Assembly (NCBI RefSeq): GCF_010894435.1
Contig: NZ_JAAIXZ010000006.1
Coordinates: 434,001 to 498,000 of the forward strand
Direction: 5' to 3'
Source: Pyxidicoccus trucidator
GTDB lineage: Bacteria > Myxococcota > Myxococcia > Myxococcales > Myxococcaceae
DNA: 64,000 bases
Below are positions 1 through 64,000 of this stretch, one piece after another (the stretch's first letter is position 1; every line of letters starts with the position of its first letter). The translations under genes and the position numbers were made by a program. The notes under the pieces are model-generated. The model made no database searches and was not told the origin of the DNA. It was given only the letters and a program-made list of their open reading frames with translations.

Positions 1-382
1 CCTTGCCGGACGTCTGCTGCTCGGCCACCACCACCTCGCCGTGCTCGGCCCCGTCCTGCGCCAGCCGGAAGGCCACCTCGTTGGTGGAGCCCACCGAGTC
101 ATGGTGGTGCACCGTGCGGCCCAGCTCGCGGGTGGTCAGCAGCGGGGCCAGCTCCAGCGAGGTGAGCCGGTCCGGCACCTCCACCAGGCGATAGCCCCGG
201 GCGGACACCGCCTCGATGACGTAGCCCTTGCCGCGCAGGGCCTCCACCCGCTTCCACACGGCGGTGCGGGACAGGCCCAGCTTGCCGGAGAGCGCCTCTC
301 CAGAGGCGAAGTCGCTCCCACTCTCGGAGAGGAAGCCCAGGATGAGCTCCTCCTGCGTCTGCTCGGAAGAATCGACGGGCAC
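1..382 (-). CDS. birA: Biotin--[acetyl-CoA-carboxylase] ligase/repressor, N-terminal part (runs off the left edge)
   Basis: This would attach biotin to the carboxyl carrier protein of acetyl-CoA carboxylase, and may also repress biotin genes. About 127 residues are visible. Residues 5-60 form a winged helix (LSRTAVWKRVEALRGKGY) and are followed by the start of the ligase domain, with HHHDSVGSTNEVA and the EQQTSGKG lead-in to the ATP/biotin loop. The GTG start at 382 is preceded by GAGGT six bases upstream. The catalytic core and C-terminal domain lie outside the window. The presence of the helix-turn-helix suggests the bifunctional type of BirA. Confidence 0.9.
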   Translation of the reverse strand, partial: MPVDSSEQTQEELILGFLSESGSDFASGEALSGKLGLSRTAVWKRVEALRGKGYVIEAVSARGYRLVEVPDRLTSLELAPLLTTRELGRTVHHHDSVGSTNEVAFRLAQDGAEHGEVVVAEQQTSGK

Positions 383-478
383 GGAGCACCTCGGAAGAGC
401 GCCCAGGGTACGGAGGGGCGGCCGGCCTTTCAACCCGCCGCGTCACTCCCGTCCCCCGCCCTGTCACGGGGCGGGCGT

Positions 479-1108
479 TCAGCCGGCCGGAGTGGCTTCG
501 GGTGCGGGCGGTACGCGCCCTTCCCCGGAGGCCAGCTGCCAGCCCGTCAGCTCCATCAGGACCTGGGGCGTGCGCTGGCCCTCCTTGGACTCCACGGAGA
601 TGTCCACCCGGACGATGCCCACGCCGGGGGCGAAGGTCATCGTGTTCACCATGGTGGCGTTCGCATCCATCCGGTTGCGCGCCTCCACCTGGACGCAGCC
701 CTGGAAGGCGCCGGCGGGGGCCTCGCAGGGCACGCCGACCTCGAGGATGCGGTAGCGCTCCGTGGACGAGACGGACACCACGTTGGTCCACGAGTGCCCC
801 ACCTGCAGCGGCCCTCGCAGCAGGTAGCGCTTGGCGTCCCGGAGCCCGTAGGAGTCCACCGCCAGTTGCCCGCGCTGGTTGTCGTGGAAGTAGCCGTCCT
901 CTTCCTTCAGGACCTCCACGGTGACCTGCTTGCTGGCGATGCGGTTGAGCCGGTACGTCCAGCGGTTGCCCACCGCGAGCGGGTAGTACTGGGACACGTT
1001 GTCGGTGGAAGGCGCGCGCGGCGCGGCCTCCACATTCTTGGTGCAGCCGCTGCCCAGCAGCAGGGTGGCCAGCAGGGCCACTCCGCCCACGCCGAATGAA
1101 GGCTTCAT
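479..1108 (-). CDS. Lipoprotein of unknown function (209 aa)
   Basis: A signal peptide ending in a lipobox (LLLGSGC, Cys22) predicts a lipid-anchored envelope protein. The mature part contains YYPLAVGNRWTYRL, a 'PLxxGNxWxY' pattern common at the start of uncharacterised bacterial lipoproteins, and then continues as probable beta-sheet. I chose the ATG at 1108 because the signal peptide begins there; the upstream extension is arginine-rich and not protein-like. It lies 7 bp downstream of the next lipoprotein gene on the same strand, so the two are probably co-transcribed. No enzymatic motif is visible. Confidence 0.75.
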   Translation of the reverse strand: MKPSFGVGGVALLATLLLGSGCTKNVEAAPRAPSTDNVSQYYPLAVGNRWTYRLNRIASKQVTVEVLKEEDGYFHDNQRGQLAVDSYGLRDAKRYLLRGPLQVGHSWTNVVSVSSTERYRILEVGVPCEAPAGAFQGCVQVEARNRMDANATMVNTMTFAPGVGIVRVDISVESKEGQRTPQVLMELTGWQLASGEGRVPPAPEATPAG

Positions 1109-1115
1109 CTCGATG

Positions 1116-2030
1116 TCAGTCCGCGTGGCCCGGGCCACGCGCCTCCGCGTTTGAGTGCTTGCGTGATGCGTAGAGCGTGTCCAGCGCCTGCTGCGCCGCG
1201 GCCTGGACGGCGGGCGCGTCGTGGCCCTGGGCCACCGTATAGAGGTAGGCCTCCGCCTCGGGGCCACCAATCTCGCCCACCGCGAAGACGATTTCCTGCA
1301 CGAAGCCCAGGTCCTTGCCCCGCGCCAGGTCGATGAGCACCGGCACCGCGACGCGGGCCTTCATCTCCACCAGCGTGCCCATTGTCCGCCGCACGGCGTC
1401 GGCGTCGGTGGCATCCTGCAATTGGTCGATGAGCAGCGGCGCGGCGGCCGGGTGCTGGCGCTCCGCCAGCGTGCGCAGGGCAACCTCACTCAGGCGCGAG
1501 TCCGCGGCTCGCAGGTCCTGCACCAGCGCCTCGTCGCTGCGCTCCAGCGCGGAGAGCTGCAGGACGGCGGCGTCCGTCACCTGGCGCAGCGCGCTCCGCA
1601 GCGCCGTGCCCATGGCCTCCTGGCGCCCGGTGGGCGAGTCCTCCAGCACGGGGGCCTCGCCCAGGCCCACCACCTCATATTGCTGGGGCAGGTCCCCGCC
1701 GAAGCGCTCCAACGTCAGGGTGGCGCCCACCTCGGCGTAGCTGCGCGGGTCGCCGTCCTTCAGCACCTCGCGGGTGAAGGGCACGTCCAGCGTCAGCCGC
1801 CAGGGGCGCGTTTCCGGAGGCGCGTCGTCACCGTGTTGCACGAAGCGGCCGGAGGTCTTCAGCGCCTCGGTCAGCAGCGTCGCCACCCCTTCCGGGGCGA
1901 GTCCCAGCAGGGCGTTGTCCCGCACGGTGGAGCCGGAGACCTCCACCGGCGCCACCGGGTAGCTCGGCGCCCGCGAACGGCAGGCACCGAGGAGAACGAC
2001 GCAGAAGGCGAGCAGCAGGGCCGGCTTCAT
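1116..2030 (-). CDS. HEAT-repeat lipoprotein (304 aa)
   Basis: The N-terminus MKPALLLAFCVVLLGAC has a lipobox at Cys16. Residues about 20-150 form a domain I do not recognise. Residues about 165-290 contain repeated alpha-helical pairs of HEAT type (AAPLLIDQLQDATDADAVRR, VAVPVLIDLARGKDLGFVQE), with the usual I/V-G-x-I/L turns. HEAT solenoids mediate protein contacts, so this is likely an envelope scaffold or partner protein. It is the upstream gene of a two-lipoprotein unit with the gene at 479-1108. The partner is unknown. Confidence 0.8.
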   Translation of the reverse strand: MKPALLLAFCVVLLGACRSRAPSYPVAPVEVSGSTVRDNALLGLAPEGVATLLTEALKTSGRFVQHGDDAPPETRPWRLTLDVPFTREVLKDGDPRSYAEVGATLTLERFGGDLPQQYEVVGLGEAPVLEDSPTGRQEAMGTALRSALRQVTDAAVLQLSALERSDEALVQDLRAADSRLSEVALRTLAERQHPAAAPLLIDQLQDATDADAVRRTMGTLVEMKARVAVPVLIDLARGKDLGFVQEIVFAVGEIGGPEAEAYLYTVAQGHDAPAVQAAAQQALDTLYASRKHSNAEARGPGHAD

Positions 2031-2097
2031 CGCCCCTCCAGGTTAACACCCGGGAAGCAACGCCGCCGGCCATTCCCGGCCCGCCTGGGACGCCGAC

Positions 2098-4221
2098 TCA
2101 GCCCTGGCCTCCCTCGGACGAGTCCGGAGGGGGCGGAGGCGGAGGCGTGTCCCGCCGCTCGGTGGCCTCTCGCACCTCCTGCGACTCGCTCGCCTCGGCC
2201 AGCGCGGCCTCCATGGGCGTCGGGGACGCCTCGACAGTCGGGGACGCCTCGGCAGTCGGGGACGCCTCGACGGGCGCGGCGGTGGCCTCACCCTGCCCCG
2301 AAGGGGGCGTGGTGGGGGCCTCGCCGGCCGGGGCGGCGGAGGGGGCCTCCGCGCTCGGAGCGGTGACCTCACCGGCCGGAGCGGCGGTGGCGCCCTCCGC
2401 GGTCGGCGCGGCGGCGTCTCCCGTCGGCGCGGGCGTGGCGCCCTCTGCCGTGGGCGTGGCTCCCGGCGCGGCACCGGCCTCGCGGGTGCCACGGCCGCGG
2501 CGACCGCGACGGCGACGGCGGCGGCGCTTGCGGTCTCCGGCGGACTCGGCCCCACCCTCGGCGGACGCACCCTCGGGACGGGCGCCGCCCACGAAGGCGC
2601 TGGCGGCCTCCAGGTCCTCGTCGTCACCCTCCTCGTCGTCGTCGCCCTCCTCGTCCTCGCCCGACTGCTGGGCGGGCGCGGCGGGGGACGCGGCGAAGGG
2701 CACGCTCTCGCGGCCCTCGGCGGCGGCCGGTGCGGCGGGCGTGGCCTCGGCGGCCTCGCCATTCTCCTCGGCCTCACGGGCCTCGCGGGCCTCGCGCTCC
2801 CGGCGGCGCCTGTCACGCGGACGCTCGCGCTCGGGCGCGGCGGCAGCGGCGGACTCCGCCGGAGCCTCCTCTCCCTCGCCCCGGGCGTGCTTCTCGCGCT
2901 GGCGCTCCTCGCGGCGCTTCTGGGCCTCCTCGGCGTCCAGCTTCGCGGCCTCGAAGAACTTCTCGTCGACCTCGTACAGCTCCACGCGGGTGACGGTGAC
3001 GGCCGTCTCCGCCTCAAGGAACTTCTCGCCCAGCGCGTCGCCGCACCAGAGCATCACCAGCGAGCCGTTGGCCTGGGCCTCGGTGCGCGCGTCGGCACGC
3101 ACGTCCCCGGCGCTCACCAGCAGGCCCACCTGCGCCGAGTAGTGGCCCAGGTCGCGCCGCAGCTCCTGCACGCTCTTGCGGTCGATGGCGGGCGCGCCCT
3201 TCAGCATGCGCACCGCGTAGCGCAGCTCCACGCTGCCCTCGCGCTTGCGGGCGGTGAGCAGCGGACCGTCCTTGGACCGCTTGGCCACCTTCAGCTCGCG
3301 GAAGCCCAGCCCGTGCATCATCTTGACGACGGACTTCTCGAAGGTGCCGACGTCCGCCTCGCCCAGCCGCTTGCGCAGCCCACGCGCCACGGCGCGGCGC
3401 GCGTCCTTGAGCGTGGTGCGCAGCACGGCCAGCGCGGCGGCGGCGTCCACGAGCGGCTCGGCGGTGGCCGCGGCGGCCGGCTTGCCCAGCAGCGGGCGCC
3501 CGGCCTCCAGGGGGATGCCCAGCGCCTGGGCGAAGGCGGCCTGAAGCTCCAGCGGCGGAGCCTCGCTCGGCGCGCCCGCGCGCTCCAGGGACACCTCGCC
3601 GGACTCCTTGTTGAAGGCGTACTGCGGGCGGCGGCCGGCGTCGATGCGGCGCTGGTTGTCCTCCAGCAGCGCGGTGAGCACCGCCTCCACCGTCGTCTCC
3701 TCGGCGCACAGCTCCTTGCTCCGGGCGCGCTCGATGAGCTGCTCGGTGCGAAGGGCGATTCCCTCCTCGCTGAGGATTTCGAACACCACCTCCGGCAGCG
3801 GCGGGAAGCGCTTGCGGCGCCCACCCCGGTCCTCCTCCTCGTCGCGGCGACGCTTGCGGTCGCTGCCACGGCCGGCCACCCGCACGTTGTCCGTGCGGGG
3901 CTCCGGATGGCGCTCCACCGGACGCAGCGGCGGCAGCTCCTCTTCCGGATGTGGCTCGATTACGCCAGTCTGTGCCAAAGCCTCCACGTCCTCGGGAATC
4001 GACCAGTCCACCAGCGCGAAGGTGTCCTTCGCCGTGACAATCACCTTGCGATCCCGCGTGCGGCGCGCCATGGCAGCGAGGCGCGACAGCATCGTCACCT
4101 CAGGCGTCTTGCCCACGTGGGACAGCAGGCTCTGCTGGATGGACTTCTCAGTGATTTCGAGAAAATGGAGGGGACGACCTTCGCTCTCCAGGACACGGAG
4201 CGCGGCCTCGTAGAATGTCAT
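2098..4221 (-). CDS. HARE-HTH protein with degenerate Mrr-type nuclease domain and disordered tail
   Basis: 707 residues. Residues 1-72 and about 140-205 look like two HARE-HTH winged helices (FYEAALRVLESEGRPLHFLE; VVFEILSEEGIALRTEQL), a fold often joined to restriction-type domains and chromatin proteins. Residues about 293-402 resemble the Mrr restriction-endonuclease fold (TFEKSVVKMMHGLGF, then SVQELRRDLGHYSAQVGLLV). The expected D-(x)n-QxK metal site is not intact: where DGGID and QAK are usual, DGPLL and VRM are seen. Residues 430-707 are acidic, arginine-rich and Pro/Ala-rich low complexity. It probably binds DNA without cutting it. The gene is divergent from the one at 4334. Confidence 0.75.
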   Translation of the reverse strand: MTFYEAALRVLESEGRPLHFLEITEKSIQQSLLSHVGKTPEVTMLSRLAAMARRTRDRKVIVTAKDTFALVDWSIPEDVEALAQTGVIEPHPEEELPPLRPVERHPEPRTDNVRVAGRGSDRKRRRDEEEDRGGRRKRFPPLPEVVFEILSEEGIALRTEQLIERARSKELCAEETTVEAVLTALLEDNQRRIDAGRRPQYAFNKESGEVSLERAGAPSEAPPLELQAAFAQALGIPLEAGRPLLGKPAAAATAEPLVDAAAALAVLRTTLKDARRAVARGLRKRLGEADVGTFEKSVVKMMHGLGFRELKVAKRSKDGPLLTARKREGSVELRYAVRMLKGAPAIDRKSVQELRRDLGHYSAQVGLLVSAGDVRADARTEAQANGSLVMLWCGDALGEKFLEAETAVTVTRVELYEVDEKFFEAAKLDAEEAQKRREERQREKHARGEGEEAPAESAAAAAPERERPRDRRRREREAREAREAEENGEAAEATPAAPAAAEGRESVPFAASPAAPAQQSGEDEEGDDDEEGDDEDLEAASAFVGGARPEGASAEGGAESAGDRKRRRRRRRGRRGRGTREAGAAPGATPTAEGATPAPTGDAAAPTAEGATAAPAGEVTAPSAEAPSAAPAGEAPTTPPSGQGEATAAPVEASPTAEASPTVEASPTPMEAALAEASESQEVREATERRDTPPPPPPPDSSEGGQG
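2219..2272. repeat. Three tandem 18-bp units within the low-complexity tail
   Basis: The 18-bp unit gtcggggacgcctcgaca occurs three times in a row with one or two substitutions. On the minus strand it encodes EASPT-type hexapeptides near the C-terminus of the HARE-HTH protein. Similar Pro/Ala/Glu/Thr repeats continue toward 2470. This is a coding microsatellite-like tract that could vary in length between strains. Confidence 0.85.
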
Positions 4222-4333
4222 CGAGTATTCCCCAAGAATTCCGAACGGTTACAAAAATGTAGGTCCGTATGGGTGGCGGATGCTAGCCATCGCTAAACTG
4301 GCTTGTCAACGAACGGAAGATGACCCGCAGAAG

Positions 4334-6529
4334 ATGACCCGCATACGCATCGGACAGCGTTGGAAACGCGAACCCGCGACTTCCCCGCTCGATTCCATCG
4401 CACTGGAATTGGACGGGGTGGACCTGCTGTCCGGGGCCGTGGAGGAGTCTCTAGCAGAAGTGGTGCCTTCCCTGGTGCGCTCAGTTGCGGCCATCTGTGG
4501 GGGGCGCCAGCGGCTGGCCCAGGTTTCGCTGCCGGAGGCCCACCTGGAGCTGGTGCTCCGCCGGGTGGGGCCGGAGGTGGAATTGCTGGTGGCGAGCCTC
4601 GCCCGCCCTGCCCGGCTCCTGCGCCCACCCGTCCGGGTGGACGTGGACGAATTGGCGGCGGCGGCGCGCGAGGGCGGGGAGCGCTTCCTCGCGGACGTCA
4701 CCCGGGTGGGCCCCAAGGCGCTCTCCACCCCGCTCGCCCAGGCGCTGGGAGAGCCCCTCAAGGCCCTCCGCCGTCCGGCGCGGCCCCCCGAGGAGGCGCC
4801 GGCGCAGCCCTCCACGAAGCGCCTGGAGCCCCAGGAGGTGCCCGGCTTCGGTTTCGAGCTGCGCGGCGCGGGCGTGCCCACCGGCCGTGCGAGCGAGCGC
4901 GGCACCGCCGGCCCCCTGGCGCCCCTGCTGGCCGGGGGCGAGGTGTGGCTGTCGCTGACGGGCAGGCCCGAGGCGTGGCGGGTGCCGGGCCCCCCCTTCC
5001 TCACGGTGCTGGAGCTGTCGCGGCAGGCGGTGGAGCTGGCGCGCGCGGTGGAGCTGGGCGAGGAGCGCTTCGAGCTGGCCCCCGCGGGCGCGAGGCCGGT
5101 GCTGGTGCTGGACTTGAAGACGGGCAAGGCGAAGCCCGGGCGCACCGGCACGCCGTTCCCGCTGGGCGGAAAGGCGCTGGCCGCCGCCCTCTTCCACCTG
5201 GGCGAGGCCCTGGCCGCGGCCTTCGCGGAGGCGGACCGCGCGCAGGTGGGCAACCCGTACCTGGTGGAGCTGGCGGAGCGCTGCCGCGAGGGCCTCTCGC
5301 ACCTGCGCGGCGCGGTGCAGCCCCCCGAGGCCCAGGGCGCGGCACGCGAGAAGAAGGCCCGGCCCGGCCGGGGCAGCTCGAAGCCGCTGAAGGTGCCGGG
5401 GCGCCTGCGCCGGCTGCGCTTCGACCCGCTGTGGGAGAAGCGCGGGCTGGCGGACGCGGAGGAGGCCCGGCTGCTCCTGGGGCGGCACGGGCCGGTGTAC
5501 TGCGCGCCGCAGCTCGCCTCGGCCTTCTCGCGCAAGGACGGGACGCTGCTGTGGAAGCGCGCGGCGGCGCTGGGCGTGGCGGCGTCCGCGGACGGGCACG
5601 CGGTGGCGGCGGACATGACGCGCGTGTACGGCTTCACCGGCCGGGGCGCGGGCGCGCGCTGGCTGCATGACCATGACGGCATCCCCCTGGGCCCGCTGCT
5701 GCTGCGCAAGGACGGGCTGCTGCTCACCCTCTCCGAGGACCGCACCGTCGTCGCCTTCGCCGAGGCCACCGGGCGAGAGGTGTGGCGCCTCGCGCCCCCG
5801 CGCACGCAGCGCAGCTGGCTGTCCACACAGGGGCACCGGGCGCTGGTGGGCACCGACTCGGGCTACCTCTATGGGCTCGATTTGGAGGACGGCCAGGTGC
5901 GCTACCGGATGCGGGCGCCCATGCCCTTCCACTGCCCGCCGGTGGCGTGGGGCCGGCGCTTCCTCTCCATGCTCGGCCGGGGCTCGCACTGGGCGGTGCT
6001 GCTCGCGGACGCGCACACCGGCGAGGCCGTGTGGACGCACGAGCCGGACCTCATCCACCCCTCCGCGCCACTGCCGGTGGGCTCGCGCGTGTTCCTCGCC
6101 GGGGAGCGCGAGCGCGAGGGCGTCCTGCTGTGCCTGGACGCCAAGGGCAAGCGCGTCTGGGAGCGGCCGCTGAACCTGGGGCCGGGCCCCTATGCGCTGT
6201 CCTCGCTGCCGCGCGCGGTGGTGGTGACGAGCGCGTCCGGGGCCGCCGCCCGGGTGTCCGCCTCCGGCACCGTGGACTGGCGCGTGGGCGCCGCCGGCGA
6301 GCCCCTCATCCGCGCGCTGCCGGCCCGCACCGCGCGGGGCGTGACGCTGGTGCCCGGGGAACGGGTGCGCGCGGTGGACCCTCGCGGCGGACAGGTGCTC
6401 GCGGAGGTGCGGGTGGGGGTGGGGCTCGTCGCGCTCCAGGCGGACGTGCGCCTCAACCTCTACTTCCTGGACGACGCCGGCACGCTGTCCGCGTACCGGC
6501 TGGCGTCCCACTTCACCGTGGTGGAGTGA
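4334..6529 (+). CDS. PQQ-type beta-propeller repeat protein (731 aa)
   Basis: The C-terminal half (about residues 370-731) consists of repeated propeller blades of PQQ/PQQ-like type (AFSRKDGTLLWKR, ATGREVWRL, LEDGQVRYRM, AHTGEAVWTHEP, DAKGKRVWERPL), each with the A/D-x-x-TG-x-x-x-W signature. The N-terminal half is Ala/Leu-rich and not recognised. No signal peptide is seen, so it may be cytoplasmic. The ATG at 4334 (MTRIRIGQRW) is preferred over the in-frame start at 4280. The role is unknown; propellers of this kind usually serve as binding scaffolds. Confidence 0.8.
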   Translation: MTRIRIGQRWKREPATSPLDSIALELDGVDLLSGAVEESLAEVVPSLVRSVAAICGGRQRLAQVSLPEAHLELVLRRVGPEVELLVASLARPARLLRPPVRVDVDELAAAAREGGERFLADVTRVGPKALSTPLAQALGEPLKALRRPARPPEEAPAQPSTKRLEPQEVPGFGFELRGAGVPTGRASERGTAGPLAPLLAGGEVWLSLTGRPEAWRVPGPPFLTVLELSRQAVELARAVELGEERFELAPAGARPVLVLDLKTGKAKPGRTGTPFPLGGKALAAALFHLGEALAAAFAEADRAQVGNPYLVELAERCREGLSHLRGAVQPPEAQGAAREKKARPGRGSSKPLKVPGRLRRLRFDPLWEKRGLADAEEARLLLGRHGPVYCAPQLASAFSRKDGTLLWKRAAALGVAASADGHAVAADMTRVYGFTGRGAGARWLHDHDGIPLGPLLLRKDGLLLTLSEDRTVVAFAEATGREVWRLAPPRTQRSWLSTQGHRALVGTDSGYLYGLDLEDGQVRYRMRAPMPFHCPPVAWGRRFLSMLGRGSHWAVLLADAHTGEAVWTHEPDLIHPSAPLPVGSRVFLAGEREREGVLLCLDAKGKRVWERPLNLGPGPYALSSLPRAVVVTSASGAAARVSASGTVDWRVGAAGEPLIRALPARTARGVTLVPGERVRAVDPRGGQVLAEVRVGVGLVALQADVRLNLYFLDDAGTLSAYRLASHFTVVE

Positions 6530-6542
6530 TACTCGCGGGCGT

Positions 6543-7457
6543 CTACTCGTTCTTCGCCGACTTCGACGGGTCGATCTCGTCCTCGGGGCGCTCCTCCTGG
6601 GTGGCGCCCTCCCACGTCTCGCCGGCGCCCAGCTTCCAGTCGGAGGGCACGTCCAGCTTCCACACGTAGTTGGCGGCGGCGTCACCGCCGGACGCCGAGC
6701 GCGAGGAGACGCTGATGGTCATCTCCACCTTCGCCACCTCGCTGGGCATCAGGTCCAGGTCGTAGTGGCCCAGCACCATCTGCGGCGGGAACTGGGGGAT
6801 GTAGCGCTCCGGGAAGTCCACCTTCATGGACGGGTCTCCACCGCGCATCTCACCCAGCAGCTTCCCCTTCGCGTCGGTGAGCTTCCACACCGTGGCGAAG
6901 GAGGCGCTGGTGAGCATCTTCTTCACCTTGCCCTCGTCCTTCATGGAGCGCTGCGCGCCCCACAGCGCCAGCTGCAGGCGGACCTGGGGCTTGCCCATCA
7001 CCATCACGACGTCCGACGACACCACGTCCAGGCGCATGCCCTTGTCCGTGGCCGTCCACACCGGGCTGTACTTGCCCTCGCGCAGGCTGTCGAAGTGCTT
7101 GCGGGTGTACTCGTAGAAGGCCTTCTTGTCGTCGACGCGGTCGTCCTTGCCGCTCTCGGCGCGCTTCTCCAGCTCCGTGAGGTAGCCGTCGAACTTCGTG
7201 TTGCCGCCGAACTGGGTCAGGTGCGTGTCCACCTGCTCGAAGTACGTCCGGAAGAAGGGCTTCAGCTCCTCGCGGTACGCGGTGTCGCTCGGGTTGACGC
7301 GCATCCACCCCACGCGCTCGAGGTACTCCGCCTGGATGCGCTGGGCGTCAGCCTCCCGCTGAGCTTCCTTCGCTTTGGAACTGGCGCTGCGGTAGCTCAT
7401 GACCGAGGCCAGCAGCACCCCCGCGATGATGACGATGACTCCGAAGTAGCGCTTCAC
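6543..7457 (-). CDS. Membrane-anchored protein of unknown function (304 aa)
   Basis: The GTG start at 7457 follows an AGGAG eight bases upstream. Residues 4-22 are one hydrophobic segment (FGVIVIIAGVLLASVMSY), so the protein is probably a single-pass inner-membrane protein with the rest in the periplasm. Residues 25-60 are charged and helical, and the C-terminal two thirds looks like mixed beta structure with no motif I recognise. The C-terminus is acidic. It converges with the propeller gene (13 bp apart) and is divergent from the MetX-like gene, with about 50 bp between starts. Confidence 0.75.
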   Translation of the reverse strand: MKRYFGVIVIIAGVLLASVMSYRSASSKAKEAQREADAQRIQAEYLERVGWMRVNPSDTAYREELKPFFRTYFEQVDTHLTQFGGNTKFDGYLTELEKRAESGKDDRVDDKKAFYEYTRKHFDSLREGKYSPVWTATDKGMRLDVVSSDVVMVMGKPQVRLQLALWGAQRSMKDEGKVKKMLTSASFATVWKLTDAKGKLLGEMRGGDPSMKVDFPERYIPQFPPQMVLGHYDLDLMPSEVAKVEMTISVSSRSASGGDAAANYVWKLDVPSDWKLGAGETWEGATQEERPEDEIDPSKSAKNE

Positions 7458-7508
7458 GAGGCTGGCTCCTGTGCGTTGGAGCTGGCAGTGATATGAAAAT
7501 TCCCCAAC

Positions 7509-8540
7509 GTGATCCAGGCCACCAGCACCCACCTGTTCTCAGTGCCGCTTCCTCTGGAGGAGGGAGAGCTGCTGAACAACCCCCAGGTGGCCTGGGAGGC
7601 CTACGGGGAACCGTCCGACGGCAAAGCGGTGGTGTTGCTGCACGACCTCTCCCACTCGCACCGAGCCTTGGGGCCGGTGGAGGACTCGGCGTACCAGCCC
7701 TCCGGGTGGGCGCGAGCACTGGTGGGCGCGGGCCTGGCGTTGGACCCGGAGAGCACGCCGGTGGTGGTGCCGGGCCTGCTCGGCAGCCCCTTCGGCACCA
7801 CGTCTCCGGCCTCGGCGGACCCGGCGACGGGTGAGCGCTGGGGCCTGAACCTGCCGCCGCTCACCGTGCTGGACATGGCGCGCGGCGTGTCCGCGGCGCT
7901 GAGGGCGCAGGGGCTGACGAAGGTGCGCGCGCTGGTGGGCGTGGGGCTGGGGGGCCTGGTGGCGCTGAGGCTGGCGGCGCTCTTCCCGGAGCTGGCCGGC
8001 GGCGTGGTGACGCTGGGCGCGGCGCGGGCGCTGCCGGAGGGCGTGCGCGAGAAGCTGGGCCTGTCCTGGCAATTGCTGCGCGCGGACCCGGACTTCCGCG
8101 AGGGCCTGTACGGGCCGGACGGCATGCCCCACAAGACGATGCGGCGGCTGCGGCTGGACTTCCAGAAGCTGCTCTTCGGGCGCGAGTACCTCGCCGCCCA
8201 CTGGCCGACGCCCGAGACGGCCCGGGAGGCGCTGGAGGCCGAGGCCGACGCCTTCGCGGACACCTTCGACCCCGTGTCCTGGGCGACGCTGTGCTCGGCC
8301 TACGCGGGCTGCGACGTGGCGGACTGCTTCCAGCACATCCGCGCGCGGGTGCTGCTGGTGGCGGGCTCCTCGGACGCGCTGGCGCCGGTGAATCGGGTGC
8401 GGGACACCTACCACCTGCTGAGCGCCGCGGGCGTGAGTGCGCGCTTCCTGGAGCTGCCGGGCCCGGGAGACCACGGCGCGCTGCTGTCGGACGCGGACCG
8501 CCTGCACGGCCCGCTGAGCGACTTCCTGCGGCGCTGCTGA
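7509..8540 (+). CDS. MetX-like alpha/beta-hydrolase lacking the nucleophile serine
   Basis: 343 residues with the overall pattern of the homoserine O-acetyltransferase (MetX) branch: VVLLHDLSHSHRA near the N-terminus, LPPLTVLDMARG (compare P-x-x-TxxDxV), and a C-terminal SSDALAP acid loop and GPGDHGAL histidine loop. The nucleophile elbow, GGSMGG in MetX, reads GVGLGG here, so the catalytic Ser is Gly. It is therefore probably not an acyltransferase, or it uses another mechanism. The start (GTG at 7509) has no clear ribosome site and could be further downstream. The gene converges directly with udk. Confidence 0.75.
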   Translation: MIQATSTHLFSVPLPLEEGELLNNPQVAWEAYGEPSDGKAVVLLHDLSHSHRALGPVEDSAYQPSGWARALVGAGLALDPESTPVVVPGLLGSPFGTTSPASADPATGERWGLNLPPLTVLDMARGVSAALRAQGLTKVRALVGVGLGGLVALRLAALFPELAGGVVTLGAARALPEGVREKLGLSWQLLRADPDFREGLYGPDGMPHKTMRRLRLDFQKLLFGREYLAAHWPTPETAREALEAEADAFADTFDPVSWATLCSAYAGCDVADCFQHIRARVLLVAGSSDALAPVNRVRDTYHLLSAAGVSARFLELPGPGDHGALLSDADRLHGPLSDFLRRC

Positions 8541-9176
8541 CTACTCGCGCGGCGTCGGGCCGGAGAGCTTCCCGCGCAGCGCGCCCACCAGCATGCCGAT
8601 GGCAATCTCGTTGTTGCCGCCGTGCGGGATGATGATGTCCGCGAAGTGCTTGGACGGCTCCACGAAGCCCATGTGCATGGGGCGCACGTGGCGCAGGTAC
8701 TGGCCCACCACGTGGTCGAAGTCGCGGCCGCGGTCCTTGATGTCGCGGGTGAGCCGCCGGAGGATGCGCAGGTCGTCATCCGCGTCGACGTAGATCTTCA
8801 CGTCCATCTCGTCCCGCACCTCCTTCATGTGCAGGACGAGGATGCCCTCGATGAGGACGATGTCGCCGGGGTCCACCGTCATGGTGCGCGGCTGGCGGGA
8901 CGAGGTGACGAAGTCGTAGACGGGCTTCTGGATGGGGCGCCCGGACTTCAGCTCGCGCAGGTGCTGCACGAGCAAGTCCCGGTCGAAGGCATCCGGATGG
9001 TCGAAGTTCACCTCGCGCCGGTCAGCGAGCGGGAGGTCCTTCAAGTCTCGGTAATACGAGTCCTGATCGATGAAGGCCACGCGACAGTCAGCCAGCGCCT
9101 CGCGGACCTTGCGGGCAACGGTGGTCTTACCGGACGCAGTGCCGCCCGCAATGCCAACGACGAGGGGGGACGCCAT
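8541..9176 (-). CDS. udk: Uridine kinase
   Basis: Phosphorylates uridine or cytidine in pyrimidine salvage in the cytoplasm. 211 residues, the normal family length. The Walker A is GGTASGKTT near residue 10, followed by DQDSYYRDL (typical uridine kinase substrate loop), NFDHPDAFD, PVYDFVTSSR, IEGILVL and the R-R-L-x-R-D-x-x-x-R-G-R lid. The ATG at 9176 (MASPLVVGI) is the natural start because the upstream extension is not conserved-looking. It lies 62 bp from the MNIO gene end, on the same strand. Confidence 0.93.
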   Translation of the reverse strand: MASPLVVGIAGGTASGKTTVARKVREALADCRVAFIDQDSYYRDLKDLPLADRREVNFDHPDAFDRDLLVQHLRELKSGRPIQKPVYDFVTSSRQPRTMTVDPGDIVLIEGILVLHMKEVRDEMDVKIYVDADDDLRILRRLTRDIKDRGRDFDHVVGQYLRHVRPMHMGFVEPSKHFADIIIPHGGNNEIAIGMLVGALRGKLSGPTPRE

Positions 9177-9237
9177 GGGGGCGCGACGTACCTTACCGAG
9201 CGGGCCAGTGCAAGGCTTCGGTCCACTGGCAGACATT

Positions 9238-10887
9238 TCATCCCCGGCGGATCAGCCCGCGCCCCTGGGCCTCGGCCAGCAGCGCGGGGGGCGCCTCCTC
9301 CACCGACATGGGGAGGAAGGTCAGCTTGCGCAGCCACTCCGCCAGCCCTGGCGTCGCCGTCAGCACCTCGTGCCCCCCTCCCCTGCGGCGGGCGAGGAAG
9401 GACCAGGGGCCCGGGCCCGGCCGACGCGCCACCTGGGACAGCGACTCCAGGCCGGACATCTCCAGCGAGCCACACGCCCACGCACGCGCGGTGAGGTGGC
9501 GGCGCACCGAGCGCGCGGAGTAGACCAGCTCCGACAGGTCCACCGGGAGGGAGCCCGGCCGCACGTCCTCCGCCAGCCCCACCTGCCCTGCCCCCGGCGG
9601 CGGCACCGGGCGGAGGAACAGGGTGGGCAGGAGCATCTCCAGCGCCAGCGCCGCCGAGGCCCCCTCGTCGGGCTGCTCACGCAGGCGCCGCATGGCCCAC
9701 TTGGAGAAGACCTGACCCAGCGAGCGGCCCGTGCCGCCGAAGAGGCCTCGGTACTCGGGCGACCCGGTGAAGGCGGCCAGCTGCTCGCGCGTCCCCGCGG
9801 CAAGCAGGCGCGTGAGCGGCCATTCCCGGTCCAGCACCTCGGCCACCACGGCGAGGCGGAAGTCCATTTCCGCCAGCGTGCCCTCCACGTCGTCCACGGT
9901 GGCGGCGGCGGTGGCGCCATGGCCCGCGTCGAACAGCTCCCACGGCCGGCCCTCCCCCGTCAGCGGGGGCACGGCGACGTCGCGGGGCGGGCGCAGCGTC
10001 AGCGGAGGGCGCTCGCCCGCGGGCACCAGCGTGCGCAGGCGGCGCAGTGACACCCTGGCCACCTCGGGAGGGTGGCCGTCTCCCTCGAAGGTGACGGCGC
10101 GCAGCGAGGGACAGCGCGGAAGCAGTGACTCCAGCAGGGTGAAGAGCTCCTCGCGCACCGGCTGGGTGTGGTCGTCCACGTAGAACTGGCGCAGGCCCCG
10201 GCGCGTCACCACGCCGCCAGCGATGTGAAGCTCGACGACCTTGTCCAGCGGGAAGCCGTCCAGCCCCGTCTCCAGCGGCAGGCCCGCGGAGAGCTGGTGG
10301 CTGAAGAGGTGTCCCAAATCCAGCAGCAGCGGCAACCCGGTGCGCGAGTGCAGCCGGGCCATGAAGTCCAGCACGTGCCAGTCCCCACGCCGCGCCAGCA
10401 CGGCGGGGTTCTCCAGCACCAGGGGCAGTGAGAGGTGCCGCTGCACGTGGAGCGCATGCGCCACGCTGTCGCGGAGGCCCGCCTCGTTGAAAGGCGGCGT
10501 GAAGTAGAGGTAGCCCGGGAAGGGCTGGCCGCCCACGTGCCACCAGCCCACGTCGTTGCCCACCCACGGACTGCCCACCGCGCGCGCGTGCGCGTCCAGC
10601 TCGGCCAGCGCCGACGCCGGCTCCAGCTCCGGGCCCCAGAGGTTGAGGTGGACGGGGTGGAAGAGCACGGGCACTTCCGGGCGCCGCCGCCACATCTCCG
10701 GGAAGAGCGACGCCTGGGCTCGCGCCTCGTCCAGCGACAGGGGCGCGCTGTACTCGACGAAGTCGAAGAGGCCCGGGGACTCGTCCAGCATCCGGTACGG
10801 CTGAGGCACGTCCGCCGTGCTCAGGTTGCTGCTCAGCCCCAGGCCACGCCAGGGCAGTGTCCACGTGTCGGATTCCGCGCGCGTCAT
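9238..10887 (-). CDS. DUF692 / MNIO-family iron-dependent peptide-modifying enzyme with C-terminal extension
   Basis: 549 residues. Residues about 15-290 match the DUF692 (multinuclear non-heme iron oxidase) family known from MbnB, TglH and bufferin maturases, which oxidise Cys or other residues of precursor peptides. Candidate ligand motifs are present in family order: DFVEYSAP (E45), FHPVHLNL (H80), LENPAV (E159), LLLDLGHLFSH (D190, H193), ELHIAGG (H221), VDDHTQPV (D239, H240) and TFEGDGHPP (E268, D270). Residues about 300-549 form an additional Ala/Leu/Arg-rich domain that I do not recognise; it may replace the separate partner protein of other MNIO systems. The gene is divergent from the Cys-rich lipoprotein at 11033, its likely substrate. 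MNIO assignment is secure; the substrate is inferred. Confidence 0.85.
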   Translation of the reverse strand: MTRAESDTWTLPWRGLGLSSNLSTADVPQPYRMLDESPGLFDFVEYSAPLSLDEARAQASLFPEMWRRRPEVPVLFHPVHLNLWGPELEPASALAELDAHARAVGSPWVGNDVGWWHVGGQPFPGYLYFTPPFNEAGLRDSVAHALHVQRHLSLPLVLENPAVLARRGDWHVLDFMARLHSRTGLPLLLDLGHLFSHQLSAGLPLETGLDGFPLDKVVELHIAGGVVTRRGLRQFYVDDHTQPVREELFTLLESLLPRCPSLRAVTFEGDGHPPEVARVSLRRLRTLVPAGERPPLTLRPPRDVAVPPLTGEGRPWELFDAGHGATAAATVDDVEGTLAEMDFRLAVVAEVLDREWPLTRLLAAGTREQLAAFTGSPEYRGLFGGTGRSLGQVFSKWAMRRLREQPDEGASAALALEMLLPTLFLRPVPPPGAGQVGLAEDVRPGSLPVDLSELVYSARSVRRHLTARAWACGSLEMSGLESLSQVARRPGPGPWSFLARRRGGGHEVLTATPGLAEWLRKLTFLPMSVEEAPPALLAEAQGRGLIRRG

Positions 10888-11032
10888 TCCACGAACCTAG
10901 ACGCGCTCCACTGTCACTGCCACGGAAGCCGCGCTCTTCCTGTCGGATTGCAGCGAGACGGCACACGCTTCTCCGCTGTTGGAGCGAGCAGCTAGGTTCA
11001 CGGCGAAGTCCCCCCAACAGCGAGGAAACACC
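10888..11032. promoter_or_regulatory. Divergent promoter region between MNIO and Cys-rich peptide, with inverted repeats
   Basis: The 145-bp intergenic region carries two matching arms in opposite orientation. The left arm is GAACCTAG-N4-GCTCCA (10893-10910). The right arm, read on the minus strand, is GAACCTAG-N6-GCTCCA (10999-10980). Each arm is placed so that it could be a -35-like element pointing toward the far gene, or an operator half-site shared by both genes. GAACCT resembles -35 boxes of ECF-type sigma factors. No -10 is clear. Regulation is inferred only. Confidence 0.55.
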
Positions 11033-11386
11033 ATGAACTCCAAGTTGCTCGCCTGGTCCGCGGCACTCACGCTGGTCCTGACTGTCGGCTGCGGCCCGAG
11101 CCAGGCGCCGGAGACGCAGGAGCCGCAAGACACCCAGCAGGTGCAGGAGGCCGCCGGGTGTCCCAAGGGCCAGTACCTGTGCCTCTCGTGTGATGGCCTG
11201 AGCACGTACTGCGGCGATGCGTGCCTGGACTGCACCCCGCCCGTCGCGCCTGGAGGTGAAGTCTCGGCCGCCGCCGGCTGCCCGAAGAACCAGTACCTGT
11301 GCACGTCGTGCGACGGCCTGAGCACGTACTGCGGTGATGCGTGCCTGGACTGCATCCCGCCCGTCGCGCCCGGCAACGAGCTGTAG
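11033..11386 (+). CDS. Small Cys-rich lipoprotein with two tandem repeats; putative MNIO substrate
   Basis: 117 residues. Residues 1-20 are a signal peptide with an imperfect lipobox (LTVGC, Cys20). A Gln/Glu/Pro-rich spacer (21-39) is followed by two repeats (40-79 and 80-117), each with six cysteines spaced C-x6-C-x2-C-x6-C-x3-C-x2-C and sharing the block CDGLSTYCGDACLDC. ATG 11033 has GAGG seven bases upstream, and a terminator follows the gene. The divergent MNIO gene makes this a likely exported, Cys-modified peptide, perhaps for metal binding as in bufferins. It could instead be a disulfide-rich structural lipoprotein that is not modified. Confidence 0.8.
   Translation: MNSKLLAWSAALTLVLTVGCGPSQAPETQEPQDTQQVQEAAGCPKGQYLCLSCDGLSTYCGDACLDCTPPVAPGGEVSAAAGCPKNQYLCTSCDGLSTYCGDACLDCIPPVAPGNEL
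11150..11383 (+). repeat. Two 120-bp coding repeats in the Cys-rich peptide gene
   Basis: Units 11150-11269 and 11270-11383 encode the same 40-residue module (the second slightly shorter). Most differences fall in third codon positions or in a few spacer codons, while all six cysteines and the CDGLSTYCGDACLDC block are unchanged. This suggests an internal duplication kept under selection. Confidence 0.9.
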
Positions 11387-11433
11387 GCGGCCCCACGCGG
11401 GCCGAAGGCGAGCACGTGTGCCGCCACTGAGAG

Positions 11434-11468
11434 GAGGTCCGCTCACAAGGGCGGACCTCTTCTATTTT
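11434..11468 (+). terminator. Rho-independent terminator of the Cys-rich peptide gene
   Basis: A nine-base perfect stem (GAGGTCCGC 11434-11442 with GCGGACCTC 11451-11459) and an eight-base loop are followed by tctatttt. It lies 48 bp after the peptide stop codon, so the peptide is a short monocistronic unit. Confidence 0.85.
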
Positions 11469-11553
11469 CAGGCCGCGCCGCGACGTAGCCGGAACCTTTT
11501 TTCACGTGCCGTTGTCGGATGACTTCGCGAATCCAAGCCAACGGAGGCAGTGA

Positions 11554-13512
11554 ATGAGGCGGATCCACCTGGCCGTCATGGGAGTCGTCTGCGCGCTCTT
11601 GCTGGGGAGCACGGTGTCGGGCTGCCGTTCACGAGAGGACACCGAGGCAGCGGCAGCGCGGCAGTCCGACTCCACCCACCTGGCCCAAGCGAGGCCAGCG
11701 GAACCAGCGCCCACCGTCGCGAAGCTCGTTGAGGTTGAGAAGGAGGAGGCGCGGGCCGACAGCCCCGCGAGCGCGCCCGCACCCGCACCCGCGCCTTCCT
11801 CGGCGCGCCTTGGACCCGCGCCCTCGGGGCTGAAGATCCTGGCCCAGAGCGAGGGAGCCCAGGGGTCCTCCTCGAAGCCCTCGGAGGGACTGATGGGTAA
11901 GCTCGGGCAGCGAGGCACCGGCGCGGGTGGCGGGGGTATCGGCATGGGCCAGGGCATCAGCGGCCTCGGCACCAGGGGCCGTGGCGCCGGAGGCGCGAGC
12001 TACGGCGCCGGGGTTTCCCTCTACGGCTCGGGCAGTGGCGGCGGTGTCGCGCAGGGCCAGGGCTCCATGTCCTTCGGGGGCAAGGCCGGCAAGAGCACTC
12101 GCATGCACAGCTCCGCGCAGGCCGAGCCTCCGTCCTCCACCGTGGGCGAGGGCTACCGCGACTACGGGGTGAATCCCTTCGTCACGGCGGCGGAGGACCG
12201 GCTGTCCACCTTCGCGGTGGACGTGGACACGGGCTCGTACACGCTGGCGCGGCGCAAGGTGCTGGAAGGCACGCTGCCTCCGAGGGAGGCCGTGCGCGTG
12301 GAGGAGTTCCTCAACTACTTCCGCTACGCCTACCCGGAGCCCGCCGCGAGTGACGGCCCGCTGGCGGTGCACCTGGACGCCGCGCCTTCGCCGTACACGC
12401 CGGGACGCCACCTGCTGCGCGTGGGCGTACAGGGCCGCCGGCTGAGCGTGTCCGAGCGCAAGCCCGCGCACCTCACCTTCCTGGTGGACGTGTCCGGCTC
12501 GATGCAGTCCCCGGACCGGCTGCCGCTGGCGAAGCGCGCGCTGCGGATGCTGGTGGACAACCTGCGCGACGGCGACACCGTGGCGCTGGTGACGTACGCC
12601 GGCAACGTGCGGCGCGTGCTGCCCCCCACGGGCATGGAGCACAAGGCGAGCATCCACACCGCCATCGAGGAGCTGTCCGCGGGCGGCTCCACCGCGATGG
12701 CGTCGGGCATCGACCTCGCCTACCAGCAGGCGATGCAGACGCTGGATGGTGCTTCGATTTCCCGCGTCATCATCCTCTCGGACGGCGACGCCAACGTGGG
12801 CGCGACGAGCCACCAGGAAATCCTGAAGACCATCCAGGGCCACGTGAAGGAGGGCGTCACCCTCACCACCGTGGGCTTCGGCATGGGCAACTACCAGGAC
12901 ACGATGATGGAGCAGCTCGCGAACAAGGGGAACGGCAACCACTACTACGTGGACTCGCTGCTGGCCGCGCGGCGCATCTTCCAGGAGCAGCTCGGCGGGA
13001 CGCTGGAGGTCATCGCGCAGGACGTGAAGCTCCAGGTGGAGTTCGACCCCGAGCAGGTGGCGCGCTACCGGCTGGTGGGCTACGAGAACCGGGACATCGC
13101 GGACCGCGACTTCCGGAACGACCGCGTGGACGCGGGGGAGATTGGCTCCGGGCACACCGTCACCGCGCTGTACGAGCTGGAGCTGAAGCCCGGCGCGGGA
13201 GAAGGCCTGGCCACGGTGCGGATGCGCGCGAAGCGGCCTCGCGGCGAGTCCGCCACCGAGCGCGCACATCGCTTCCCTGCCCGGGCGCTCGCGAGCACGT
13301 TCAAGGAGGCCAGCGCCGACCTGCGCTTCGCGTCGGCGGTGATGGGCGCGGCGGAGCTGCTGCGGCGCAGCCCCCACGCGGACCGCTGGAGCTTCGAGCA
13401 GGTGCGCGAAATCGCCCGCGCGGCCACGCCCGCCGGCAACGCCGAGCGGGAGGAGTTCCTCTCCCTGCTGGAGAAGGCGCGCCCCCTGCTCCGGAGCGTG
13501 GCGGCGCGCTAG
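11554..13512 (+). CDS. VWA-domain lipoprotein of YfbK type (652 aa)
   Basis: Signal peptide with lipobox STVSGC (Cys24), then a Pro/Ala- and Gly-rich segment (about 60-180). Around residue 200 begins NPFVTAAEDRLSTFAVDVDTGSYT, the entry motif of the YfbK-like family. A von Willebrand A domain follows, with an intact MIDAS (FLVDVSGSMQS; later ILSDGDANVG). The C-terminal part matches the DUF3520-like tail of this family. GGAGG precedes the ATG at 11554. Such proteins are often next to sigma-70/ECF genes; here an ECF gene converges at 13513. It is probably an envelope metal-dependent adhesion or scaffold protein. Confidence 0.88.
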   Translation: MRRIHLAVMGVVCALLLGSTVSGCRSREDTEAAAARQSDSTHLAQARPAEPAPTVAKLVEVEKEEARADSPASAPAPAPAPSSARLGPAPSGLKILAQSEGAQGSSSKPSEGLMGKLGQRGTGAGGGGIGMGQGISGLGTRGRGAGGASYGAGVSLYGSGSGGGVAQGQGSMSFGGKAGKSTRMHSSAQAEPPSSTVGEGYRDYGVNPFVTAAEDRLSTFAVDVDTGSYTLARRKVLEGTLPPREAVRVEEFLNYFRYAYPEPAASDGPLAVHLDAAPSPYTPGRHLLRVGVQGRRLSVSERKPAHLTFLVDVSGSMQSPDRLPLAKRALRMLVDNLRDGDTVALVTYAGNVRRVLPPTGMEHKASIHTAIEELSAGGSTAMASGIDLAYQQAMQTLDGASISRVIILSDGDANVGATSHQEILKTIQGHVKEGVTLTTVGFGMGNYQDTMMEQLANKGNGNHYYVDSLLAARRIFQEQLGGTLEVIAQDVKLQVEFDPEQVARYRLVGYENRDIADRDFRNDRVDAGEIGSGHTVTALYELELKPGAGEGLATVRMRAKRPRGESATERAHRFPARALASTFKEASADLRFASAVMGAAELLRRSPHADRWSFEQVREIARAATPAGNAEREEFLSLLEKARPLLRSVAAR

Positions 13513-14178
13513 CTACGCGTCCAGCTTCTCGACGGAGATGACGCCCTGTTCGATGGCGAGCGCCCGCAGCCGCGTCTTCACGCGCTGGAACTGCTGGCGC
13601 AGCGCCGTGGCGCGGCGGTTCAGCGCGTCACGGGTGACGGGCTCGTCCGGCTCCGCCATCACCCGGGCAATCTCCGTCCAGGGCAGGCGCTGGTCCACGC
13701 GCAGCATCAGCAGCATCCGCTCGTGGGGCTCCAGCTGCTCCCGCAGCGCGCGGAAGCGCTCCTTCACGGCGGTGCGCTGCCAGGGATGGGTGTCCGTGCG
13801 GTGGCGCTGCGGCTCGTTCGCCGCGGGCTCGCTCACGGGCTGCTCGCGGGCCGCGGGCATGTGGAGCTGGTGGTAGCAGGCATTGCGCGCCAGCCGGTAC
13901 GCCCAGGTGCGGAACGAGCTCTCCCACCGGAAGCCCGGCAGCCCCTTCAGGAGGTTCTCGCTGAAGAGGCTGAAGGCGTCCTTCGCCAGCTCCGGGTGGT
14001 GGAGCACGGAGGTCATCAGCCGCCGTATCTCCGGCCCATAGGCGCGCATCGCCAGCTCCACCGCCAGGCCATACTCCTCCCGCTGGCACAGCACATGGAG
14101 CTGCGCCTCCACCTGCTCGCGCGCGGCAGGTGGCCCCGCTCCCATCGCTCCATCCACATCCGTCGTCGGAGATATCAT
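13513..14178 (-). CDS. ECF-type RNA polymerase sigma factor (221 aa)
   Basis: Sigma2-like region around residues 45-115 (AYGPEIRRLMTSVLHHPELAKDAFSLFSENLLKGLPGFRWESSFRTWAYRLARN, given here only to locate region 2.1-2.4 by FRTWAYRLARNACY). A variable linker follows, then a sigma4-like helix-turn-helix at about 150-205 (ERMLLMLRVDQRLPWTEIAR). No anti-sigma gene is adjacent. The start at 14178 has the strong Shine-Dalgarno GGGAGGAG nine bases upstream, but that sequence is paired in a hairpin (see 14188-14213). It converges with the VWA gene without a gap. Confidence 0.85.
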   Translation of the reverse strand: MISPTTDVDGAMGAGPPAAREQVEAQLHVLCQREEYGLAVELAMRAYGPEIRRLMTSVLHHPELAKDAFSLFSENLLKGLPGFRWESSFRTWAYRLARNACYHQLHMPAAREQPVSEPAANEPQRHRTDTHPWQRTAVKERFRALREQLEPHERMLLMLRVDQRLPWTEIARVMAEPDEPVTRDALNRRATALRQQFQRVKTRLRALAIEQGVISVEKLDA

Positions 14179-14187
14179 CGCGTCACA

Positions 14188-14213
14188 CTCCTCCCTTCCC
14201 CAGACGGGAGGAG
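14188..14213 (-). promoter_or_regulatory. Hairpin sequestering the ECF sigma ribosome-binding site
   Basis: On the minus strand CTCCTCCC (14213-14206) pairs perfectly with GGGAGGAG (14195-14188) across a ten-base loop. The second arm is the Shine-Dalgarno of the sigma gene starting at 14178. The eight GC-rich pairs would hide the ribosome site, so translation may be conditional. It could also act as the terminator of the kinase gene upstream, but there is no T-run. Confidence 0.6.
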
Positions 14214-14257
14214 GCTCCCCGAGCGCGCCGTGACGCGCCCACTCCAGGCCCGCTCGC

Positions 14258-17200
14258 TCAGGAGCCAGGCGCCGAGTCCTCCAACCTCGTGGTGGAGGGC
14301 ATTGGCAGCTCCACCCGCGGGTGGCCGATGCGCCCCTCCCGCACCAACCTGCCGTAGCCCAGAGCCCCCTGCGCCTCCGCCACGCTCAGCGCCCGGGCGA
14401 AGGCCGCTTCCGCCTCCCTGTCCCGACCCAGGCCCCCGAGCGCCTCCGCCTCCAGTCCCCGCAGCATCGCTTCGTAGGAGCGCTCCTCCGTCGACTCCAC
14501 CAGCGCCAGCGCCTCGCGCACGGTGTCCAGCGCCTCCTCGGCCTGCCCCAGCAGCAGGTGGATTTCGGCCAGCATGCCCAGGAAGTGGGGCAGCCCCGCC
14601 GCGAAGCCGGAGCGCCGCCACTGCGTCAGGGCCGACTGCATCAGCGCCAGCCCCTCGCGCGCGCTGCCCATCATCGCCTGCGCCCACCCCCGGATGAGCG
14701 AGGCCCAGCCCAGCCACAGTCGGAAGTGGTGCTCGCGCGAGAGCGCGATGTTCCTGTCACACAGCTCCAGCGCCTCGTGCGGCTCGCGGCGGAGTTGGCA
14801 CGCCAGCGACACGTACAGCAGCGCGAAGGCCGTCGTGTTGGGGTGGCCGATGTCCATGGCCAGCCGGAGCGCCTGGCGCCCGTACTCCCGCGAGCGCTCC
14901 GGCGCGTCCACCACCGCGTGCACCACCGCCCCGTACGCCAGGGCCGCCACGCGGGGGTTGACCCAGTGCTTCACCGCCAGCACCTGGTGATGCTCCAGCC
15001 CGAAGTCGGAGAACGCGAGCGCCAGCTCCACATGCTCCAGCGCGGCGGGCACCTGCCCCCAGGTGAAGAAGTCGACGGCCATCATCCGGTAGCCCAGCGC
15101 CAGCAGCTCCCGCTGGCCGTGGCCACGGCCCAGCCGCACCAGCCGCTCCGCCACCTCGTGCGCCTCGCTCCACCGCGCCCGCGCGAAGGCGTACGAGAAG
15201 GGCACCCAGTAGGGCGGCTCCAGCCGGGGCAGGTCGTCCTCCAGCTCGCGCATCAGCGCCAGCATCCGCGTGTAGAGCTGCTCGCCCTCGGCCGAGTGGT
15301 AGCCCTGCACCTGCACCAGCGGCAGCCCCATGGCGCAGAGCAGCTTCAGCTCCTGTCCGGAGCGCTCGCGCGAGGGCGGCAGCGTGAGCAGCAGCTCCAG
15401 CGCCTGCCGGAAGTGGCTGAGGGCCTCCACGTTCGCCGAGCGCCGGCTGGCCAGCTCGCCCGCGCGGGCCCACCAGCGCAAGGCCGCCTCCGTCTGTCCC
15501 GACCCCGAGTAGTGCCAGGCCAACAGCTCCGGCTGCGCCTCGGACACCTCGGGGAACTGCTCCGCCAGCACGCGGGCCACGCGCCGGTGGTACAGCCGCC
15601 GCTGCTGCTTGGGCAGCGAGTCCGTCGCCACGTCCTGGATGAGGGCGTGCCGGAAGCCGAAGCGCGGCTCCAGTCCCTCCTCGGGCTGGAGCAGCCCTTC
15701 CGAGACGAGCTCGGCCAGGTCATTGCGCAGCGCCGTGTCACTCCAGCCGGACAGCGCGGCGATGAGCGCGTACGAGAAGCTCCGCCCCACGACGGCGCAC
15801 AGCTGGGCCAGCTCCTTGCGCGGCCCGGGGAGCCGATCCAACCGGGTGATGAGCAGCTCGCGCAGGGACAGCGGAACGGAGAGGGCCAGCGTGGCGGGCG
15901 CCCCCTGCTCGCCGGGAGGACGCTCCACCACCGTGCGCGTCAGCTCCTCCGCGAAGAGGGGGACGCCGTCCGTCTTGGCCACCAGGTGCGCCACCAGCTC
16001 CGAGGGCAGTCCCTGACGTCCGGCGGCCCTGCGCACCAGCTCTCCGGCGATGGCGGCCGGAAGGCGCTCCAGCGCGAGCCGGCGGATGTCCCCACTCACG
16101 GGCCAGGGCGGCCGGAAGTCCGGGCGCGCGGTCAGCAGCAGGCACGTGCGCGTGCGGGGGAGCCGCTCCAGGAGCACGCCCAGGAGCTGGAGCGTGGACG
16201 GGTCCGCCCAGTGCAGGTCCTCCACCTCGGCCAGCACCGGCCGGTCCTCTCCCAACCGCAGCAGCAGGGCGGTCAGCGCCTCCAGCGTGTCCTGCTTCAG
16301 CCGGTCCGGCGTGTAGCGCAGGTGCGGCGCGCCTTCCTCACCGGACAGGCCCACCAGGCTCGACAGCACCCACGTGCGCTGGTGGCCCAGCCCGAGCGCG
16401 CCCAGCCCGGCCTCCAGCCGCGCCCGGTGCTGGTTCGGCGAGCCTTCCACGTCCAGGTGGAGCAGGTGGCGCAGCAGGTCGATGATGGGGGCGAAGGCGC
16501 TGGTGGTCGCCTGGGGCCAGCACTGGCACCGCAGGCGGATGGCCATGAAGGAGGGCACGCGCTCGCGCAGCTCGCGCAGCAGGCGCGACTTGCCCATGCC
16601 CGCCTCGCCGGTGATGAGGCCGCAGACGCCATGCCCCCCACGCGCCTCCTGCCACCAGCCCATCAGCCGCTGCAGCTCCGAGCGCCGCCCCACCAGCGGG
16701 GTGAGCGGGCGCGCCACCAGCGAGCGGTCGAACCGGCTCGCGGTGCGGCGTGGGCGCAGCAACTGGTGGAGCTTCACGTCGCGCACGCCCGACAGCCCGG
16801 TGAAGCGCATCGAGTCCAGGGGCTGGGTGACGAAGGCCCCGCGCACCAGCGCCAGCGTGGAGTCGCTGAGGTACACGGTGCCGGGCTTCGCCTGCCGGGC
16901 AATCCAGGTGACCATGCGCGGGGCCTCGCCCTGGATGGACGTGTCGTCCAGCACCACCATGTCGGTGTGGATGCCCACCTGCAGGGCCAGCTCGCGGCCC
17001 GGGGCCAGCAGGAGGGACTCCTGGAGCGCCGGCGCCACCGTGGTCGCCAGCCGCAGCCCCGCGTTCATCGCGCGCTCCGAGTCGTCCTCCCTCGCCGCCG
17101 GGTGCCCGAAGCAGCCGAGCACCTCCTCCCCCACGCACAGGACGACGGTGCCCCCGTGCTCGGTGAAGACCTCCGTGCAGCTCCGGTGGAACGCGGCCTC

Positions 17201-18322
17201 CAGCTCGCCCACGTCCTCCGCGTCGAGGTGCGACGTCAGCCCGGCCACGTCCGCGAGCCGGCAGGCCACCAGCGTCACCTGCCGCCGCTGCGGTGCCGCG
17301 ATTCGGGACACCTGCCGCCGGGAGGAGGGCCCCTCTTCCACCTGGCGCAGCCGCTCGCGCAGCTCCACCGCGGAGCCGAGCCGCTCCTCGGGAGCCTTGG
17401 CCAGCAGCGACATCAGCAGCCGGTCCACCTCCTCCGTCAGCGCGGGGACCCGCTCCCGCGCGGACGGGGCCGGCGCCTTGGAGATGACGCGCGCGCGAAT
17501 CTCCTCTGGCGAGCCCACGTACGGCGGCTCTCCGGTGAGCAGCTCGAACAGGAGGACGCCGGCCGACCACAGGTCGGTGCGCGCGTCCTGCGCCTCCCCC
17601 CGCCACTGCTCGGGCGACATGTACGGCGGCGTGCCCGCGGTGGACAGCGACACGTCCGGCGGCGCGCTGGCGGCGGCGAGCCAGGCGAGGCCGAAGTCGA
17701 GAATCTTCACCACGCCCTTGCGGGTGATGAAGACGTTGCTGGGCTTGAGGTCGCGGTGGACGATGTGGTGCTCGTGCGCGTGCGCCAGCCCCGCGGCCAC
17801 CGCGTCGAGAATCTCCAGGGCCCGTCGGGGCCCCGGCCTTCCGCGCCGCAGCAGGGCGGACAGGGACTCGCCCTCCAGGCACTCCATGACGAGGAAGGGG
17901 ACCGGGGGCTCCCCTGGCTCACTGCTCCAGACGTCCACGTTGAAGATGCGGACGATGTGCTCGTGGTCCAGCTGGGCAATCGCCCGGCCCTCCTGCCGCA
18001 GCAGCTCGATCATCGGCGCCTCGGCCAGGGACTCGTGGGGGATGAGGAACTTCAGCGCCACCAGCCGCTGCAGCACGGTGTCGCGCGCACGGAAGACCTG
18101 TCCCATGGCACCGCCGCCAAGCTCCTCGAGCACCTCGTAGCGCCGCCCGTCGCGGTCCCCCATCCGCATGCCGGGCACGGGCAGGCGCGGAGGCACGGAG
18201 GCCCGTGCCACGCGCCTTAGGAACGTGTCCTCGAAGTCCTCCCGGTCGAGCGCTTCCACGTCCGGCTCCACCCCCGGCGCGGAGCCCTCATGTCCCTTCT
18301 CGTCACCGGTCCAATCTGGCAT
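14258..18322 (-). CDS. Ser/Thr protein kinase - cyclase-like - AAA ATPase - TPR receptor (1354 aa)
   Basis: Domains in order: a Hanks-type kinase, about 62-330, with VALKF (K91), HRDLKPSN (D191), DFG 209-211 and TPPYMSPEQW; a class III cyclase-like domain, about 345-520, with the first metal Asp kept (LADVAGLT) but GEEVLGCFG in place of the usual GD; an AAA/NTPase module, about 545-800, with Walker A GEAGMGKSR and Walker B VLAEVEDLHWAD; then TPR-like helices to the end. This architecture is common in myxobacteria and integrates signals into phosphorylation. The ATG at 18322 is preceded by GGGGGAG. Kinase activity is likely; cyclase activity is doubtful. Confidence 0.9.
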   Translation of the reverse strand: MPDWTGDEKGHEGSAPGVEPDVEALDREDFEDTFLRRVARASVPPRLPVPGMRMGDRDGRRYEVLEELGGGAMGQVFRARDTVLQRLVALKFLIPHESLAEAPMIELLRQEGRAIAQLDHEHIVRIFNVDVWSSEPGEPPVPFLVMECLEGESLSALLRRGRPGPRRALEILDAVAAGLAHAHEHHIVHRDLKPSNVFITRKGVVKILDFGLAWLAAASAPPDVSLSTAGTPPYMSPEQWRGEAQDARTDLWSAGVLLFELLTGEPPYVGSPEEIRARVISKAPAPSARERVPALTEEVDRLLMSLLAKAPEERLGSAVELRERLRQVEEGPSSRRQVSRIAAPQRRQVTLVACRLADVAGLTSHLDAEDVGELEAAFHRSCTEVFTEHGGTVVLCVGEEVLGCFGHPAAREDDSERAMNAGLRLATTVAPALQESLLLAPGRELALQVGIHTDMVVLDDTSIQGEAPRMVTWIARQAKPGTVYLSDSTLALVRGAFVTQPLDSMRFTGLSGVRDVKLHQLLRPRRTASRFDRSLVARPLTPLVGRRSELQRLMGWWQEARGGHGVCGLITGEAGMGKSRLLRELRERVPSFMAIRLRCQCWPQATTSAFAPIIDLLRHLLHLDVEGSPNQHRARLEAGLGALGLGHQRTWVLSSLVGLSGEEGAPHLRYTPDRLKQDTLEALTALLLRLGEDRPVLAEVEDLHWADPSTLQLLGVLLERLPRTRTCLLLTARPDFRPPWPVSGDIRRLALERLPAAIAGELVRRAAGRQGLPSELVAHLVAKTDGVPLFAEELTRTVVERPPGEQGAPATLALSVPLSLRELLITRLDRLPGPRKELAQLCAVVGRSFSYALIAALSGWSDTALRNDLAELVSEGLLQPEEGLEPRFGFRHALIQDVATDSLPKQQRRLYHRRVARVLAEQFPEVSEAQPELLAWHYSGSGQTEAALRWWARAGELASRRSANVEALSHFRQALELLLTLPPSRERSGQELKLLCAMGLPLVQVQGYHSAEGEQLYTRMLALMRELEDDLPRLEPPYWVPFSYAFARARWSEAHEVAERLVRLGRGHGQRELLALGYRMMAVDFFTWGQVPAALEHVELALAFSDFGLEHHQVLAVKHWVNPRVAALAYGAVVHAVVDAPERSREYGRQALRLAMDIGHPNTTAFALLYVSLACQLRREPHEALELCDRNIALSREHHFRLWLGWASLIRGWAQAMMGSAREGLALMQSALTQWRRSGFAAGLPHFLGMLAEIHLLLGQAEEALDTVREALALVESTEERSYEAMLRGLEAEALGGLGRDREAEAAFARALSVAEAQGALGYGRLVREGRIGHPRVELPMPSTTRLEDSAPGS

Positions 18323-18623
18323 CGCCGACTCTCCCCCGGTCACGGCGCGCGTCCGGCGGCCACCTGCGTTCACGTTAGGAACGGTGCCCGGGCTCAACAA
18401 GGAATCGCCTGGAGCCTGCCCTGGTCGTCCGCCCACGCCCGGGGGCTCGCATCACCCTCGGGGCCGAGACAGGCATCTCCGCACCTGCCTGCCCTCGCTC
18501 CCCGGGGCTGGACAAGCAGGCGCGTCCCAGGAGCCGCGCCCGTTCTCTCCCACGCGGGCCGGCGTCACATCAACGGCACGGGGATTCGCTCCGGTGGACC
18601 CCGAGCCCGGAGGGGGGACGACC
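18323..18623. other. 301-bp divergent intergenic region
   Basis: This lies between the kinase receptor (minus) and the DyP-associated gene (plus). It ends in the strong ribosome site GGAGGGGGGACGACC before ATG 18624. No repeat, hairpin with T-run or clear promoter element was recognised. Confidence 0.5.
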
Positions 18624-20225
18624 ATGCGCCATGGCACAACCACCGTCATCACGCGCGTCCTGCCGGGCGAGCGCGAAGCGCTGGAGGCGACCCTCGCGGA
18701 GGCCTCCCGGCTCCGCACCGCGCTCTTCTCCGGCGTGCCCGGCCTGCACTTCGCGCGCTGGGCCATCATCGACCTGACGCCGCCGGAGCACACCCAGGGG
18801 CCGAGGGACGAGCGGCTCATCTTCGGCGCCGACTTCACCGTACCGGATGGGGATGGAGCCCCTGTCGCGCTCGACCGGTGGCTGCTCCACGGGCTCATCT
18901 CCTGGCTGTGGGGGCTGCGCGAGCAGGGGGCTCGCGAGGCCAGCCTGTTCGATGACCTCTACCGCGCCTGCCGCGACTATCCGGAAGCGGGGCTGGAGGA
19001 CCCGGACGCGGTGGAGGCGTACCTGCTGCGGCACCGCGCGGATGCCACCACCCGGCATGTGGACTTCGTCTATCGCTTCGCGCACCCCGAGGAGCTGCGG
19101 GACTCCGTGGACGTGCTCCGCGCGGTGAACCAGCACCTGGACGCGCGGGCCCGGCTGCTCGCGGAGACACCCTGGCGCGGAGGTCGGGGCGAGCTGCCGT
19201 ACCTGCACCGTGAGCTGTGCGACGTGGCGAGGTCCGTCTCGTCCCATGTCTTCGACCCCGACTGGAAGCAGCGGCTGTCCGCCGCCCGGGACGCCGCGGC
19301 CTCCGCCACGCTGGCGTACCCCTTCACCCGCTACCTCGGCTCGCTGCCGGTGGTGCTGGGGTTGAAGGCGTGGCTCTCCCTGCGCGGACCGAAGCCGCCC
19401 GTGAAGGAGTGGAGCGCGTGCGCGCCGGAGCTGTCGGCGACCCGCAGCCCTCCGGCACCCCATGACGCCCTGGTGCAGAACCCCATGGTGCACGTGGCGC
19501 GAGTCACCGGAGGCCCGCTGGCGGTGAAGCTGGTGAAGGTCGCCCTGCGCAGCGTGGACCAGCGCCTCAGCCGCTACGTGGTGGGGATGAACCACATCCA
19601 GACCATCCACTGCGCGCGGTGGCTGCTGTACTCGGACGGGGACGGCGGGCCCCACCACCTCATCTTCTTCAGCAACTACGACGACAGCTGGGAGGCGTAC
19701 ATCGACGCGTTCGTGGACCACGCGGACGTGCGCGCCTTCCTGGAGCTCATCTGGAGCCGGACCGACGGCTTCCCTGCGAAGACGCGCGGCCACGCGCCCC
19801 GGCGGACCTGGTGGGGCGGGTGGAAGAAGCGGCTGTCCGTGGAGCCCTTCAAGGCCTGGCTGCGCGGGCACGAGGTGCCCACCCGCGTCTGGTACAGCGC
19901 CGCCCTGGACGGAGGCCCCCGCCAGCGGCACTCCGTCCTCCTGCTGCACAACGCGCTCCGGCTGCGGGAGTTGCTGGTGCGCGAGCACCTGGACCGGCCG
20001 CTGCGGGACTGGTCCGCGCGCCGGGCCTTCGCCGCGTTCCTGTCCCGAGGGGCGTGCGACCCGGGCCGCGCGCTGCTCCGGCTGCCTGCCCTCGTCACCC
20101 ACTCACTGTCCTGGCTCACCACCGCCCTTCGCGGGCGGCGGCGAGTCCTCTGGAGGAACCGCCGTGGACTCACCCCATCTGGATTCGAGCCGCCTCCCCT
20201 CGCCGGGCCGGCGCCCCTCGCCTGA
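18624..20225 (+). CDS. Peroxidase-associated protein with two ferredoxin-like repeats (533 aa)
   Basis: No signal peptide. Two segments resemble each other. In residues 1-130, ITRVLPG is followed by LHFARWAIIDL and LIFGADFT. In residues 285-400, HVARVTGG is followed by IHCARWLLY, LIFFSNYDDSWEAYIDAF and WSRTDGFP. The paired 'HxARW...LIF' pattern suggests two dimeric alpha-beta-barrel (ferredoxin-like) modules, the fold also used by DyP peroxidases. The gene overlaps the DyP gene by 62 bp, so the two are translationally coupled. The biochemical role is unknown; it may be a non-heme partner of the peroxidase. Confidence 0.75.
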   Translation: MRHGTTTVITRVLPGEREALEATLAEASRLRTALFSGVPGLHFARWAIIDLTPPEHTQGPRDERLIFGADFTVPDGDGAPVALDRWLLHGLISWLWGLREQGAREASLFDDLYRACRDYPEAGLEDPDAVEAYLLRHRADATTRHVDFVYRFAHPEELRDSVDVLRAVNQHLDARARLLAETPWRGGRGELPYLHRELCDVARSVSSHVFDPDWKQRLSAARDAAASATLAYPFTRYLGSLPVVLGLKAWLSLRGPKPPVKEWSACAPELSATRSPPAPHDALVQNPMVHVARVTGGPLAVKLVKVALRSVDQRLSRYVVGMNHIQTIHCARWLLYSDGDGGPHHLIFFSNYDDSWEAYIDAFVDHADVRAFLELIWSRTDGFPAKTRGHAPRRTWWGGWKKRLSVEPFKAWLRGHEVPTRVWYSAALDGGPRQRHSVLLLHNALRLRELLVREHLDRPLRDWSARRAFAAFLSRGACDPGRALLRLPALVTHSLSWLTTALRGRRRVLWRNRRGLTPSGFEPPPLAGPAPLA

Positions 20226-21726
20226 CGCACGGCCCGAGCTGGACCTGGGCGACGTGCAGGGCCTGCTGCTGCACGGCTACCGGCAGATGCACGAAATAGC
20301 GCTGCTGTTCCTGCGCATCGACGACGCGGCCCTGTGCCGACAGTGGCTCGGAGAGCTGGCGCATGGGGCCATCACCTCCGCGGACCCGCTGGAGCACCAG
20401 CGCCGGGCCCGCGAGAAGGGCCAGGGCTACTCGCGCATCAACGTCGCGCTGACACCCCGGGGGCTCGCGGCGCTCGGCATCCCCGACGAGGTGCTGGCCA
20501 CCCTTCCCTTCGAGCTGCGCGAGGGCATGGCGCGCCGCGCGCGGGAGCACCTGCGCGACGTGGAAGCCAATGACCCGGATGAATGGCAACTGGGCGGCAC
20601 GAAGCACGAGGACGAAATCCACGTGCTGCTCCTGCTCTACGCGGTGGATGGCCCGCGAATGGAGCGGCTCCTCCATGACTACAGCATGCGCGCGGCCCAG
20701 CAGGGCCTGCGGGGGATTCATGTGCAGCGAGGCCGGCGCGAGCACCGCCCTGGGGACCCACCCGGCTACTTCCGGGACCACTTCGGCTTCCTGGACGGAC
20801 TGTCCCAGCCGCGCATCGAGGGCTTCAAGGACCCCGAAGGGCACCCGCGCGACTACGACCGACCGGTGAAGCGCGGCGAGTTCATCCTCGGCTACCTCAA
20901 CGAGTACGCGGAGCGTCCGCTGTCGCCCTGCGTGCCGGCACGGCTCGACCCCGGGAGCACGCTGCCTGACAGCCCGGGCCGCGACGGCTGGAGGGACCTG
21001 GGCCACAACGGGAGCTATCTCGTGGTGCGCAAGCTGGAGCAGGACGTGGGCGAGTTCGAGCGCTTCCTCGAAGGAGATGCCGCGCTCGCGCCGGAGGGCA
21101 CGCCGGGAAACAGGCGCGAGTGGCTGGCCGCGAAGCTCGTGGGCCGCTGGCGCAATGGCGCGCCGCTGTCGGCGAAGCGCTGCCCGCTGCACCGCTTCCT
21201 GCCCTTCCTGTTCCGCCGGGAGAAGGCGAAGCCGCCGCTCGTGGCCCAGAGCAGCGCGAAGGACGTGGACAACAGCTTCCTCTACGCGCGTGACGACCCG
21301 CACGGCTACGGCTGCCCGATGACGGCGCACACGCGGCGCTGCAACCCGCGCGACGCCCTGCCCCCTTCGCGTGAAGTCTCGCTGGAGGTGACGCGACGGC
21401 ATCGCCTGGTGAGGCGCGGCTTCAACTACGACGACGCGAGCGGCAAGGGGCTGCTCTTCCTCGCGCTCAACGCCAGCCTGGGCCGCCAGTTCGAGTTCAT
21501 CCAGCGCAGCTGGGTCCACTTCGACCAGCTTGGAGGGGTGGAGGGCGCGGAGGACCCACTGTCCGGAGATGGGGGTGGAAGGCTGCTCATTCCCCAGAAA
21601 CCCGTACGCCAGTGCGTGGCCGACTTGCGGCGCTTCGTGACCACGCGGGGAGGCGGGTATTTTTTTATGCCGAGCATGAAAGCCTTGAGGTTCCTCGCGG
21701 CACTCGGCGCCGCACCTCCGGTGTGA
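20164..21726 (+). CDS. DyP-type heme peroxidase (520 aa)
   Basis: Uses H2O2 to oxidise dyes, phenolics or unknown substrates. The family hallmark GXXDG is present (HFGFLDGLSQP), with the proximal histidine in MTAHTRRCNPRDA and the distal arginine region HRLVRRGFNYDD. The C-terminal GLLFLALNASLGRQFEFIQRSW block is also typical of the family. At 520 residues it is longer than type A/B enzymes and fits the larger C/D class. No Tat or Sec signal is evident. GTG 20164 has GGAGG upstream and lies inside the previous gene. Confidence 0.92.
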   Translation: MDSPHLDSSRLPSPGRRPSPDARPELDLGDVQGLLLHGYRQMHEIALLFLRIDDAALCRQWLGELAHGAITSADPLEHQRRAREKGQGYSRINVALTPRGLAALGIPDEVLATLPFELREGMARRAREHLRDVEANDPDEWQLGGTKHEDEIHVLLLLYAVDGPRMERLLHDYSMRAAQQGLRGIHVQRGRREHRPGDPPGYFRDHFGFLDGLSQPRIEGFKDPEGHPRDYDRPVKRGEFILGYLNEYAERPLSPCVPARLDPGSTLPDSPGRDGWRDLGHNGSYLVVRKLEQDVGEFERFLEGDAALAPEGTPGNRREWLAAKLVGRWRNGAPLSAKRCPLHRFLPFLFRREKAKPPLVAQSSAKDVDNSFLYARDDPHGYGCPMTAHTRRCNPRDALPPSREVSLEVTRRHRLVRRGFNYDDASGKGLLFLALNASLGRQFEFIQRSWVHFDQLGGVEGAEDPLSGDGGGRLLIPQKPVRQCVADLRRFVTTRGGGYFFMPSMKALRFLAALGAAPPV

Positions 21727-21834
21727 GGCGCGCGTCCGAGGGCGCGCGAAACTTGTCCGCGTGTCCGTTGTGGCAGACTCCTTCCTCAGGGGGTTTCAAG
21801 CACATTGGTCGCCACAGCACATCGGAGTCCGCGC

Positions 21835-22668
21835 ATGGCCAAGTGGGATGACCTCGTCATGGCGGTGCCCAGGCCCGCGGGCGGCAGGCTGAAGGACGAG
21901 GCCACGACGCTGCTGCTGGAGACGCTCCTGAGCACGGAGGAGGAGCAGCGCACGCTGCTGCGCGAACTTCACCGGGACGTGCGGCAGCTGCAGGAGGGGC
22001 CCTTCCACGCGGGCCGCATCCACCTGGAAGCAGCGCTGAAGCCCCACCGCATGCGCGACGACCAGATGGAGCTGCTCAAGGCCGCGCGCGCCAGCTTCAC
22101 GGACGCGCTGGGCATGGAGCGGGACAAGGCGCGCATCTCCCTCATCGCGCTGCACCTGGGCCTGTGCTGGTTGCTGCTCGGCGCGGAGAAGGACGCGCGC
22201 GAGTGGACGCTGATGGCACACCGCACGGCGGTGGAGTCCATGAAGGACATCCTCACCGAGGCCGCGAGCGACAAGGGCCTCACCCACAACCGGTACCTGG
22301 ACCCGGCGCTGACCTTCTTCATGTTCTTCACCAGCGCGGCCACGTTGGGCGCCGGCTACCTGTTCTGGGACCAGGTCATCAGCAAGCGCGCCGACAAGGT
22401 GATGCGGCGGGCGCTGACGCAGCTGGAGTACCTGGCGGACTACGTGGACACCGTGGGCGAGATTCGCGTCCGCCTGGGAGAAGCCCCCACGGATGTGCCC
22501 CGCTACGAGCTGACCCACGGGTTGGACGAGAGCCAGTACCTCTCCCGCGTCACCATCCGGAAGCTCATCAGCGACAAGGAGGCCATGTACTTCAACGGCC
22601 GCGAGACGCGGAAGGTGACCTGGAGCGACTCGGAGCGCTCCGAGGTCATCACCCGCGAGCTGCTGTAG
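21835..22668 (+). CDS. Predicted membrane protein of unknown function (277 aa)
   Basis: Mostly helical. Hydrophobic segments around residues 104-122 (SLIALHLGLCWLLLG) and 152-180 (ALTFFMFFTSAATLGAGYLFW) suggest two membrane passes. The flanks are charged and probably coiled (LLSTEEEQRTLLRELHRDVRQ). ATG 21835 with GGAG upstream is preferred over a TTG ten codons earlier. A GC hairpin (CGGCCCG/CGGGCCG, 22675-22693) follows the stop. No family was recognised. Confidence 0.7.
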   Translation: MAKWDDLVMAVPRPAGGRLKDEATTLLLETLLSTEEEQRTLLRELHRDVRQLQEGPFHAGRIHLEAALKPHRMRDDQMELLKAARASFTDALGMERDKARISLIALHLGLCWLLLGAEKDAREWTLMAHRTAVESMKDILTEAASDKGLTHNRYLDPALTFFMFFTSAATLGAGYLFWDQVISKRADKVMRRALTQLEYLADYVDTVGEIRVRLGEAPTDVPRYELTHGLDESQYLSRVTIRKLISDKEAMYFNGRETRKVTWSDSERSEVITRELL

Positions 22669-22890
22669 GTGTCACGGCCCGGACAGCGGGCCGGCCCTGC
22701 CCGCCAGGACGCCCCAGGCAATGGGGCGCCGGCACCGTCGTAGAGCTGACGTACCCACCGCGAACGGGAGGGGGCGGCCCACATCGCCCCCGAATGTCAC
22801 AACCCCGTTTGACGGTGTTTTCAGGAAAGCCTCGGACGGCACGTCAGAGGGGGGCGCCATAGTGCGCGACTTCCTGAAAGGAGGGCGACG

Positions 22891-22989
22891 GTGATGGCTC
22901 AGACGATGCTCGTATTCATTCCAGTCATTTTGCTGCTCGCCGCGGCGGTGGCGATTCCACGTCCCCGCCGGCGGTCCCGGCGGTGGTAG
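22891..22989 (+). CDS. Tiny single-pass membrane protein (31-32 aa)
   Basis: A GTG-ATG pair (22891, 22894) follows AAAGGAGG at ideal spacing. From ATG 22894 the product has 31 residues: a hydrophobic stretch (MLVFIPVILLLAAAVAIP) and a basic tail (RPRRRSRRW). A strong 11-bp hairpin starts six bases after the stop. The size, Shine-Dalgarno, transmembrane segment with positive tail and private hairpin together argue for a real small membrane protein. Function unknown; it could be a leader peptide, a membrane regulator or a type I toxin-like peptide. Confidence 0.6.
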   Translation: MMAQTMLVFIPVILLLAAAVAIPRPRRRSRRW

Positions 22990-22994
22990 GCACC

Positions 22995-23022
22995 GGCGGG
23001 GTACCCGATGAGGTGCCCCGCC
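22995..23022 (+). terminator. Strong hairpin after the 31-residue ORF
   Basis: GGCGGGGTACC (22995-23005) pairs with GGTGCCCCGCC (23012-23022), with one G-T wobble, over a six-base loop. No T-run follows, as is common in high-GC terminators. Confidence 0.6.
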
Positions 23023-23165
23023 CTTCCGCCCGCTTCACTCACTGAGCGGGCGCTTTCGAGGGTGCTCGGAGGAGCCCCCGGGGCAGGCACAGCGCGCCCC
23101 AAAGGTAGTGGTTGCGCGGTGGGTGTAGACTCCGCCCGCCCCACCCTCACCTCCTCCGAGACTCC

Positions 23166-23870
23166 GTGGCTGAACGTCCCACCGTCCTGGTCGTCGATGA
23201 TGATCCGCACCTGCGGGAAATCGTCCGCTTCGCGCTGGAGCAGGGCGGCTTCCACGTGGACGAGGCCGCGGACGGCCGCGCCGCGCTCGCACGGGTGGAG
23301 CGCGCCGTTCCCGCGCTCATCGTCCTGGACATCATGATGCCGGAGCTGGACGGGCTGGCCGTGTGCCGCGAGGTCCGGCGCAAGCACGAGCTGCCCATCG
23401 TCTTCCTCTCGTCGCGCGATGACGAGGTGGACCGCATCCTCGGCCTGGAGCTGGGGGGCGACGACTACCTCACCAAGCCCTTCAGCCCGCGCGAGCTGGT
23501 GGCGCGCGTGAAGGCGGTGCTGCGACGCGCCCGCCCCTCCCCCACCGCTCCGCCGGAGCCTGGCCCGCCCGCGTCCCGGATGCAGGAGCGCGGCCCGCTG
23601 CGCATGGACGCCGAGCGCTGGCGAGCGTGGTGGAGCGAGCGCGAGGTGGTGCTCACCGTCACCGAGTTCCAGCTGCTCGCCACGCTGCTGCGGGTGCCCG
23701 GAAAGGTGTTCACGCGCGACGAATTGATGACGCGCGTCTATGACGATGTGGTGGTGAGCGACCGCACCATCGACAGCCACGTGCGCCGGGTGCGGCAGAA
23801 GTTCGCCGTTGCTGGCGGAGAAGTCATCGAGACGGTGCATGGCCTTGGCTATCGGCTCGCCCTCCCCTAG
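23166..23870 (+). CDS. OmpR/PhoB-family response regulator (234 aa)
   Basis: Receiver domain, residues 5-118, with the acidic pair VVDDDPH, phosphoacceptor Asp in VLDIMMPELDG, Ser/Thr switch FLSSRDD and Lys in YLTKPFSP. A winged-helix DNA-binding domain occupies residues about 140-232 (LTVTEFQLLATLL, DRTIDSHVRRVRQKF). The GTG at 23166 is the most plausible start. The gene overlaps the kinase gene at 23839 by 32 bp. Target genes are unknown; the CreD-like operon facing it is a candidate. Confidence 0.93.
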   Translation: MAERPTVLVVDDDPHLREIVRFALEQGGFHVDEAADGRAALARVERAVPALIVLDIMMPELDGLAVCREVRRKHELPIVFLSSRDDEVDRILGLELGGDDYLTKPFSPRELVARVKAVLRRARPSPTAPPEPGPPASRMQERGPLRMDAERWRAWWSEREVVLTVTEFQLLATLLRVPGKVFTRDELMTRVYDDVVVSDRTIDSHVRRVRQKFAVAGGEVIETVHGLGYRLALP

Positions 23871-25491
23871 CCACCGGGCGCGACCGCGCCTGTGGATGGT
23901 CTTCGCCGCGGTGGGCGTGGCGGGCTTCGTGCTCACGCTCGCGGGCCTGTCCTTCGTGCGCGTCTATGACGACCAGCTCATCCGGCAGACGGAGTCGGAG
24001 CTCATCGCCCAGGGCGCGGTGGTGGCCGGCGTCTACCGTGAGCGGCTGCGCGACGCGGTGGGCGTCCAGGACTACGGCCGGGAGCGCATCGCCCGCTGGC
24101 CCTTCCCCGTCCCCGACGACAAGCGGCTCAAGCCCATCCTCCCTTCGCTCAAGGCGTCGGACGTGTCGTTGCCACCCGACGAGGCGCCGGCCGCCTCGCG
24201 CGTGCCCGCGGAGCCCCATGCCCGGGAGGCCGGCGCGAAGATGGGCCCGCTGCTCGAACAGGTGCGGGCCACCACCCTGGCCGGCATCCGCGTGGTGGAC
24301 ACCGAGGGCGTGGTGGTGGGCAGCAGCAGCCCGGGCCTGCTCGGCACTTCGCTGGCGAACCGCGTGGAGGTACAGCGGGCCCTGCGCGGCGAGCCCACCA
24401 GCGTGCTGCGCCGCCGCTACGCCGAGCCCGAGGACACGCCCATGGCTTCGCTCAGCCGGGACACGGGCATCCGCGTCTCGGTGGCCATCCCCGTGCTGGC
24501 GGAGGACCGCGTCTGGGGCGCGGTGGTGCTGGCGCGCACGCCGATGACGTTCGCCAAGGCCATCTACGCGGACCGGTGGAACCTGACGGCCACCGGCCTG
24601 GTGCTGATGGCGGCGGTGGCGCTGATGTCGCTGGCCGCGGGCGCGCTGGTGGGCCGTCCGGTGCGGGCGCTGGTGAAGCAGACGCGCGCCATCGCCGCGA
24701 GCGCGCCCTCGGGCTTCGAGCCGATGGCGCGCCCCATCGTCGCGGAGCTGGCCGAGCTGTCCGAGGCGCTCGCGGGCATGGCCACCGCGCTGCGCGACAG
24801 GAACCAGTACATCCGCTCGTTCGCGGCCAACGTGTCGCACGAGTTCAAGACCCCGCTGGCCTCCATCCAGGGCGCGGTGGAGCTGCTGCGGGACAGCGCG
24901 GACGTCATGTCGCCGGAGCAGCGGGCGCGCTTCCTCGCCAACGTCGACGCGGATGCGCGGCGCCTCACGCGACTGGTGCAGCGGCTGCTGGAGCTGGCGC
25001 GCGCGGACTCGATGACAGCCACGCCCGCGCAGTCGGAGCTGGGCCCGCTGCTGGAGTCGCTCGCCGCCCGCGCCCGCGCGGAGGGCATGACGGAGGTGCA
25101 CGTGGCGCCGGTGCCCGTCGGGCTGAAGCTGCCGCTACCGGCGGAGGTGCTGGACGACGTGCTCTGGCAGCTCGTCACCAACGCGCGCCAGCACGGCGGT
25201 GAGGGCGTGCGCGTGGACCTGGCGGTGGAGGCGGACGGCGCTGGCCCGGTGCGCGTGGTGGTGCGGGACAACGGGCGCGGCATCTCCGAGGCCAACCGGG
25301 CGCGCATCTTCGACGCCTTCTTCACCACCGCGCGCGAGCGGGGTGGCACCGGACTGGGACTCACCATCTCCCAGTCCATGCTGCGGGCCTTCGGCGCCGG
25401 GCTGGAGCTGCTGCCCGCGACAGGGGCCCCGGCCCCGGGCGCCGCCTTCGCCCTGGTGGCGGCGCCCGTGGACTCGCTTCAGCGGAAGTAG
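23839..25491 (+). CDS. Membrane sensor histidine kinase (550 aa)
   Basis: Two transmembrane segments (about 18-42 and 250-272) flank a periplasmic double-Cache-like sensor region of about 200 residues. A HAMP-like linker, the H-box FAANVSHEFKTPLAS, the N-box VTNARQHGG, G1 RDNGRGIS and G2 GGTGLGLTIS are all intact. It should autophosphorylate and pass phosphate to the regulator encoded just upstream. The layout resembles CreC/BaeS-type kinases. The 3' end overlaps the convergent gene at 25479 by 13 bp. Confidence 0.93.
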   Translation: MALAIGSPSPSHRARPRLWMVFAAVGVAGFVLTLAGLSFVRVYDDQLIRQTESELIAQGAVVAGVYRERLRDAVGVQDYGRERIARWPFPVPDDKRLKPILPSLKASDVSLPPDEAPAASRVPAEPHAREAGAKMGPLLEQVRATTLAGIRVVDTEGVVVGSSSPGLLGTSLANRVEVQRALRGEPTSVLRRRYAEPEDTPMASLSRDTGIRVSVAIPVLAEDRVWGAVVLARTPMTFAKAIYADRWNLTATGLVLMAAVALMSLAAGALVGRPVRALVKQTRAIAASAPSGFEPMARPIVAELAELSEALAGMATALRDRNQYIRSFAANVSHEFKTPLASIQGAVELLRDSADVMSPEQRARFLANVDADARRLTRLVQRLLELARADSMTATPAQSELGPLLESLAARARAEGMTEVHVAPVPVGLKLPLPAEVLDDVLWQLVTNARQHGGEGVRVDLAVEADGAGPVRVVVRDNGRGISEANRARIFDAFFTTARERGGTGLGLTISQSMLRAFGAGLELLPATGAPAPGAAFALVAAPVDSLQRK

Positions 25492-26672
25492 CTGTTGGAG
25501 ATGTCCACCGAGTAGCCCAGCTCCAACGTGGGCGCCGAGGCGGCCACCAGGTACTGGCGGAAGTTCAGCTCCTTGCCCGGCAGGCCCGCGGAGGCCGCGT
25601 CCGCCGCCGCCGCGGTCTCCACCTGCTCCAGGCTGCCACCCTCGCGGCGGTAGTTGAACACCGCGGGGAAGTGCGCGCGGGCGCGCAGCTCGGCCACGGG
25701 CCACGACACGCGAGGCAGCGCCAGCGTCAGCCGACCGGAGAGGTGGAAGACGCCCAGCTCGCGCGCCAGCACCACCTCCAGCGTGCCGCTCGTCTCCCCC
25801 AGCCGCGCGGGCGCGGCCTTCAGCTTCAGCGTGCCCTCCTGCGTCTCCACGGGCACGGGGATGGAGTTGACGGTGATGCGCTCCAGCCGGTGGCCCTCCG
25901 GCAGCTCCAGCTCCAGCGGCTGCTCGCGGTCCAGGCTCAGCGCGTAGCTCACGCGCAGGGTGGCGCGGCCTTCCAGCGTGGACACCCAGGACGCGGTGGC
26001 CTCGGTGATGCGGGGCTCCAGCGGCGGGCGGACCTGCTGCTTCGCGCTCTGCGCCACCTGCGCCACGGCCGGGCGCCAGCCGACGCGCAGGGCGCCCTGC
26101 ACCGGGTAGACGGCATACGACTCGCTCCCGGACTCGGGCAGCGGCTCCAGCAGCGTGAAGACGGAGGTGTCCGCCTCCAGCACCAGCGGCACCGGCGACA
26201 CGCGCGGCCCGAAGCGGAGCTGCACGCGGCGCTCCGGCCCCGCCCCCGCCGAGCGCACGGCGAGGCTCACCTCGAAGACATAGCGGCCGGACTTCCGCGT
26301 GAGGAGGCAGAGGTAGCCGTCCACGACGCCCACCGTGCCCTCCTCGAGCGTGGGCAGCGCGCTGGGGTACGTGTCCGCTTCGAGCTGGAGCAGGCGCACC
26401 TGCGTCCAGCGCCCGTCCGCGAGCACCTCCACGTCGAACTGACCGTCCACGAAGAGGGTGTCCGCCGACAGGCGGCCCTTGAGCTGGCTCTTCACCAGCG
26501 CCTCCGTGGGCGGGGGCGCGGGCGGCGGAGACTCGCGCTGGGCGTAGAGGGGGATGAGCTGCTCCAGCGGCACGGTGGCGGTGCCCGCGGGAACCGAGGC
26601 GGAAGGCGCCGTGGAGGCCGATGCATCGGCCGTGGTCAGCAGGAGTCCGACGACGAGAGGAAAGGTCCACAT
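25479..26672 (-). CDS. Secreted protein of unknown function downstream of creD-like gene (397 aa)
   Basis: The ATG at 26672 gives a Sec signal peptide (MWTFPLVVGLLLTTADASAS). The mature protein looks mostly beta (RRVQLRFGPRVSPVPL, GRLTLALPRVSWPV) with no cysteines in a lipobox. It lies 7 bp after the CreD-like gene and is surely co-transcribed with it. No family was recognised; it probably works with the CreD-like membrane protein in the envelope. Confidence 0.75.
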   Translation of the reverse strand: MWTFPLVVGLLLTTADASASTAPSASVPAGTATVPLEQLIPLYAQRESPPPAPPPTEALVKSQLKGRLSADTLFVDGQFDVEVLADGRWTQVRLLQLEADTYPSALPTLEEGTVGVVDGYLCLLTRKSGRYVFEVSLAVRSAGAGPERRVQLRFGPRVSPVPLVLEADTSVFTLLEPLPESGSESYAVYPVQGALRVGWRPAVAQVAQSAKQQVRPPLEPRITEATASWVSTLEGRATLRVSYALSLDREQPLELELPEGHRLERITVNSIPVPVETQEGTLKLKAAPARLGETSGTLEVVLARELGVFHLSGRLTLALPRVSWPVAELRARAHFPAVFNYRREGGSLEQVETAAAADAASAGLPGKELNFRQYLVAASAPTLELGYSVDISNSYFR

Positions 26673-26679
26673 GGCGGAA

Positions 26680-28005
26680 TCAGCTCGCTTCCGGGGTAAC
26701 GGGGGTGGCGGGAACAGCGGCCACAGCGGCGGCGCGAGGCGGCTCACCAGGCTGCGACAAATCCGAGAGGAAGGCGCGCACGCTGGCGCGGGTGGAGAGG
26801 ACCATCAGGCCGAGCAGCGCCGCGAGGATCTCCAGCGTGTAGATGAGGCCGGTGTAGCCCTCGAGGATGACGGCGCCGGTGGGCACCACCAGCGTCGCAC
26901 CCCAGAGGCCGGCGAGCACGGCGGCGCGCTCCTTGGGGAAGAGCCACCGCGCATAGGCCACCACCGCCGCGCCCAGGCCCACGGCGGAGATGGCGTAGGC
27001 GGCGTAGAAGTTCATGAAGGCGGCCAGGTACGACAGCAGCACGAAGAAGAAGCCGTAGACGGCTGCCAGGAGGTACGTCTCATGGAGCGCCATGGGCCGG
27101 CGGTGGCGCAGGCTCAGCGCGGCGAGCATGGCCAGCAGCGCGACGAACGGCACCCACGCGCGGCCCGCCATGAGGGACACCATCGCGTCGAACGTCTTCT
27201 CCGACGGGAGGATGACGCCCAGGCTCACGCCGGACTCCAGCGACTGGAAGGCCCAGTCCAGCGTCACGGCGTCGCTCTCGGTCTGCACGGAGGACGCCGA
27301 CAGCACCCCGGCCGGGTAGTCGTAGTTCTCCCCTCCCGCCACGGCGAAGTGGACGCGCACGTCGCGGGCGGGCAGCGCCGGGTCCAGCTTGTAGACGAAG
27401 GAGTTCAGGCCCCGGGCGCGGTAGCGGATGGAGAAGCGCGACGTGGCGTCCTTGGCGATGCGGCCCGTCCACACCAGCCGGTTGCCGGACTCGCCCAGGT
27501 CCAGGCTGGACTCCTTGCCGTCCACGAGGAACTGGAGCTCGGAGAGGAGCACCTGGGACTTGTCCATCTCGATGGGGAAGATGAACGCCACGTCGATGTC
27601 GCGGCCCTCGCGGTTGACCACCGCGTAGTCGGCGTCGAGCGTGAAGTCGAAGCCGGAGAAGTAGCGCAGGCCGCGCTTGCGGTAGTTCATCTGCGCCTTC
27701 ACCTGGACGTGCTGCCGGTCGAAGGCCAGCGGCTTCAGCTCGGTGAAGATGGTGCCGCTGTGCACGTAGCGCAGCGACGGTGCGGGCTGGGTGACGGGCG
27801 CGCCCCAGCGGTCCTCCACCCCGGCGGCCAGCTCGGAGTTGGCGAAGTCCGTCCGGTCCGCCACCTGTCCGGCGATGACGGCCGTGGCGAACACGACGAT
27901 GAGGAGGCTGCCGAAGACGTGGTGCGCGACCAGCCACCGCAGGGCCCGGCGAACGGGCCCGTCAGACGTGCGCGGAGGGCGGGGAGGAAGGGGCGGAGCG
28001 TTCAT
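26680..28005 (-). CDS. CreD-like inner-membrane protein (441 aa)
   Basis: One N-terminal transmembrane segment (about 30-48), a large periplasmic domain with features of the CreD family (GIRYF-like LRYFSGFDFTLDADY, FIFPIEMDKSQVLLSEL), then about five hydrophobic segments between residues 280 and 410 (ETYLLAAVYGFFFVLLSYLA and others). In enterobacteria creD is controlled by CreBC, and here a two-component pair lies convergent just downstream, which supports the call. Role in envelope stress is inferred. Confidence 0.8.
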   Translation of the reverse strand: MNAPPLPPRPPRTSDGPVRRALRWLVAHHVFGSLLIVVFATAVIAGQVADRTDFANSELAAGVEDRWGAPVTQPAPSLRYVHSGTIFTELKPLAFDRQHVQVKAQMNYRKRGLRYFSGFDFTLDADYAVVNREGRDIDVAFIFPIEMDKSQVLLSELQFLVDGKESSLDLGESGNRLVWTGRIAKDATSRFSIRYRARGLNSFVYKLDPALPARDVRVHFAVAGGENYDYPAGVLSASSVQTESDAVTLDWAFQSLESGVSLGVILPSEKTFDAMVSLMAGRAWVPFVALLAMLAALSLRHRRPMALHETYLLAAVYGFFFVLLSYLAAFMNFYAAYAISAVGLGAAVVAYARWLFPKERAAVLAGLWGATLVVPTGAVILEGYTGLIYTLEILAALLGLMVLSTRASVRAFLSDLSQPGEPPRAAAVAAVPATPVTPEAS

Positions 28006-28451
28006 GAGCGCAGGATGGAGCCCCGGTGTGCAACCCGGATGACCGGCTCGTGCGCTTCATGAGGAATGATTGTGCAGAAATCGTGCAGGCCCGCGCACGG
28101 CGCGCCAGACCCGGCGGATCCACACATCGACGGAGAAGACCTCACCCGAGCGCATGATCACCTCCAGGTGGTATTCGGGAGCAGATCGAAGGCCGCTGAT
28201 CCGCGCACGAAAAAGCAGATCGCACGGGTCTGGATCACCTACGCGTCTCTGTCGTAGTGGTGCGTCGCGATCAGCTCACGAGCGCGGCGCACTCCCCATC
28301 CAGGAGTGTGTGACAGGGTAGGCAGACAGGCATGGCAGGTGCGCGCCGGGGTGTCCCGCGCATCGGGATCAGGGACGTGGACACCGACGAACACCGGACG
28401 GACGCAGGGGGCCTGACGCTTCGAGCGCGGGTCCTTGGGAGGCAGTGAATC
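28006..28451. other. 446-bp non-coding region with clustered GATC sites
   Basis: No convincing gene. Eight GATC tetramers lie at 28117, 28156, 28184, 28198, 28218, 28233, 28269 and 28367, far more than expected at this GC content. They include paired copies of GATCACCT (28156, 28233) and GCAGATCG (28182, 28216) in a nested order. GGATCCACA at 28116 matches a DnaA box at seven of nine positions. The next gene encodes a replication-initiator-like protein, so this could be an origin or a control region; there is no direct evidence. Confidence 0.4.
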
Positions 28452-29756
28452 GTGGGCGGGTTGGACTGGGTTCAGGTGGACGTCGGCTTTCCCATGAGCC
28501 TCGCCGTGGTGGGCGCCGCGCGCTCGCTGGGCATGGAGCGTCGGGCCTTCCTGGGCGCCATCGTGGAGCTGCAGATCTGGGCCGTGCAGGCCCTCCCCTC
28601 CGGGCGTTTCGAGCCCTTCTCCGTGTCCGCGGCCGCGTCCGGCGGACGTCCGGAGGACGCGTCCCTGGACGAGGCCATCTGGTGCGAGGCGGTCGAGGGT
28701 GCCGTCCGCTGGACTGGCGCTCCCGGTGCCTTCTGGGCCGCGCTGCTTCGCACCGGCATCCTCGTCCGCGAAGGCGACAGCGTCCGGCTCACCCTGTGCG
28801 ACCGCTACGTGCAGGTCCTCGAAAAGAGGAAGAAAGAGGCCGAGCGAAAGCGAAGGGAGCGCGCCAACAAGGCCGCGGCGGCGTCCGGCGGACGTCCGGC
28901 GGACGCGCCAGGGACATCCCCCGCTAGAAGGAAGAGGGAGAAGGAGACGGAGAAGAAGAGTTCTTCTGCTGCAGCAGTGGCGATGGAGGTCCTGGTGTCC
29001 CCGGGACATCTCGCCCCCGTTCCGCCGCCTCCGGACGAGGTGCTGTCCGAGGACAGCGACCCCGTGCAGCTCGCCCTTCCCGGCACCCACCTCGTCCCCG
29101 TGTCCCTGTCGCCCGAGGAGCGACGCCACGCCGAGGCGCCCGAGCCGGACGCCGCCCCACCCCGCGTCCCCCAGGCCCAGGCGGAGGCCTTCTTCGAGAC
29201 CTTCCAGCATGAGCGCGCCCGGACCTTCCGGGGCGTGCCCCGCGAGGACATGCCCGCGTCGTGGGCGGACTGGTACCGCCACGCCCTGGCCCGGGTGGGC
29301 GGCGACGAAAGCCGCCTGCTGACGGCCTGCCGCGGCTACCTCCACTCCGACTGGGGCCGCTCACGCCAGCCGGTGGGAACATCCGTCGCCTTCTGCTCCC
29401 CCAAGGTCTGGGTGCGCTACGTCCCGCATGAGCAACCGGACGCCGCCGAGCCCACCGAGCTCCCCTCCGTGGACGTGTCCAGCCCGGCCGGTCGCGCCTG
29501 GCAGCGGTGCCTCACCCGGCTCCACGAGCAGGGCAAGCGCTACGCCCTCCTGTGGCTCCAGAAGGCCCGGGCGGTGGACGTGGAGGACGGGAGGCTGATC
29601 CTCTCCGTGCCCGACGTCTACTTCCGCCAGTGGGTGGAGGAGAACTACGGCCCGCTGGTGGAACTGCTGGTCCGCGACTGCGGTCTGCTGGGAGTGCGGT
29701 GGCTCGTGCCCGAGGCCGACGAGGCGCACGGCGCAATGGGCGGTACACCCAGGTAG
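28452..29756 (+). CDS. Replication-initiator-like protein with DnaA domain-I C-terminus (434 aa)
   Basis: Residues 1-110 resemble the winged-helix N-terminus of phage replication/replisome-organiser proteins (WVQVDVGFPMSLAVVGAAR, LCDRYVQVLEKRKKEAERKR). The middle is charged and Pro-rich. Residues 350-409 match DnaA domain I closely in pattern (WQRCLTRLHE, LWLQKARAV, GRLILSVPDVYFRQWVEENY), the part that binds the replicative helicase. No AAA+ motor is present. GTG 28452 has GGGAGG nine bases upstream. It is probably a phage-derived or plasmid-derived helicase recruiter, or a domesticated regulator of DnaA. Single-gene unit. Confidence 0.75.
   Translation: MGGLDWVQVDVGFPMSLAVVGAARSLGMERRAFLGAIVELQIWAVQALPSGRFEPFSVSAAASGGRPEDASLDEAIWCEAVEGAVRWTGAPGAFWAALLRTGILVREGDSVRLTLCDRYVQVLEKRKKEAERKRRERANKAAAASGGRPADAPGTSPARRKREKETEKKSSSAAAVAMEVLVSPGHLAPVPPPPDEVLSEDSDPVQLALPGTHLVPVSLSPEERRHAEAPEPDAAPPRVPQAQAEAFFETFQHERARTFRGVPREDMPASWADWYRHALARVGGDESRLLTACRGYLHSDWGRSRQPVGTSVAFCSPKVWVRYVPHEQPDAAEPTELPSVDVSSPAGRAWQRCLTRLHEQGKRYALLWLQKARAVDVEDGRLILSVPDVYFRQWVEENYGPLVELLVRDCGLLGVRWLVPEADEAHGAMGGTPR
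28635..28661 (+). repeat. Palindromic 27-bp repeat, copy 1
   Basis: Lies inside the initiator-like gene. It matches copy 2 (28881-28907) at 26 of 27 bases. The first 26 bases are self-complementary at 22 positions around a central GGACGTCC. It encodes the SGGRPEDAS segment. Confidence 0.8.
28881..28907 (+). repeat. Palindromic 27-bp repeat, copy 2
   Basis: Second copy, 246 bp after the first. Here 24 of 26 bases are self-complementary. It encodes SGGRPADAP. Two dyad repeats inside an initiator gene recall phages whose origin lies within the initiator gene, but the identity may instead reflect repeated peptide composition. Confidence 0.8.
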
Positions 29757-29856
29757 GCGCGGAGCCGGATTCGCCACCGTGGGAAGGGATTTTCCCATCC
29801 CCACCGGGCACGCGACTTGCTGGCTATCCGGCAGCAGCGAACAGCCAGGAGAGTGG

Positions 29857-31176
29857 ATGCGCGGCGGGTGGCGATGGGCGGTGGTGGTGGGCATGGCGGT
29901 GCTGCTGGGCGCATGCGGTGAGTCCTCGGACACGGACGACGCGGATGCACCGAGCGGCCCCGGCCCGTGGCCCACGGACGCGGTGAAGGACTATACGGCG
30001 GCGTTTGGCCTGGGCTCCGGAGTGCGAAGCGTGGGCGTCGACGAGGGGCACAACCTCTGGCTGCTCCGGGGCGCGGAGATTGGCGTGCTGCGGCCTGGAG
30101 ACACGAAGCCCACCTGGACGCGTGGCGTGGGCCAGGCGGCGGATGGCTTCGGGCGGGACAAGAAGGCGCTCGGCTCCACCGTCATCTGCGGAGGCGAGGC
30201 GGGCCGCGCGTACGTGGGCTACCACACGTATGAATTGCAGCCGGAGATTCCCGACAAGCCCCACGCGTACATCCCCGCGCCCGGCGAGCCGCACTACACC
30301 GCCGAGCGCTTCGCGGAGTACCAGAAGGGAGACCTGGACGCGGTGCGGGTGGAGTCCGACGGCACGGTGGTGCTGGAGGAGCACCTGTGGCGCAGCGCGG
30401 GCGTGTCGGGCGGCAGCCGGCAGCTCGGCCCGCGCAACACCAATGACTTCCACTACGACGAGGACCGCTCCGTCCTCACCTGCCAGCGGGTGATGCGCGG
30501 GCGAGACAGGGGCGATGTCTACCTTGGCACCAACCATGGCGTGTCACTGGTGCGGGGCCTCACGTACAACAGCCATCGCCACGCGGCCTGGTATCGCGAG
30601 ACGCAGCGGCAGGATGGCAGCGTGGACCAGTCGCTCCAGGCGGGCTTCAACTGGGGGCTCGGCATCGGCCCCGACGGTGAGGTGCTGGTGGCCAACGACT
30701 GGCTGGTGGGCATCCTCGAACCGAATGGCGTGCTGGAGGACTTCGACAAGGAGCGCACCTGGGAGGGCCCGGTGCCCTGGCGCTACAAGGGCCACAACGC
30801 GCAGCTCAACAGCCTGGAGGCCTTCGACCACTGGCGCGCCGTCGCCCGCACGAAGCGGGGCGTCACCTGGGTGGGCAGCCGCGACTTCGGCCTGTGGCGC
30901 ATGGACGTGAAGGACCGCTCCAGCGCGACGTACAGCCGCGTCAACGCCCTGCCCTCCGACAACGTGTCGGCCATGGCGGCCACCGACGGCGGAATCGTCT
31001 ACGTGGGCACCGACGGCGAGGGCCTGTGGCGCGTCGAGGAGGACGGCGAGACGCTCACCCGCGTCGACGCGGTGAAGGGCGCGAAGGTGCTCCAGCTCGT
31101 GTACGACCCCACCGTTGCTCCGGCCATGCTGTATGTCCTGACTGACTCAGGCCTTACCGTGCTGCGAGAAGACTGA
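29857..31176 (+). CDS. Propeller-type lipoprotein (439 aa)
   Basis: Signal peptide with lipobox VLLGAC (Cys20). The mature protein contains repeated short segments like two-component regulator propeller or sensor blades (GVRSVGVDEGHNLWLL, GVTWVGSRDFGLWRMD, GGIVYVGTDGEGLWRVEE, LPSDNVSAMAATD). These blades form seven-bladed propellers in periplasmic sensors, but no kinase or output domain is fused here. ATG 29857 follows AGGAG. It is likely a surface or periplasmic binding lipoprotein. Confidence 0.8.
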   Translation: MRGGWRWAVVVGMAVLLGACGESSDTDDADAPSGPGPWPTDAVKDYTAAFGLGSGVRSVGVDEGHNLWLLRGAEIGVLRPGDTKPTWTRGVGQAADGFGRDKKALGSTVICGGEAGRAYVGYHTYELQPEIPDKPHAYIPAPGEPHYTAERFAEYQKGDLDAVRVESDGTVVLEEHLWRSAGVSGGSRQLGPRNTNDFHYDEDRSVLTCQRVMRGRDRGDVYLGTNHGVSLVRGLTYNSHRHAAWYRETQRQDGSVDQSLQAGFNWGLGIGPDGEVLVANDWLVGILEPNGVLEDFDKERTWEGPVPWRYKGHNAQLNSLEAFDHWRAVARTKRGVTWVGSRDFGLWRMDVKDRSSATYSRVNALPSDNVSAMAATDGGIVYVGTDGEGLWRVEEDGETLTRVDAVKGAKVLQLVYDPTVAPAMLYVLTDSGLTVLRED

Positions 31177-31195
31177 CACCGGCCTTGAAGCCTGT

Positions 31196-31231
31196 CACCG
31201 GCCGGGCAGCGTCCTGTGCCCGGCTCCGGTG
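31196..31231 (+). terminator. Hairpin after the propeller lipoprotein
   Basis: CACCGG-CCGGGCA (31196-31208) pairs with TGCCCGG-CTCCGGTG across an eight-base loop, with a small bulge. It starts 20 bp after the stop codon and is followed by aaaagtt rather than T's, so termination is probable but not certain. Confidence 0.5.
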
Positions 31232-31316
31232 AAAAGTTGCCGCTACGCGATTGCAGCCGCCACCCGTCTATGTGTGTGGCTTGACGGTGGAGGAAGAAGC
31301 CTGTTCCGCTGCGGGC

Positions 31317-32246
31317 ATGCTCAACCAAGACTCGGAATATCAATCGTGCGTGCAGAACTCGGAGCGTGTCGCGTGGCGCATCGACGAGGTCCTGCCCCGG
31401 AACGCGGTGATTGACTTCAGCCGGCGCATCCTCCCGGACGCCTTGACTGGCACCGGGGGCATCCGCTGTCTGACGGAAGCCGAGCAGTTGAAGCTCAACC
31501 ACATCCGCACCAACAGCTACGCGCATCTATTCTTGTTCCTGGAGGAGTACGTCGTCGCCCTGATGTCGCAGCGGGCCGGCCTTGAGCTCCACTCGAACCC
31601 GACGCAGATGCGCGCCCTCATCCGCTTCACGGAGGAGGAGATCAAGCACCAGCAGCTCTTCGCCCGCTACAACAACCTGTTCGCGGAGGGGTTCAAGCTG
31701 GCGCCCGCCCTCCTCGACAATCACGTCCAGGTGGCCCGGGCCATCCTGACGAAGTCCCAGCTCGCCATCCTCATCTTCAACCTGCACATGGAGCTGATGA
31801 CCCAGCAGCACTACGTGGAGACCATCCGTGACAATGGCGACGAGCAGCTGGACCCGCTGTTCTGCAGCATCCTCAAGCACCACTGGCTGGAGGAGACGCA
31901 GCACGCGCGCCTCGACTACCTGGAGGCGCAGAAGGTCCTCTCCCAAGCGCCGGACGCCGCGGCCGCGCTGGAGCAGGCCATGACCGAGTACACCGAGCTG
32001 CTCGCCGCGGTCCGGGGCACCCTCATCGCCCAGCTCGAGCTGGACATCCAGACCCTGGAGAAGTCTCTGGGACGGACGTTCACCGAGGCCGAGCGGAAGG
32101 AAATCTTCGACGCCCAGGAGCGCTCGTACGTGTGGACCTTCATCGGCATGGGGATGAAGGCCCCCCTCTTCCTCTCCCGCGTGCGCTCGCTGTCGCCCGT
32201 GGCCGAGCAGCGCATCCTCGACCTGGCCCCCACGTACTACGCCTGA
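31317..32246 (+). CDS. AurF-like diiron (ferritin-like) protein (309 aa)
   Basis: Helical protein with the carboxylate/histidine pattern of diiron oxygenases: FLEEYVV, FTEEEIKHQQLFARY, LHMELMTQQHY and HHWLEETQHARLDY, i.e. repeated E-x-x-H/E-x2-3-H helices of a four-helix bundle. The pattern is closest to AurF-type N-oxygenases or other ferritin-like oxygenases. No biosynthetic cluster surrounds it. The start is chosen at ATG 31317 (MLNQDSEYQS); an upstream in-frame TTG at 31251 is possible. Substrate unknown. Confidence 0.75.
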   Translation: MLNQDSEYQSCVQNSERVAWRIDEVLPRNAVIDFSRRILPDALTGTGGIRCLTEAEQLKLNHIRTNSYAHLFLFLEEYVVALMSQRAGLELHSNPTQMRALIRFTEEEIKHQQLFARYNNLFAEGFKLAPALLDNHVQVARAILTKSQLAILIFNLHMELMTQQHYVETIRDNGDEQLDPLFCSILKHHWLEETQHARLDYLEAQKVLSQAPDAAAALEQAMTEYTELLAAVRGTLIAQLELDIQTLEKSLGRTFTEAERKEIFDAQERSYVWTFIGMGMKAPLFLSRVRSLSPVAEQRILDLAPTYYA

Positions 32247-32252
32247 GGAGGC

Positions 32253-33245
32253 TCAGCCCACCGGCAGCGGCTTCACCTCGAGCTGCTTGGAAGCCAGGAA
32301 CTCCGCGTTGAACACCTTCGAGGCGTAGCGGCTGCCGTGGTCGCACAGGAAGGTGACGATGCGGAGCCCCTCTCCCTGGTGGCGGCGGGCCAGCTCCCAC
32401 GCGGCCCGCACGTTGATGGCGGCCGAGGTGCCCACCACGAGCGCGTCCTCGCGGGACAGGTGGTAGAGCATCTCCAGCATGTCCTGGTCATCCAGGCGCA
32501 CGGCCTCGTCCACGCGGGCGCGCCGGAAGTTCTCGGTGAGGCGCATGATGCCGATGCCCTCGGTGATGGAGGAGCCGGAGCACTCCAGCTTCCCCTCGCG
32601 CACGAAGCAGTAGAGGCCCGAGCCCGGCGGGTCCACCAGCACCACGCGCAGGGCCGGGTTCTTCTCCTTCAGGAAGCGGCTCACGCCGGACATCGTCCCG
32701 CCGCTGCCCACCGAAGCGACGAGCACGTCCACGCGCCCCTCGCACTGCTCCCAGATTTCCGGCCCCGTCGTCTCGTAGTGGAAGTCGCCGTTGGCCGGGT
32801 TCTCGAACTGGTTGGCCCAGAACCAGCCGTGCTGCTCGGACAGCACGCGGGCCTGGTGGAAGAAGTGGCCCGGGTTGGCGAAGGGCACGGCGGGCACCTT
32901 GCGGACCTCCACGCCCATCGCCTCCAGGTACTCGTACTTCTCGCGGGCCTGGTTGTCCGGCATGGTGACGACCACGCGGTAGCCGCGCTCGCGGCCCAGC
33001 AGGCCCAGGCCGATGCCGGTGTTGCCGGCGGTGCCCTCGACAATGGTGCCGCCCGGCTTCAGCAGCCCCTGCTCCTCGGCGCGGCGAATCATCCCCTTGG
33101 CGGCGCGGTCCTTGATGCTGCCGCCGGGGTTCATGAACTCGGCCTTCCCGAGGATGTCGCACCCGGTCTGCCGGCTCAGCGAGCCGATGCGCAGCAGCGG
33201 CGTGTTCCCCACCGCGTCCCAGAGCGAACCAATGCGTGGCGCCAT
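32253..33245 (-). CDS. Cysteine synthase family, PLP-dependent (330 aa)
   Basis: Makes cysteine from O-acetylserine (or related) and sulfide. The PLP lysine is in NPGGSIKDRAA (about residue 45), followed by EGTAGNTGIGLGLLG (substrate loop), VASVGSGGTMSGVSRFL (PLP phosphate cup) and VDPPGSGLY. At 330 residues it is slightly longer than CysK (about 310), similar to the GTAGNTG subgroup. ATG 33245. It is convergent with the diiron gene and 71 bp downstream of the exporter operon; it may have its own promoter. Confidence 0.9.
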   Translation of the reverse strand: MAPRIGSLWDAVGNTPLLRIGSLSRQTGCDILGKAEFMNPGGSIKDRAAKGMIRRAEEQGLLKPGGTIVEGTAGNTGIGLGLLGRERGYRVVVTMPDNQAREKYEYLEAMGVEVRKVPAVPFANPGHFFHQARVLSEQHGWFWANQFENPANGDFHYETTGPEIWEQCEGRVDVLVASVGSGGTMSGVSRFLKEKNPALRVVLVDPPGSGLYCFVREGKLECSGSSITEGIGIMRLTENFRRARVDEAVRLDDQDMLEMLYHLSREDALVVGTSAAINVRAAWELARRHQGEGLRIVTFLCDHGSRYASKVFNAEFLASKQLEVKPLPVG

Positions 33246-33316
33246 GCGTGTGTCCCTCGTCGCGTAGGACTCCCCCGTAGCGGAGTCTCGCGAGCGAGGC
33301 AACCCGCCTGGCACCG

Positions 33317-34549
33317 TCAGTCCGCGCGCATCGCTTCCACGGGGTCCAGCTTCGCCGCACGGGCGGCCGGGTAGATGCCGAACAGCAGCCCCACCCCGCA
33401 GCTCATCGCCAGGGCCAGCGCCACGGCCCAGGGCGGCACGAACATGGGGAAGCGCAGCACCCAGTCCGCGAGGAACACCAGGCCGAAGCCCAGGCCCACG
33501 CCCAGCGCGCCGCCCATCAGCGCCAGCAGCACCGCCTCCGTGGCGAACTGCCCGAGGATGCGCCTGCGCTTGGCGCCCAGCGCCTTGCGCACGCCAATCT
33601 CCTTCGTCCGCTCCATCACCGACACCAGCATGATGTTGAGGATGCCGATGCCGCCCACCACCAGCGACAGCAGGCACACGCCGATGCCGGCAATCGTGAT
33701 GACGACGGAGAGCTGGTTGAAGGACGCCGTCACCGACTCGTTGGTGTGCATCTCGAAGTCGTTGGGCATGTCCGACGACACGCCCCGGCGGCGGCGCAGC
33801 AGGGTGGCCACCTCGTCCTGCGCCTTCTGGAACAGCGCCGGCTCACGCGCCTGCACGTCGACGTCGAGCGAGCGGTTCTTCCCGTAGAGCTGCTGGAAGA
33901 TGCGCAGCGGCATCATCACCTGGTTGTCCAGGCTGAACATGCCCAGCATGCTCCCCCGCCGCTGCAGCACGCCAATCACGCGGAAGGGGCGGCCTTTGAT
34001 TCGCACCTCGTGGCCCACCGGGTCCATGCCGGGGAAGAGCACGTCCGCCACGTCCGTGCCCAGCACCACCACGCTCCGGCCGTCCAGCGCCTCCACCTCG
34101 TTGAAGAAGCGCCCGGACTGCACCGTCAGGCCGCTGGTCACCATGTAGTTCGTCTGCGTGCCGAAGACGCGCACCGACGGCCGCGTCTCCGCGGTGGCCG
34201 TGGCCACCTTCTGCCCGCCGTCATCGTCCGTGGGGGCCACCACGCCCACCGAGGGACAGGACTCCATGATGGCGTGCACGTCGTCCATCCCGATGTCCGG
34301 CCGCTTGGCGTACTTCGCCCAGTTGATGCGGCCGAACCCGCCCGCGGGCCACTTCGTCACCTGGAAGGTGTGGGCCCCCATCCGGCCCAGGTCCTTGTTC
34401 ACCTTCATGCGGAGGCCCTCGATGAGCCCCATCATGGTGATGACCGTCGCCACGCCGATGACGATGCCCAGCAGCGTCAGCAGCGAGCGCAGCGGGTTGC
34501 CCAGGAAGGTGCCCAGGGCCAGCCGCAGGTTGTCGAGGAAGGCTCGCAT
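33317..34549 (-). CDS. MacB/FtsX-type ABC transporter permease 2 (410 aa)
   Basis: Four transmembrane segments in MacB order: one at 15-45 (LRSLLTLLGIVIGVATVITMM), then a large periplasmic MacB_PCD domain, then three at about 285-400. The family motif GGIGILNIMLVSVMERTKEIGVRKALGA is present around residue 305 (key residues G-IGI-NIMLVSV-ER-EIG-RKA). It is the last gene of the exporter operon, 4 bp after permease 1. Two different permeases suggest a heterodimer. Confidence 0.92.
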   Translation of the reverse strand: MRAFLDNLRLALGTFLGNPLRSLLTLLGIVIGVATVITMMGLIEGLRMKVNKDLGRMGAHTFQVTKWPAGGFGRINWAKYAKRPDIGMDDVHAIMESCPSVGVVAPTDDDGGQKVATATAETRPSVRVFGTQTNYMVTSGLTVQSGRFFNEVEALDGRSVVVLGTDVADVLFPGMDPVGHEVRIKGRPFRVIGVLQRRGSMLGMFSLDNQVMMPLRIFQQLYGKNRSLDVDVQAREPALFQKAQDEVATLLRRRRGVSSDMPNDFEMHTNESVTASFNQLSVVITIAGIGVCLLSLVVGGIGILNIMLVSVMERTKEIGVRKALGAKRRRILGQFATEAVLLALMGGALGVGLGFGLVFLADWVLRFPMFVPPWAVALALAMSCGVGLLFGIYPAARAAKLDPVEAMRAD

Positions 34550-34553
34550 CGCG

Positions 34554-35792
34554 TTACTCGTACCGGAGGGCTTCCACGGGGTCCAGGTTGGCCGCGCGGG
34601 CCGCCGGCCAGATGCCGAACAACAGGCCCACCAGCGCGGCGAACGCCACCCCGCCTATCACCGTGCCCGGCTGCACGTCCGCCGCCAGTGGGGTGATGAG
34701 GGAAACAACCTTCGCCGTGCCCAGCCCCACCGTGGTTCCCAGCAGGCCTCCCACCGCGGACACGCTCGCCGCCTCCATGAGGAACTGGAAGACGATGGTG
34801 CGCTTGCGGGCGCCCAGCGCGCGCCGCACGCCAATCTCGCGCGTCCGCTCGCGCACGGACACCAGCATGATGTTCATGATGCCGATGCCACCCACCAGCA
34901 GGGTGATGAGCCCCACCCCCAGCGCCACCCCGTAGAGCGCGCCGGTGAGCTGCTCGTACGTCTGGGCAAAGGCCTCCGACTTGTTGATGGAGAAGTCGTC
35001 CGGCGCGCCCGGCGGCGTGGACCGGATGCGCCGCAGGATGCCCACGAGCTGGTCCTCCGCCCGCCGCACGTCCGCCGCGTCCGCCACCGCCATGGCAATC
35101 TCGAAGCCGCGCCCCTTGCCGAAGTTCGAATAGAACGTCTTGAAGGGGATGAAGACCACGAGGTCCATGCTCTCGTTGACGATCTTCCCCTTGCGGCTGA
35201 GCGTGCCCACCACCTGGAAGGTGCGGTTGTCGATTCGGATGGAGCGCCCCAGCGGGCTGATGCCCGCGAAGAGCGCGTCCGCCACGTCCGCGCCAATCAC
35301 CGCCACCGGCCGCGTCACCTCTTCGTCCGCCTCGGTGAGGAAGCGTCCGCCGGTGACTTCGTACCCGGAGATGGTCAGGTACTCCTGCATCACGCCCTGG
35401 ATGCGCACGGTGGACATCTGCTCGCCGCCGTGCGCCACGTCCGCCGCGCGCTGCACCGACGGGGAGATGGCGGACAGGAAGGGCGCCAGCGTCCGCAGCC
35501 GGTCCACCTGGTCCAGCGTGAAGTTCTTCCGGTTCCGGTACATCCACCAGTCGCCCTTCATCATCCACGGCCACTTGGACACGTAGAGCGTGTTGGCGCC
35601 GAACGTGGAGAGCTGCCGGTGGAAGGACGTGTTGAGTCCCTGGATGATGCCGACGATGGCCAACAGCGTGGCCACGCCGATGCCGATGCCCAGCGTGGTC
35701 AGCACCGTGCGCAGGCGGTTGGCCTTCAATGAGAAGAGGGCGATGCGAGCGCCCTCCAGCACATCCACCCGGAAGCCCAACGGCAGACTCAT
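34554..35792 (-). CDS. MacB/FtsX-type ABC transporter permease 1 (412 aa)
   Basis: Same architecture as its downstream neighbour: first segment [20 protein letters not shown], periplasmic domain with [17 protein letters not shown], then [20 protein letters not shown] and further transmembrane helices. The start overlaps the end of the ATPase gene by 4 bp (ATGA type), showing translational coupling. Exports an unknown substrate with the fusion and TolC proteins encoded upstream. Confidence 0.92.
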
Positions 35793-36541
35793 GTGCCCCC
35801 CGCCGCCAATACCGTCGTGGCCGTGCCCAGCGCCACCTCGCGGCCGGTGCCGTCCGCGACAATCTCTCCGTCGCTCAGGCGGATGGCCCGGGGGCAGCGC
35901 GCCGCCAGCTTGGGCTCGTGCGTGACGAGCACCAGCGTGTGGCCCGCCTGGTGGAGCTGCTCGAACAGCCGGACGATTTCCTCGCCCGTGGCGGAGTCCA
36001 GGTTGCCCGTGGGCTCGTCCGCCAGCAGCATGGATGGCTCGGACACCAGCGCGCGGGCAATGGCCACGCGCTGCCGCTGGCCGCCGGACAGCTCGTTGGG
36101 CTTGTGATGGATGCGGGGCGTGAGCTGCACCTTGTCCAGCGCCGCCCTCGCCCGCTCGCGGCGCTCGCGCGCCGGCATGCCCCGGTACACCAGCGGCAGC
36201 TCCACGTTGGCCAGCGCCGTCTCGCGCGGCAGCAGCTGGAACGTCTGGAAGATGAAGCCGATCTCCACGTTGCGGATGACGGCCAGCTCGTCGTCGCTCA
36301 TGCGCGACACGTCCTTGCCGTTCAGCATGTAGCGACCGCTGGTGGGCGTGTCGAGGCAGCCCAGCACGTTCATCATCGTGCTCTTGCCGGAGCCCGACTG
36401 GCCGATGATGGCCACCCACTCCCCGCGGCTGATGCCGAAGGAGACGCCGCGCAGCGCGCGCACCTCCTCGCCGCCCACGTGGAAGACGCGGGTGAGGTTC
36501 TCCACCTGGATGAGCTGCCCCGCGCCGCTGCCGTCACTCAC
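35789..36541 (-). CDS. MacB/LolD-type ABC transporter ATPase (250 aa)
   Basis: Walker [11 protein letters not shown]-loop FQTFQLLP, signature [15 protein letters not shown], Walker [13 protein letters not shown] and H-loop VTHEPKLA are all intact. This is the separate ATPase form of a MacB-type pump. GTG start at 36541, overlapping the membrane-fusion gene end by 4 bp. Confidence 0.95.
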
Positions 36542-37806
36542 GACTTCCGCCCACCCTTCATGCCGCCGGGGCCCGCGCCCGGCTCGGGCTCGCGCACCGC
36601 GTCCCCGTTGTTCAGCTCCTTGGACAGCGTGCGGTACGGGCCCTCCACCACGCGGTCCCCGTCCTTGATGCCGGTGAGGATCTCCAGCTCCGTGTCGGAG
36701 GCGATGCCCGTCGTCACCGGCTGCACCCGCGCCTTGTTGTCCGCGTCCACCACGAACACCACCTTGGCCAGGGACTCGGTGCGCTTGGCCGACAGCGTGC
36801 CGCCCTCGGCCGGGGCCTCGAAGCCCGGCAGCGTGCGCGCGGAGCGCACCGTCACCGCCTGGATGGGCACCAGCACCACGTCGTTGCGCGTCTCCGCGGA
36901 GATGCGCGCCTCGGCGCTCATGCCGGGCAGCACGCCCGGAGGCCGCGTGTCGAGCGCCACGGTGACGGGGAAGCTCGTCACCTCCGCCTCGGTGCCCGGG
37001 TTCTTGATGAGCGCCTTCTGGGCAATCTCCACCACCGAGCCGCTGAACGTCTGGCCCTCCAGCGCGTCCAGCGTCACCTCGGCGGGCTGACCCGCCTTGA
37101 GGTGCACCACCTCGTGCTCGCCCACCTCGAACTTCACCTCCATGGCGCTGAGCGCGGCGATGGTCATCACCACGTCCTCGGCCAGGTCCGAGCCACGCAC
37201 GCGCTCACCCACCTCGCGCGACAGCTCGATGACGTTGCCGTCGATGGGCGACTGGAGCGTCGTCCTGGCCAGGTCCGTCTGCGCCTGGTCCACGAAGGCC
37301 ACGTTGCGCGCCAGCATCTGCTTGGCCGACGCCACCCGCGCGTCCGCGGTGTTCTTCGCCGCGCGCGCCTGCTCCACCTCGGCGTCGGAGGCCAGCCCCT
37401 TCTTCAACAGCTCCTCCACGCGCGCCAGCTCCTGCGCCGAGCGCACCGCCTCCACCTCCGCCACCTGCGTGTCCGCGCGCGAGGCGTTCTGCGACGCCTG
37501 CGCCTGCTTCATCGCGGCCTCGTACAGGCGCTTGTCGATGCGGCCCAGCACCTGCCCCTTCTTCACCGGCTCGCCGTCCTTCACCAGCAGCTCCACCAGG
37601 TCTCCGGAGAGGCTGGAGGAGATCTTCACGGTGGTGGCCGCCTGCACCTTGCCCGCACCGGTGATGGTGCGGGTAATCGTGCCCTTGCGAGCCTTGGCAA
37701 CCTGGACCTCGAGGGACGGCGGCGGCCGCTCCTTGAGTCCGCCAGCGGTGATGGCCGCCGCACCCAGGAACAGCACACCGGCAATGGCACCCTTCCACCA
37801 CTTCAT
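36538..37806 (-). CDS. Periplasmic membrane-fusion (HlyD/MacA-like) protein (422 aa)
   Basis: N-terminal membrane anchor ([17 protein letters not shown]), first lipoyl half ([20 protein letters not shown]), a long coiled-coil hairpin of about 100 residues ([20 protein letters not shown] onward), second lipoyl half ([14 protein letters not shown]) and beta-barrel. It bridges the inner-membrane ABC complex and TolC. The start overlaps the TolC gene by 4 bp; the C-terminal tail is Gly/Pro-rich ([13 protein letters not shown]). Confidence 0.92.
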
Positions 37807-39146
37807 TTCGTCTCTCCTGGGCTCAGGGCGCCCATGGCCCGCATCAGTGTGAAACGGGCGATTTCGACATCAATCCTGTTTTCCAGCAAGCTGAGCTCCG
37901 CCTGCGTCAGGCTGAGCTGCGCGTCGCGGACCTCCAGGGTGGAGCCCGCGCCGGCGCGGAAGCGCTCCTCCGCCAGCCGGAGTCCCTGGATGGCGGCCTC
38001 ACGGTTTTCGGCGGACAGGCGAGCGGCCTCCAGCTGGGCCTCCAGCGTACGGTGCGAGAGGCGCACGTCCGCCTCGATTTCCCGACCCGCCTGCTGCAAC
38101 ACCAGCTGGGCCCGGCGGATGCCGGCCTCGGCGCGCCGCGTCTGGGCGCCGGTGGCCAGGCCATTGAAGAGGTCCCAGGTGAGGTTGACGCCCGCGGTGA
38201 AGGTGTTCTGCAGGCGCGGCTCGGTGAAGACAGTCTCGGCGGTCGGCCCCTGGCGCGAGTAGCTCCCCTGCGCCGTCAGCCGGGGGATGTAGTCCGCGCG
38301 GGCAATGGAGCGCTGCAGCTCCGCGGAGCGCACCTGGCCCTGGAGCGCCGCCAGCAGGGGCCGGCGCTCGCGGGCCTCGTTGAGGGCGGTGTCCATGGAG
38401 GGGGCCGGCGTGGGCTCCAGGGTGAGCCCCCCCGGGTCCACCGCCATCAGCGGCTCGCTCCCGGGCCGCGCCAGCCAGATGGCCAGCTGCGTCTGGTCCG
38501 ACACCAGCTGCGCCAGCGTCTCCGTGAAGGTGATGCGGTCATTGCCCAGGTTGACGAGCGCGGTGATTTCCTCGTTCTTGCCCACGCGGCCCGCGGTGAA
38601 GAGGGCGCGGGCGCGCTCGAGCTGCTCCTCGCTGCGCTTGACGGTGGCCTCCAGCACCTGGAGGGTGGCCTGCGTGCGGTACAGCACGAAGAAGCGGCGG
38701 ATGGCCTCCAGCTCGGAGGTGTCGGCCTCCTCCACCGCCTGGCTCTTCGACGCGTCCCGCAGCACGCCGCTCTGCTCCAGCTGCTTGAAGCGCGCCCGGT
38801 CGTAGAGGATCTGATTGAGGGTCAACCCCAGGTCGTAGTTCTCCGTATTGGTGGAGGGCGTCTCCACCTCGAAGATGAGGAAGTCGCCGGGGTTGTTCGG
38901 GTCCTGCGCGGTGGTGATGCTCCGGCGGCGGCCGTACCACGTCTTGCCCGCGGAGGCGCCGAACGACAGCTGGGGCAGCAGCACCGAGCGCGACACGCGC
39001 ACGTCCTCCTCGGCGACGTCCACGTCCAGCAGGGCCTGGAGCGCGTTCGTGTTCTGGCGGCCCTGGACGCGGGCCTCCTGGAGGGAGATGGGGGTGCCGG
39101 ACTCCGGCGTGGCGGTCAGCAGCGCGGCGACGAGGAGCGCGTTCAC
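37803..39146 (-). CDS. TolC-family outer-membrane efflux protein (447 aa)
   Basis: The GTG at 39146 starts a signal peptide (NALLVAALLTATPESG). Two internally similar halves carry the OEP helical barrel pattern (ALQALLDVDVAEEDVRVSRS, TAGVNLTWDLFNGLATGAQT, AGAGSTLEVRDAQLSLTQAE). The length is normal for the family. It overlaps the YIP1 gene by 4 bp upstream and the fusion gene by 4 bp downstream. Confidence 0.92.
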   Translation of the reverse strand: MNALLVAALLTATPESGTPISLQEARVQGRQNTNALQALLDVDVAEEDVRVSRSVLLPQLSFGASAGKTWYGRRRSITTAQDPNNPGDFLIFEVETPSTNTENYDLGLTLNQILYDRARFKQLEQSGVLRDASKSQAVEEADTSELEAIRRFFVLYRTQATLQVLEATVKRSEEQLERARALFTAGRVGKNEEITALVNLGNDRITFTETLAQLVSDQTQLAIWLARPGSEPLMAVDPGGLTLEPTPAPSMDTALNEARERRPLLAALQGQVRSAELQRSIARADYIPRLTAQGSYSRQGPTAETVFTEPRLQNTFTAGVNLTWDLFNGLATGAQTRRAEAGIRRAQLVLQQAGREIEADVRLSHRTLEAQLEAARLSAENREAAIQGLRLAEERFRAGAGSTLEVRDAQLSLTQAELSLLENRIDVEIARFTLMRAMGALSPGETK

Positions 39147-39847
39147 CGGCCACCTCCCATCCCCGGAAGGCCAATCATCAACACGCCCGCGAACATGGCG
39201 TACAGCGCCAGGGCGAGCAGCAGCGCGCGGCCGCGGCTCATCTCCGTGGCGGCGGAGAAGCCCAGGCCCAGCAGGCCCACGCTCCACAGGTTGAAGAAGT
39301 CCACCGCGCTCGCCACCCGCTGCATCTTCGGGCTCAGCCCGTCGAGCAGCAGGCCCAGGTGGGAGGGCACGAGCTGCAGCGCGCGCGAGGCCGTGAGGGA
39401 GTGCTGCGCCGCGGCGCAGACGGTGAAGATGAGGTGGTACAGGGCGATGGGCAGCAGCGCGAGCGCCGCCGCGGACATCAGCCGCTCGAAGGGCGCGGGC
39501 CGGTCGAACAGCCAGCCCACCACCCACAGCACGCAGGCCAGCACCAGCGCCAGCATCGGCATGAGGAAGACGCCCTTGGCGATGCCCCCCACGAGCGCCT
39601 TGCGCGAGGCGACCTGGATCTTCTCCGTGAGGTCGGCCTCGGAGACGCCGGCCAGCTCGCCAGAGGCCTGCAGCTCGCGGATGACGTCGGGCGAGGCGTC
39701 CCAGCGGAGGGAATAGAGCGTCCCGGAGGCGGACACACAGAGAGCGAGAATCAGGAGAGGCCACACCCAGCGGCGGGCCTCGACGGCGGTGCGGGTTCCC
39801 TCGAAGGGGTCGACGAAGATGCGCACCGGTTGGACGAGAGAGGTCAT
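39143..39847 (-). CDS. YIP1-family membrane protein (234 aa)
   Basis: Four or five hydrophobic segments (WPLLILALCVSASGTLYSL, FLMPMLALVLACVLWVVGWL, ALALLPIALYHLIFTV, GRALLLALALYAMFAGVL) in the YIP1/DUF1282 arrangement. It is the first gene of the exporter operon and is coupled to the TolC gene by a 4-bp overlap. Its role in export is unknown; it may aid assembly or insertion. Confidence 0.8.
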   Translation of the reverse strand: MTSLVQPVRIFVDPFEGTRTAVEARRWVWPLLILALCVSASGTLYSLRWDASPDVIRELQASGELAGVSEADLTEKIQVASRKALVGGIAKGVFLMPMLALVLACVLWVVGWLFDRPAPFERLMSAAALALLPIALYHLIFTVCAAAQHSLTASRALQLVPSHLGLLLDGLSPKMQRVASAVDFFNLWSVGLLGLGFSAATEMSRGRALLLALALYAMFAGVLMIGLPGMGGGR

Positions 39848-39981
39848 AGTGTTGAGTGGCTCGGGCGAAGTACGACACTCGCCCTCAGGCAATTGCCTGG
39901 CCAGATGAATTGACGCGGAGAACGGGCAGGCAGCCAACCGAATTCCGATGTGTGCGGGCGTTCTACCCCAGTGTTTCAGGG

Positions 39982-40001
39982 GACCTGTAGCGACCTGTAG
40001 C
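39982..40001. repeat. Perfect 10-bp tandem repeat in a divergent promoter region
   Basis: GACCTGTAGC occurs twice without a gap in the 218 bp between the exporter operon and the Clp gene. Sites one helical turn apart are typical of operators, but no regulator is known here. Confidence 0.6.
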
Positions 40002-40065
40002 GGAAATTTTGCCGGCGACCCGTGGAGGGTGTATTCCGCTCGCCTGCCCGCTTGCCGGAGCTCGA

Positions 40066-42603
40066 ATGGTCGATAGCACGGATCTCGCGCAGGTACTCCA
40101 CGAGGCGAACGACATCGCACAGAGCGTGGCGCAGAGGCTCACCTCGGCGCACGTGCTGCTGGCCCTCTTCACGGTGGAGAACCGGGCGCAGCTCCTCCTC
40201 AAGGAGCGGGGGGTGGACGAGGACGCCCTCCTCCAGCTGCTCACGGGGGCGGCGGCCGAGTCGGACGGGGTGGTGCGAGAGCTCCGGGAGAAGGCGCGGG
40301 AGATTGCCACCAGCCTGGGCTCCGCCGAGGCGGACTGCCTGCACCTGCTCATCGCCGTGACGCGGGTGCGCTGCTCGGCGCACGAGCTGCTGCTCCAGGC
40401 GGGCCAGGACCTGGCCACGCTGCGGACCACGGCCATGGCCTACTTCACCAGCGGCCGCATGCCGCGTTTCCTCCAGACGGGCCGCGCGCATGCGCTGGGC
40501 ACCCGGCCCCCGGTGAGCCGCCCGGTGGGCGCCCCGCCCTCCCCCCTGCCCTCCTCCACGGTGGCGGTGGCCCTGCCGCGCGCCATCCCCACGCCGCCGC
40601 TCCCGTCGCGGCCCTCGCGCCCCACGCCGGCCCTGTCGCCCAGAGACCTCATCGACGTGGACGAGCCGGAGGCCCAGGCGAGCACTCCCGTCCTCCCGCC
40701 GCCCGCCCCGCCCGTGGCGCGCGCCCTGCCGCCTTCGCTGCCCGTGCCCCCTCCGTCCGCACCGGTGGTGCGCCCGGCGGCCCCGGCTCCGACCACCGTG
40801 GCCCGTGCCGTTTCCGTGACGCTGGATGCCAAGGCCTTCCCCCTGCTCACGTCGATGGGGCGCAACCTGAGCCAGGCGGCCCGTGAGGGACGGTTGGATC
40901 CGGTGGTGGGCCGCGCGCGGGAGGTCGAGGAGGTCATCGACATCCTGGGCAAGCGCCGTACCAACAACCCGTGCCTGCTGGGCGAGCCCGGGGTGGGCAA
41001 GACGGCGGTGGTGGAGGGCGTGGCGCAGCGGCTCCTGGAGCTGCGCGGCTCGCTGGCGGAGAAGGTGTTGGTGGAGCTGGACATGGCCACGCTGGTGGCC
41101 GGCACCCAGCTTCGGGGCTCATTCTCCGAGAAGCTCAACGCGCTGAAGGAGGAGGTCCGCCGCGCGGAGGGCCGCGTGGTGGTCTTCATCGACGAAATCC
41201 ACACGCTGGTGGGCGCGGGCTCCACGGGCGAGGGCCCGCAGGACGCGGCCAACGAGCTGAAGACGGCGATGGCGCGGGGCGAGTTCCCCTGCATCGGCGC
41301 GACGACGCACGACGAGTACCGCAAGTTCATCAGCGCGGACCCGGCGCTGGAGCGGCGCTTCACGGCCGTGGTGGTGAACGAGCCGTCGGTGCCGGAGACG
41401 GTGGAAATCCTCCAGGGCATCATCGGCCGCTACGAGGAGCACCACGCGCTGCGCTACCTGCCGGAGGCGCTGGAGGCCGCCGCGTCGCTCGCCAGCCGCT
41501 ACGTGACGGACCGGTTCATGCCGGACAAGGCCATCTCCGTGGTGGACCTGGCGGGCAGCCGCTGCCACCGCGAGGGCCGGGACGTGGTGGAGGCGTCGGA
41601 CGTGGCGCGGGTGGTGGCGAAGCTCGCGGGCGTGCCCGAGGAGCGGCTGCTGATGAACGACTCGGCGCGCCTGCTGCGGCTGGAGCAGGACCTGTCCGAG
41701 CGCGTCATCGGGCACACGGAGGCGGTGACGCGCATCGCCCGGGTCATCCGCCGCAACTACGCGGGCTTCGCGTCGCGGCGGCCCATGGGCAGCTTCCTCT
41801 TCCTGGGCCCCACGGGCGTGGGCAAGACGGAGATGGCGCGGGCGCTGGCGGAGGTGCTGTTCGGCAACCGGGACGCGCTGGTGCGCCTGGACATGAGCGA
41901 GATGTCCGAGCAGCACGGCGTCTCGCGACTCATCGGCGCTCCGGCGGGCTACGTGGGCTTCGGCGAGGGTGGCCAGCTCACCGAGCCGGTGCGCCGCCGC
42001 CCGTCGTCGGTGGTGGTGCTGGACGAAATCGAGAAGGCGCACCGCGAGGTGCAGATGCTGCTGCTCCAGGTACTGGAGGAGGGGCGGCTGACGGACGGCA
42101 AGGGCCGTCACATCGACTTCTCGAACACCGTCATCGTGATGACCACCAACCTTGGCGCGGAGGCGTTCTCCCGCACGGGCCGGCCGGTGGGCTTCGGCGC
42201 GGACGCGGGCGGGACGTCGGATGCCATGGACCTGGCGTCCTCCGCCGCGCGCAAGGCGCTGCCTCCGGAGCTGTGGAACCGCATCGACGAGCGGCTCCCC
42301 TTCCGCCCGCTGGAAGAGTTGGAGGTGGCGCGCATCGCCACGCTGCTGCTGGAGGAGAGCAGCAAGCGGCTCGCCTCCGAGCGGGGCATCCAGTACGTCG
42401 CGGGCGAGGACGTGGTGGGCCACCTGCTCAAGTCCGGTGGCTTCGACCCGCAGCTCGGCGCCCGGCCCATGCGGCAGATGGTGCAGCGACTGGTGGAGGC
42501 CCCCCTGGCGGAGCGCATCCTCGCCGGCGAGTTCGGCACCGGAGACAGGGTGCGCGTCGCGGTGCGCTCCGGGCAGCTCCAGTTCCAGCGCGACTCCCAT
42601 TGA
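40066..42603 (+). CDS. ClpA/ClpC-type AAA+ unfoldase (845 aa)
   Basis: An N-terminal Clp_N-like domain (1-140) is followed by an unusually long Pro-rich linker (about 150-265). NBD1 has GEPGVGKT and VVFIDEIHTLVGAG; NBD2 has GPTGVGKT, VVVLDEIEKAH and the sensor-2 region GARPMRQMVQ. There is no long M domain between the NBDs, so it is ClpA-like rather than ClpB. A VGF tripeptide sits where the ClpP-binding IGL/IGF loop occurs (after TTNLGAEAFSR), so ClpP docking is likely. ATG 40066 with GGAG upstream. No clpP or clpS lies nearby. Confidence 0.9.
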   Translation: MVDSTDLAQVLHEANDIAQSVAQRLTSAHVLLALFTVENRAQLLLKERGVDEDALLQLLTGAAAESDGVVRELREKAREIATSLGSAEADCLHLLIAVTRVRCSAHELLLQAGQDLATLRTTAMAYFTSGRMPRFLQTGRAHALGTRPPVSRPVGAPPSPLPSSTVAVALPRAIPTPPLPSRPSRPTPALSPRDLIDVDEPEAQASTPVLPPPAPPVARALPPSLPVPPPSAPVVRPAAPAPTTVARAVSVTLDAKAFPLLTSMGRNLSQAAREGRLDPVVGRAREVEEVIDILGKRRTNNPCLLGEPGVGKTAVVEGVAQRLLELRGSLAEKVLVELDMATLVAGTQLRGSFSEKLNALKEEVRRAEGRVVVFIDEIHTLVGAGSTGEGPQDAANELKTAMARGEFPCIGATTHDEYRKFISADPALERRFTAVVVNEPSVPETVEILQGIIGRYEEHHALRYLPEALEAAASLASRYVTDRFMPDKAISVVDLAGSRCHREGRDVVEASDVARVVAKLAGVPEERLLMNDSARLLRLEQDLSERVIGHTEAVTRIARVIRRNYAGFASRRPMGSFLFLGPTGVGKTEMARALAEVLFGNRDALVRLDMSEMSEQHGVSRLIGAPAGYVGFGEGGQLTEPVRRRPSSVVVLDEIEKAHREVQMLLLQVLEEGRLTDGKGRHIDFSNTVIVMTTNLGAEAFSRTGRPVGFGADAGGTSDAMDLASSAARKALPPELWNRIDERLPFRPLEELEVARIATLLLEESSKRLASERGIQYVAGEDVVGHLLKSGGFDPQLGARPMRQMVQRLVEAPLAERILAGEFGTGDRVRVAVRSGQLQFQRDSH

Positions 42604-43451
42604 GCACGAGCCGCAAGCCCCGCACCGCCCGGCCTCCCGTGGTCATCGTCGGCGCGGGCCGGCTCGGCGGCGCGCTGGCGCTGGCGCTGGCGGCGAAGCG
42701 CTGGCCGGTGCGGCTGCACTCACGCGGTGACGACGGACGCCAGCGCGCGAAGGCGCTGGGCCTGAAGGTCGCCACGGCGGCGGACCTGCGGCGTGCCCGG
42801 GTGGTGCTGCTCTGTGTCCCCGACGCGGCGGTGCCTTCGGTGGCCTCGGAGCTGTCCACCACCCTCCCCCGCACGGCCGCGCTGGTGCACACCGCGGGCG
42901 CGCTGTCCCTGGACTCGCTGGGCACGGCGAAGGGCCGCGCTCGCGGCTCGTTCCATCCACTGTGCGCCGTCTCTTCGCCCAGGGACTCGCTGGCAGGACA
43001 CGCGGTGGCGGTGAGCACGCGCTCTCGCGCGCTGCGCGACGTGCTGCGTCGCATGGCGGTGGACGTGGGGCTCCAGGTGCTGGACGTGCCGGAGTCGCAC
43101 CGCGCGGCGTACCACGCGGGCGCGGTGATGAGCGCGGGCGGGCTGGTGTCGCTGGCGGACGCGGCGGTGGCGGCGCTGGGCGCGGCGGGAATCGCCCCCG
43201 ACGCGGCGCTGGCGGCGCTGCTGCCGCTGATGCGCTCGGCGCTGCGGGGCGCGGAGGCCCGGGGACTCTCCGGGGGACTCACCGGCCCCATCGTCCGGGG
43301 AGACGCGGGCGTGGTGGCGGCCCACCTGGGGGCGCTCCCGGAGGAGGTCGCCCCGCTCTACCGACTGCTGTCGCGGCGCGCGCTGCGGCTGGCCGGAAAC
43401 CGGCTCAGCCCCGAGTCACGCGCCGCGCTGGAGCGGCTGCTCAGGCCGTGA
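42600..43451 (+). CDS. Rossmann-fold DUF2520-type dehydrogenase-like protein (283 aa)
   Basis: N-terminal NAD(P)-binding fingerprint VVIVGAGRLGGALALAL, then LLCVPDAAVPSVASEL and GSFHPLCAVSSP (family His-Pro motif), and a helical C-terminal half (HRAAYHAGAVMSAGGLVSLAD, LSGGLTGPIVRGD). This is the domain order of the Rossmann-like/DUF2520 family related to ProC. It probably starts at TTG 42600, overlapping the Clp stop by 4 bp. The 3' end overlaps the convergent gene by 11 bp. Reaction unknown. Confidence 0.85.
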   Translation: MSTSRKPRTARPPVVIVGAGRLGGALALALAAKRWPVRLHSRGDDGRQRAKALGLKVATAADLRRARVVLLCVPDAAVPSVASELSTTLPRTAALVHTAGALSLDSLGTAKGRARGSFHPLCAVSSPRDSLAGHAVAVSTRSRALRDVLRRMAVDVGLQVLDVPESHRAAYHAGAVMSAGGLVSLADAAVAALGAAGIAPDAALAALLPLMRSALRGAEARGLSGGLTGPIVRGDAGVVAAHLGALPEEVAPLYRLLSRRALRLAGNRLSPESRAALERLLRP

Positions 43452-44766
43452 TGATGAGCGAGCCCTGAAGGGCCTTGCGCACCACGGCCAGCGCCTGCTC
43501 GGAAGCGGCCTCCGCCTCGGTGAGGCGGCGCAGGCACAGCTCGCCCTGCACCTGCGTCACCGAGCGCTTGAGGTCGGCGAGCAGCGTGAGCGCCGCCTGG
43601 AGCATCTCCTTGCCCTGGGGCGACTCGGAGGCGGGCTTGCCGGACGACTTCGCCACGTACTCGGTGAAGCGCTTGAGGGTGTCCGCCGTCTTCGCGGGGT
43701 CGAACTGCTCCAGCAGCGGCTTGATGTTCGCGGAGTTGATGCGGATGAGCCGCAGCGCGCCAATCTTGGCGAAGCCGGGGTGCACCAGGCCGATGTCGCT
43801 CATCTCGAAGGCGCCCAGCAGCCCCTCGTCCGGGGCCTTGTGCGCGTGCGGCACCACGTCCACGAAGAGAGGCAGCGGGTCCACGCCCTGGCGGAACGCC
43901 TCCAGCTCCTCATCGTCGAGCGGGGGGAAGCTGGGCGGGTTGCCGATGAACAGCAGCGGCAGGACGACCTCGTGCCAGAAGTCCTCGGGCGCCGAGCCCG
44001 TGCCGCCCACGGTACCGAACAGGTGGGCCATCAGCTCGGCGAGGCGCGGGGCGCGCTCGGCCTGGTCCATCAGCGGCTTCGTCGCGTCCAGACGCGCCAG
44101 GGACTGGACAATCTGGCCGTCGAACTGCTGGCGCGCCTCCTGCGGCAGGGGCGGCTGGGTGCGGCCGAGCGCGTTTCGCACGTCGCGGCTGAGCGCGTCG
44201 GGCTTCGTGTCCAGGGCCGTCTTCGTCTTGGCGGGGTCCAGGACGACGAACTGGAGGAACCCCGGGTCGAACAGGCGCTGGTAGTCAATCGGCGACAGCT
44301 TCTGGGCCTGGCCGCCCAGGGCCTGGGCGGGGTTGACGCTCAGTCGCGCCTGACCCAGCGAGCGGCGGATGTCCGAGGCCAGGTCGTCGAGGCGGGCCAG
44401 CTTGCCCTGTCCCAGCGAGTCCATCACCGCGCCGAAGGGCGACAGCATGATGATGGAGTCCGGGAAGCCCAGCGTGGCGCCCTCGGGCGAGTCCCGGTTG
44501 GGGAACCAGAAGGCCTGGTGCTCCTGGATGAGGCGCAGGGCGAAGGCGCCGGCCAGGCCGAGCGCGAGCGTCTGGTGCTCCGGCTTGTTCACCTGGAAGG
44601 GGCCGCCGAGCAGCTTGATGACGGCCTTCTCCACGTCCTGCCAGGGCGCCTTGAGCAGGTCGATGGCCTGGCCCTCGGACTTCTCGAGCGCGGCGGCGAC
44701 CTGGAGCTGGGCCTGGTGGACGTGCTGGGGAACGGGATGCCCCTGGGGAGCAACGGGATCGGACAT
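43441..44766 (-). CDS. Unknown cytoplasmic protein (441 aa)
   Basis: No signal peptide or membrane segment. The N-terminal third is helical (APWQDVEKAVIKLLGGPFQV, LGLAGAFALRLIQEHQAFWF). A middle part has DSIIMLSPFGAVMDSLGQG, and the C-terminus is again helical (EMLQAALTLLADLKRSVTQV). ATG 44766 is chosen as the first methionine followed by protein-like sequence; no ribosome site is clear. It is divergent from the large metallopeptidase lipoprotein. No family was recognised. Confidence 0.7.
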   Translation of the reverse strand: MSDPVAPQGHPVPQHVHQAQLQVAAALEKSEGQAIDLLKAPWQDVEKAVIKLLGGPFQVNKPEHQTLALGLAGAFALRLIQEHQAFWFPNRDSPEGATLGFPDSIIMLSPFGAVMDSLGQGKLARLDDLASDIRRSLGQARLSVNPAQALGGQAQKLSPIDYQRLFDPGFLQFVVLDPAKTKTALDTKPDALSRDVRNALGRTQPPLPQEARQQFDGQIVQSLARLDATKPLMDQAERAPRLAELMAHLFGTVGGTGSAPEDFWHEVVLPLLFIGNPPSFPPLDDEELEAFRQGVDPLPLFVDVVPHAHKAPDEGLLGAFEMSDIGLVHPGFAKIGALRLIRINSANIKPLLEQFDPAKTADTLKRFTEYVAKSSGKPASESPQGKEMLQAALTLLADLKRSVTQVQGELCLRRLTEAEAASEQALAVVRKALQGSLIITA

Positions 44767-44851
44767 GGAGGAACCCAGAATCGAAAGGGAGGCGACGGGC
44801 CCCCCAATACCGTGAAAAACGCGGTCGTGGCTATGATTTGTGCCCGCTAGG

Positions 44852-47800
44852 ATGCCCCGCATGCCCGCCAACCGCCGGCTGCCTTGCTGGCACGCCCTGG
44901 CCACCTTTCTCCTGCTGACAACGGCGGGGTGTGCCTTCGTCACACCCCGTTTCCCTCAGAACGTTCAGGCGTCCTTCGCCCGGGACGAGATGCACAAGCT
45001 GACGACGGAGTCGCTGGTCCTCTACTACCCGGCGCAGCTCCGGGGCTCCGCCCTGCGGATGGCGTCGCGACTGGAGGGCTGCGTCCAGCGGCTGCGGGGG
45101 AAGGCCTGGAGCCAGTCCCCGAGGGAGCGGGTGCTCGTCTACCTGACGAGCTCGGACTTCAACAACGCGTACGTGGTGGCGGACTACGCGAGCACGCCGC
45201 AGCAGATGGTGCTGCCCGCGCACGTGACGCTGGAGCTGTTCCATCTCTTCAACCTGGGCGAGGTGGACATCGGCGACGTGGCCTGCCACGAGGCCGTGCA
45301 CTACGTGCAGCTCCAGCAGACGGACGGGCTCTGGGGCTTCCTCAACCTGCTCACCGGCGGCCTCTTCCAGCCCAACTCGTTCACCGAGTCGTGGTTCCTG
45401 GAGGGGCTGGCCACGTACTACGAGGGCCAGTTCGGCAAGGACACGGGACGCCCGCACAGCCCGGTGTGGCGCGGCTGGTTCTCGTCGGTGGTGCAGGCGC
45501 GCGGGGGCGAGCTGAACGCGGGGTACCTCTCCCCGGAGCAGCGGGCGTTGGATCCGTTCGGTGGCAACTACATCACCGGCATGCACTTCGTGGAGTACCT
45601 GGCCGCGAAGTACGGCGAGAAGAAGCTGTGGCGGCTGGTGGATGAGCAGGGCGACTCCCTTGTTCCTCCGCTCGGAGTGACGCTGCGCTTCAAGAGCGTG
45701 TACGGGCGGGACATCGGGTCGCTGTTCGAGGAGTACACGCAGGTGCTGCGCCGGGGGCTGGTGGTGCGCGAGCGGCCGGCCTCGCAGCGGGTCTGGCTGG
45801 CGGACGCGGGCTTCTTCTCGCGGATGACGTCTCATGCGGAGAGCGGGGCCACGGCGCTGCTGGGCGTGGGGCGTGAGGAGTACTCGCGGCTCTCGGTGCG
45901 CGAGGCGGACGGGCGCGTGCGCTTCGAGCGCCCGCTGGTGGAGCTGCTGCCCGGGCGGCGCTGGGTGCTGGGGAGTCCGTCGCTGGTGAGCGGCATGTCC
46001 TTCAGCCGCGACGGTGCGTGGCTGTACCTGGTGATGGCGGACCTGAACGCGGAGGGTGGCTACTCGGCGCGGCTGTGGCGGGTGGACGCGCGCACGGGTG
46101 ACGTGGTGCGCACGTGGGAGGACGTAGAGGGGATGGGGGGAGACGTCACGCCGGATGGCACGGCGTACGTGTTCGTGAGCGTCGAGGGCGACACGGCCAA
46201 CGTGGTGCGGATGGATCTGGAGACGGGGCGCCGCGAGGCGCTCACCCGGTTCGAGGCGAACGCGCCGGTGGGGCCACCGACGGTGGCGCCGGATGGGAAG
46301 CGGATGGTGTTCCCACTGGCGGGGGGCCAGGGCTGGGACCTGGTGCTGCGCGAGGCGGATGGGAGCCTGCGCTGGCTGACACGGGACGGGCGCTTCAACT
46401 ACTCGCCGCGCTGGCTGGACTCGGAGCGCATCGTGTTCCTGCGCGAGCACGAGGGCCGGCTCCAGGCGCATGTGATGACGGTGGCCACGCGAGAGTTCAT
46501 CCGAATCACGGATGCGCCGCACCTGGTGATGGACGTAAGCCCGGTGGGGACGAACGAGGTGGCGTTCCTCAATCGGTTCGGGACGGGTTTCACCATCGAC
46601 CGTGCGCCGATCTCGCCCATAGCGGGTGCGGAGAGCGCGGGTGTCGCCGCGGCTCAGCCTGGAGAGGGCACTGCACCGTCCCCTGACACCGGGACTCCCA
46701 CGGAGCCCTCCCCGGCTGTACCTCCGACGTCGGGCGAGCGGCACGCGGGTGCGCAGGAGGCTTCGCCGCCTCCCTCGACACCTGATGGTCCAGCGCAGGC
46801 CCCAGGCGGAGCATCGCAAGTCCCATCACCGGAGGCAGTCGCTCAGCGTCCGGGCGAACCTTCGCAGCCTACGGTTCCTGAAGCGGCAGTGCAGCCGCCC
46901 GCTGAGTCCCCACAGGAGTTTGCTGAGTTCCCAGGCACGGCCGGCCAGCAGCCGGCGCCCGATGCCTCCGCGCAGTCCCCTGCGACGCCCGACGCACCTG
47001 CCCAGTCTCCCGACGCGCCCGTCCAGCCTGCACCGTCAGACGGACTCGCGGGCAGTGAGGGCACCCCCGCACCGGCACCGCCCTCCCCTGCCCCGGAGAC
47101 CACCGACGTGCCCCCGGCGCTCGCGGACCTGGATGGGCCCGTGGGTGCGCCGCCAACGGCCCCGGGGGCCGACCTGAACATCCTCTCCGACGAGCGCTAC
47201 TCGACGCTGGAGGGCTTCTTCATCCCCGAGTTCCGTCTGCCGTACATCCTGGCGGCGACGGACGAGGACGACACGGACGAGATCCTCGTGAGCGGAGGGT
47301 TGGCGCTGTCGGGCCAGGACCGGCTCGGCTTCCACGGGTACTCGCTGCTGCTGGCCTTCAGCACCGAGGAGGACGAGCCAAGCCTGTCCCTGGCCTACGG
47401 CAACGCGCAGCTCGCGCCCTGGTACATCCAGGTGTCCGCCTCGCGCATCCGCGAGAACACCCGCACGGACCTGCAAGCCGTGGCGTTCGCCACGCGCACG
47501 TTCTGGACCACGCCGGTGTCGGTGGGCCTGCTGGCGCTGCGGCGCGAGTACGACAGGACGGAGCGCTTCCCAGGCCTCACCACGCGGCTCATCGGACCTG
47601 AGGTGTCGGCCTCGTACTTCGCGGGGGACTCCACCTCGTACGGAGGCACGCAGCGCGGGCTGGGGCTGACGGTGGCGGCGGGCGTGTACCCGGGCGCCTT
47701 CTTCCGCGAGTCCACCATGGGCGACGTGCGCCTGGGCCTGGACGCCTTCCTGGGCGGCCTGCCCTTCACGGGGAAGGACAACCTCCAGTTCACCGCGGTG

Positions 47801-48265
47801 GCGCGCTACCTGCCCGGCTCTCCCTCTGGCCTGCTGGAGGTGGGAGGCATCAGCGCGGGAGAGCTCTGGTACAGCAGCCGCGACTCGACGGAGACGTCAC
47901 GACTGCCGCTCGAGCTCCAACCCGGAGTCGCCTTCAGCGAGTACCTGCGCGGCTACGAGGACCTGACGACGCGCGCGAGCAATGCGCTCATCGGCACCGC
48001 GACGTACCGCTACCGAGTGCCCATCGACTACGGCTGGGCGTCCACGCTCTGGGTGCTGCCGTCGCTGTTCGTGAGCGACTTCGAGGTGGAGGGCTTCGGC
48101 TCACTGGCGCGAGTGGACAACCGGAACAACCTCGGCGCGGTGGGAGCCTCGGCGTCGCTGAGCCTCACCTTCGGGCAGGCGATACCAGTTTCGATCTTCT
48201 ACCAGTACGCCTACCGCTTCGAGCGCGGCCTGGACGACCTGCATTTGGTCGGCTTCGGCCTCTAA
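44852..48265 (+). CDS. Lipoprotein fusion: gluzincin-like peptidase, beta-propeller, outer-membrane barrel (1137 aa)
   Basis: Lipobox LLTTAGC (Cys27). Residues about 45-320 carry HEAVH at 146-150 and WFLEGLA with E184, the zinc-site pattern of gluzincin peptidases. Residues about 330-590 are TolB/WD-like blades (SFSRDGAWLYLVMADLN, MDLETGRREALTRFEANAPV). A Pro/Ala/Ser-rich linker spans about 600-770. The C-terminal 350 residues are amphipathic strands like a surface-antigen barrel, ending in the aromatic-rich YQYAYRFERGLDDLHLVGFGL region. ATG 44852 or 44861 is possible. It was probably assembled from a peptidase-propeller and a BamA-like barrel. Confidence 0.8.
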   Translation: MPRMPANRRLPCWHALATFLLLTTAGCAFVTPRFPQNVQASFARDEMHKLTTESLVLYYPAQLRGSALRMASRLEGCVQRLRGKAWSQSPRERVLVYLTSSDFNNAYVVADYASTPQQMVLPAHVTLELFHLFNLGEVDIGDVACHEAVHYVQLQQTDGLWGFLNLLTGGLFQPNSFTESWFLEGLATYYEGQFGKDTGRPHSPVWRGWFSSVVQARGGELNAGYLSPEQRALDPFGGNYITGMHFVEYLAAKYGEKKLWRLVDEQGDSLVPPLGVTLRFKSVYGRDIGSLFEEYTQVLRRGLVVRERPASQRVWLADAGFFSRMTSHAESGATALLGVGREEYSRLSVREADGRVRFERPLVELLPGRRWVLGSPSLVSGMSFSRDGAWLYLVMADLNAEGGYSARLWRVDARTGDVVRTWEDVEGMGGDVTPDGTAYVFVSVEGDTANVVRMDLETGRREALTRFEANAPVGPPTVAPDGKRMVFPLAGGQGWDLVLREADGSLRWLTRDGRFNYSPRWLDSERIVFLREHEGRLQAHVMTVATREFIRITDAPHLVMDVSPVGTNEVAFLNRFGTGFTIDRAPISPIAGAESAGVAAAQPGEGTAPSPDTGTPTEPSPAVPPTSGERHAGAQEASPPPSTPDGPAQAPGGASQVPSPEAVAQRPGEPSQPTVPEAAVQPPAESPQEFAEFPGTAGQQPAPDASAQSPATPDAPAQSPDAPVQPAPSDGLAGSEGTPAPAPPSPAPETTDVPPALADLDGPVGAPPTAPGADLNILSDERYSTLEGFFIPEFRLPYILAATDEDDTDEILVSGGLALSGQDRLGFHGYSLLLAFSTEEDEPSLSLAYGNAQLAPWYIQVSASRIRENTRTDLQAVAFATRTFWTTPVSVGLLALRREYDRTERFPGLTTRLIGPEVSASYFAGDSTSYGGTQRGLGLTVAAGVYPGAFFRESTMGDVRLGLDAFLGGLPFTGKDNLQFTAVARYLPGSPSGLLEVGGISAGELWYSSRDSTETSRLPLELQPGVAFSEYLRGYEDLTTRASNALIGTATYRYRVPIDYGWASTLWVLPSLFVSDFEVEGFGSLARVDNRNNLGAVGASASLSLTFGQAIPVSIFYQYAYRFERGLDDLHLVGFGL

Positions 48266-48388
48266 AACCAGCGTTCTCGATTACTGCGGTTGGCCCGCGA
48301 AAACGGGGGGCAACTTCAGTGGGCGATGACGCCCTGTTCCTGCGTCCGGTGAGCGTCAGGCAAGATTTCGCGTGAGAGGGTTCAGCCG

Positions 48389-48562
48389 ATGCGCTTCAAC
48401 TCATTGCTGTCTGCCGGGAACCGCGTGCGCCTGGCGGAAGGTGTCATGGACCTACGGCGGAGCTCGCGCCTCTTCGCGGAGGGCTTCACCACTCTCACCG
48501 AGGTCCTTGCTCCTGACTGCACCCCTCCGATGCCGCCTCTGGGCCACCATCAATTGGCTTGA
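48389..48562 (+). CDS. Possible small protein (57 aa)
   Basis: ATG 48389 has GAGAGGG eight bases upstream. The reading frame (MRFNSLLSAGNRVRLAEGV onward, ending PPLGHHQLA) has mostly G/C third positions for the first 40 codons, as in real genes here. It is the only candidate in the 330 bp between the two large lipoproteins. No homolog was recognised. It may be a real short protein, a decayed gene end, or chance. Confidence 0.3.
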   Translation: MRFNSLLSAGNRVRLAEGVMDLRRSSRLFAEGFTTLTEVLAPDCTPPMPPLGHHQLA

Positions 48563-48595
48563 CTCGAAGTCCGAGCAATCTATGACACGAAGTCA

Positions 48596-51500
48596 ATGCC
48601 CCCGAGACTCAGACATCGTGTTCGTGGATTGCCATCCGCCAGCCTCCTCCTACTGGCGTTGACCTCCGCCTGTGATTCGAAAGTGCCTGGGCCCGAGTCA
48701 CCGCCTCCCGTGCCCTCCGTAGGCCAGGTGAAGGCCCGGCTGGACCCTTCCACCCTGTTCACTGACGTCGCGTTCGTGGGCACCGACCCATGCTCCACCA
48801 CCGAGATGGACTATGGCGTCATCGACAATTGCTACAACGTGGAGAACCCTCAACGCCCGAGCATCTTTCGCGAGCTGTCCTCCGCGTGGCGCCCCTACCG
48901 CGAGCTCTACACCAACCCACTGGAGTTGCGCCCCTCCTCGCTCACGGGGGTGATGCAACCCTTTCCCCCGTTCGAGTATGACCGGGGCGTCCACCTCCCG
49001 AAGCGGCCCGAGTACAACGACGCGGCCAATGCCGTCCAGGTCCTGCCATTCAATCGCGGGACCAATGACGGGCGCCTCTTCATTCGCGGAGGGTGCAAAG
49101 GCTGCGCGGAAGGCTCCGTCCTGTACACGTTCCGCCCCGAAGTGCTCGGCCAGGACTTCCGCTACGACTTCTCCGGGAAAGGCTTCCGCTTCGCGCAGAG
49201 CAGCATCGGGGCGCAACTCCATCCATTCGTCTACTACAACCCCCTCGACTCAACGCTCCCCGCGAAGAACAACGACCACTTCCCCGACGCCCTGCAAAGC
49301 ACGCTCTGTGAAGACTCGGTGAGCATCCTGGAGCCGGGCGCCCATGGACGCAACCCGGTCGCCTGCACCGCCCGATATGTCGAGAACTCCGCTCCCCTCC
49401 CTGGGGACTGCTACGAGGTCTCCCTCGTCTACGGCTTGAATGCGCATGACATCAATCGCTGGGAATTGCGCTCCGTGGACCTGACGGTCTTCGTCCGCAA
49501 GCCGAAGACGCTAGGCGCCGGAGAGGCGGACACGTCCACCCCCGAGGGATGGGCCATCTGGGTCTATCCCCGCTCGCCCGAGGGCGAGGTGAAGTCGCTG
49601 CCCACCTGGGACCTGCCGCCGTTCAAGCCCTTCGACTTCCAGGAAGTGCCCTGGAACGCCATGGCCGCCAACTCCGCCTATGCCTTTCCCTGGGCCCCGG
49701 ACACCATCGACTGGGAATTGCTGCTCACCACGCACCCCAAGTCCCAATGTTACTTCGAGGCACCGCACTGGCCGGATCCCACTCCCATCTACCGGCGCAA
49801 TACATCGCCCTCCGCCCCCAAATGGTGTCAGTTCTTCGACCGGCAGAGCCGCCAATCCATGCCCCTGGTGGAGGACGACGAGGACGCCACCATCGGCAAC
49901 GGAAGCACCTGGGATGGCCTGCAGAGTTCGGAGAAGAACCTGGCCATGTTCGAGCCCGCGACGAGTGGTGACGGGAAGCTGCTCCTCCTGAACATGCGAG
50001 GCCTCTTCTATTCCGTCGGGAATGATACCTGCCGCGCTTCGAGCTGGAGGCACTTCAAGCCCATCAGCATGATGCCCATCGACCCGGACGTGAACATGCG
50101 CTACGAGCTGGCGAAGTCACAGGTGGTCAACGGCAGCCCGCTGCCCTTCCGGGACACGCTGGACAATCCCATACCCTATGGCGTGCTCAACCAGTGGGCG
50201 TATCCATGGTTGGATCGCGACGGGAAGAACCTCTTCTTCGCCGCGAAGAGCAACAACCAGGACGGCTACTACGCACGTCAGGTGTTCCGTGAGGATCTGC
50301 GCAGCACGAACAGCGAGACGGACGTCACCACCTGCTCTCCGTCGGACGACGCCCGGGCGACGTTCAACCCGGATCGGAGCGGTGGACAGGCCGTCAGCGT
50401 GCTCGGCGCCTGGACACGCGGAAAGGCCATCATCCTCGACAACGGCCTGAACCTCACCGACCTGGCCGGAAATCACCAGGACCGTTGGCAGCGCACCTAT
50501 GATTTGCGCCTGTATGCTGGCGACGACCTCTCGCTGACCCCCAGGGGTAGCACGGCGATCTTCTCGTTCGAGAACCAGCTCAATCACTTCCAGGCCTTGC
50601 GCCCCACGTTGCCCTTCGACGTGGTGTGGAACATCCAGTCCAACACCCAGCGCAACGCCGAGGTCGCCTTCGACGACTACCTCCACCAGGGCGCCTTCGT
50701 CATCGCCCACATGAACGCCGCCATGCGCATGGACGAGTCGCCCTATACCGGGAACCGGGCCGAGACCTTCCTCCAGGATGGCTTCGTCCCATACAACGCC
50801 TGGGCAAACGTGGGCGGAGGTCAGCTCGCCGACTTCCGCTTCAAGCGCAACCCCCTCGCACAGAACGCCGCCACGGGCAGCCCGGAGTTCGGGATGAACG
50901 GCCCCTGGCCCCCGGCCAACGTGCGACTGCGCGGTGGCGCGCGCATCGAGCCCGTGGCGCTCGGCGGCGTCAGTGGCAAGGGCGTCTGGCTGGACGGTCT
51001 CAATGACTTCATGGACATGGGCTATCGCGTCCAGAGCTCGCAGCGCGACTGGCTGTTCGGCATCTGGCTCGACTCACGTCACCAGAATCTCCACTTCCCG
51101 GTGCCCGTCGTTCGGAGCCCACCCCGCACCATCTTCTACTTCTCCGACGAATCGTGGGTGGGGCTCGTCCAGGTGACGACGTTCAATGGCACCTCGTGGA
51201 GTGACGGGCACGAGCTGCAGGTCCACAACGGTCCTTCCCGTGTCACCCAGACCGTCGACCTGGGCTCGCTCGTCGAGGTGGGCCGCTACTTCCACTTCGG
51301 CATGAAGCTCTACACCGAGGCCGGGGAACGGAAGCTGGCGGTCTACATCAACGGCACGTGGCACTCGACGCTCACCGTCGCCCCGAGCGATGTGGGCTTC
51401 GACCCGATGTACAACTCGATGAATGGCTGGACGTGGATGGACGTGAGCGACCCGGGCCCCTCCATCGCCCCGGACCAATTCCGCCGACCCTTCAAGGGCT

Positions 51501-52111
51501 GGGTGGACGAATTGCGCATCTACGCCCTGGCGCCGGGCGACGCACAGCGGCCCTGGACCGAGGAATTCATCTGCAACCAGGCGCTCGGGACGATGGTGGA
51601 CGTGTCCTGGTCGCCATGGGAGACGTGGCACCCTCAGCTCGGCGATCTGCGCTTGCGCGCCTCTCTGTATCCCGGCTCCCGGTATGTCCTCTGCGAGCAG
51701 ATGGCGCTGCACTCCTATTCAGAGCCGCTCGACTACCCACCACAATACGGGGAGGGCCTCTGCATCGACCGCGTCCACAAGAATCCCCTCGCAGATCCGA
51801 GCCATTCCGAACGGTGCCTGCGCGCCGGACTCCTGTCGCTGCCCACGCTCCAGTCCACCCAGCCGCGTCCGGACAGCAAGCCCAATGCCTTCTGTCTCTC
51901 GTGCCATACCAGCACGGCCACGCTGCCCGGCATGCAAATGGATGCCCTGGCGGCGGGCACCGGGCCCCGCTTCGAGGACCGGCGGAGACAGCCGATGAAT
52001 GTCCCCGCCGTGCTGGGAGGCGTCGTACCTCCCTGGCTCACCCAGGGCATCGACCTGCCGGACGGCACGCGCACCCTGGACCATTACTTCGACCACTTCC
52101 CCGCGCCGTGA
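48596..52111 (+). CDS. Large lipoprotein with LamG-like domain and a single CXXCH heme site (1171 aa)
   Basis: Lipobox ALTSAC (Cys26). The N-terminal 700 residues look like beta-rich secreted sequence with scattered Cys pairs (GGCKGCAEG). Residues about 790-990 resemble a LamG/concanavalin-like sandwich (GKGVWLDGLNDFMDMGYR, YINGTWHSTLTV, GWVDELRIYAL). Near the end, CLSCH at 1100-1104 is a c-type heme motif with PGMQMDA downstream as a possible axial Met. This suggests a surface-anchored, carbohydrate- or polymer-binding protein with an electron-transfer or sensory heme. The ribosome site is weak. Confidence 0.75.
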   Translation: MPPRLRHRVRGLPSASLLLLALTSACDSKVPGPESPPPVPSVGQVKARLDPSTLFTDVAFVGTDPCSTTEMDYGVIDNCYNVENPQRPSIFRELSSAWRPYRELYTNPLELRPSSLTGVMQPFPPFEYDRGVHLPKRPEYNDAANAVQVLPFNRGTNDGRLFIRGGCKGCAEGSVLYTFRPEVLGQDFRYDFSGKGFRFAQSSIGAQLHPFVYYNPLDSTLPAKNNDHFPDALQSTLCEDSVSILEPGAHGRNPVACTARYVENSAPLPGDCYEVSLVYGLNAHDINRWELRSVDLTVFVRKPKTLGAGEADTSTPEGWAIWVYPRSPEGEVKSLPTWDLPPFKPFDFQEVPWNAMAANSAYAFPWAPDTIDWELLLTTHPKSQCYFEAPHWPDPTPIYRRNTSPSAPKWCQFFDRQSRQSMPLVEDDEDATIGNGSTWDGLQSSEKNLAMFEPATSGDGKLLLLNMRGLFYSVGNDTCRASSWRHFKPISMMPIDPDVNMRYELAKSQVVNGSPLPFRDTLDNPIPYGVLNQWAYPWLDRDGKNLFFAAKSNNQDGYYARQVFREDLRSTNSETDVTTCSPSDDARATFNPDRSGGQAVSVLGAWTRGKAIILDNGLNLTDLAGNHQDRWQRTYDLRLYAGDDLSLTPRGSTAIFSFENQLNHFQALRPTLPFDVVWNIQSNTQRNAEVAFDDYLHQGAFVIAHMNAAMRMDESPYTGNRAETFLQDGFVPYNAWANVGGGQLADFRFKRNPLAQNAATGSPEFGMNGPWPPANVRLRGGARIEPVALGGVSGKGVWLDGLNDFMDMGYRVQSSQRDWLFGIWLDSRHQNLHFPVPVVRSPPRTIFYFSDESWVGLVQVTTFNGTSWSDGHELQVHNGPSRVTQTVDLGSLVEVGRYFHFGMKLYTEAGERKLAVYINGTWHSTLTVAPSDVGFDPMYNSMNGWTWMDVSDPGPSIAPDQFRRPFKGWVDELRIYALAPGDAQRPWTEEFICNQALGTMVDVSWSPWETWHPQLGDLRLRASLYPGSRYVLCEQMALHSYSEPLDYPPQYGEGLCIDRVHKNPLADPSHSERCLRAGLLSLPTLQSTQPRPDSKPNAFCLSCHTSTATLPGMQMDALAAGTGPRFEDRRRQPMNVPAVLGGVVPPWLTQGIDLPDGTRTLDHYFDHFPAP

Positions 52112-52121
52112 AGACGGGGAC

Positions 52122-52146
52122 GGAGGGGGCCGGCACGAGCCCCTCC
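52122..52146. terminator. GC-rich hairpin between convergent genes
   Basis: GGAGGGG (52122-52128) pairs with CCCCTCC (52140-52146). It lies 11 bp after the large lipoprotein gene and between convergent genes, so it may end transcription from the left. No T-run. Confidence 0.45.
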
Positions 52147-52262
52147 GGGTAGCACCCGCGTCCACTGCCGGTAGGGCACCTGCAAGTGCGCGAGAGCCAC
52201 GAAATCGGGGCAAGCCCACGTCACACGAAGTGAGGGAGAGCCGCGGAACGGGGCAACTTCAC

Positions 52263-52823
52263 TCAACGCCTTTTCGCCAGCCCGTACAACCCACGAGCCC
52301 GCGCATAGGCAATCGCCCCCGCGGGCACGAGCTCCGCCGGCTCCACGCCCCGCGCGAGCAGATCCCTCACCAGCGTGGAGGACACCTCCGCCAGCGGCGG
52401 CCCCACCGTCTCTGGCGCCGGGTAGCCCGCGCGGTAGAGCACCGTCACTCGCGCCATCTCGCGGATGCGCCCGAAGTCCTTCCAATTGGGCAAGTCCTTG
52501 AGGATGTCACTGCCGATGATGAACGACCACTCGATGTCCGGGTAGCGCTCCACCAACAGGGACAGCGTGTCCACCGTGCGCCCGGTGAGCCCTGGCTCGC
52601 GCTCCACGAGCGTCGTCTTCAGCCAGCCCGAGGTCTCCGTGCACAGCGCCTCGCACATGGCCACCCGGTGCTCGAAGTCCTCCATCTGCTTGCCGAAGGG
52701 GTGCTGCCACGACGGCATCAACCACACCTCGTCCACGCCCTGCGTGGCGTGTACGTACGTGGCGGCCATCAGGTGTCCCACGTGGGGCGGGTTGAACGAA
52801 CCTCCGAGGAGCGCCACCTTCAC
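52263..52823 (-). CDS. nadD: Nicotinate-nucleotide adenylyltransferase
   Basis: Forms deamido-NAD+ from NaMN and ATP in NAD synthesis. 186 residues with the nucleotidyltransferase motif GGSFNPPHVGHL at 7-18, MPSWQHPFGKQ, FIIGSDILKDLPNWKDF and the C-terminal PLAEVSSTLVRDLL (the ISST-like motif), all typical of NadD. It is the last gene of a minus-strand run, 13 bp after the phosphoesterase-like gene. Confidence 0.92.
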   Translation of the reverse strand: MKVALLGGSFNPPHVGHLMAATYVHATQGVDEVWLMPSWQHPFGKQMEDFEHRVAMCEALCTETSGWLKTTLVEREPGLTGRTVDTLSLLVERYPDIEWSFIIGSDILKDLPNWKDFGRIREMARVTVLYRAGYPAPETVGPPLAEVSSTLVRDLLARGVEPAELVPAGAIAYARARGLYGLAKRR

Positions 52824-52836
52824 GTCCGGCCTCGCT

Positions 52837-53508
52837 TCACTTGAGCGTCAGCTTCGAGGACTTCTTCTCCAGCACCAGCAGCCGGGGCTCCACCACCACG
52901 TGCCCGTCCAGCCGGAACGCGGAGAAGCCCAGATCACGGTCCACCTTCTCCAGCAGCGCGCACGTCTGCTCGGCCGCGCCCACCAGCCGTCCCGGGGTGA
53001 TGAAGTAGCGGGGGCCGATCTGCACCACCTTCGGCTCCGACTCCTTCCCGTGGATGAACACCGCCGCGTTCATCAGGTCATCGCGCGACAAATCATTCTT
53101 GTCGTGCACCACGCAGCACAGCGTGTCGCCGACCAGATCCATCACCTTGTTGTTGATGGACGGATCCCGGTACTGGAGCGACTCGCGCTCCGGCACGCGG
53201 ACGAAGCGCTCCATGACGAGCCGCCGGTCATCCTCCGAGGCCAGCTCTGCTGGAGCCGCCCCGCGAGCCGGCGTGCGCGGCAGCGAGTCCTGGGTGCCCA
53301 GCCAGTTCGACACGTCCGCCAGGAAGTCGGTGTCCGAGTACTCGCGCCCGCCCCGGGCCTTCTGCCGCCGCCACAGCACCCACTCGTCCAGGTCCGTGTA
53401 GCGCGCACCCGCGAAGATGAAGCGGCGCGCGCCCTTCGAGCGCAGCAGCTCGTAGGCCGCGTCAAAGGCCTCGAGGTCACCGTGGCTGTCAGAGAAGACG
53501 CCGATCAC
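52837..53508 (-). CDS. Divergent calcineurin-like phosphoesterase (223 aa)
   Basis: Begins MIGVFSDSHGD, the first metal motif (D-x-H) of calcineurin-like phosphoesterases. The second motif GDxxD is replaced by FAGARYTDLDEW, and no GNHD/E is present; the rest has a C-terminal VIHGKESEPKVVQIGP-like region. It is probably a non-canonical member with altered or lost catalysis. GTG start at 53508. It lies in line with nadD and namZ. Confidence 0.7.
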   Translation of the reverse strand: MIGVFSDSHGDLEAFDAAYELLRSKGARRFIFAGARYTDLDEWVLWRRQKARGGREYSDTDFLADVSNWLGTQDSLPRTPARGAAPAELASEDDRRLVMERFVRVPERESLQYRDPSINNKVMDLVGDTLCCVVHDKNDLSRDDLMNAAVFIHGKESEPKVVQIGPRYFITPGRLVGAAEQTCALLEKVDRDLGFSAFRLDGHVVVEPRLLVLEKKSSKLTLK

Positions 53509-53524
53509 GTGGAAGCCCCCACGG

Positions 53525-54706
53525 TCAAGCGTACAGCAGGTAGGCCGCCCTTTGCTTCGCGAAGGTCTCCGCCTGGGCGGAGAACCCCTCCATCAGCCGG
53601 TCCAGGGGCCACCCCGCCTCGATTCCACGGCGAACCTGGGCCGTGCCGCACAGCAAATCGAAGGCCGGGACGTCCTCGACGAACTCGTACGCGTCCGCCC
53701 GCCAGTCGAACTTCCCAGGCCCCAGGTCATGCAGGGCCTGGAAGATGGCGATGCCGGTGCGCAGCGGCAGGAACGCCTGCCGGTCCGTCACGTGGATGAA
53801 GGCGCCGTTGCAGGACTCACCCTTGTACTTGTCGAACGTGGGGGTGAAGCCCACCGCGCGGAACGCCACGCCCGGCAGGTCCTCCTTCGCCAGCCGAGCC
53901 AGCAGCGAGTCCGTGTCCACCCATGGGGCGCCAAACTGCTCGAAGGGGCGGCAGGTGCCCCGGCCCTCGGAGACGTTGGTGCCCTCGCCCAGGCACATGC
54001 CCGGGTACACCAGCGCGGTGTCCGGCGTGGGCATGTTGGGCGACGGAGAGATGAAGGGCAGCCCGGTTTCGTCCCAGAACCGCGCGCGGCGCCAGCCCTC
54101 GCACGGCACCACCGTCAGCTCGCAGCCGAAGCCCTCCTGCGTGTTGAAGAGCCGGGCCAGCTCGCCCGCCGTCATGCCGTGGCGGTTGGGCAGCGCGTAC
54201 AGGCCCACGAAGGAGCGGAAGCCCTCCCCCACCAGGTTGCCTTCCATGGCCGCGCCGTTGAGCGGGTTGGGCCTGTCCAACACGTAGAAGGGCACGCGCG
54301 CCTTCGCGGCGGCCTTCATCGCCAGGGCCATGGTGTAGACGTAGGTGTAGTAGCGGCTGCCCACGTCCTGGATGTCGAAGACGAGCGCGTCCAGCCCCTG
54401 CAGCCACTCCTGGCGGGGCGACAGCGACTCGAAAGTGGAGCCATAGAGGCTGTGCACGGGCACGCCGGTGCGCCTGTCCCGCGCCTCGCCCACGGCCACC
54501 ATGTACTGCGCCTCGCCACGGATGCCGTGCTCGGGGCCGAAGAGGGCCGCCAGCTTCACGCCGTCGTTGCCGGCCAGCAGGTCCGCCAGGTGGCGGAAGC
54601 GCGAGTCCACGCTGGTGGGATTGACGATGGCGCCCACGCGCTTCCCCTTCAACGCGGAGAAGCCCTGCTCCACCCAGACATCCAGTCCCGTCTTCACCTT
54701 CGTCAC
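53525..54706 (-). CDS. namZ: DUF1343 / NamZ exo-beta-N-acetylmuramidase (393 aa)
   Basis: DUF1343 proteins of the NamZ type remove N-acetylmuramic acid from peptidoglycan fragments. Characteristic motifs: VGAIVNPTSVD, LFGPEHGIRGEA, VFDIQDVGSRYYTYVYTM, VLDRPNPLNG, RHGMTAGELARLFN and SPNMPTPDTALVYPGMCL. No signal peptide is visible at the GTG start, so it may be cytoplasmic or exported by an unusual route. Neighbours do not form an obvious recycling operon. Confidence 0.88.
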   Translation of the reverse strand: MTKVKTGLDVWVEQGFSALKGKRVGAIVNPTSVDSRFRHLADLLAGNDGVKLAALFGPEHGIRGEAQYMVAVGEARDRRTGVPVHSLYGSTFESLSPRQEWLQGLDALVFDIQDVGSRYYTYVYTMALAMKAAAKARVPFYVLDRPNPLNGAAMEGNLVGEGFRSFVGLYALPNRHGMTAGELARLFNTQEGFGCELTVVPCEGWRRARFWDETGLPFISPSPNMPTPDTALVYPGMCLGEGTNVSEGRGTCRPFEQFGAPWVDTDSLLARLAKEDLPGVAFRAVGFTPTFDKYKGESCNGAFIHVTDRQAFLPLRTGIAIFQALHDLGPGKFDWRADAYEFVEDVPAFDLLCGTAQVRRGIEAGWPLDRLMEGFSAQAETFAKQRAAYLLYA

Positions 54707-54746
54707 GACATCCCCTTCCTTCGAGGCAGGCCCGCGGGCCGGGCCT

Positions 54747-56126
54747 TCAGTCCTTCTTGAAGCTCTTCAGCGCGCTCTGCGCGGCCTTCTTCGAGTCACA
54801 CTTCCCCATGCCGAGGATGCCGCCGCTGCCGTCATCCGGCCCACCGTCGTCCGCCAGGTCCTCCAGCTCTCCCACGGCGCTCTCCAGCTTGAGGCCCGCC
54901 ACCGCGTAGGCCGCCGAGCTGCGCACGCCGCACTGCGAGTGCTCCAGCAGGTCGATGATGCGGTCCTTCGCGGCGCCGTTGCCCGCCTTCGCCGCGCGGC
55001 TGTACTCGCCGAGCGAACCCGACACGTTGCCCATCGCCTCTTCCAGCCGCCCCTCCAGGTAGTAGCGACGGCCCGTGTCCTTCTCCGCCTGGATGAGCCT
55101 GCGGGCGTCCTTCACGAGCGCGTTCCGCTCGTCCGAGGGAGCATCCTCCACCGCGTCGATGGCGCGCATCGCCGCGCCGCCGCCGAAGGCGACCACCGCT
55201 CCGCCCGCCACCACCGCCAGCAGGCCCAGCCCCACCAGCGCCTTCCGCCCGGCCACCAGGGTCCGCGCACGCTCGCCCAGGCCCTTGGGAAGTCCCCCCT
55301 TCAGCCGCGAGAACAGCGACCCTCCGGCGGTGCGCGCGTGCTGGCCCAGCACCGAGGCGCCCGTCGCCGCATGCTGCCCCAGCACCGAGGCGCCCGCCGC
55401 GGCGCGCTGCCCCAGCACCGAGGCCCCCGCCACGGCGCGCTGCCCGAGCACCGCCGCGCCCGTCGCCGCGCGCTGCCCCAGCATCGCCAGGTCCACCGGC
55501 GGCCCGAGCTGGGACTCGGAGACGCGAGACAGCGCGAGGTTGCCGAAGGGCGGCATGGACGCGGTGTCCGGTGGCTCGGCGATGGCGGCGGCCGAGGGCG
55601 CCTCCACGCGGTACGGCGCGCGGGGCACGTGGAAGACGCGAATCTTCCCGGGAATGCCCTTCAGCTCGAAGGCGCCCACCTCCTTCGAGGGGACCTCCGC
55701 CTTGTTCATCGCCAGATAGACGGCCTCGGTGAAGTACACCTCGCCCGCCTCGGCGATGCCCTCCACCCGGGCGGCGATGTTGACCGGCTCACCGAAGATG
55801 TCGTTGGACTCCAGCCGCACCTCGCCCACGTTGATGGCCACGCGGACGTGGAGCTGGTCGGCCTCCTCGACGGAGCGGTTGTGGTGCCACAGCCGGTCCT
55901 GGATGGCGATGCCGCTGAGCACCGCTTGCGTGGGCGACTCGAAGGTGACGAGGAAGGCGTCACCGATGGACTTGATGATGCGTCCGCCGAACGCCTTGAA
56001 GAGGGGCGCCAGCAGGGCATGGTGGACCTGCAGCAGGCGCTGGTTCTCCTCCAGCGTCTGCCGGCTGGTCCGCTCGGTGAAGCCCTTGATGTCGGTGAAG
56101 ACGATGGCGAGGTTGGCGGTCTTCAA
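54747..56126 (-). CDS. Class III adenylate/guanylate cyclase with hendecad repeats and one TM segment (459 aa)
   Basis: Cyclase domain, residues 5-170: both metal aspartates are present (VFTDIKGFT D12, SIGDAFLVTF D56), with NVGEVRLESNDIFGEPVNIAARVE later. Residues 215-269 are five 11-residue repeats (VLGQRAVAGAS type), then a transmembrane segment at about 296-316 and a C-terminal helical region with HEAT-like features (GVRSSAAYAVAGLKLESAVGE). The N-terminal catalytic domain is therefore cytoplasmic, with the C-terminus probably outside. Probable TTG start at 56126. Likely active; nucleotide specificity not decided. Confidence 0.82.
   Translation of the reverse strand: MKTANLAIVFTDIKGFTERTSRQTLEENQRLLQVHHALLAPLFKAFGGRIIKSIGDAFLVTFESPTQAVLSGIAIQDRLWHHNRSVEEADQLHVRVAINVGEVRLESNDIFGEPVNIAARVEGIAEAGEVYFTEAVYLAMNKAEVPSKEVGAFELKGIPGKIRVFHVPRAPYRVEAPSAAAIAEPPDTASMPPFGNLALSRVSESQLGPPVDLAMLGQRAATGAAVLGQRAVAGASVLGQRAAAGASVLGQHAATGASVLGQHARTAGGSLFSRLKGGLPKGLGERARTLVAGRKALVGLGLLAVVAGGAVVAFGGGAAMRAIDAVEDAPSDERNALVKDARRLIQAEKDTGRRYYLEGRLEEAMGNVSGSLGEYSRAAKAGNGAAKDRIIDLLEHSQCGVRSSAAYAVAGLKLESAVGELEDLADDGGPDDGSGGILGMGKCDSKKAAQSALKSFKKD
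55320..55484 (-). repeat. Five 33-bp coding repeats (hendecads) in the cyclase gene
   Basis: Residues 215-269 are five copies of an 11-residue unit, x-L-G-Q-R/H-A-x-x-G-A-x. The 33-bp DNA units are highly similar, so copy number may vary. Such hendecads can form an amphipathic helix or right-handed coiled coil linking the cyclase to the membrane. Confidence 0.88.
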
Positions 56127-56194
56127 AGCCGGCGCAGTGTACGTGCCACCGCCCGGGGCGCAATCGCCACGAGTTCTCGGATGCCCGCCCGCTG

Positions 56195-56935
56195 TCAGCG
56201 GCGAGAGGGCTTCAGCTCGCGCATGCGGCGCTTCTGCTGTGGCTCCATCGCCTTGCGGACCTTCTGCGCCAGTTGGGGCCGCTCCGTCCGCTCGTAGAAC
56301 TCGGCCAGACGCCGGAGCACCAGGGGGCTGGCTGGCTGGAAGGCCCTCGCCGCCAGCAGCTCATTCTCGGCATCCAGCAGGCGTTCCTGGTTTTCGAGCA
56401 CCTCCGCCAGCTGTAAGCGCACCTGCACCCACTCGGGCCTCGCGCGGGCGAGGTAGCGGTAGTGGAGCTCCGACTTGAGCCAGTCCCCCAGCGAGGCCCA
56501 CAGGCCCCCCAGGCGGAAGCGCGCGTCCTCATAGGAGGAACGGTGCTGGACGGCCCGCTCGTACGCCCGCACGGCCTGCATCCGGTCGCCCCGCTCCTCC
56601 CACAGCAGGCCGCGCAAGTACCAGGCCCGGGGGTTGTTCGGTGCCACCCCGGTGACTGCGTTCAGGTGGGCCTCGGCCTGCTCCAGGGCGCCGCCCATCT
56701 TCAACAGGAGGCGGGCGGCCTCCAGTCGGGGCAGCTCCCACGTGGGCCGGCTCCGGACCAGGGCCTCCATGGCGGCGAGCGCGCCCGCGTCGTCCCCGGC
56801 CGTCTCCAGGGCCAGGGCGTCCGAGAGGGAAGCCGGGGTCGGCACGGCGGCCTGGACGGGCGTTGCCGTCAGGGTGGACGGTTCCGCCGCGTCAGACGCG
56901 CCCGTCAGCAAGGTCGCCATGAGGAGCCACTTCAT
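56195..56935 (-). CDS. Secreted TPR protein (246 aa)
   Basis: ATG 56935 gives a short signal peptide (MKWLLMATLLTGASDA). The mature part has TPR units (ALALETAGDDAGALAAMEAL, AWYLRGLLWEERGDRMQAVR, LLDAENELLAARAFQPASPL), ending in a basic tail. It is a probable periplasmic protein-interaction scaffold. It is divergent from mutS2 (66 bp between starts). Confidence 0.82.
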   Translation of the reverse strand: MKWLLMATLLTGASDAAEPSTLTATPVQAAVPTPASLSDALALETAGDDAGALAAMEALVRSRPTWELPRLEAARLLLKMGGALEQAEAHLNAVTGVAPNNPRAWYLRGLLWEERGDRMQAVRAYERAVQHRSSYEDARFRLGGLWASLGDWLKSELHYRYLARARPEWVQVRLQLAEVLENQERLLDAENELLAARAFQPASPLVLRRLAEFYERTERPQLAQKVRKAMEPQQKRRMRELKPSRR

Positions 56936-57001
56936 GTGCGGCCGATAATAGAGCCGAGCCGGGCTCCTCAACAGATCCTCTTGACGACCGAGCGGCCGCG
57001 C

Positions 57002-59416
57002 ATGAAACCCATGACCGTGCAGATATCCCAAAGGACGCTCGAAGACCTCGGCTTCTCGGAAGTGCTCCGTGCGCTGACCCAGCGCTGTCGGACCGAGCCT
57101 GGGAGGGAACGGGTGCTAGCCCGCCCCTTCCTCGACACCGCCGAGCAGGTAGCCGAGGCGCTCGCGCTCGTCACCGAGGCCCGCTCCCTCGCGCAGGAGC
57201 AGTTCTCCCTGCCGCTGGGCGGCGTGGTGGACCTGCGCACCGCCATCGGCCATGCGGCCAAGGGCGGCCTGCTGGAGCCCCGGCAGCTCATCGACTCGGC
57301 GCAGCTCCTGTTCGCCTTCGTCCGCACCCGCGAGGCGCTGGACGAGCGGAAGGAGCGCGTGCCCCGGCTGATGGAGATTGCCCGCCGACTGCCCATGCTG
57401 GAGTCCATGGCCCGGCGCATCGACCAGTGCTTCGAGCCCGACGGTGAGATTTCCGACAGGGCCAGTCCGGAGCTGCGCGAGGCGAGAGACAGGGCGCGCG
57501 GCCTGCACCGGCGCATCAAGTCGCGGCTGGACGAGCTGCTCCACGACGAGAGCTTCCTGCCCAAGCTGCGGGAGAACTACTACACCCTCCGCAACGGCCG
57601 TTACGTGGTGCCGGTGGTGTCCAACTACCGCTCCGAGGTGGACGGCATCGTCCACAACGCCAGCCAGACGGGCCAGACGCTCTTCATGGAGCCGCAGGCC
57701 ATGGTGGGCCTGGGCAACGACCTCGCCATCGCCCAGTCGGTGGTGACGGAGGAGGAGCGGCGGGTACTCCAGGAGCTGAGTGATCTGCTCGGCCAGGAGT
57801 CGGTCCGCATCCTGGAGGGCCTGTCGGCGGTGGCCGAGCTGGACGAGGTGGAGGCCGTCGCCGTCCTCTCCGCGGACCTGGACGCCAGCACGCCCGCGTT
57901 CGACGGGGTGAAGGACCTGGAGCTGCGGATGCTGCGCCACCCACGCCTGGTGCTCCGGGGCACGGAGGTGGTGGCCAACGACGTGACGCTTACGGGCGAG
58001 GCCCAGGCCCTGGTGGTGTCCGGCCCCAACGCGGGCGGCAAGACGGTGACGCTGACGGGCGTGGGCCTGTGTGCGCTGATGCTCCGCGCCGGCCTGCCCA
58101 TTCCGGTGGCGGAGGGCTCGCGGATGCCGCTGTACCGCTCCGTGCACTCCACTGTGGGCGACGCGCAGGACCTGTCCCAGGGCCTGTCCTCGTTCAGCGC
58201 GCACGTGACGATGCTCCGGGACATCATCGCCGCGGCCAGCGAGGGCTCGGTGGTGATGATCGACGAAATCGCCGCGGACACCGACCCGCGCGAGGGTGCG
58301 GCCATCGCCATCGCCGTGCTGGAGGAGCTGATGGCCAAGGGCGTGGTGGTGCTCGTCACCACGCACCTGGAGGAGCTGAAGGCCCTGGCCCACATGGACC
58401 CGCGCTTCCTCAATGCGCGCGTGGGCTTCGACTCGAAGCGGATGACGCCCACGTATCGCCTGCAGATGGGCGCGTCGGGTCAGTCCTCGGCGATTGAGAT
58501 GGCGGCCCGGGTGGGCCTGCCCCAGAAGGTGTGCGAGCGCGCGCGGGAGCTGTCGCTGAACGCGGGCGGTCCGCTGTCGAAGGCGATGGCGGCGGCCGAG
58601 GAGGAGCGGCGCAAGCTCTACGAGGAGCTGGAGCGGGCGCGCGTGGCGGCGAAGGAAGCGGAGGCGCTGCGGGCAGATTTGGAGAAGCAGAAGCAGCAGT
58701 TCGAGCGTGAGCGCAGCGCGCGGATGATGCAGTTCAACGAGGACGTGCACGCCGCGAGCGAGCACGCCGCCGCCGAGGTGCGCGAGCTGCTGGCGAAGCT
58801 ACGGGCCGGGCAGAACGAGAAGGCGCTGTCGGAAGCGCGCATGCAGCTCCAGCAGCGCGCGGAGGATGCGCAGAAGCGCGCGCTGGCCGCCAAGGCGGAG
58901 CTGTTCCAGGTGGAGGCGCCAGGGCCCGCGAACCTGAAGGTGGGCGCCTGGGTCCACCACTCCGGGCTGGCCCGGGACGTGGAGATCCTGGAGCTGACCG
59001 ATTCGCACGCGGTGGTGTCCGCGGGTGGCGCGCTGAAGATGCGGGTGCCCACCTCGGAGCTGTCGGGCTCGCGCACGCGCAAGCCGCAGCAGCAGAAGTT
59101 CCCCGAGCGGCAGAAGCAGGATGCGGCGCTGAAGCGCGCGGCCTCGGCGGCGCCCGCGGAGGTGGAGGCGACGAACTTCCGCTGCGACGTGCGCGGCATG
59201 CGCGCGGACGACGCCCTGAAGGAACTGGAGGCCTTCCTGGACGGAGGCCTGCGCAGCGGCGAGGAGGCCGCGCTCATCATCCACGGCCACGGCACGGGCG
59301 CGCTGAAGCAGGCCATCCGTGACTATCTCTCCGCCTCGCCCTACATCCGCATGTTCCGCCCGGGCGAGAGCCACGAGGGCGGCGACGGCGTGACGGTGGT
59401 GTCACTGCGGGCGTAG
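57002..59416 (+). CDS. mutS2: MutS2 endonuclease/ribosome-rescue ATPase (804 aa)
   Basis: MutS2 proteins act on recombination intermediates or collided ribosomes. The N-terminal region is QRTLEDLGFSEVLRALTQRC. The ABC ATPase has VSGPNAGGKTVTLTGVGL (Walker A), the SSFSAHV signature and VVMIDEIAADTDPREG (Walker B); a coiled coil spans about 520-620. The C-terminal Smr nuclease domain has CDVRGMRADDALKELEAFL and IIHGHGTGALKQAIR. The N-terminal mismatch-recognition domain is absent, as expected for MutS2. Start at ATG 57002 or 57011. Confidence 0.94.
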   Translation: MKPMTVQISQRTLEDLGFSEVLRALTQRCRTEPGRERVLARPFLDTAEQVAEALALVTEARSLAQEQFSLPLGGVVDLRTAIGHAAKGGLLEPRQLIDSAQLLFAFVRTREALDERKERVPRLMEIARRLPMLESMARRIDQCFEPDGEISDRASPELREARDRARGLHRRIKSRLDELLHDESFLPKLRENYYTLRNGRYVVPVVSNYRSEVDGIVHNASQTGQTLFMEPQAMVGLGNDLAIAQSVVTEEERRVLQELSDLLGQESVRILEGLSAVAELDEVEAVAVLSADLDASTPAFDGVKDLELRMLRHPRLVLRGTEVVANDVTLTGEAQALVVSGPNAGGKTVTLTGVGLCALMLRAGLPIPVAEGSRMPLYRSVHSTVGDAQDLSQGLSSFSAHVTMLRDIIAAASEGSVVMIDEIAADTDPREGAAIAIAVLEELMAKGVVVLVTTHLEELKALAHMDPRFLNARVGFDSKRMTPTYRLQMGASGQSSAIEMAARVGLPQKVCERARELSLNAGGPLSKAMAAAEEERRKLYEELERARVAAKEAEALRADLEKQKQQFERERSARMMQFNEDVHAASEHAAAEVRELLAKLRAGQNEKALSEARMQLQQRAEDAQKRALAAKAELFQVEAPGPANLKVGAWVHHSGLARDVEILELTDSHAVVSAGGALKMRVPTSELSGSRTRKPQQQKFPERQKQDAALKRAASAAPAEVEATNFRCDVRGMRADDALKELEAFLDGGLRSGEEAALIIHGHGTGALKQAIRDYLSASPYIRMFRPGESHEGGDGVTVVSLRA

Positions 59417-59428
59417 GCAGCACTTCCC

Positions 59429-59453
59429 ACGGGCTCGAATCCCGTCGGGGACG
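59429..59453 (+). pseudogene. 3' fragment of a tRNA-Glu-like gene (T-arm and acceptor 3' strand)
   Basis: ACGGG-CTCGAAT-CCCGT (59429-59445) is a perfect T-stem with a normal seven-base loop, followed by CGGGGAC (acceptor 3' strand) and discriminator G (59453), with no CCA. The CGGGGAC-G end fits tRNA-Glu, which in E. coli ends AGGGGACG. The 5' three quarters are missing: the preceding bases are the mutS2 stop region. This is the sort of remnant left at one end of an element integrated in a tRNA gene. The terminator at 59463 follows. Confidence 0.7.
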
Positions 59454-59462
59454 ACCTGCGAG

Positions 59463-59500
59463 GCCCAGCACTCCCGAAGGAGTTGCTGGGCTTTTCTTTT
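59463..59500 (+). terminator. Strong rho-independent terminator after the tRNA fragment
   Basis: GCCCAGCACTCC (59463-59474) pairs with GGAG-T-TGCTGGGC (59479-59491), with one bulged T, over a CGAA tetraloop. TTTTCTTTT follows. It would now end mutS2 transcription and was probably the tRNA's own terminator. Confidence 0.92.
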
Positions 59501-59576
59501 ACCTCCCGTCCGTCATGTGCCCCTCCGGCGTCGATGACCCACGCTGTCGCCAGCGTGCGATGCGACAGGCGAGTGC

Positions 59577-60214
59577 CTACTTCGCCAAACCTTCGAGCTT
59601 CGTGACCAGGTCCGGCGAGAACGTGCCCTGCGCGAGACGCTGACGCACCTGCTTGAACGCGCTGTCCCACCTCGCCTTCTCCTCAGCCGTGAGGGTGATC
59701 ACGGTCATGCGCGTCTTCATGCGTTCGTAGGCGGCGGCGTCCTCGTTGCGAATTCTCGCCATGAGCGCAGCCGCGGAGACCTTCCCCGTATCAATGAGGA
59801 CCGCTCGAAGATCCGCCGGGAGAGCGTCGAGGCGCTTCGACGAGATGACGATCCCGCCGATGGCCAGGGCGCTCGTGCTGTCGACGATGTGGTCGAGCTT
59901 CGACGCCCACTGGAGCTGCCGAGGCCGACCGCCGTCACCGCCGCACCGTCGAGCTGGCCAGCCTTCATCTTGCCGACCATCGCCCCCTCGTCCCCCTGCT
60001 GACCGTTGTAGAAGAACTGGAGTTCAATCCTGCCTCCGCTCTTTTCCTTCACGGCCTTCTCCCACACCGTGAAGACCTGGCCCCAGGGGCTCGACTTCGG
60101 AGCCAGCGTTCCGATCCGGAGGGTCTCCACTGCGTCCGCCTCCCCTGCGAAGCCCACACCCGAGAAGAGCGTAAGAACCCCCAGAAGCTTGATGGCTGAT
60201 CTGCGCAACATCAT
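59577..60214 (-). pseudogene. TRAP transporter substrate-binding protein (DctP-like), internally deleted
   Basis: From ATG 60214 (GGAGG upstream) the first frame gives a signal peptide and a normal DctP start (ETLRIGTLAPKSSPWGQVF, KAGQLDGAAVTAVGLG). At about 59925 it leaves frame. A second frame continues with QLQWASKLDHIVDS and DALPADLRAVLIDTGKVSAA to the stop at 59577. The two parts total about 212 residues against about 330 usual, and the missing part corresponds to the middle of the protein, so roughly 110 codons were deleted with loss of frame. No TRAP permease genes are nearby. Confidence 0.85.
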
Positions 60215-60995
60215 TTTGAGAAGCCTCCATCTTGGTGGAAGAGAAAGAACTCCCGGGATTGCTCGCGGGATGAATCATCTCCTTCCATCGTAGAAAATCG
60301 CTTCATGGAACCTGCATGGCGCGTTCCAGGGCCGCCCGGCACCTGGCCGCAGGCCATCGCGAGCGCAAGAGCTCAGCGCGCTTCGGGAGAAGACATGGGG
60401 CGCGGCCGCCCGCGCCAGATTGCCGTCACCCAGCCCCGGCGTATCGCCGCGACGAGCGTGGCGGCGCGCGTGGCGCGCGAGGTCGGCACTGCGCCTGTGG
60501 GTGGAGCGGGTGAAGACACGTGTATCAATACACGCAGGTCCCGCTCGGGCCGCAGTACCCCTGCCCCGTCTTGCAGACGCACTGGTAATCCTCCATGCAG
60601 AAGGAGGCCGGCAGGCACGCCCGCCACGGTGAACCAGCGAGTGGACGTTGCCCGCGCCAATCGCGTCCACGCCCGAGAGCACCTGGACGGGTGTATGACT
60701 TTGCGTGGGCGCCGCGAGCGTCCGAACCTCAGCCCGCCCGGCCGCCTCCACCGCTTCCTTCTCCCAGGAGTAGAGGGTGGGGACGCTGACGCCCGACTCC
60801 TCCCCTCGCCCCCGGCTTGCCCTACACCGCGCGCGCTTCCCCCAACATTGAACCAGAACATGCACGGATGGACGGGTTGTTTTTCCTCTGAACCCCGCCA
60901 CCTTCGAGGTCCAAGGACCCGCCGGGTCATCCCTCACATGCACATGCGGAGCGCGACGCCGCGTCGCGTAACGCTTGTATGAATGGAGCGTATAC
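60215..60995. other. 781-bp region of gene fragments without an intact gene
   Basis: No open frame looks functional. Pieces seen: an hrpA helicase fragment (60386-60498, plus); on the minus strand an ESGVSVPTLYSWEKEA segment (about 60730-60790) resembling transposase helix-turn-helix; and a short Cys-rich end (CMEDYQCVCKTGQGYCGPSG, about 60524-60600, minus, stop at 60524). The last two may belong to one frameshifted gene. This is typical of a decayed insertion region. Confidence 0.5.
60386..60498 (+). pseudogene. Fragment of DEAH-box RNA helicase HrpA
   Basis: The frame around 60395-60490 encodes GRGRPRQIAVTQPRRIAA followed by TSVAARVAREVG, the motif Ia region of HrpA/HrpB helicases. Neither the Walker A before it nor the DEAH box after it is present, so only about 35 codons remain. 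Confidence 0.65.
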
Positions 60996-61235
60996 ATGGA
61001 TGCCAGCGAGATGCTCCCACAACATAGGGTCGGCCGCCTGCGGCAGCTCCTCGCCACGGACCCACGAACCAACCTCCTCGACGTGCAGCTCAGGATCACG
61101 GGCAATCGCGTGTTCATCGCCGGTCGCGTCGAGTCGGACTCGTTACGCGCGGCGGCGGAGCAGGTGGTGCGCGAGGCACTTCCCCCGGAGATGCAGGTCG
61201 TGAACAATCTGTCCGTCACGGCCTACGTCCCATGA
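60996..61235 (+). CDS. BON-domain protein (79 aa)
   Basis: ATG 60996 with GGAG upstream. The single domain LLDVQLRITGNRVFIAGRVE, then SLRAAAEQVVREALP and VVNNLSV fits the BON fold, which usually binds phospholipid or acts as a periplasmic module. There is no signal peptide, so it is cytoplasmic here. It overlaps the next gene by 4 bp (ATGA), so the two products probably work together. Confidence 0.82.
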   Translation: MDASEMLPQHRVGRLRQLLATDPRTNLLDVQLRITGNRVFIAGRVESDSLRAAAEQVVREALPPEMQVVNNLSVTAYVP

Positions 61236-61969
61236 AAATCGCCGCCGTCGGGGATATCCACGCCGGAATGGACTCGGCGCCGCTGATCCGGGCCGCCGTC
61301 GAGCACTTGCGGGGCCGGGCCGACATTCTGGTGGTGGCCGGCGATCTCACGCAGCACGGCTCTGTCGAGGAGGCCCAGGTCGTGGCTCGCGAGCTCGCGC
61401 GCCTCGAGTTGCCGATGTTCGCGGTGCTGGGCAACCACGACTACCACATGGGCGCCGAGCAGGCGATTAGCGCCACGCTCGAGGACGCAGGGGTGCGCGT
61501 CCTCGAGGGCAAGGCGGTGGTCTGCGATGTCGATGGCGTGCGGGTCGCGGTGGCCGGGGTCAAGGGGTTCGGCTGCGGGTTCGCCGGCGCGTGCGGCACC
61601 GAGTTCGGCGAGCCCGAGATGAAGCTGTTCGTGCGGCGCTCCCGGGAGAGTGGCGAGCAGCTGGCCCGTGCCCTCGCCACCGCGGACGCCAACCTCCACG
61701 TCGCGCTCACGCACTTCTCGCCCGTCAAGGACACGCTCCTCGGCGAGCGCCCCGAGATCCATCCCTTTCTGGGCTCGTTCTTCCTGGCCGACGCGATCGA
61801 CCAGGGTCCGTGCGACGTGGCGTTTCACGGCCACGCGCACAACGGCACTGAGTGGGGGCTCACCGCGGGCGGCGTCCCGGTGCGAAACGTAGCCCGGTTC
61901 GTCCTACGTGCCGCCTACAAGGTGTACGAGCTCGACCCGGCGGCGCCACCCGGCTCGCGCCTGCGCTGA
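61232..61969 (+). CDS. Calcineurin-like metallophosphoesterase (245 aa)
   Basis: All metal motifs of the family are intact: GDIHAG (8-13), GDLTQHG, GNHDYHMG, ALTHFSPV and GHAHNG. Length and order fit a small cytoplasmic phosphoesterase of the YfcE/CpdA-like type. It is translationally coupled to the BON protein. Substrate unknown. In contrast to its decayed neighbours this pair looks fully functional. Confidence 0.9.
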   Translation: MKIAAVGDIHAGMDSAPLIRAAVEHLRGRADILVVAGDLTQHGSVEEAQVVARELARLELPMFAVLGNHDYHMGAEQAISATLEDAGVRVLEGKAVVCDVDGVRVAVAGVKGFGCGFAGACGTEFGEPEMKLFVRRSRESGEQLARALATADANLHVALTHFSPVKDTLLGERPEIHPFLGSFFLADAIDQGPCDVAFHGHAHNGTEWGLTAGGVPVRNVARFVLRAAYKVYELDPAAPPGSRLR

Positions 61970-62164
61970 CCGAGCGACGGACGCGCCCGCTGGCCGAAGC
62001 CGGACAGCCTTGCGCGTCGAACTTCCTCCGCGCGCTGGACTGCGGCGCGCCTGGAGCGGTTGCACTGAAGGAGAACTGGCCGCTCCTCGACACCTGGATG
62101 GACGACCGCACAGCGTGCACGAGGGGCTTTGATGGCGCACCCCTTCGACCGAGGGAGAATTCCC

Positions 62165-62917
62165 ATGAGCGAATCGCCGTACTCGAGCAGCTCCCAAGCT
62201 ACTGTGAGCCTTGCGGACGAAGAGACGACACTGCGTGTTGTCACCGACACCGTCTTCGGGCTCTGGACCGCCGTGAACAACCTGACCCGGCTTCGGCCGT
62301 CACGCCGAACGCGCTACCGCGTCACCATCTTCGGTTCAGCTCGGACGAAGCCTGGCCACTGGGCCTACGACGAAGTCCGGAGAATGGCGGCAGGTCTGAC
62401 CACGTTGGGTTGCGACATCGTCACGGGCGGCGGTCCAGGGTTGATGGAGGCCGCGAACCAAGGCGCCAGACAGGCTCAGGGTTCCAGCCGGACGCAGTCC
62501 ACCGGAATCCGCGTGGACCTGCCATTCGAGCAGGAGTCAAACGCCTTTGTCGAACAAGCCTATGTGCATCAGACGTTCTTCACCCGCCTGCACCACTTCG
62601 TCCTGATGTCCGACGCCTACGTGGTCGTTCCAGGGGGAATTGGCACGGCGCTCGAATCGTTGATGGTCTGGCAACTGCTTCAGGTCAGACATCTGCGTGA
62701 CACGCCACTCGTCTTCGTGGGTGCGATGTGGGGCGGGCTCGTCGACTGGGCACGCACGCACATGCTACGGCCCGGCGACGAGCTCATCAACGCCCCTGAC
62801 CTGGAGATCCCGCGCTGTGTGAACGGCGCGGACGAAGCAATTGCGATCATCCGCGAACATCACGCCCGGTGGCAAAGCGACGCCGGTGCACAGCCCGCCG
62901 AGGAAAGGACACACTGA
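62165..62917 (+). CDS. LOG-family protein (lysine-decarboxylase-like fold, 250 aa)
   Basis: The LOG signatures are present: FGSARTKPGH, TGGGPGLMEAANQGA and VVVPGGIGTALESLM (the PGGxGTxxE catalytic motif). LOG proteins release the base from cytokinin nucleotides or AMP and are widespread in bacteria with unclear roles. The ATG at 62165 has GGGAG upstream. The 195 bp before it shows no gene. Isolated among remnants. Confidence 0.9.
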   Translation: MSESPYSSSSQATVSLADEETTLRVVTDTVFGLWTAVNNLTRLRPSRRTRYRVTIFGSARTKPGHWAYDEVRRMAAGLTTLGCDIVTGGGPGLMEAANQGARQAQGSSRTQSTGIRVDLPFEQESNAFVEQAYVHQTFFTRLHHFVLMSDAYVVVPGGIGTALESLMVWQLLQVRHLRDTPLVFVGAMWGGLVDWARTHMLRPGDELINAPDLEIPRCVNGADEAIAIIREHHARWQSDAGAQPAEERTH

Positions 62918-62919
62918 GG

Positions 62920-63058
62920 GCGCTGACCGGATGGAAGGCCGAGTCGCAGCGGCTGGCGGACGCAACGGGCCTGGCCATCAGCGTCTGCCACTTCCCGCCC
63001 GGCACGAGCTGGACCGGCGGCGCTACCGCACGGGAATCAGCTTCTCTCGAGCTGCAAC
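62920..63058 (+). mobile_element. C-terminal remnant of an ISAzo13-family transposase
   Basis: One frame reads TGWKAESQRLADATG and then LAISVCHFPPGTS, the block before the usual KWNKIEHRLF of ISAzo13-type transposases. The next conserved part, ELDRRRYRTGISFS, appears at once in another frame. About 50-100 codons between them are missing. No terminal inverted repeats could be identified. The element is dead. Confidence 0.7.
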
Positions 63059-63124
63059 GCCTTGAAGCGCGCACCGCACTCCTACCAGCGCAAGCTGGCG
63101 GAGCGCCCGGCGGGGTGCTCCCGG

Positions 63125-63612
63125 TCAGCAGCCCGAGAGCGCCGCGCCGAGGTCCCGGTCCAGCCGGCGAATGTCGAGCCGACCGCCGACGCCGACGTTG
63201 AGCCAGTACCAGAGCGCGTCGTGCACGGTGATGTTGGTCCCGGGCACCGGTGGGGGGCCCAACGAGGTCTCGTCGCTGTCAGGCGTGAGGCTGAGCCTGA
63301 ACTGGCGCCCTTCCTCGAGACCGACGTGCTGGCAGCACCAGGGAGCAATCACGCCGGTCACCGAGTCGTGATCGACGTAGCTCTCGAGCAGCGTGGCCCG
63401 CATCAGGACCCTGAAGTCCGCGAGCGTCGTCGGCGTGCTGAACTGCCCCCCATGAGCAACGAAAAGCCCTCGGAGTTGGGGGGGTCGGTGTACTGGTAGC
63501 TGATGACGGGATCGCTGAGGTCGAAGCGCACGAACGTCGGGGTCTCTAAGGCGGGGATGGCCGTCCTGAGTCGTTTTCCGGCAATGGTGGCGGGTGCCGC
63601 CCGGGTTCTCAC
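63125..63612 (-). pseudogene. Unknown gene broken by a frameshift in a G6 run
   Basis: From GTG 63612 one frame reads FVRFDLSDPVISYQYTDPP and then SEGFSLLMGG. After the run of six G (minus strand ATGGGGGGCAG, about 63454) the protein-like sequence continues in another frame as QFSTPTTLADFRVLMRATLL to SGC at 63125, for about 160 residues in total. A single-base change in a homopolymer explains the break; it may be real or a sequencing error. No family was recognised. Confidence 0.55.
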
Positions 63613-63653
63613 CCGAATTGTCGGGGCGTGAGGGGGCTTATACAGTGCCGGGT

Positions 63654-64000
63654 ATGTCCAAGCATGGGGGACGTTGGGGCAGCGTCGATGTGGTCATCCT
63701 CGCGGCGCTATCGCTGGAGTACGAGGCGGTGCGCCAGGTCGATGCCGGAGCCGTCGAGGGGAGCCAGTGGGAGGAGGAGCGGCGCCCGAACGGCCTCCAG
63801 GTGGCATTCCGCGCGTTCCACGGCAAGAAGGGCAGCCGCCCGCTACGGGTCGCGGTGGGACTGACGACTGCCCTGGGCACCGTGGGAACAATCACCGCGT
63901 TATTCCCCCTGGTCGAGGAGTACCACCCGAGGTGCGTCGCGATGTGCGGCGTCTACCCTGCGAAGCCTGGGAATACGAACCTGGGCGACGTCCTCGTACC
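63654..64000 (+). CDS. Nucleoside-phosphorylase-like domain protein, N-terminal part (runs off the right edge)
   Basis: ATG 63654. The 115 visible residues match the start of the purine nucleoside phosphorylase / MTA-SAH nucleosidase superfamily: VDVVILAALSLEYEAVRQV, a beta strand RPLRVAVGLTTALGTVGTIT and CVAMCGVYPAKPGNTNLGDV (the GVxGxxxxxxxGDV-like core motif). Stand-alone nucleosidases and N-terminal domains of NLR-like or ATP-nucleosidase defence proteins both begin this way. The length and any downstream domains cannot be seen. Confidence 0.75.
   Translation, partial: MSKHGGRWGSVDVVILAALSLEYEAVRQVDAGAVEGSQWEEERRPNGLQVAFRAFHGKKGSRPLRVAVGLTTALGTVGTITALFPLVEEYHPRCVAMCGVYPAKPGNTNLGDVLV

Follow-up and report, generated by a model that had tools for sequence, protein, structure and literature searches.

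We describe an MNIO (DUF692) enzyme of Pyxidicoccus trucidator, P0001, in which two positions of the iron site are exchanged and which, according to structural models, carries its partner protein as the C-terminal half of the same polypeptide. It was analysed in a window of 64,000 nucleotides (contig NZ_JAAIXZ010000006.1, positions 434,001 to 498,000). With a probability of roughly 0.6 we take P0001 to be a core MNIO made of one polypeptide and acting mainly on a substrate from another place in the genome; the Cys-repeat lipoprotein P0002, encoded head-to-head with it, would be an accessory substrate at best. The peptide chemistry of MNIOs is among the oddest known, and the iron site of these enzymes has been regarded as nearly fixed. 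The whole family Myxococcaceae, including Myxococcus xanthus, keeps an MNIO with two ligand positions exchanged and a built-in partner. This fused enzyme lends itself to studying the roles of ligands and partner with a single gene, and its ancestral operon with a MacAB-TolC exporter offers a lead to the substrate. The features of the locus are listed in Table 1.

Table 1. Coordinates of the features in the window, in order of position.
Feature	Position	Strand	Basis
Uridine kinase-like gene directly 3' of the MNIO	8541..9236	-	PF00485, E 1.9e-45
MNIO gene P0001, 549 aa (catalytic barrel and predicted fused partner domain)	9238..10887	-	PF05114, AF2 model
C-terminal domain, residues 305-549, predicted fused MNIO partner (PME-like)	9241..9975	-	AF2 model and VIA-align
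Catalytic MNIO domain, residues 1-300	9988..10887	-	Foldseek 8hi7_B E 2.3e-13, 7tcr_A E 1.1e-10
His193 codon, position of iron ligand VcMbnB Asn168	10309..10311	-	Alignments; ligand list PMC8888699; invariant in clade
Asp112 codon, position of iron ligand VcMbnB His91	10552..10554	-	Alignments; ligand list PMC8888699; invariant in clade
Intergenic region, 145 bp, between the divergent MNIO and lipoprotein genes	10888..11032	.	Gene coordinates
Cys-repeat lipoprotein gene P0002, 117 aa	11033..11386	+	ORF, homologues, selection
Lipobox-like TVGC, Cys20 predicted lipidation site	11081..11092	+	Sequence; G19-C20 invariant in 7/7 homologues
Cys repeat 1, C43-C67, spacing 7-3-7-4-3	11159..11233	+	Sequence, homologue alignment
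Cys repeat 2, C83-C107	11279..11353	+	120-bp unit 88% identical to repeat 1
MacA(HlyD)-ABC-MacB-MacB exporter genes	33317..37806	-	Orthologous to the exporter ending in the MNIO in deep-branching relatives

A sequence-only reading of this DNA had proposed a compact MNIO gene on the minus strand at 9238-10887. The family assignment was borne out, as P0001 scores well above the curated cut-off of the superfamily profile (PF05114, 96.7 bits at a cut-off of 25, E 1.9e-27, residues 36-279 covered). The AlphaFold2 model of the full-length protein (pLDDT 91) contains the MNIO TIM barrel, and the Foldseek ranks 1-9 are all occupied by TglH, MbnB and 3BWW. By family and fold P0001 should be an Fe/O2-dependent MNIO, with iron binding and oxidation chemistry predicted from these relationships. 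It is, however, not compact: while MNIOs are typically about 280 aa long, P0001 has 549 aa, of which about 245 form a second domain.

This second domain bears on a further claim, that the partner protein was absent. Modelled alone, the C-terminal 245 residues gave a pLDDT of 87.7 (AF2). They have no Pfam match; a profile search with PF09836 did not match P0001 and in the same genome hit solely the partner of the MNIO cluster on C28. VIA-align of the domain retrieved TglI (Z 10.4 over 204 residues), NGO1945 (3DEE, Z 8.3) and MbnC (Z 6.7), followed by the best unrelated chain with only Z 4.4. Along its residues 1-245 a DUF2063-like helical part is followed by an RRE-like one, an arrangement shared with TglI and NGO1945. 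Since the domain matches exactly the partner proteins of MNIOs, the models indicate that the partner is fused and not missing.

In short, distant members of the clade (G171, G157 and G184-G186) a gene of its own (about 245-300 aa) takes the place of the C-terminal domain directly after the MNIO, and this position 3' of the MNIO fits a fusion of MNIO and partner in Myxococcaceae. Comparing the profiles of the C-terminal domain and of these separate partners gave a weak match (hhalign probability 3-6%). Therefore, a sequence-profile proof of their homology was dropped and the partner assignment rests on structure. No natural fusion of an MNIO with a full partner was found in the accessible literature. 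Published fusions are MovX with a fused C-terminal RRE and an engineered HvfBC fusion (PMC13419390), and an MNIO-nitroreductase fusion is known (PMC12452194). Like P0001, MovX and the engineered HvfBC have the recognition module on the same chain as the enzyme (PMC13419390), whereas the fusion in P0001 is natural, comprises a partner-like domain of full length and extends through a whole bacterial family.

The iron site was compared with VcMbnB, whose ligands are H55, H91, E135, D165, N168, H194, D209, H211 and E238 and whose general base is D240 (PMC8888699). In the alignment the equivalents in P0001 are, in the same order, H77, D112, E159, D190, H193, H221, D238, H240 and E268, with D270 as base. 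Thus, the expectation that all family metal motifs are present is correct for 8 of these 10 positions (H77, E159, D190, H221, D238, H240, E268 and D270) and fails at those of H91 and N168, which are Asp112 and His193 in P0001; both replacements are able to bind metal. The swaps are invariant in 32/32 orthologues and also occur in the short proteins of G171, G157 and G184-G186. The general base Asp270 is kept, with Glu at this position in the short distant members only, and the fused members share an invariant Trp-His motif immediately behind Asp112. At the two swapped positions both other MNIOs of the P. trucidator genome carry His and Asn, as is canonical. Judged by its iron site, the P0001 clade appears to be a divergent MNIO clade. 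With TglHI and MbnBC it has in common the MNIO barrel, a partner with DUF2063-like and RRE-like parts and the eight unchanged iron-site and catalytic positions. It differs from them in the fused partner, the two swapped ligand positions and the lack of a conserved adjacent dedicated precursor.

The enzyme search over 195 Myxococcota genomes gave 77 matches, one of which is the short G171 protein; the fused enzyme is therefore present in 76 genomes, nearly all Myxococcaceae, with one copy in each. Among the named carriers are Myxococcus xanthus, Pyxidicoccus and Corallococcus species. The MNIO is a core gene of Myxococcaceae and near-universal there, and Myxococcus, Pyxidicoccus and Corallococcus all retain its adjacency to the uridine kinase-like gene. 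In the deep-branching relatives L117, L118, L119, L124, L125 and L066 an exporter operon ends with the MNIO; its other genes are a likely TolC-like gene, a MacA-like HlyD, an ABC ATPase and two MacB permeases, and the gap between the last permease and the MNIO is often a few bases. The orthologous exporter of the window (HlyD at contig 470541-471806, 76% identical) lies 22 kb upstream of the MNIO on the same strand and in the same order. G105, G113 and G118 likewise have a same-strand exporter upstream of the MNIO with a gap of 11-23 kb, and direct adjacency is lost in most Myxococcaceae. From the retained strand and order of the exporter it follows that the lipoprotein gene sits in a stretch that has grown between exporter and MNIO. 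Among the relatives this stretch (11033-33317 in the window) ranges from a few bases to more than 20 kb and looks insertion-prone.

The sequence-only reading had described the divergent 117-aa gene as a 12-Cys lipoprotein of two six-Cys repeats. Lipobox, repeats and layout were confirmed, but the mature protein has 13 Cys, 12 in the repeats and one in the lipobox. P0002 starts with a hydrophobic segment before the lipobox-like TVGC, in which the Thr at -3 is unusual, and the repeat Cys (C43/50/53/60/64/67 and C83/90/93/100/104/107) have identical spacing. Homologues have 2-4 repeats with nearly the same spacing. P0002 is a real gene, because all 12 repeat Cys are kept and the Ka/Ks among four congeneric copies is 0.07-0.39, indicating purifying selection. 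A 176-aa antisense ORF (10897-11427, minus strand) was rejected as the gene, as the signal peptide, the conserved Cys and the purifying selection are all found in the sense frame. No RNA families were found at the MNIO/lipoprotein locus.

By profile and DNA-pattern searches the lipoprotein was found in 7 of the 195 Myxococcota genomes, and no convincing homologues were detected outside these seven. Four carriers belong to the genus of the window and have the gene beside an intact MNIO; the enzyme tree needs one or two gains or losses of the lipoprotein to account for these native carriers. The three others belong to the genus holding Corallococcus and have the lipoprotein elsewhere in the genome, with an intact enzyme at the usual place. 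There the lipoprotein faces a decayed MNIO of about 91 frameshifted codons (G070) or about 17 codons (G057 and G060). All seven genes are thus head-to-head with an MNIO start, which shows that the pairing is old but, with four intact and three decayed enzymes, not obligatory. The head-to-head layout is ancestral to the lipoprotein family and the adjacent enzyme copy is dispensable in the Corallococcus group. The seven pairs probably trace to one ancestral arrangement and are then not independent. Apart from P0002, no small Cys-rich lipoprotein turned up among 49 called genes of the window, and in 437 kb of related flanks the sole true one is the P0002 homologue. As such lipoproteins are rare and 7/7 face the MNIO start, the link to the MNIO is better than chance. 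Of the 76 enzyme-bearing genomes, 69 have no lipoprotein.

The sequence-only reading knew of no described system that combines a lipoprotein substrate with divergent genes and a missing partner gene. Lipidated MNIO substrates are already published. The DAG-RiPPs DybA (DybA/DybH) and NedA (NedA/NedBC) are both lipidated and modified by an MNIO (PMC12636315), and the secreted Buf2 bufferins, with 6 or 12 Cys in one or two six-Cys units, have lipoprotein signals in about 16% of cases (PMC12452194). With its 12 repeat Cys and lipobox P0002 has the form of a Buf2 precursor, as accompanied by BufB and BufC, and the lipoprotein signal, albeit with Thr at -3, makes this putative substrate resemble the DAG-RiPPs. 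In contrast to the latter it has no CPACGMG or EGKCG core motif, and searches against NCBIfam and Pfam gave no NCBIfam, relevant Pfam or bufferin profile match. Unlike in Buf2 clusters, where precursor, MNIO and partner follow each other on one strand, P0002 is divergent, the partner is fused and has no DUF2063 signature, and most enzyme-bearing genomes have no such peptide. Of the proposed new MNIO-lipoprotein modification system, the constant head-to-head pairing and the rarity of such lipoproteins remain; the fused partner, the decayed MNIO copies beside three kept peptides, the 69 genomes without the peptide and the published lipoprotein substrates speak against it.

P0002 is a possible substrate of P0001. 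It could be the dedicated one, some of its Cys being oxidised in the cytoplasm before export, lipidation and metal binding at the surface, as in DAG-RiPPs or bufferins. The head-to-head position in all seven genomes, the rarity of small Cys-rich lipoproteins, the known substrates among the 6/12-Cys bufferins (PMC12452194) and the lipidated products DybA and NedA (PMC12636315) fit with this, as does the lipoprotein precursor of the C28 MNIO in the same genome. However, the layout is divergent instead of bufABC, EGKCG or a known bufferin signature is missing, and three genomes keep the lipoprotein beside a dead MNIO copy. Moreover, Sec-signal precursors go with PME-type 1 partners in the bufferin survey (PMC12452194), whereas the fused domain has no DUF2063 signature, a mild argument against the lipoprotein being a substrate. 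With 69/76 enzyme genomes lacking it and only 7/195 having it, the lipoprotein is not the main conserved substrate and at most an occasional extra one, and we regard a dedicated role as unlikely. We give about even chances to the opposite idea, that the lipoprotein is unrelated to the enzyme and is a small disulfide- or metal-stabilised surface lipoprotein in an insertion-prone stretch, which shares nothing but the upstream region. Its place in the variable MacB-MNIO stretch, its sporadic distribution, its survival without an intact adjacent MNIO and the strictly kept, evenly spaced Cys in 2-4 repeats, typical of structural Cys, agree with this. Against it stand the 7/7 genes facing the MNIO start and the rarity of comparable lipoproteins among neighbouring genes; the 7/7 count is more linkage than a mere passenger need show and also counts against our preferred reading.

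The swaps could also mark a clade that has left MNIO chemistry, P0001 being a TIM-barrel enzyme that uses a different metal or catalyses a different reaction, or else a protein with a binding function. Both exchanged ligand positions are invariant, and HvfB mutants in the site-3 Asn and Asp ligands are inactive (PMC13419390). We nevertheless consider this improbable, as Asp and His can both bind metal, the other eight catalytic positions are kept, including the general base (Glu in the short distant members only), and a retained partner domain makes sense only for peptide modification. Under the reading we prefer, P0001 would be a one-polypeptide holoenzyme of MNIO barrel and C-terminal substrate-binding partner (PME/DUF2063-RRE-like), from a clade of Myxococcota whose iron site is rebuilt, Asp112 and His193 replacing His and Asn. 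Its gene would ancestrally have closed a TolC-MacA-MacB exporter operon. We infer the functional link to the exporter and a substrate in trans, most likely a ribosomal peptide or protein from another genomic locus. The lineage-restricted 12-Cys lipoprotein would have come to lie head-to-head with the MNIO in the variable exporter-MNIO stretch and may be an accessory substrate that is modified before export and lipidation. A bolder version, in which this clade with its rebuilt iron site and, in Myxococcaceae, fused partner performs a new oxidation of an in-trans substrate exported by MacAB-TolC and has recruited the lipoprotein secondarily, is speculative and rather doubtful.

Several loci in related genomes deserve mention. 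Next to the short Asp/His-clade MNIOs of G157 and G184-G186 (L177-L180) the partner has its own gene (about 245-290 aa), and nothing recognisable as a precursor was found near them. In G171 (L145 6214-14001) the distant clade MNIO lies in line with the separate partner gene and with genes for two Cys-rich proteins, one secreted, with 39 Cys and a MYXO-CTERM-like tail, the other with 138 Cys in more than 1390 aa; these Cys-rich proteins could be giant protein substrates. Some Archangium/Cystobacter-like genomes have, in the space separating MNIO and uridine kinase, a 16-Cys protein of 311-333 aa (L067 4433-5368, L069 7813-8814) that is either a lipoprotein or secreted and matches no Pfam family. 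A Cys-rich protein as constant MNIO neighbour was dismissed, as neither these nor the G171 giants are common to the whole family. Several relatives labelled Archangium have a DoxX-like gene facing the MNIO, and bufferin clusters often contain DoxX genes (PMC12452194).

In the P. trucidator genome itself a separate partner adjoins both other MNIOs. The canonical MNIO of the C28 cluster has an 88-aa lipoprotein with AEGSCG-type motifs directly upstream (L001 1087-1353) and a DUF2063 partner downstream, and this is likely an oxazolin/bufferin-type DAG-RiPP cluster. A public record titled Comamonas sp. KCTC 72670 (L099) has a Myxococcus-type locus and is probably mislabelled.
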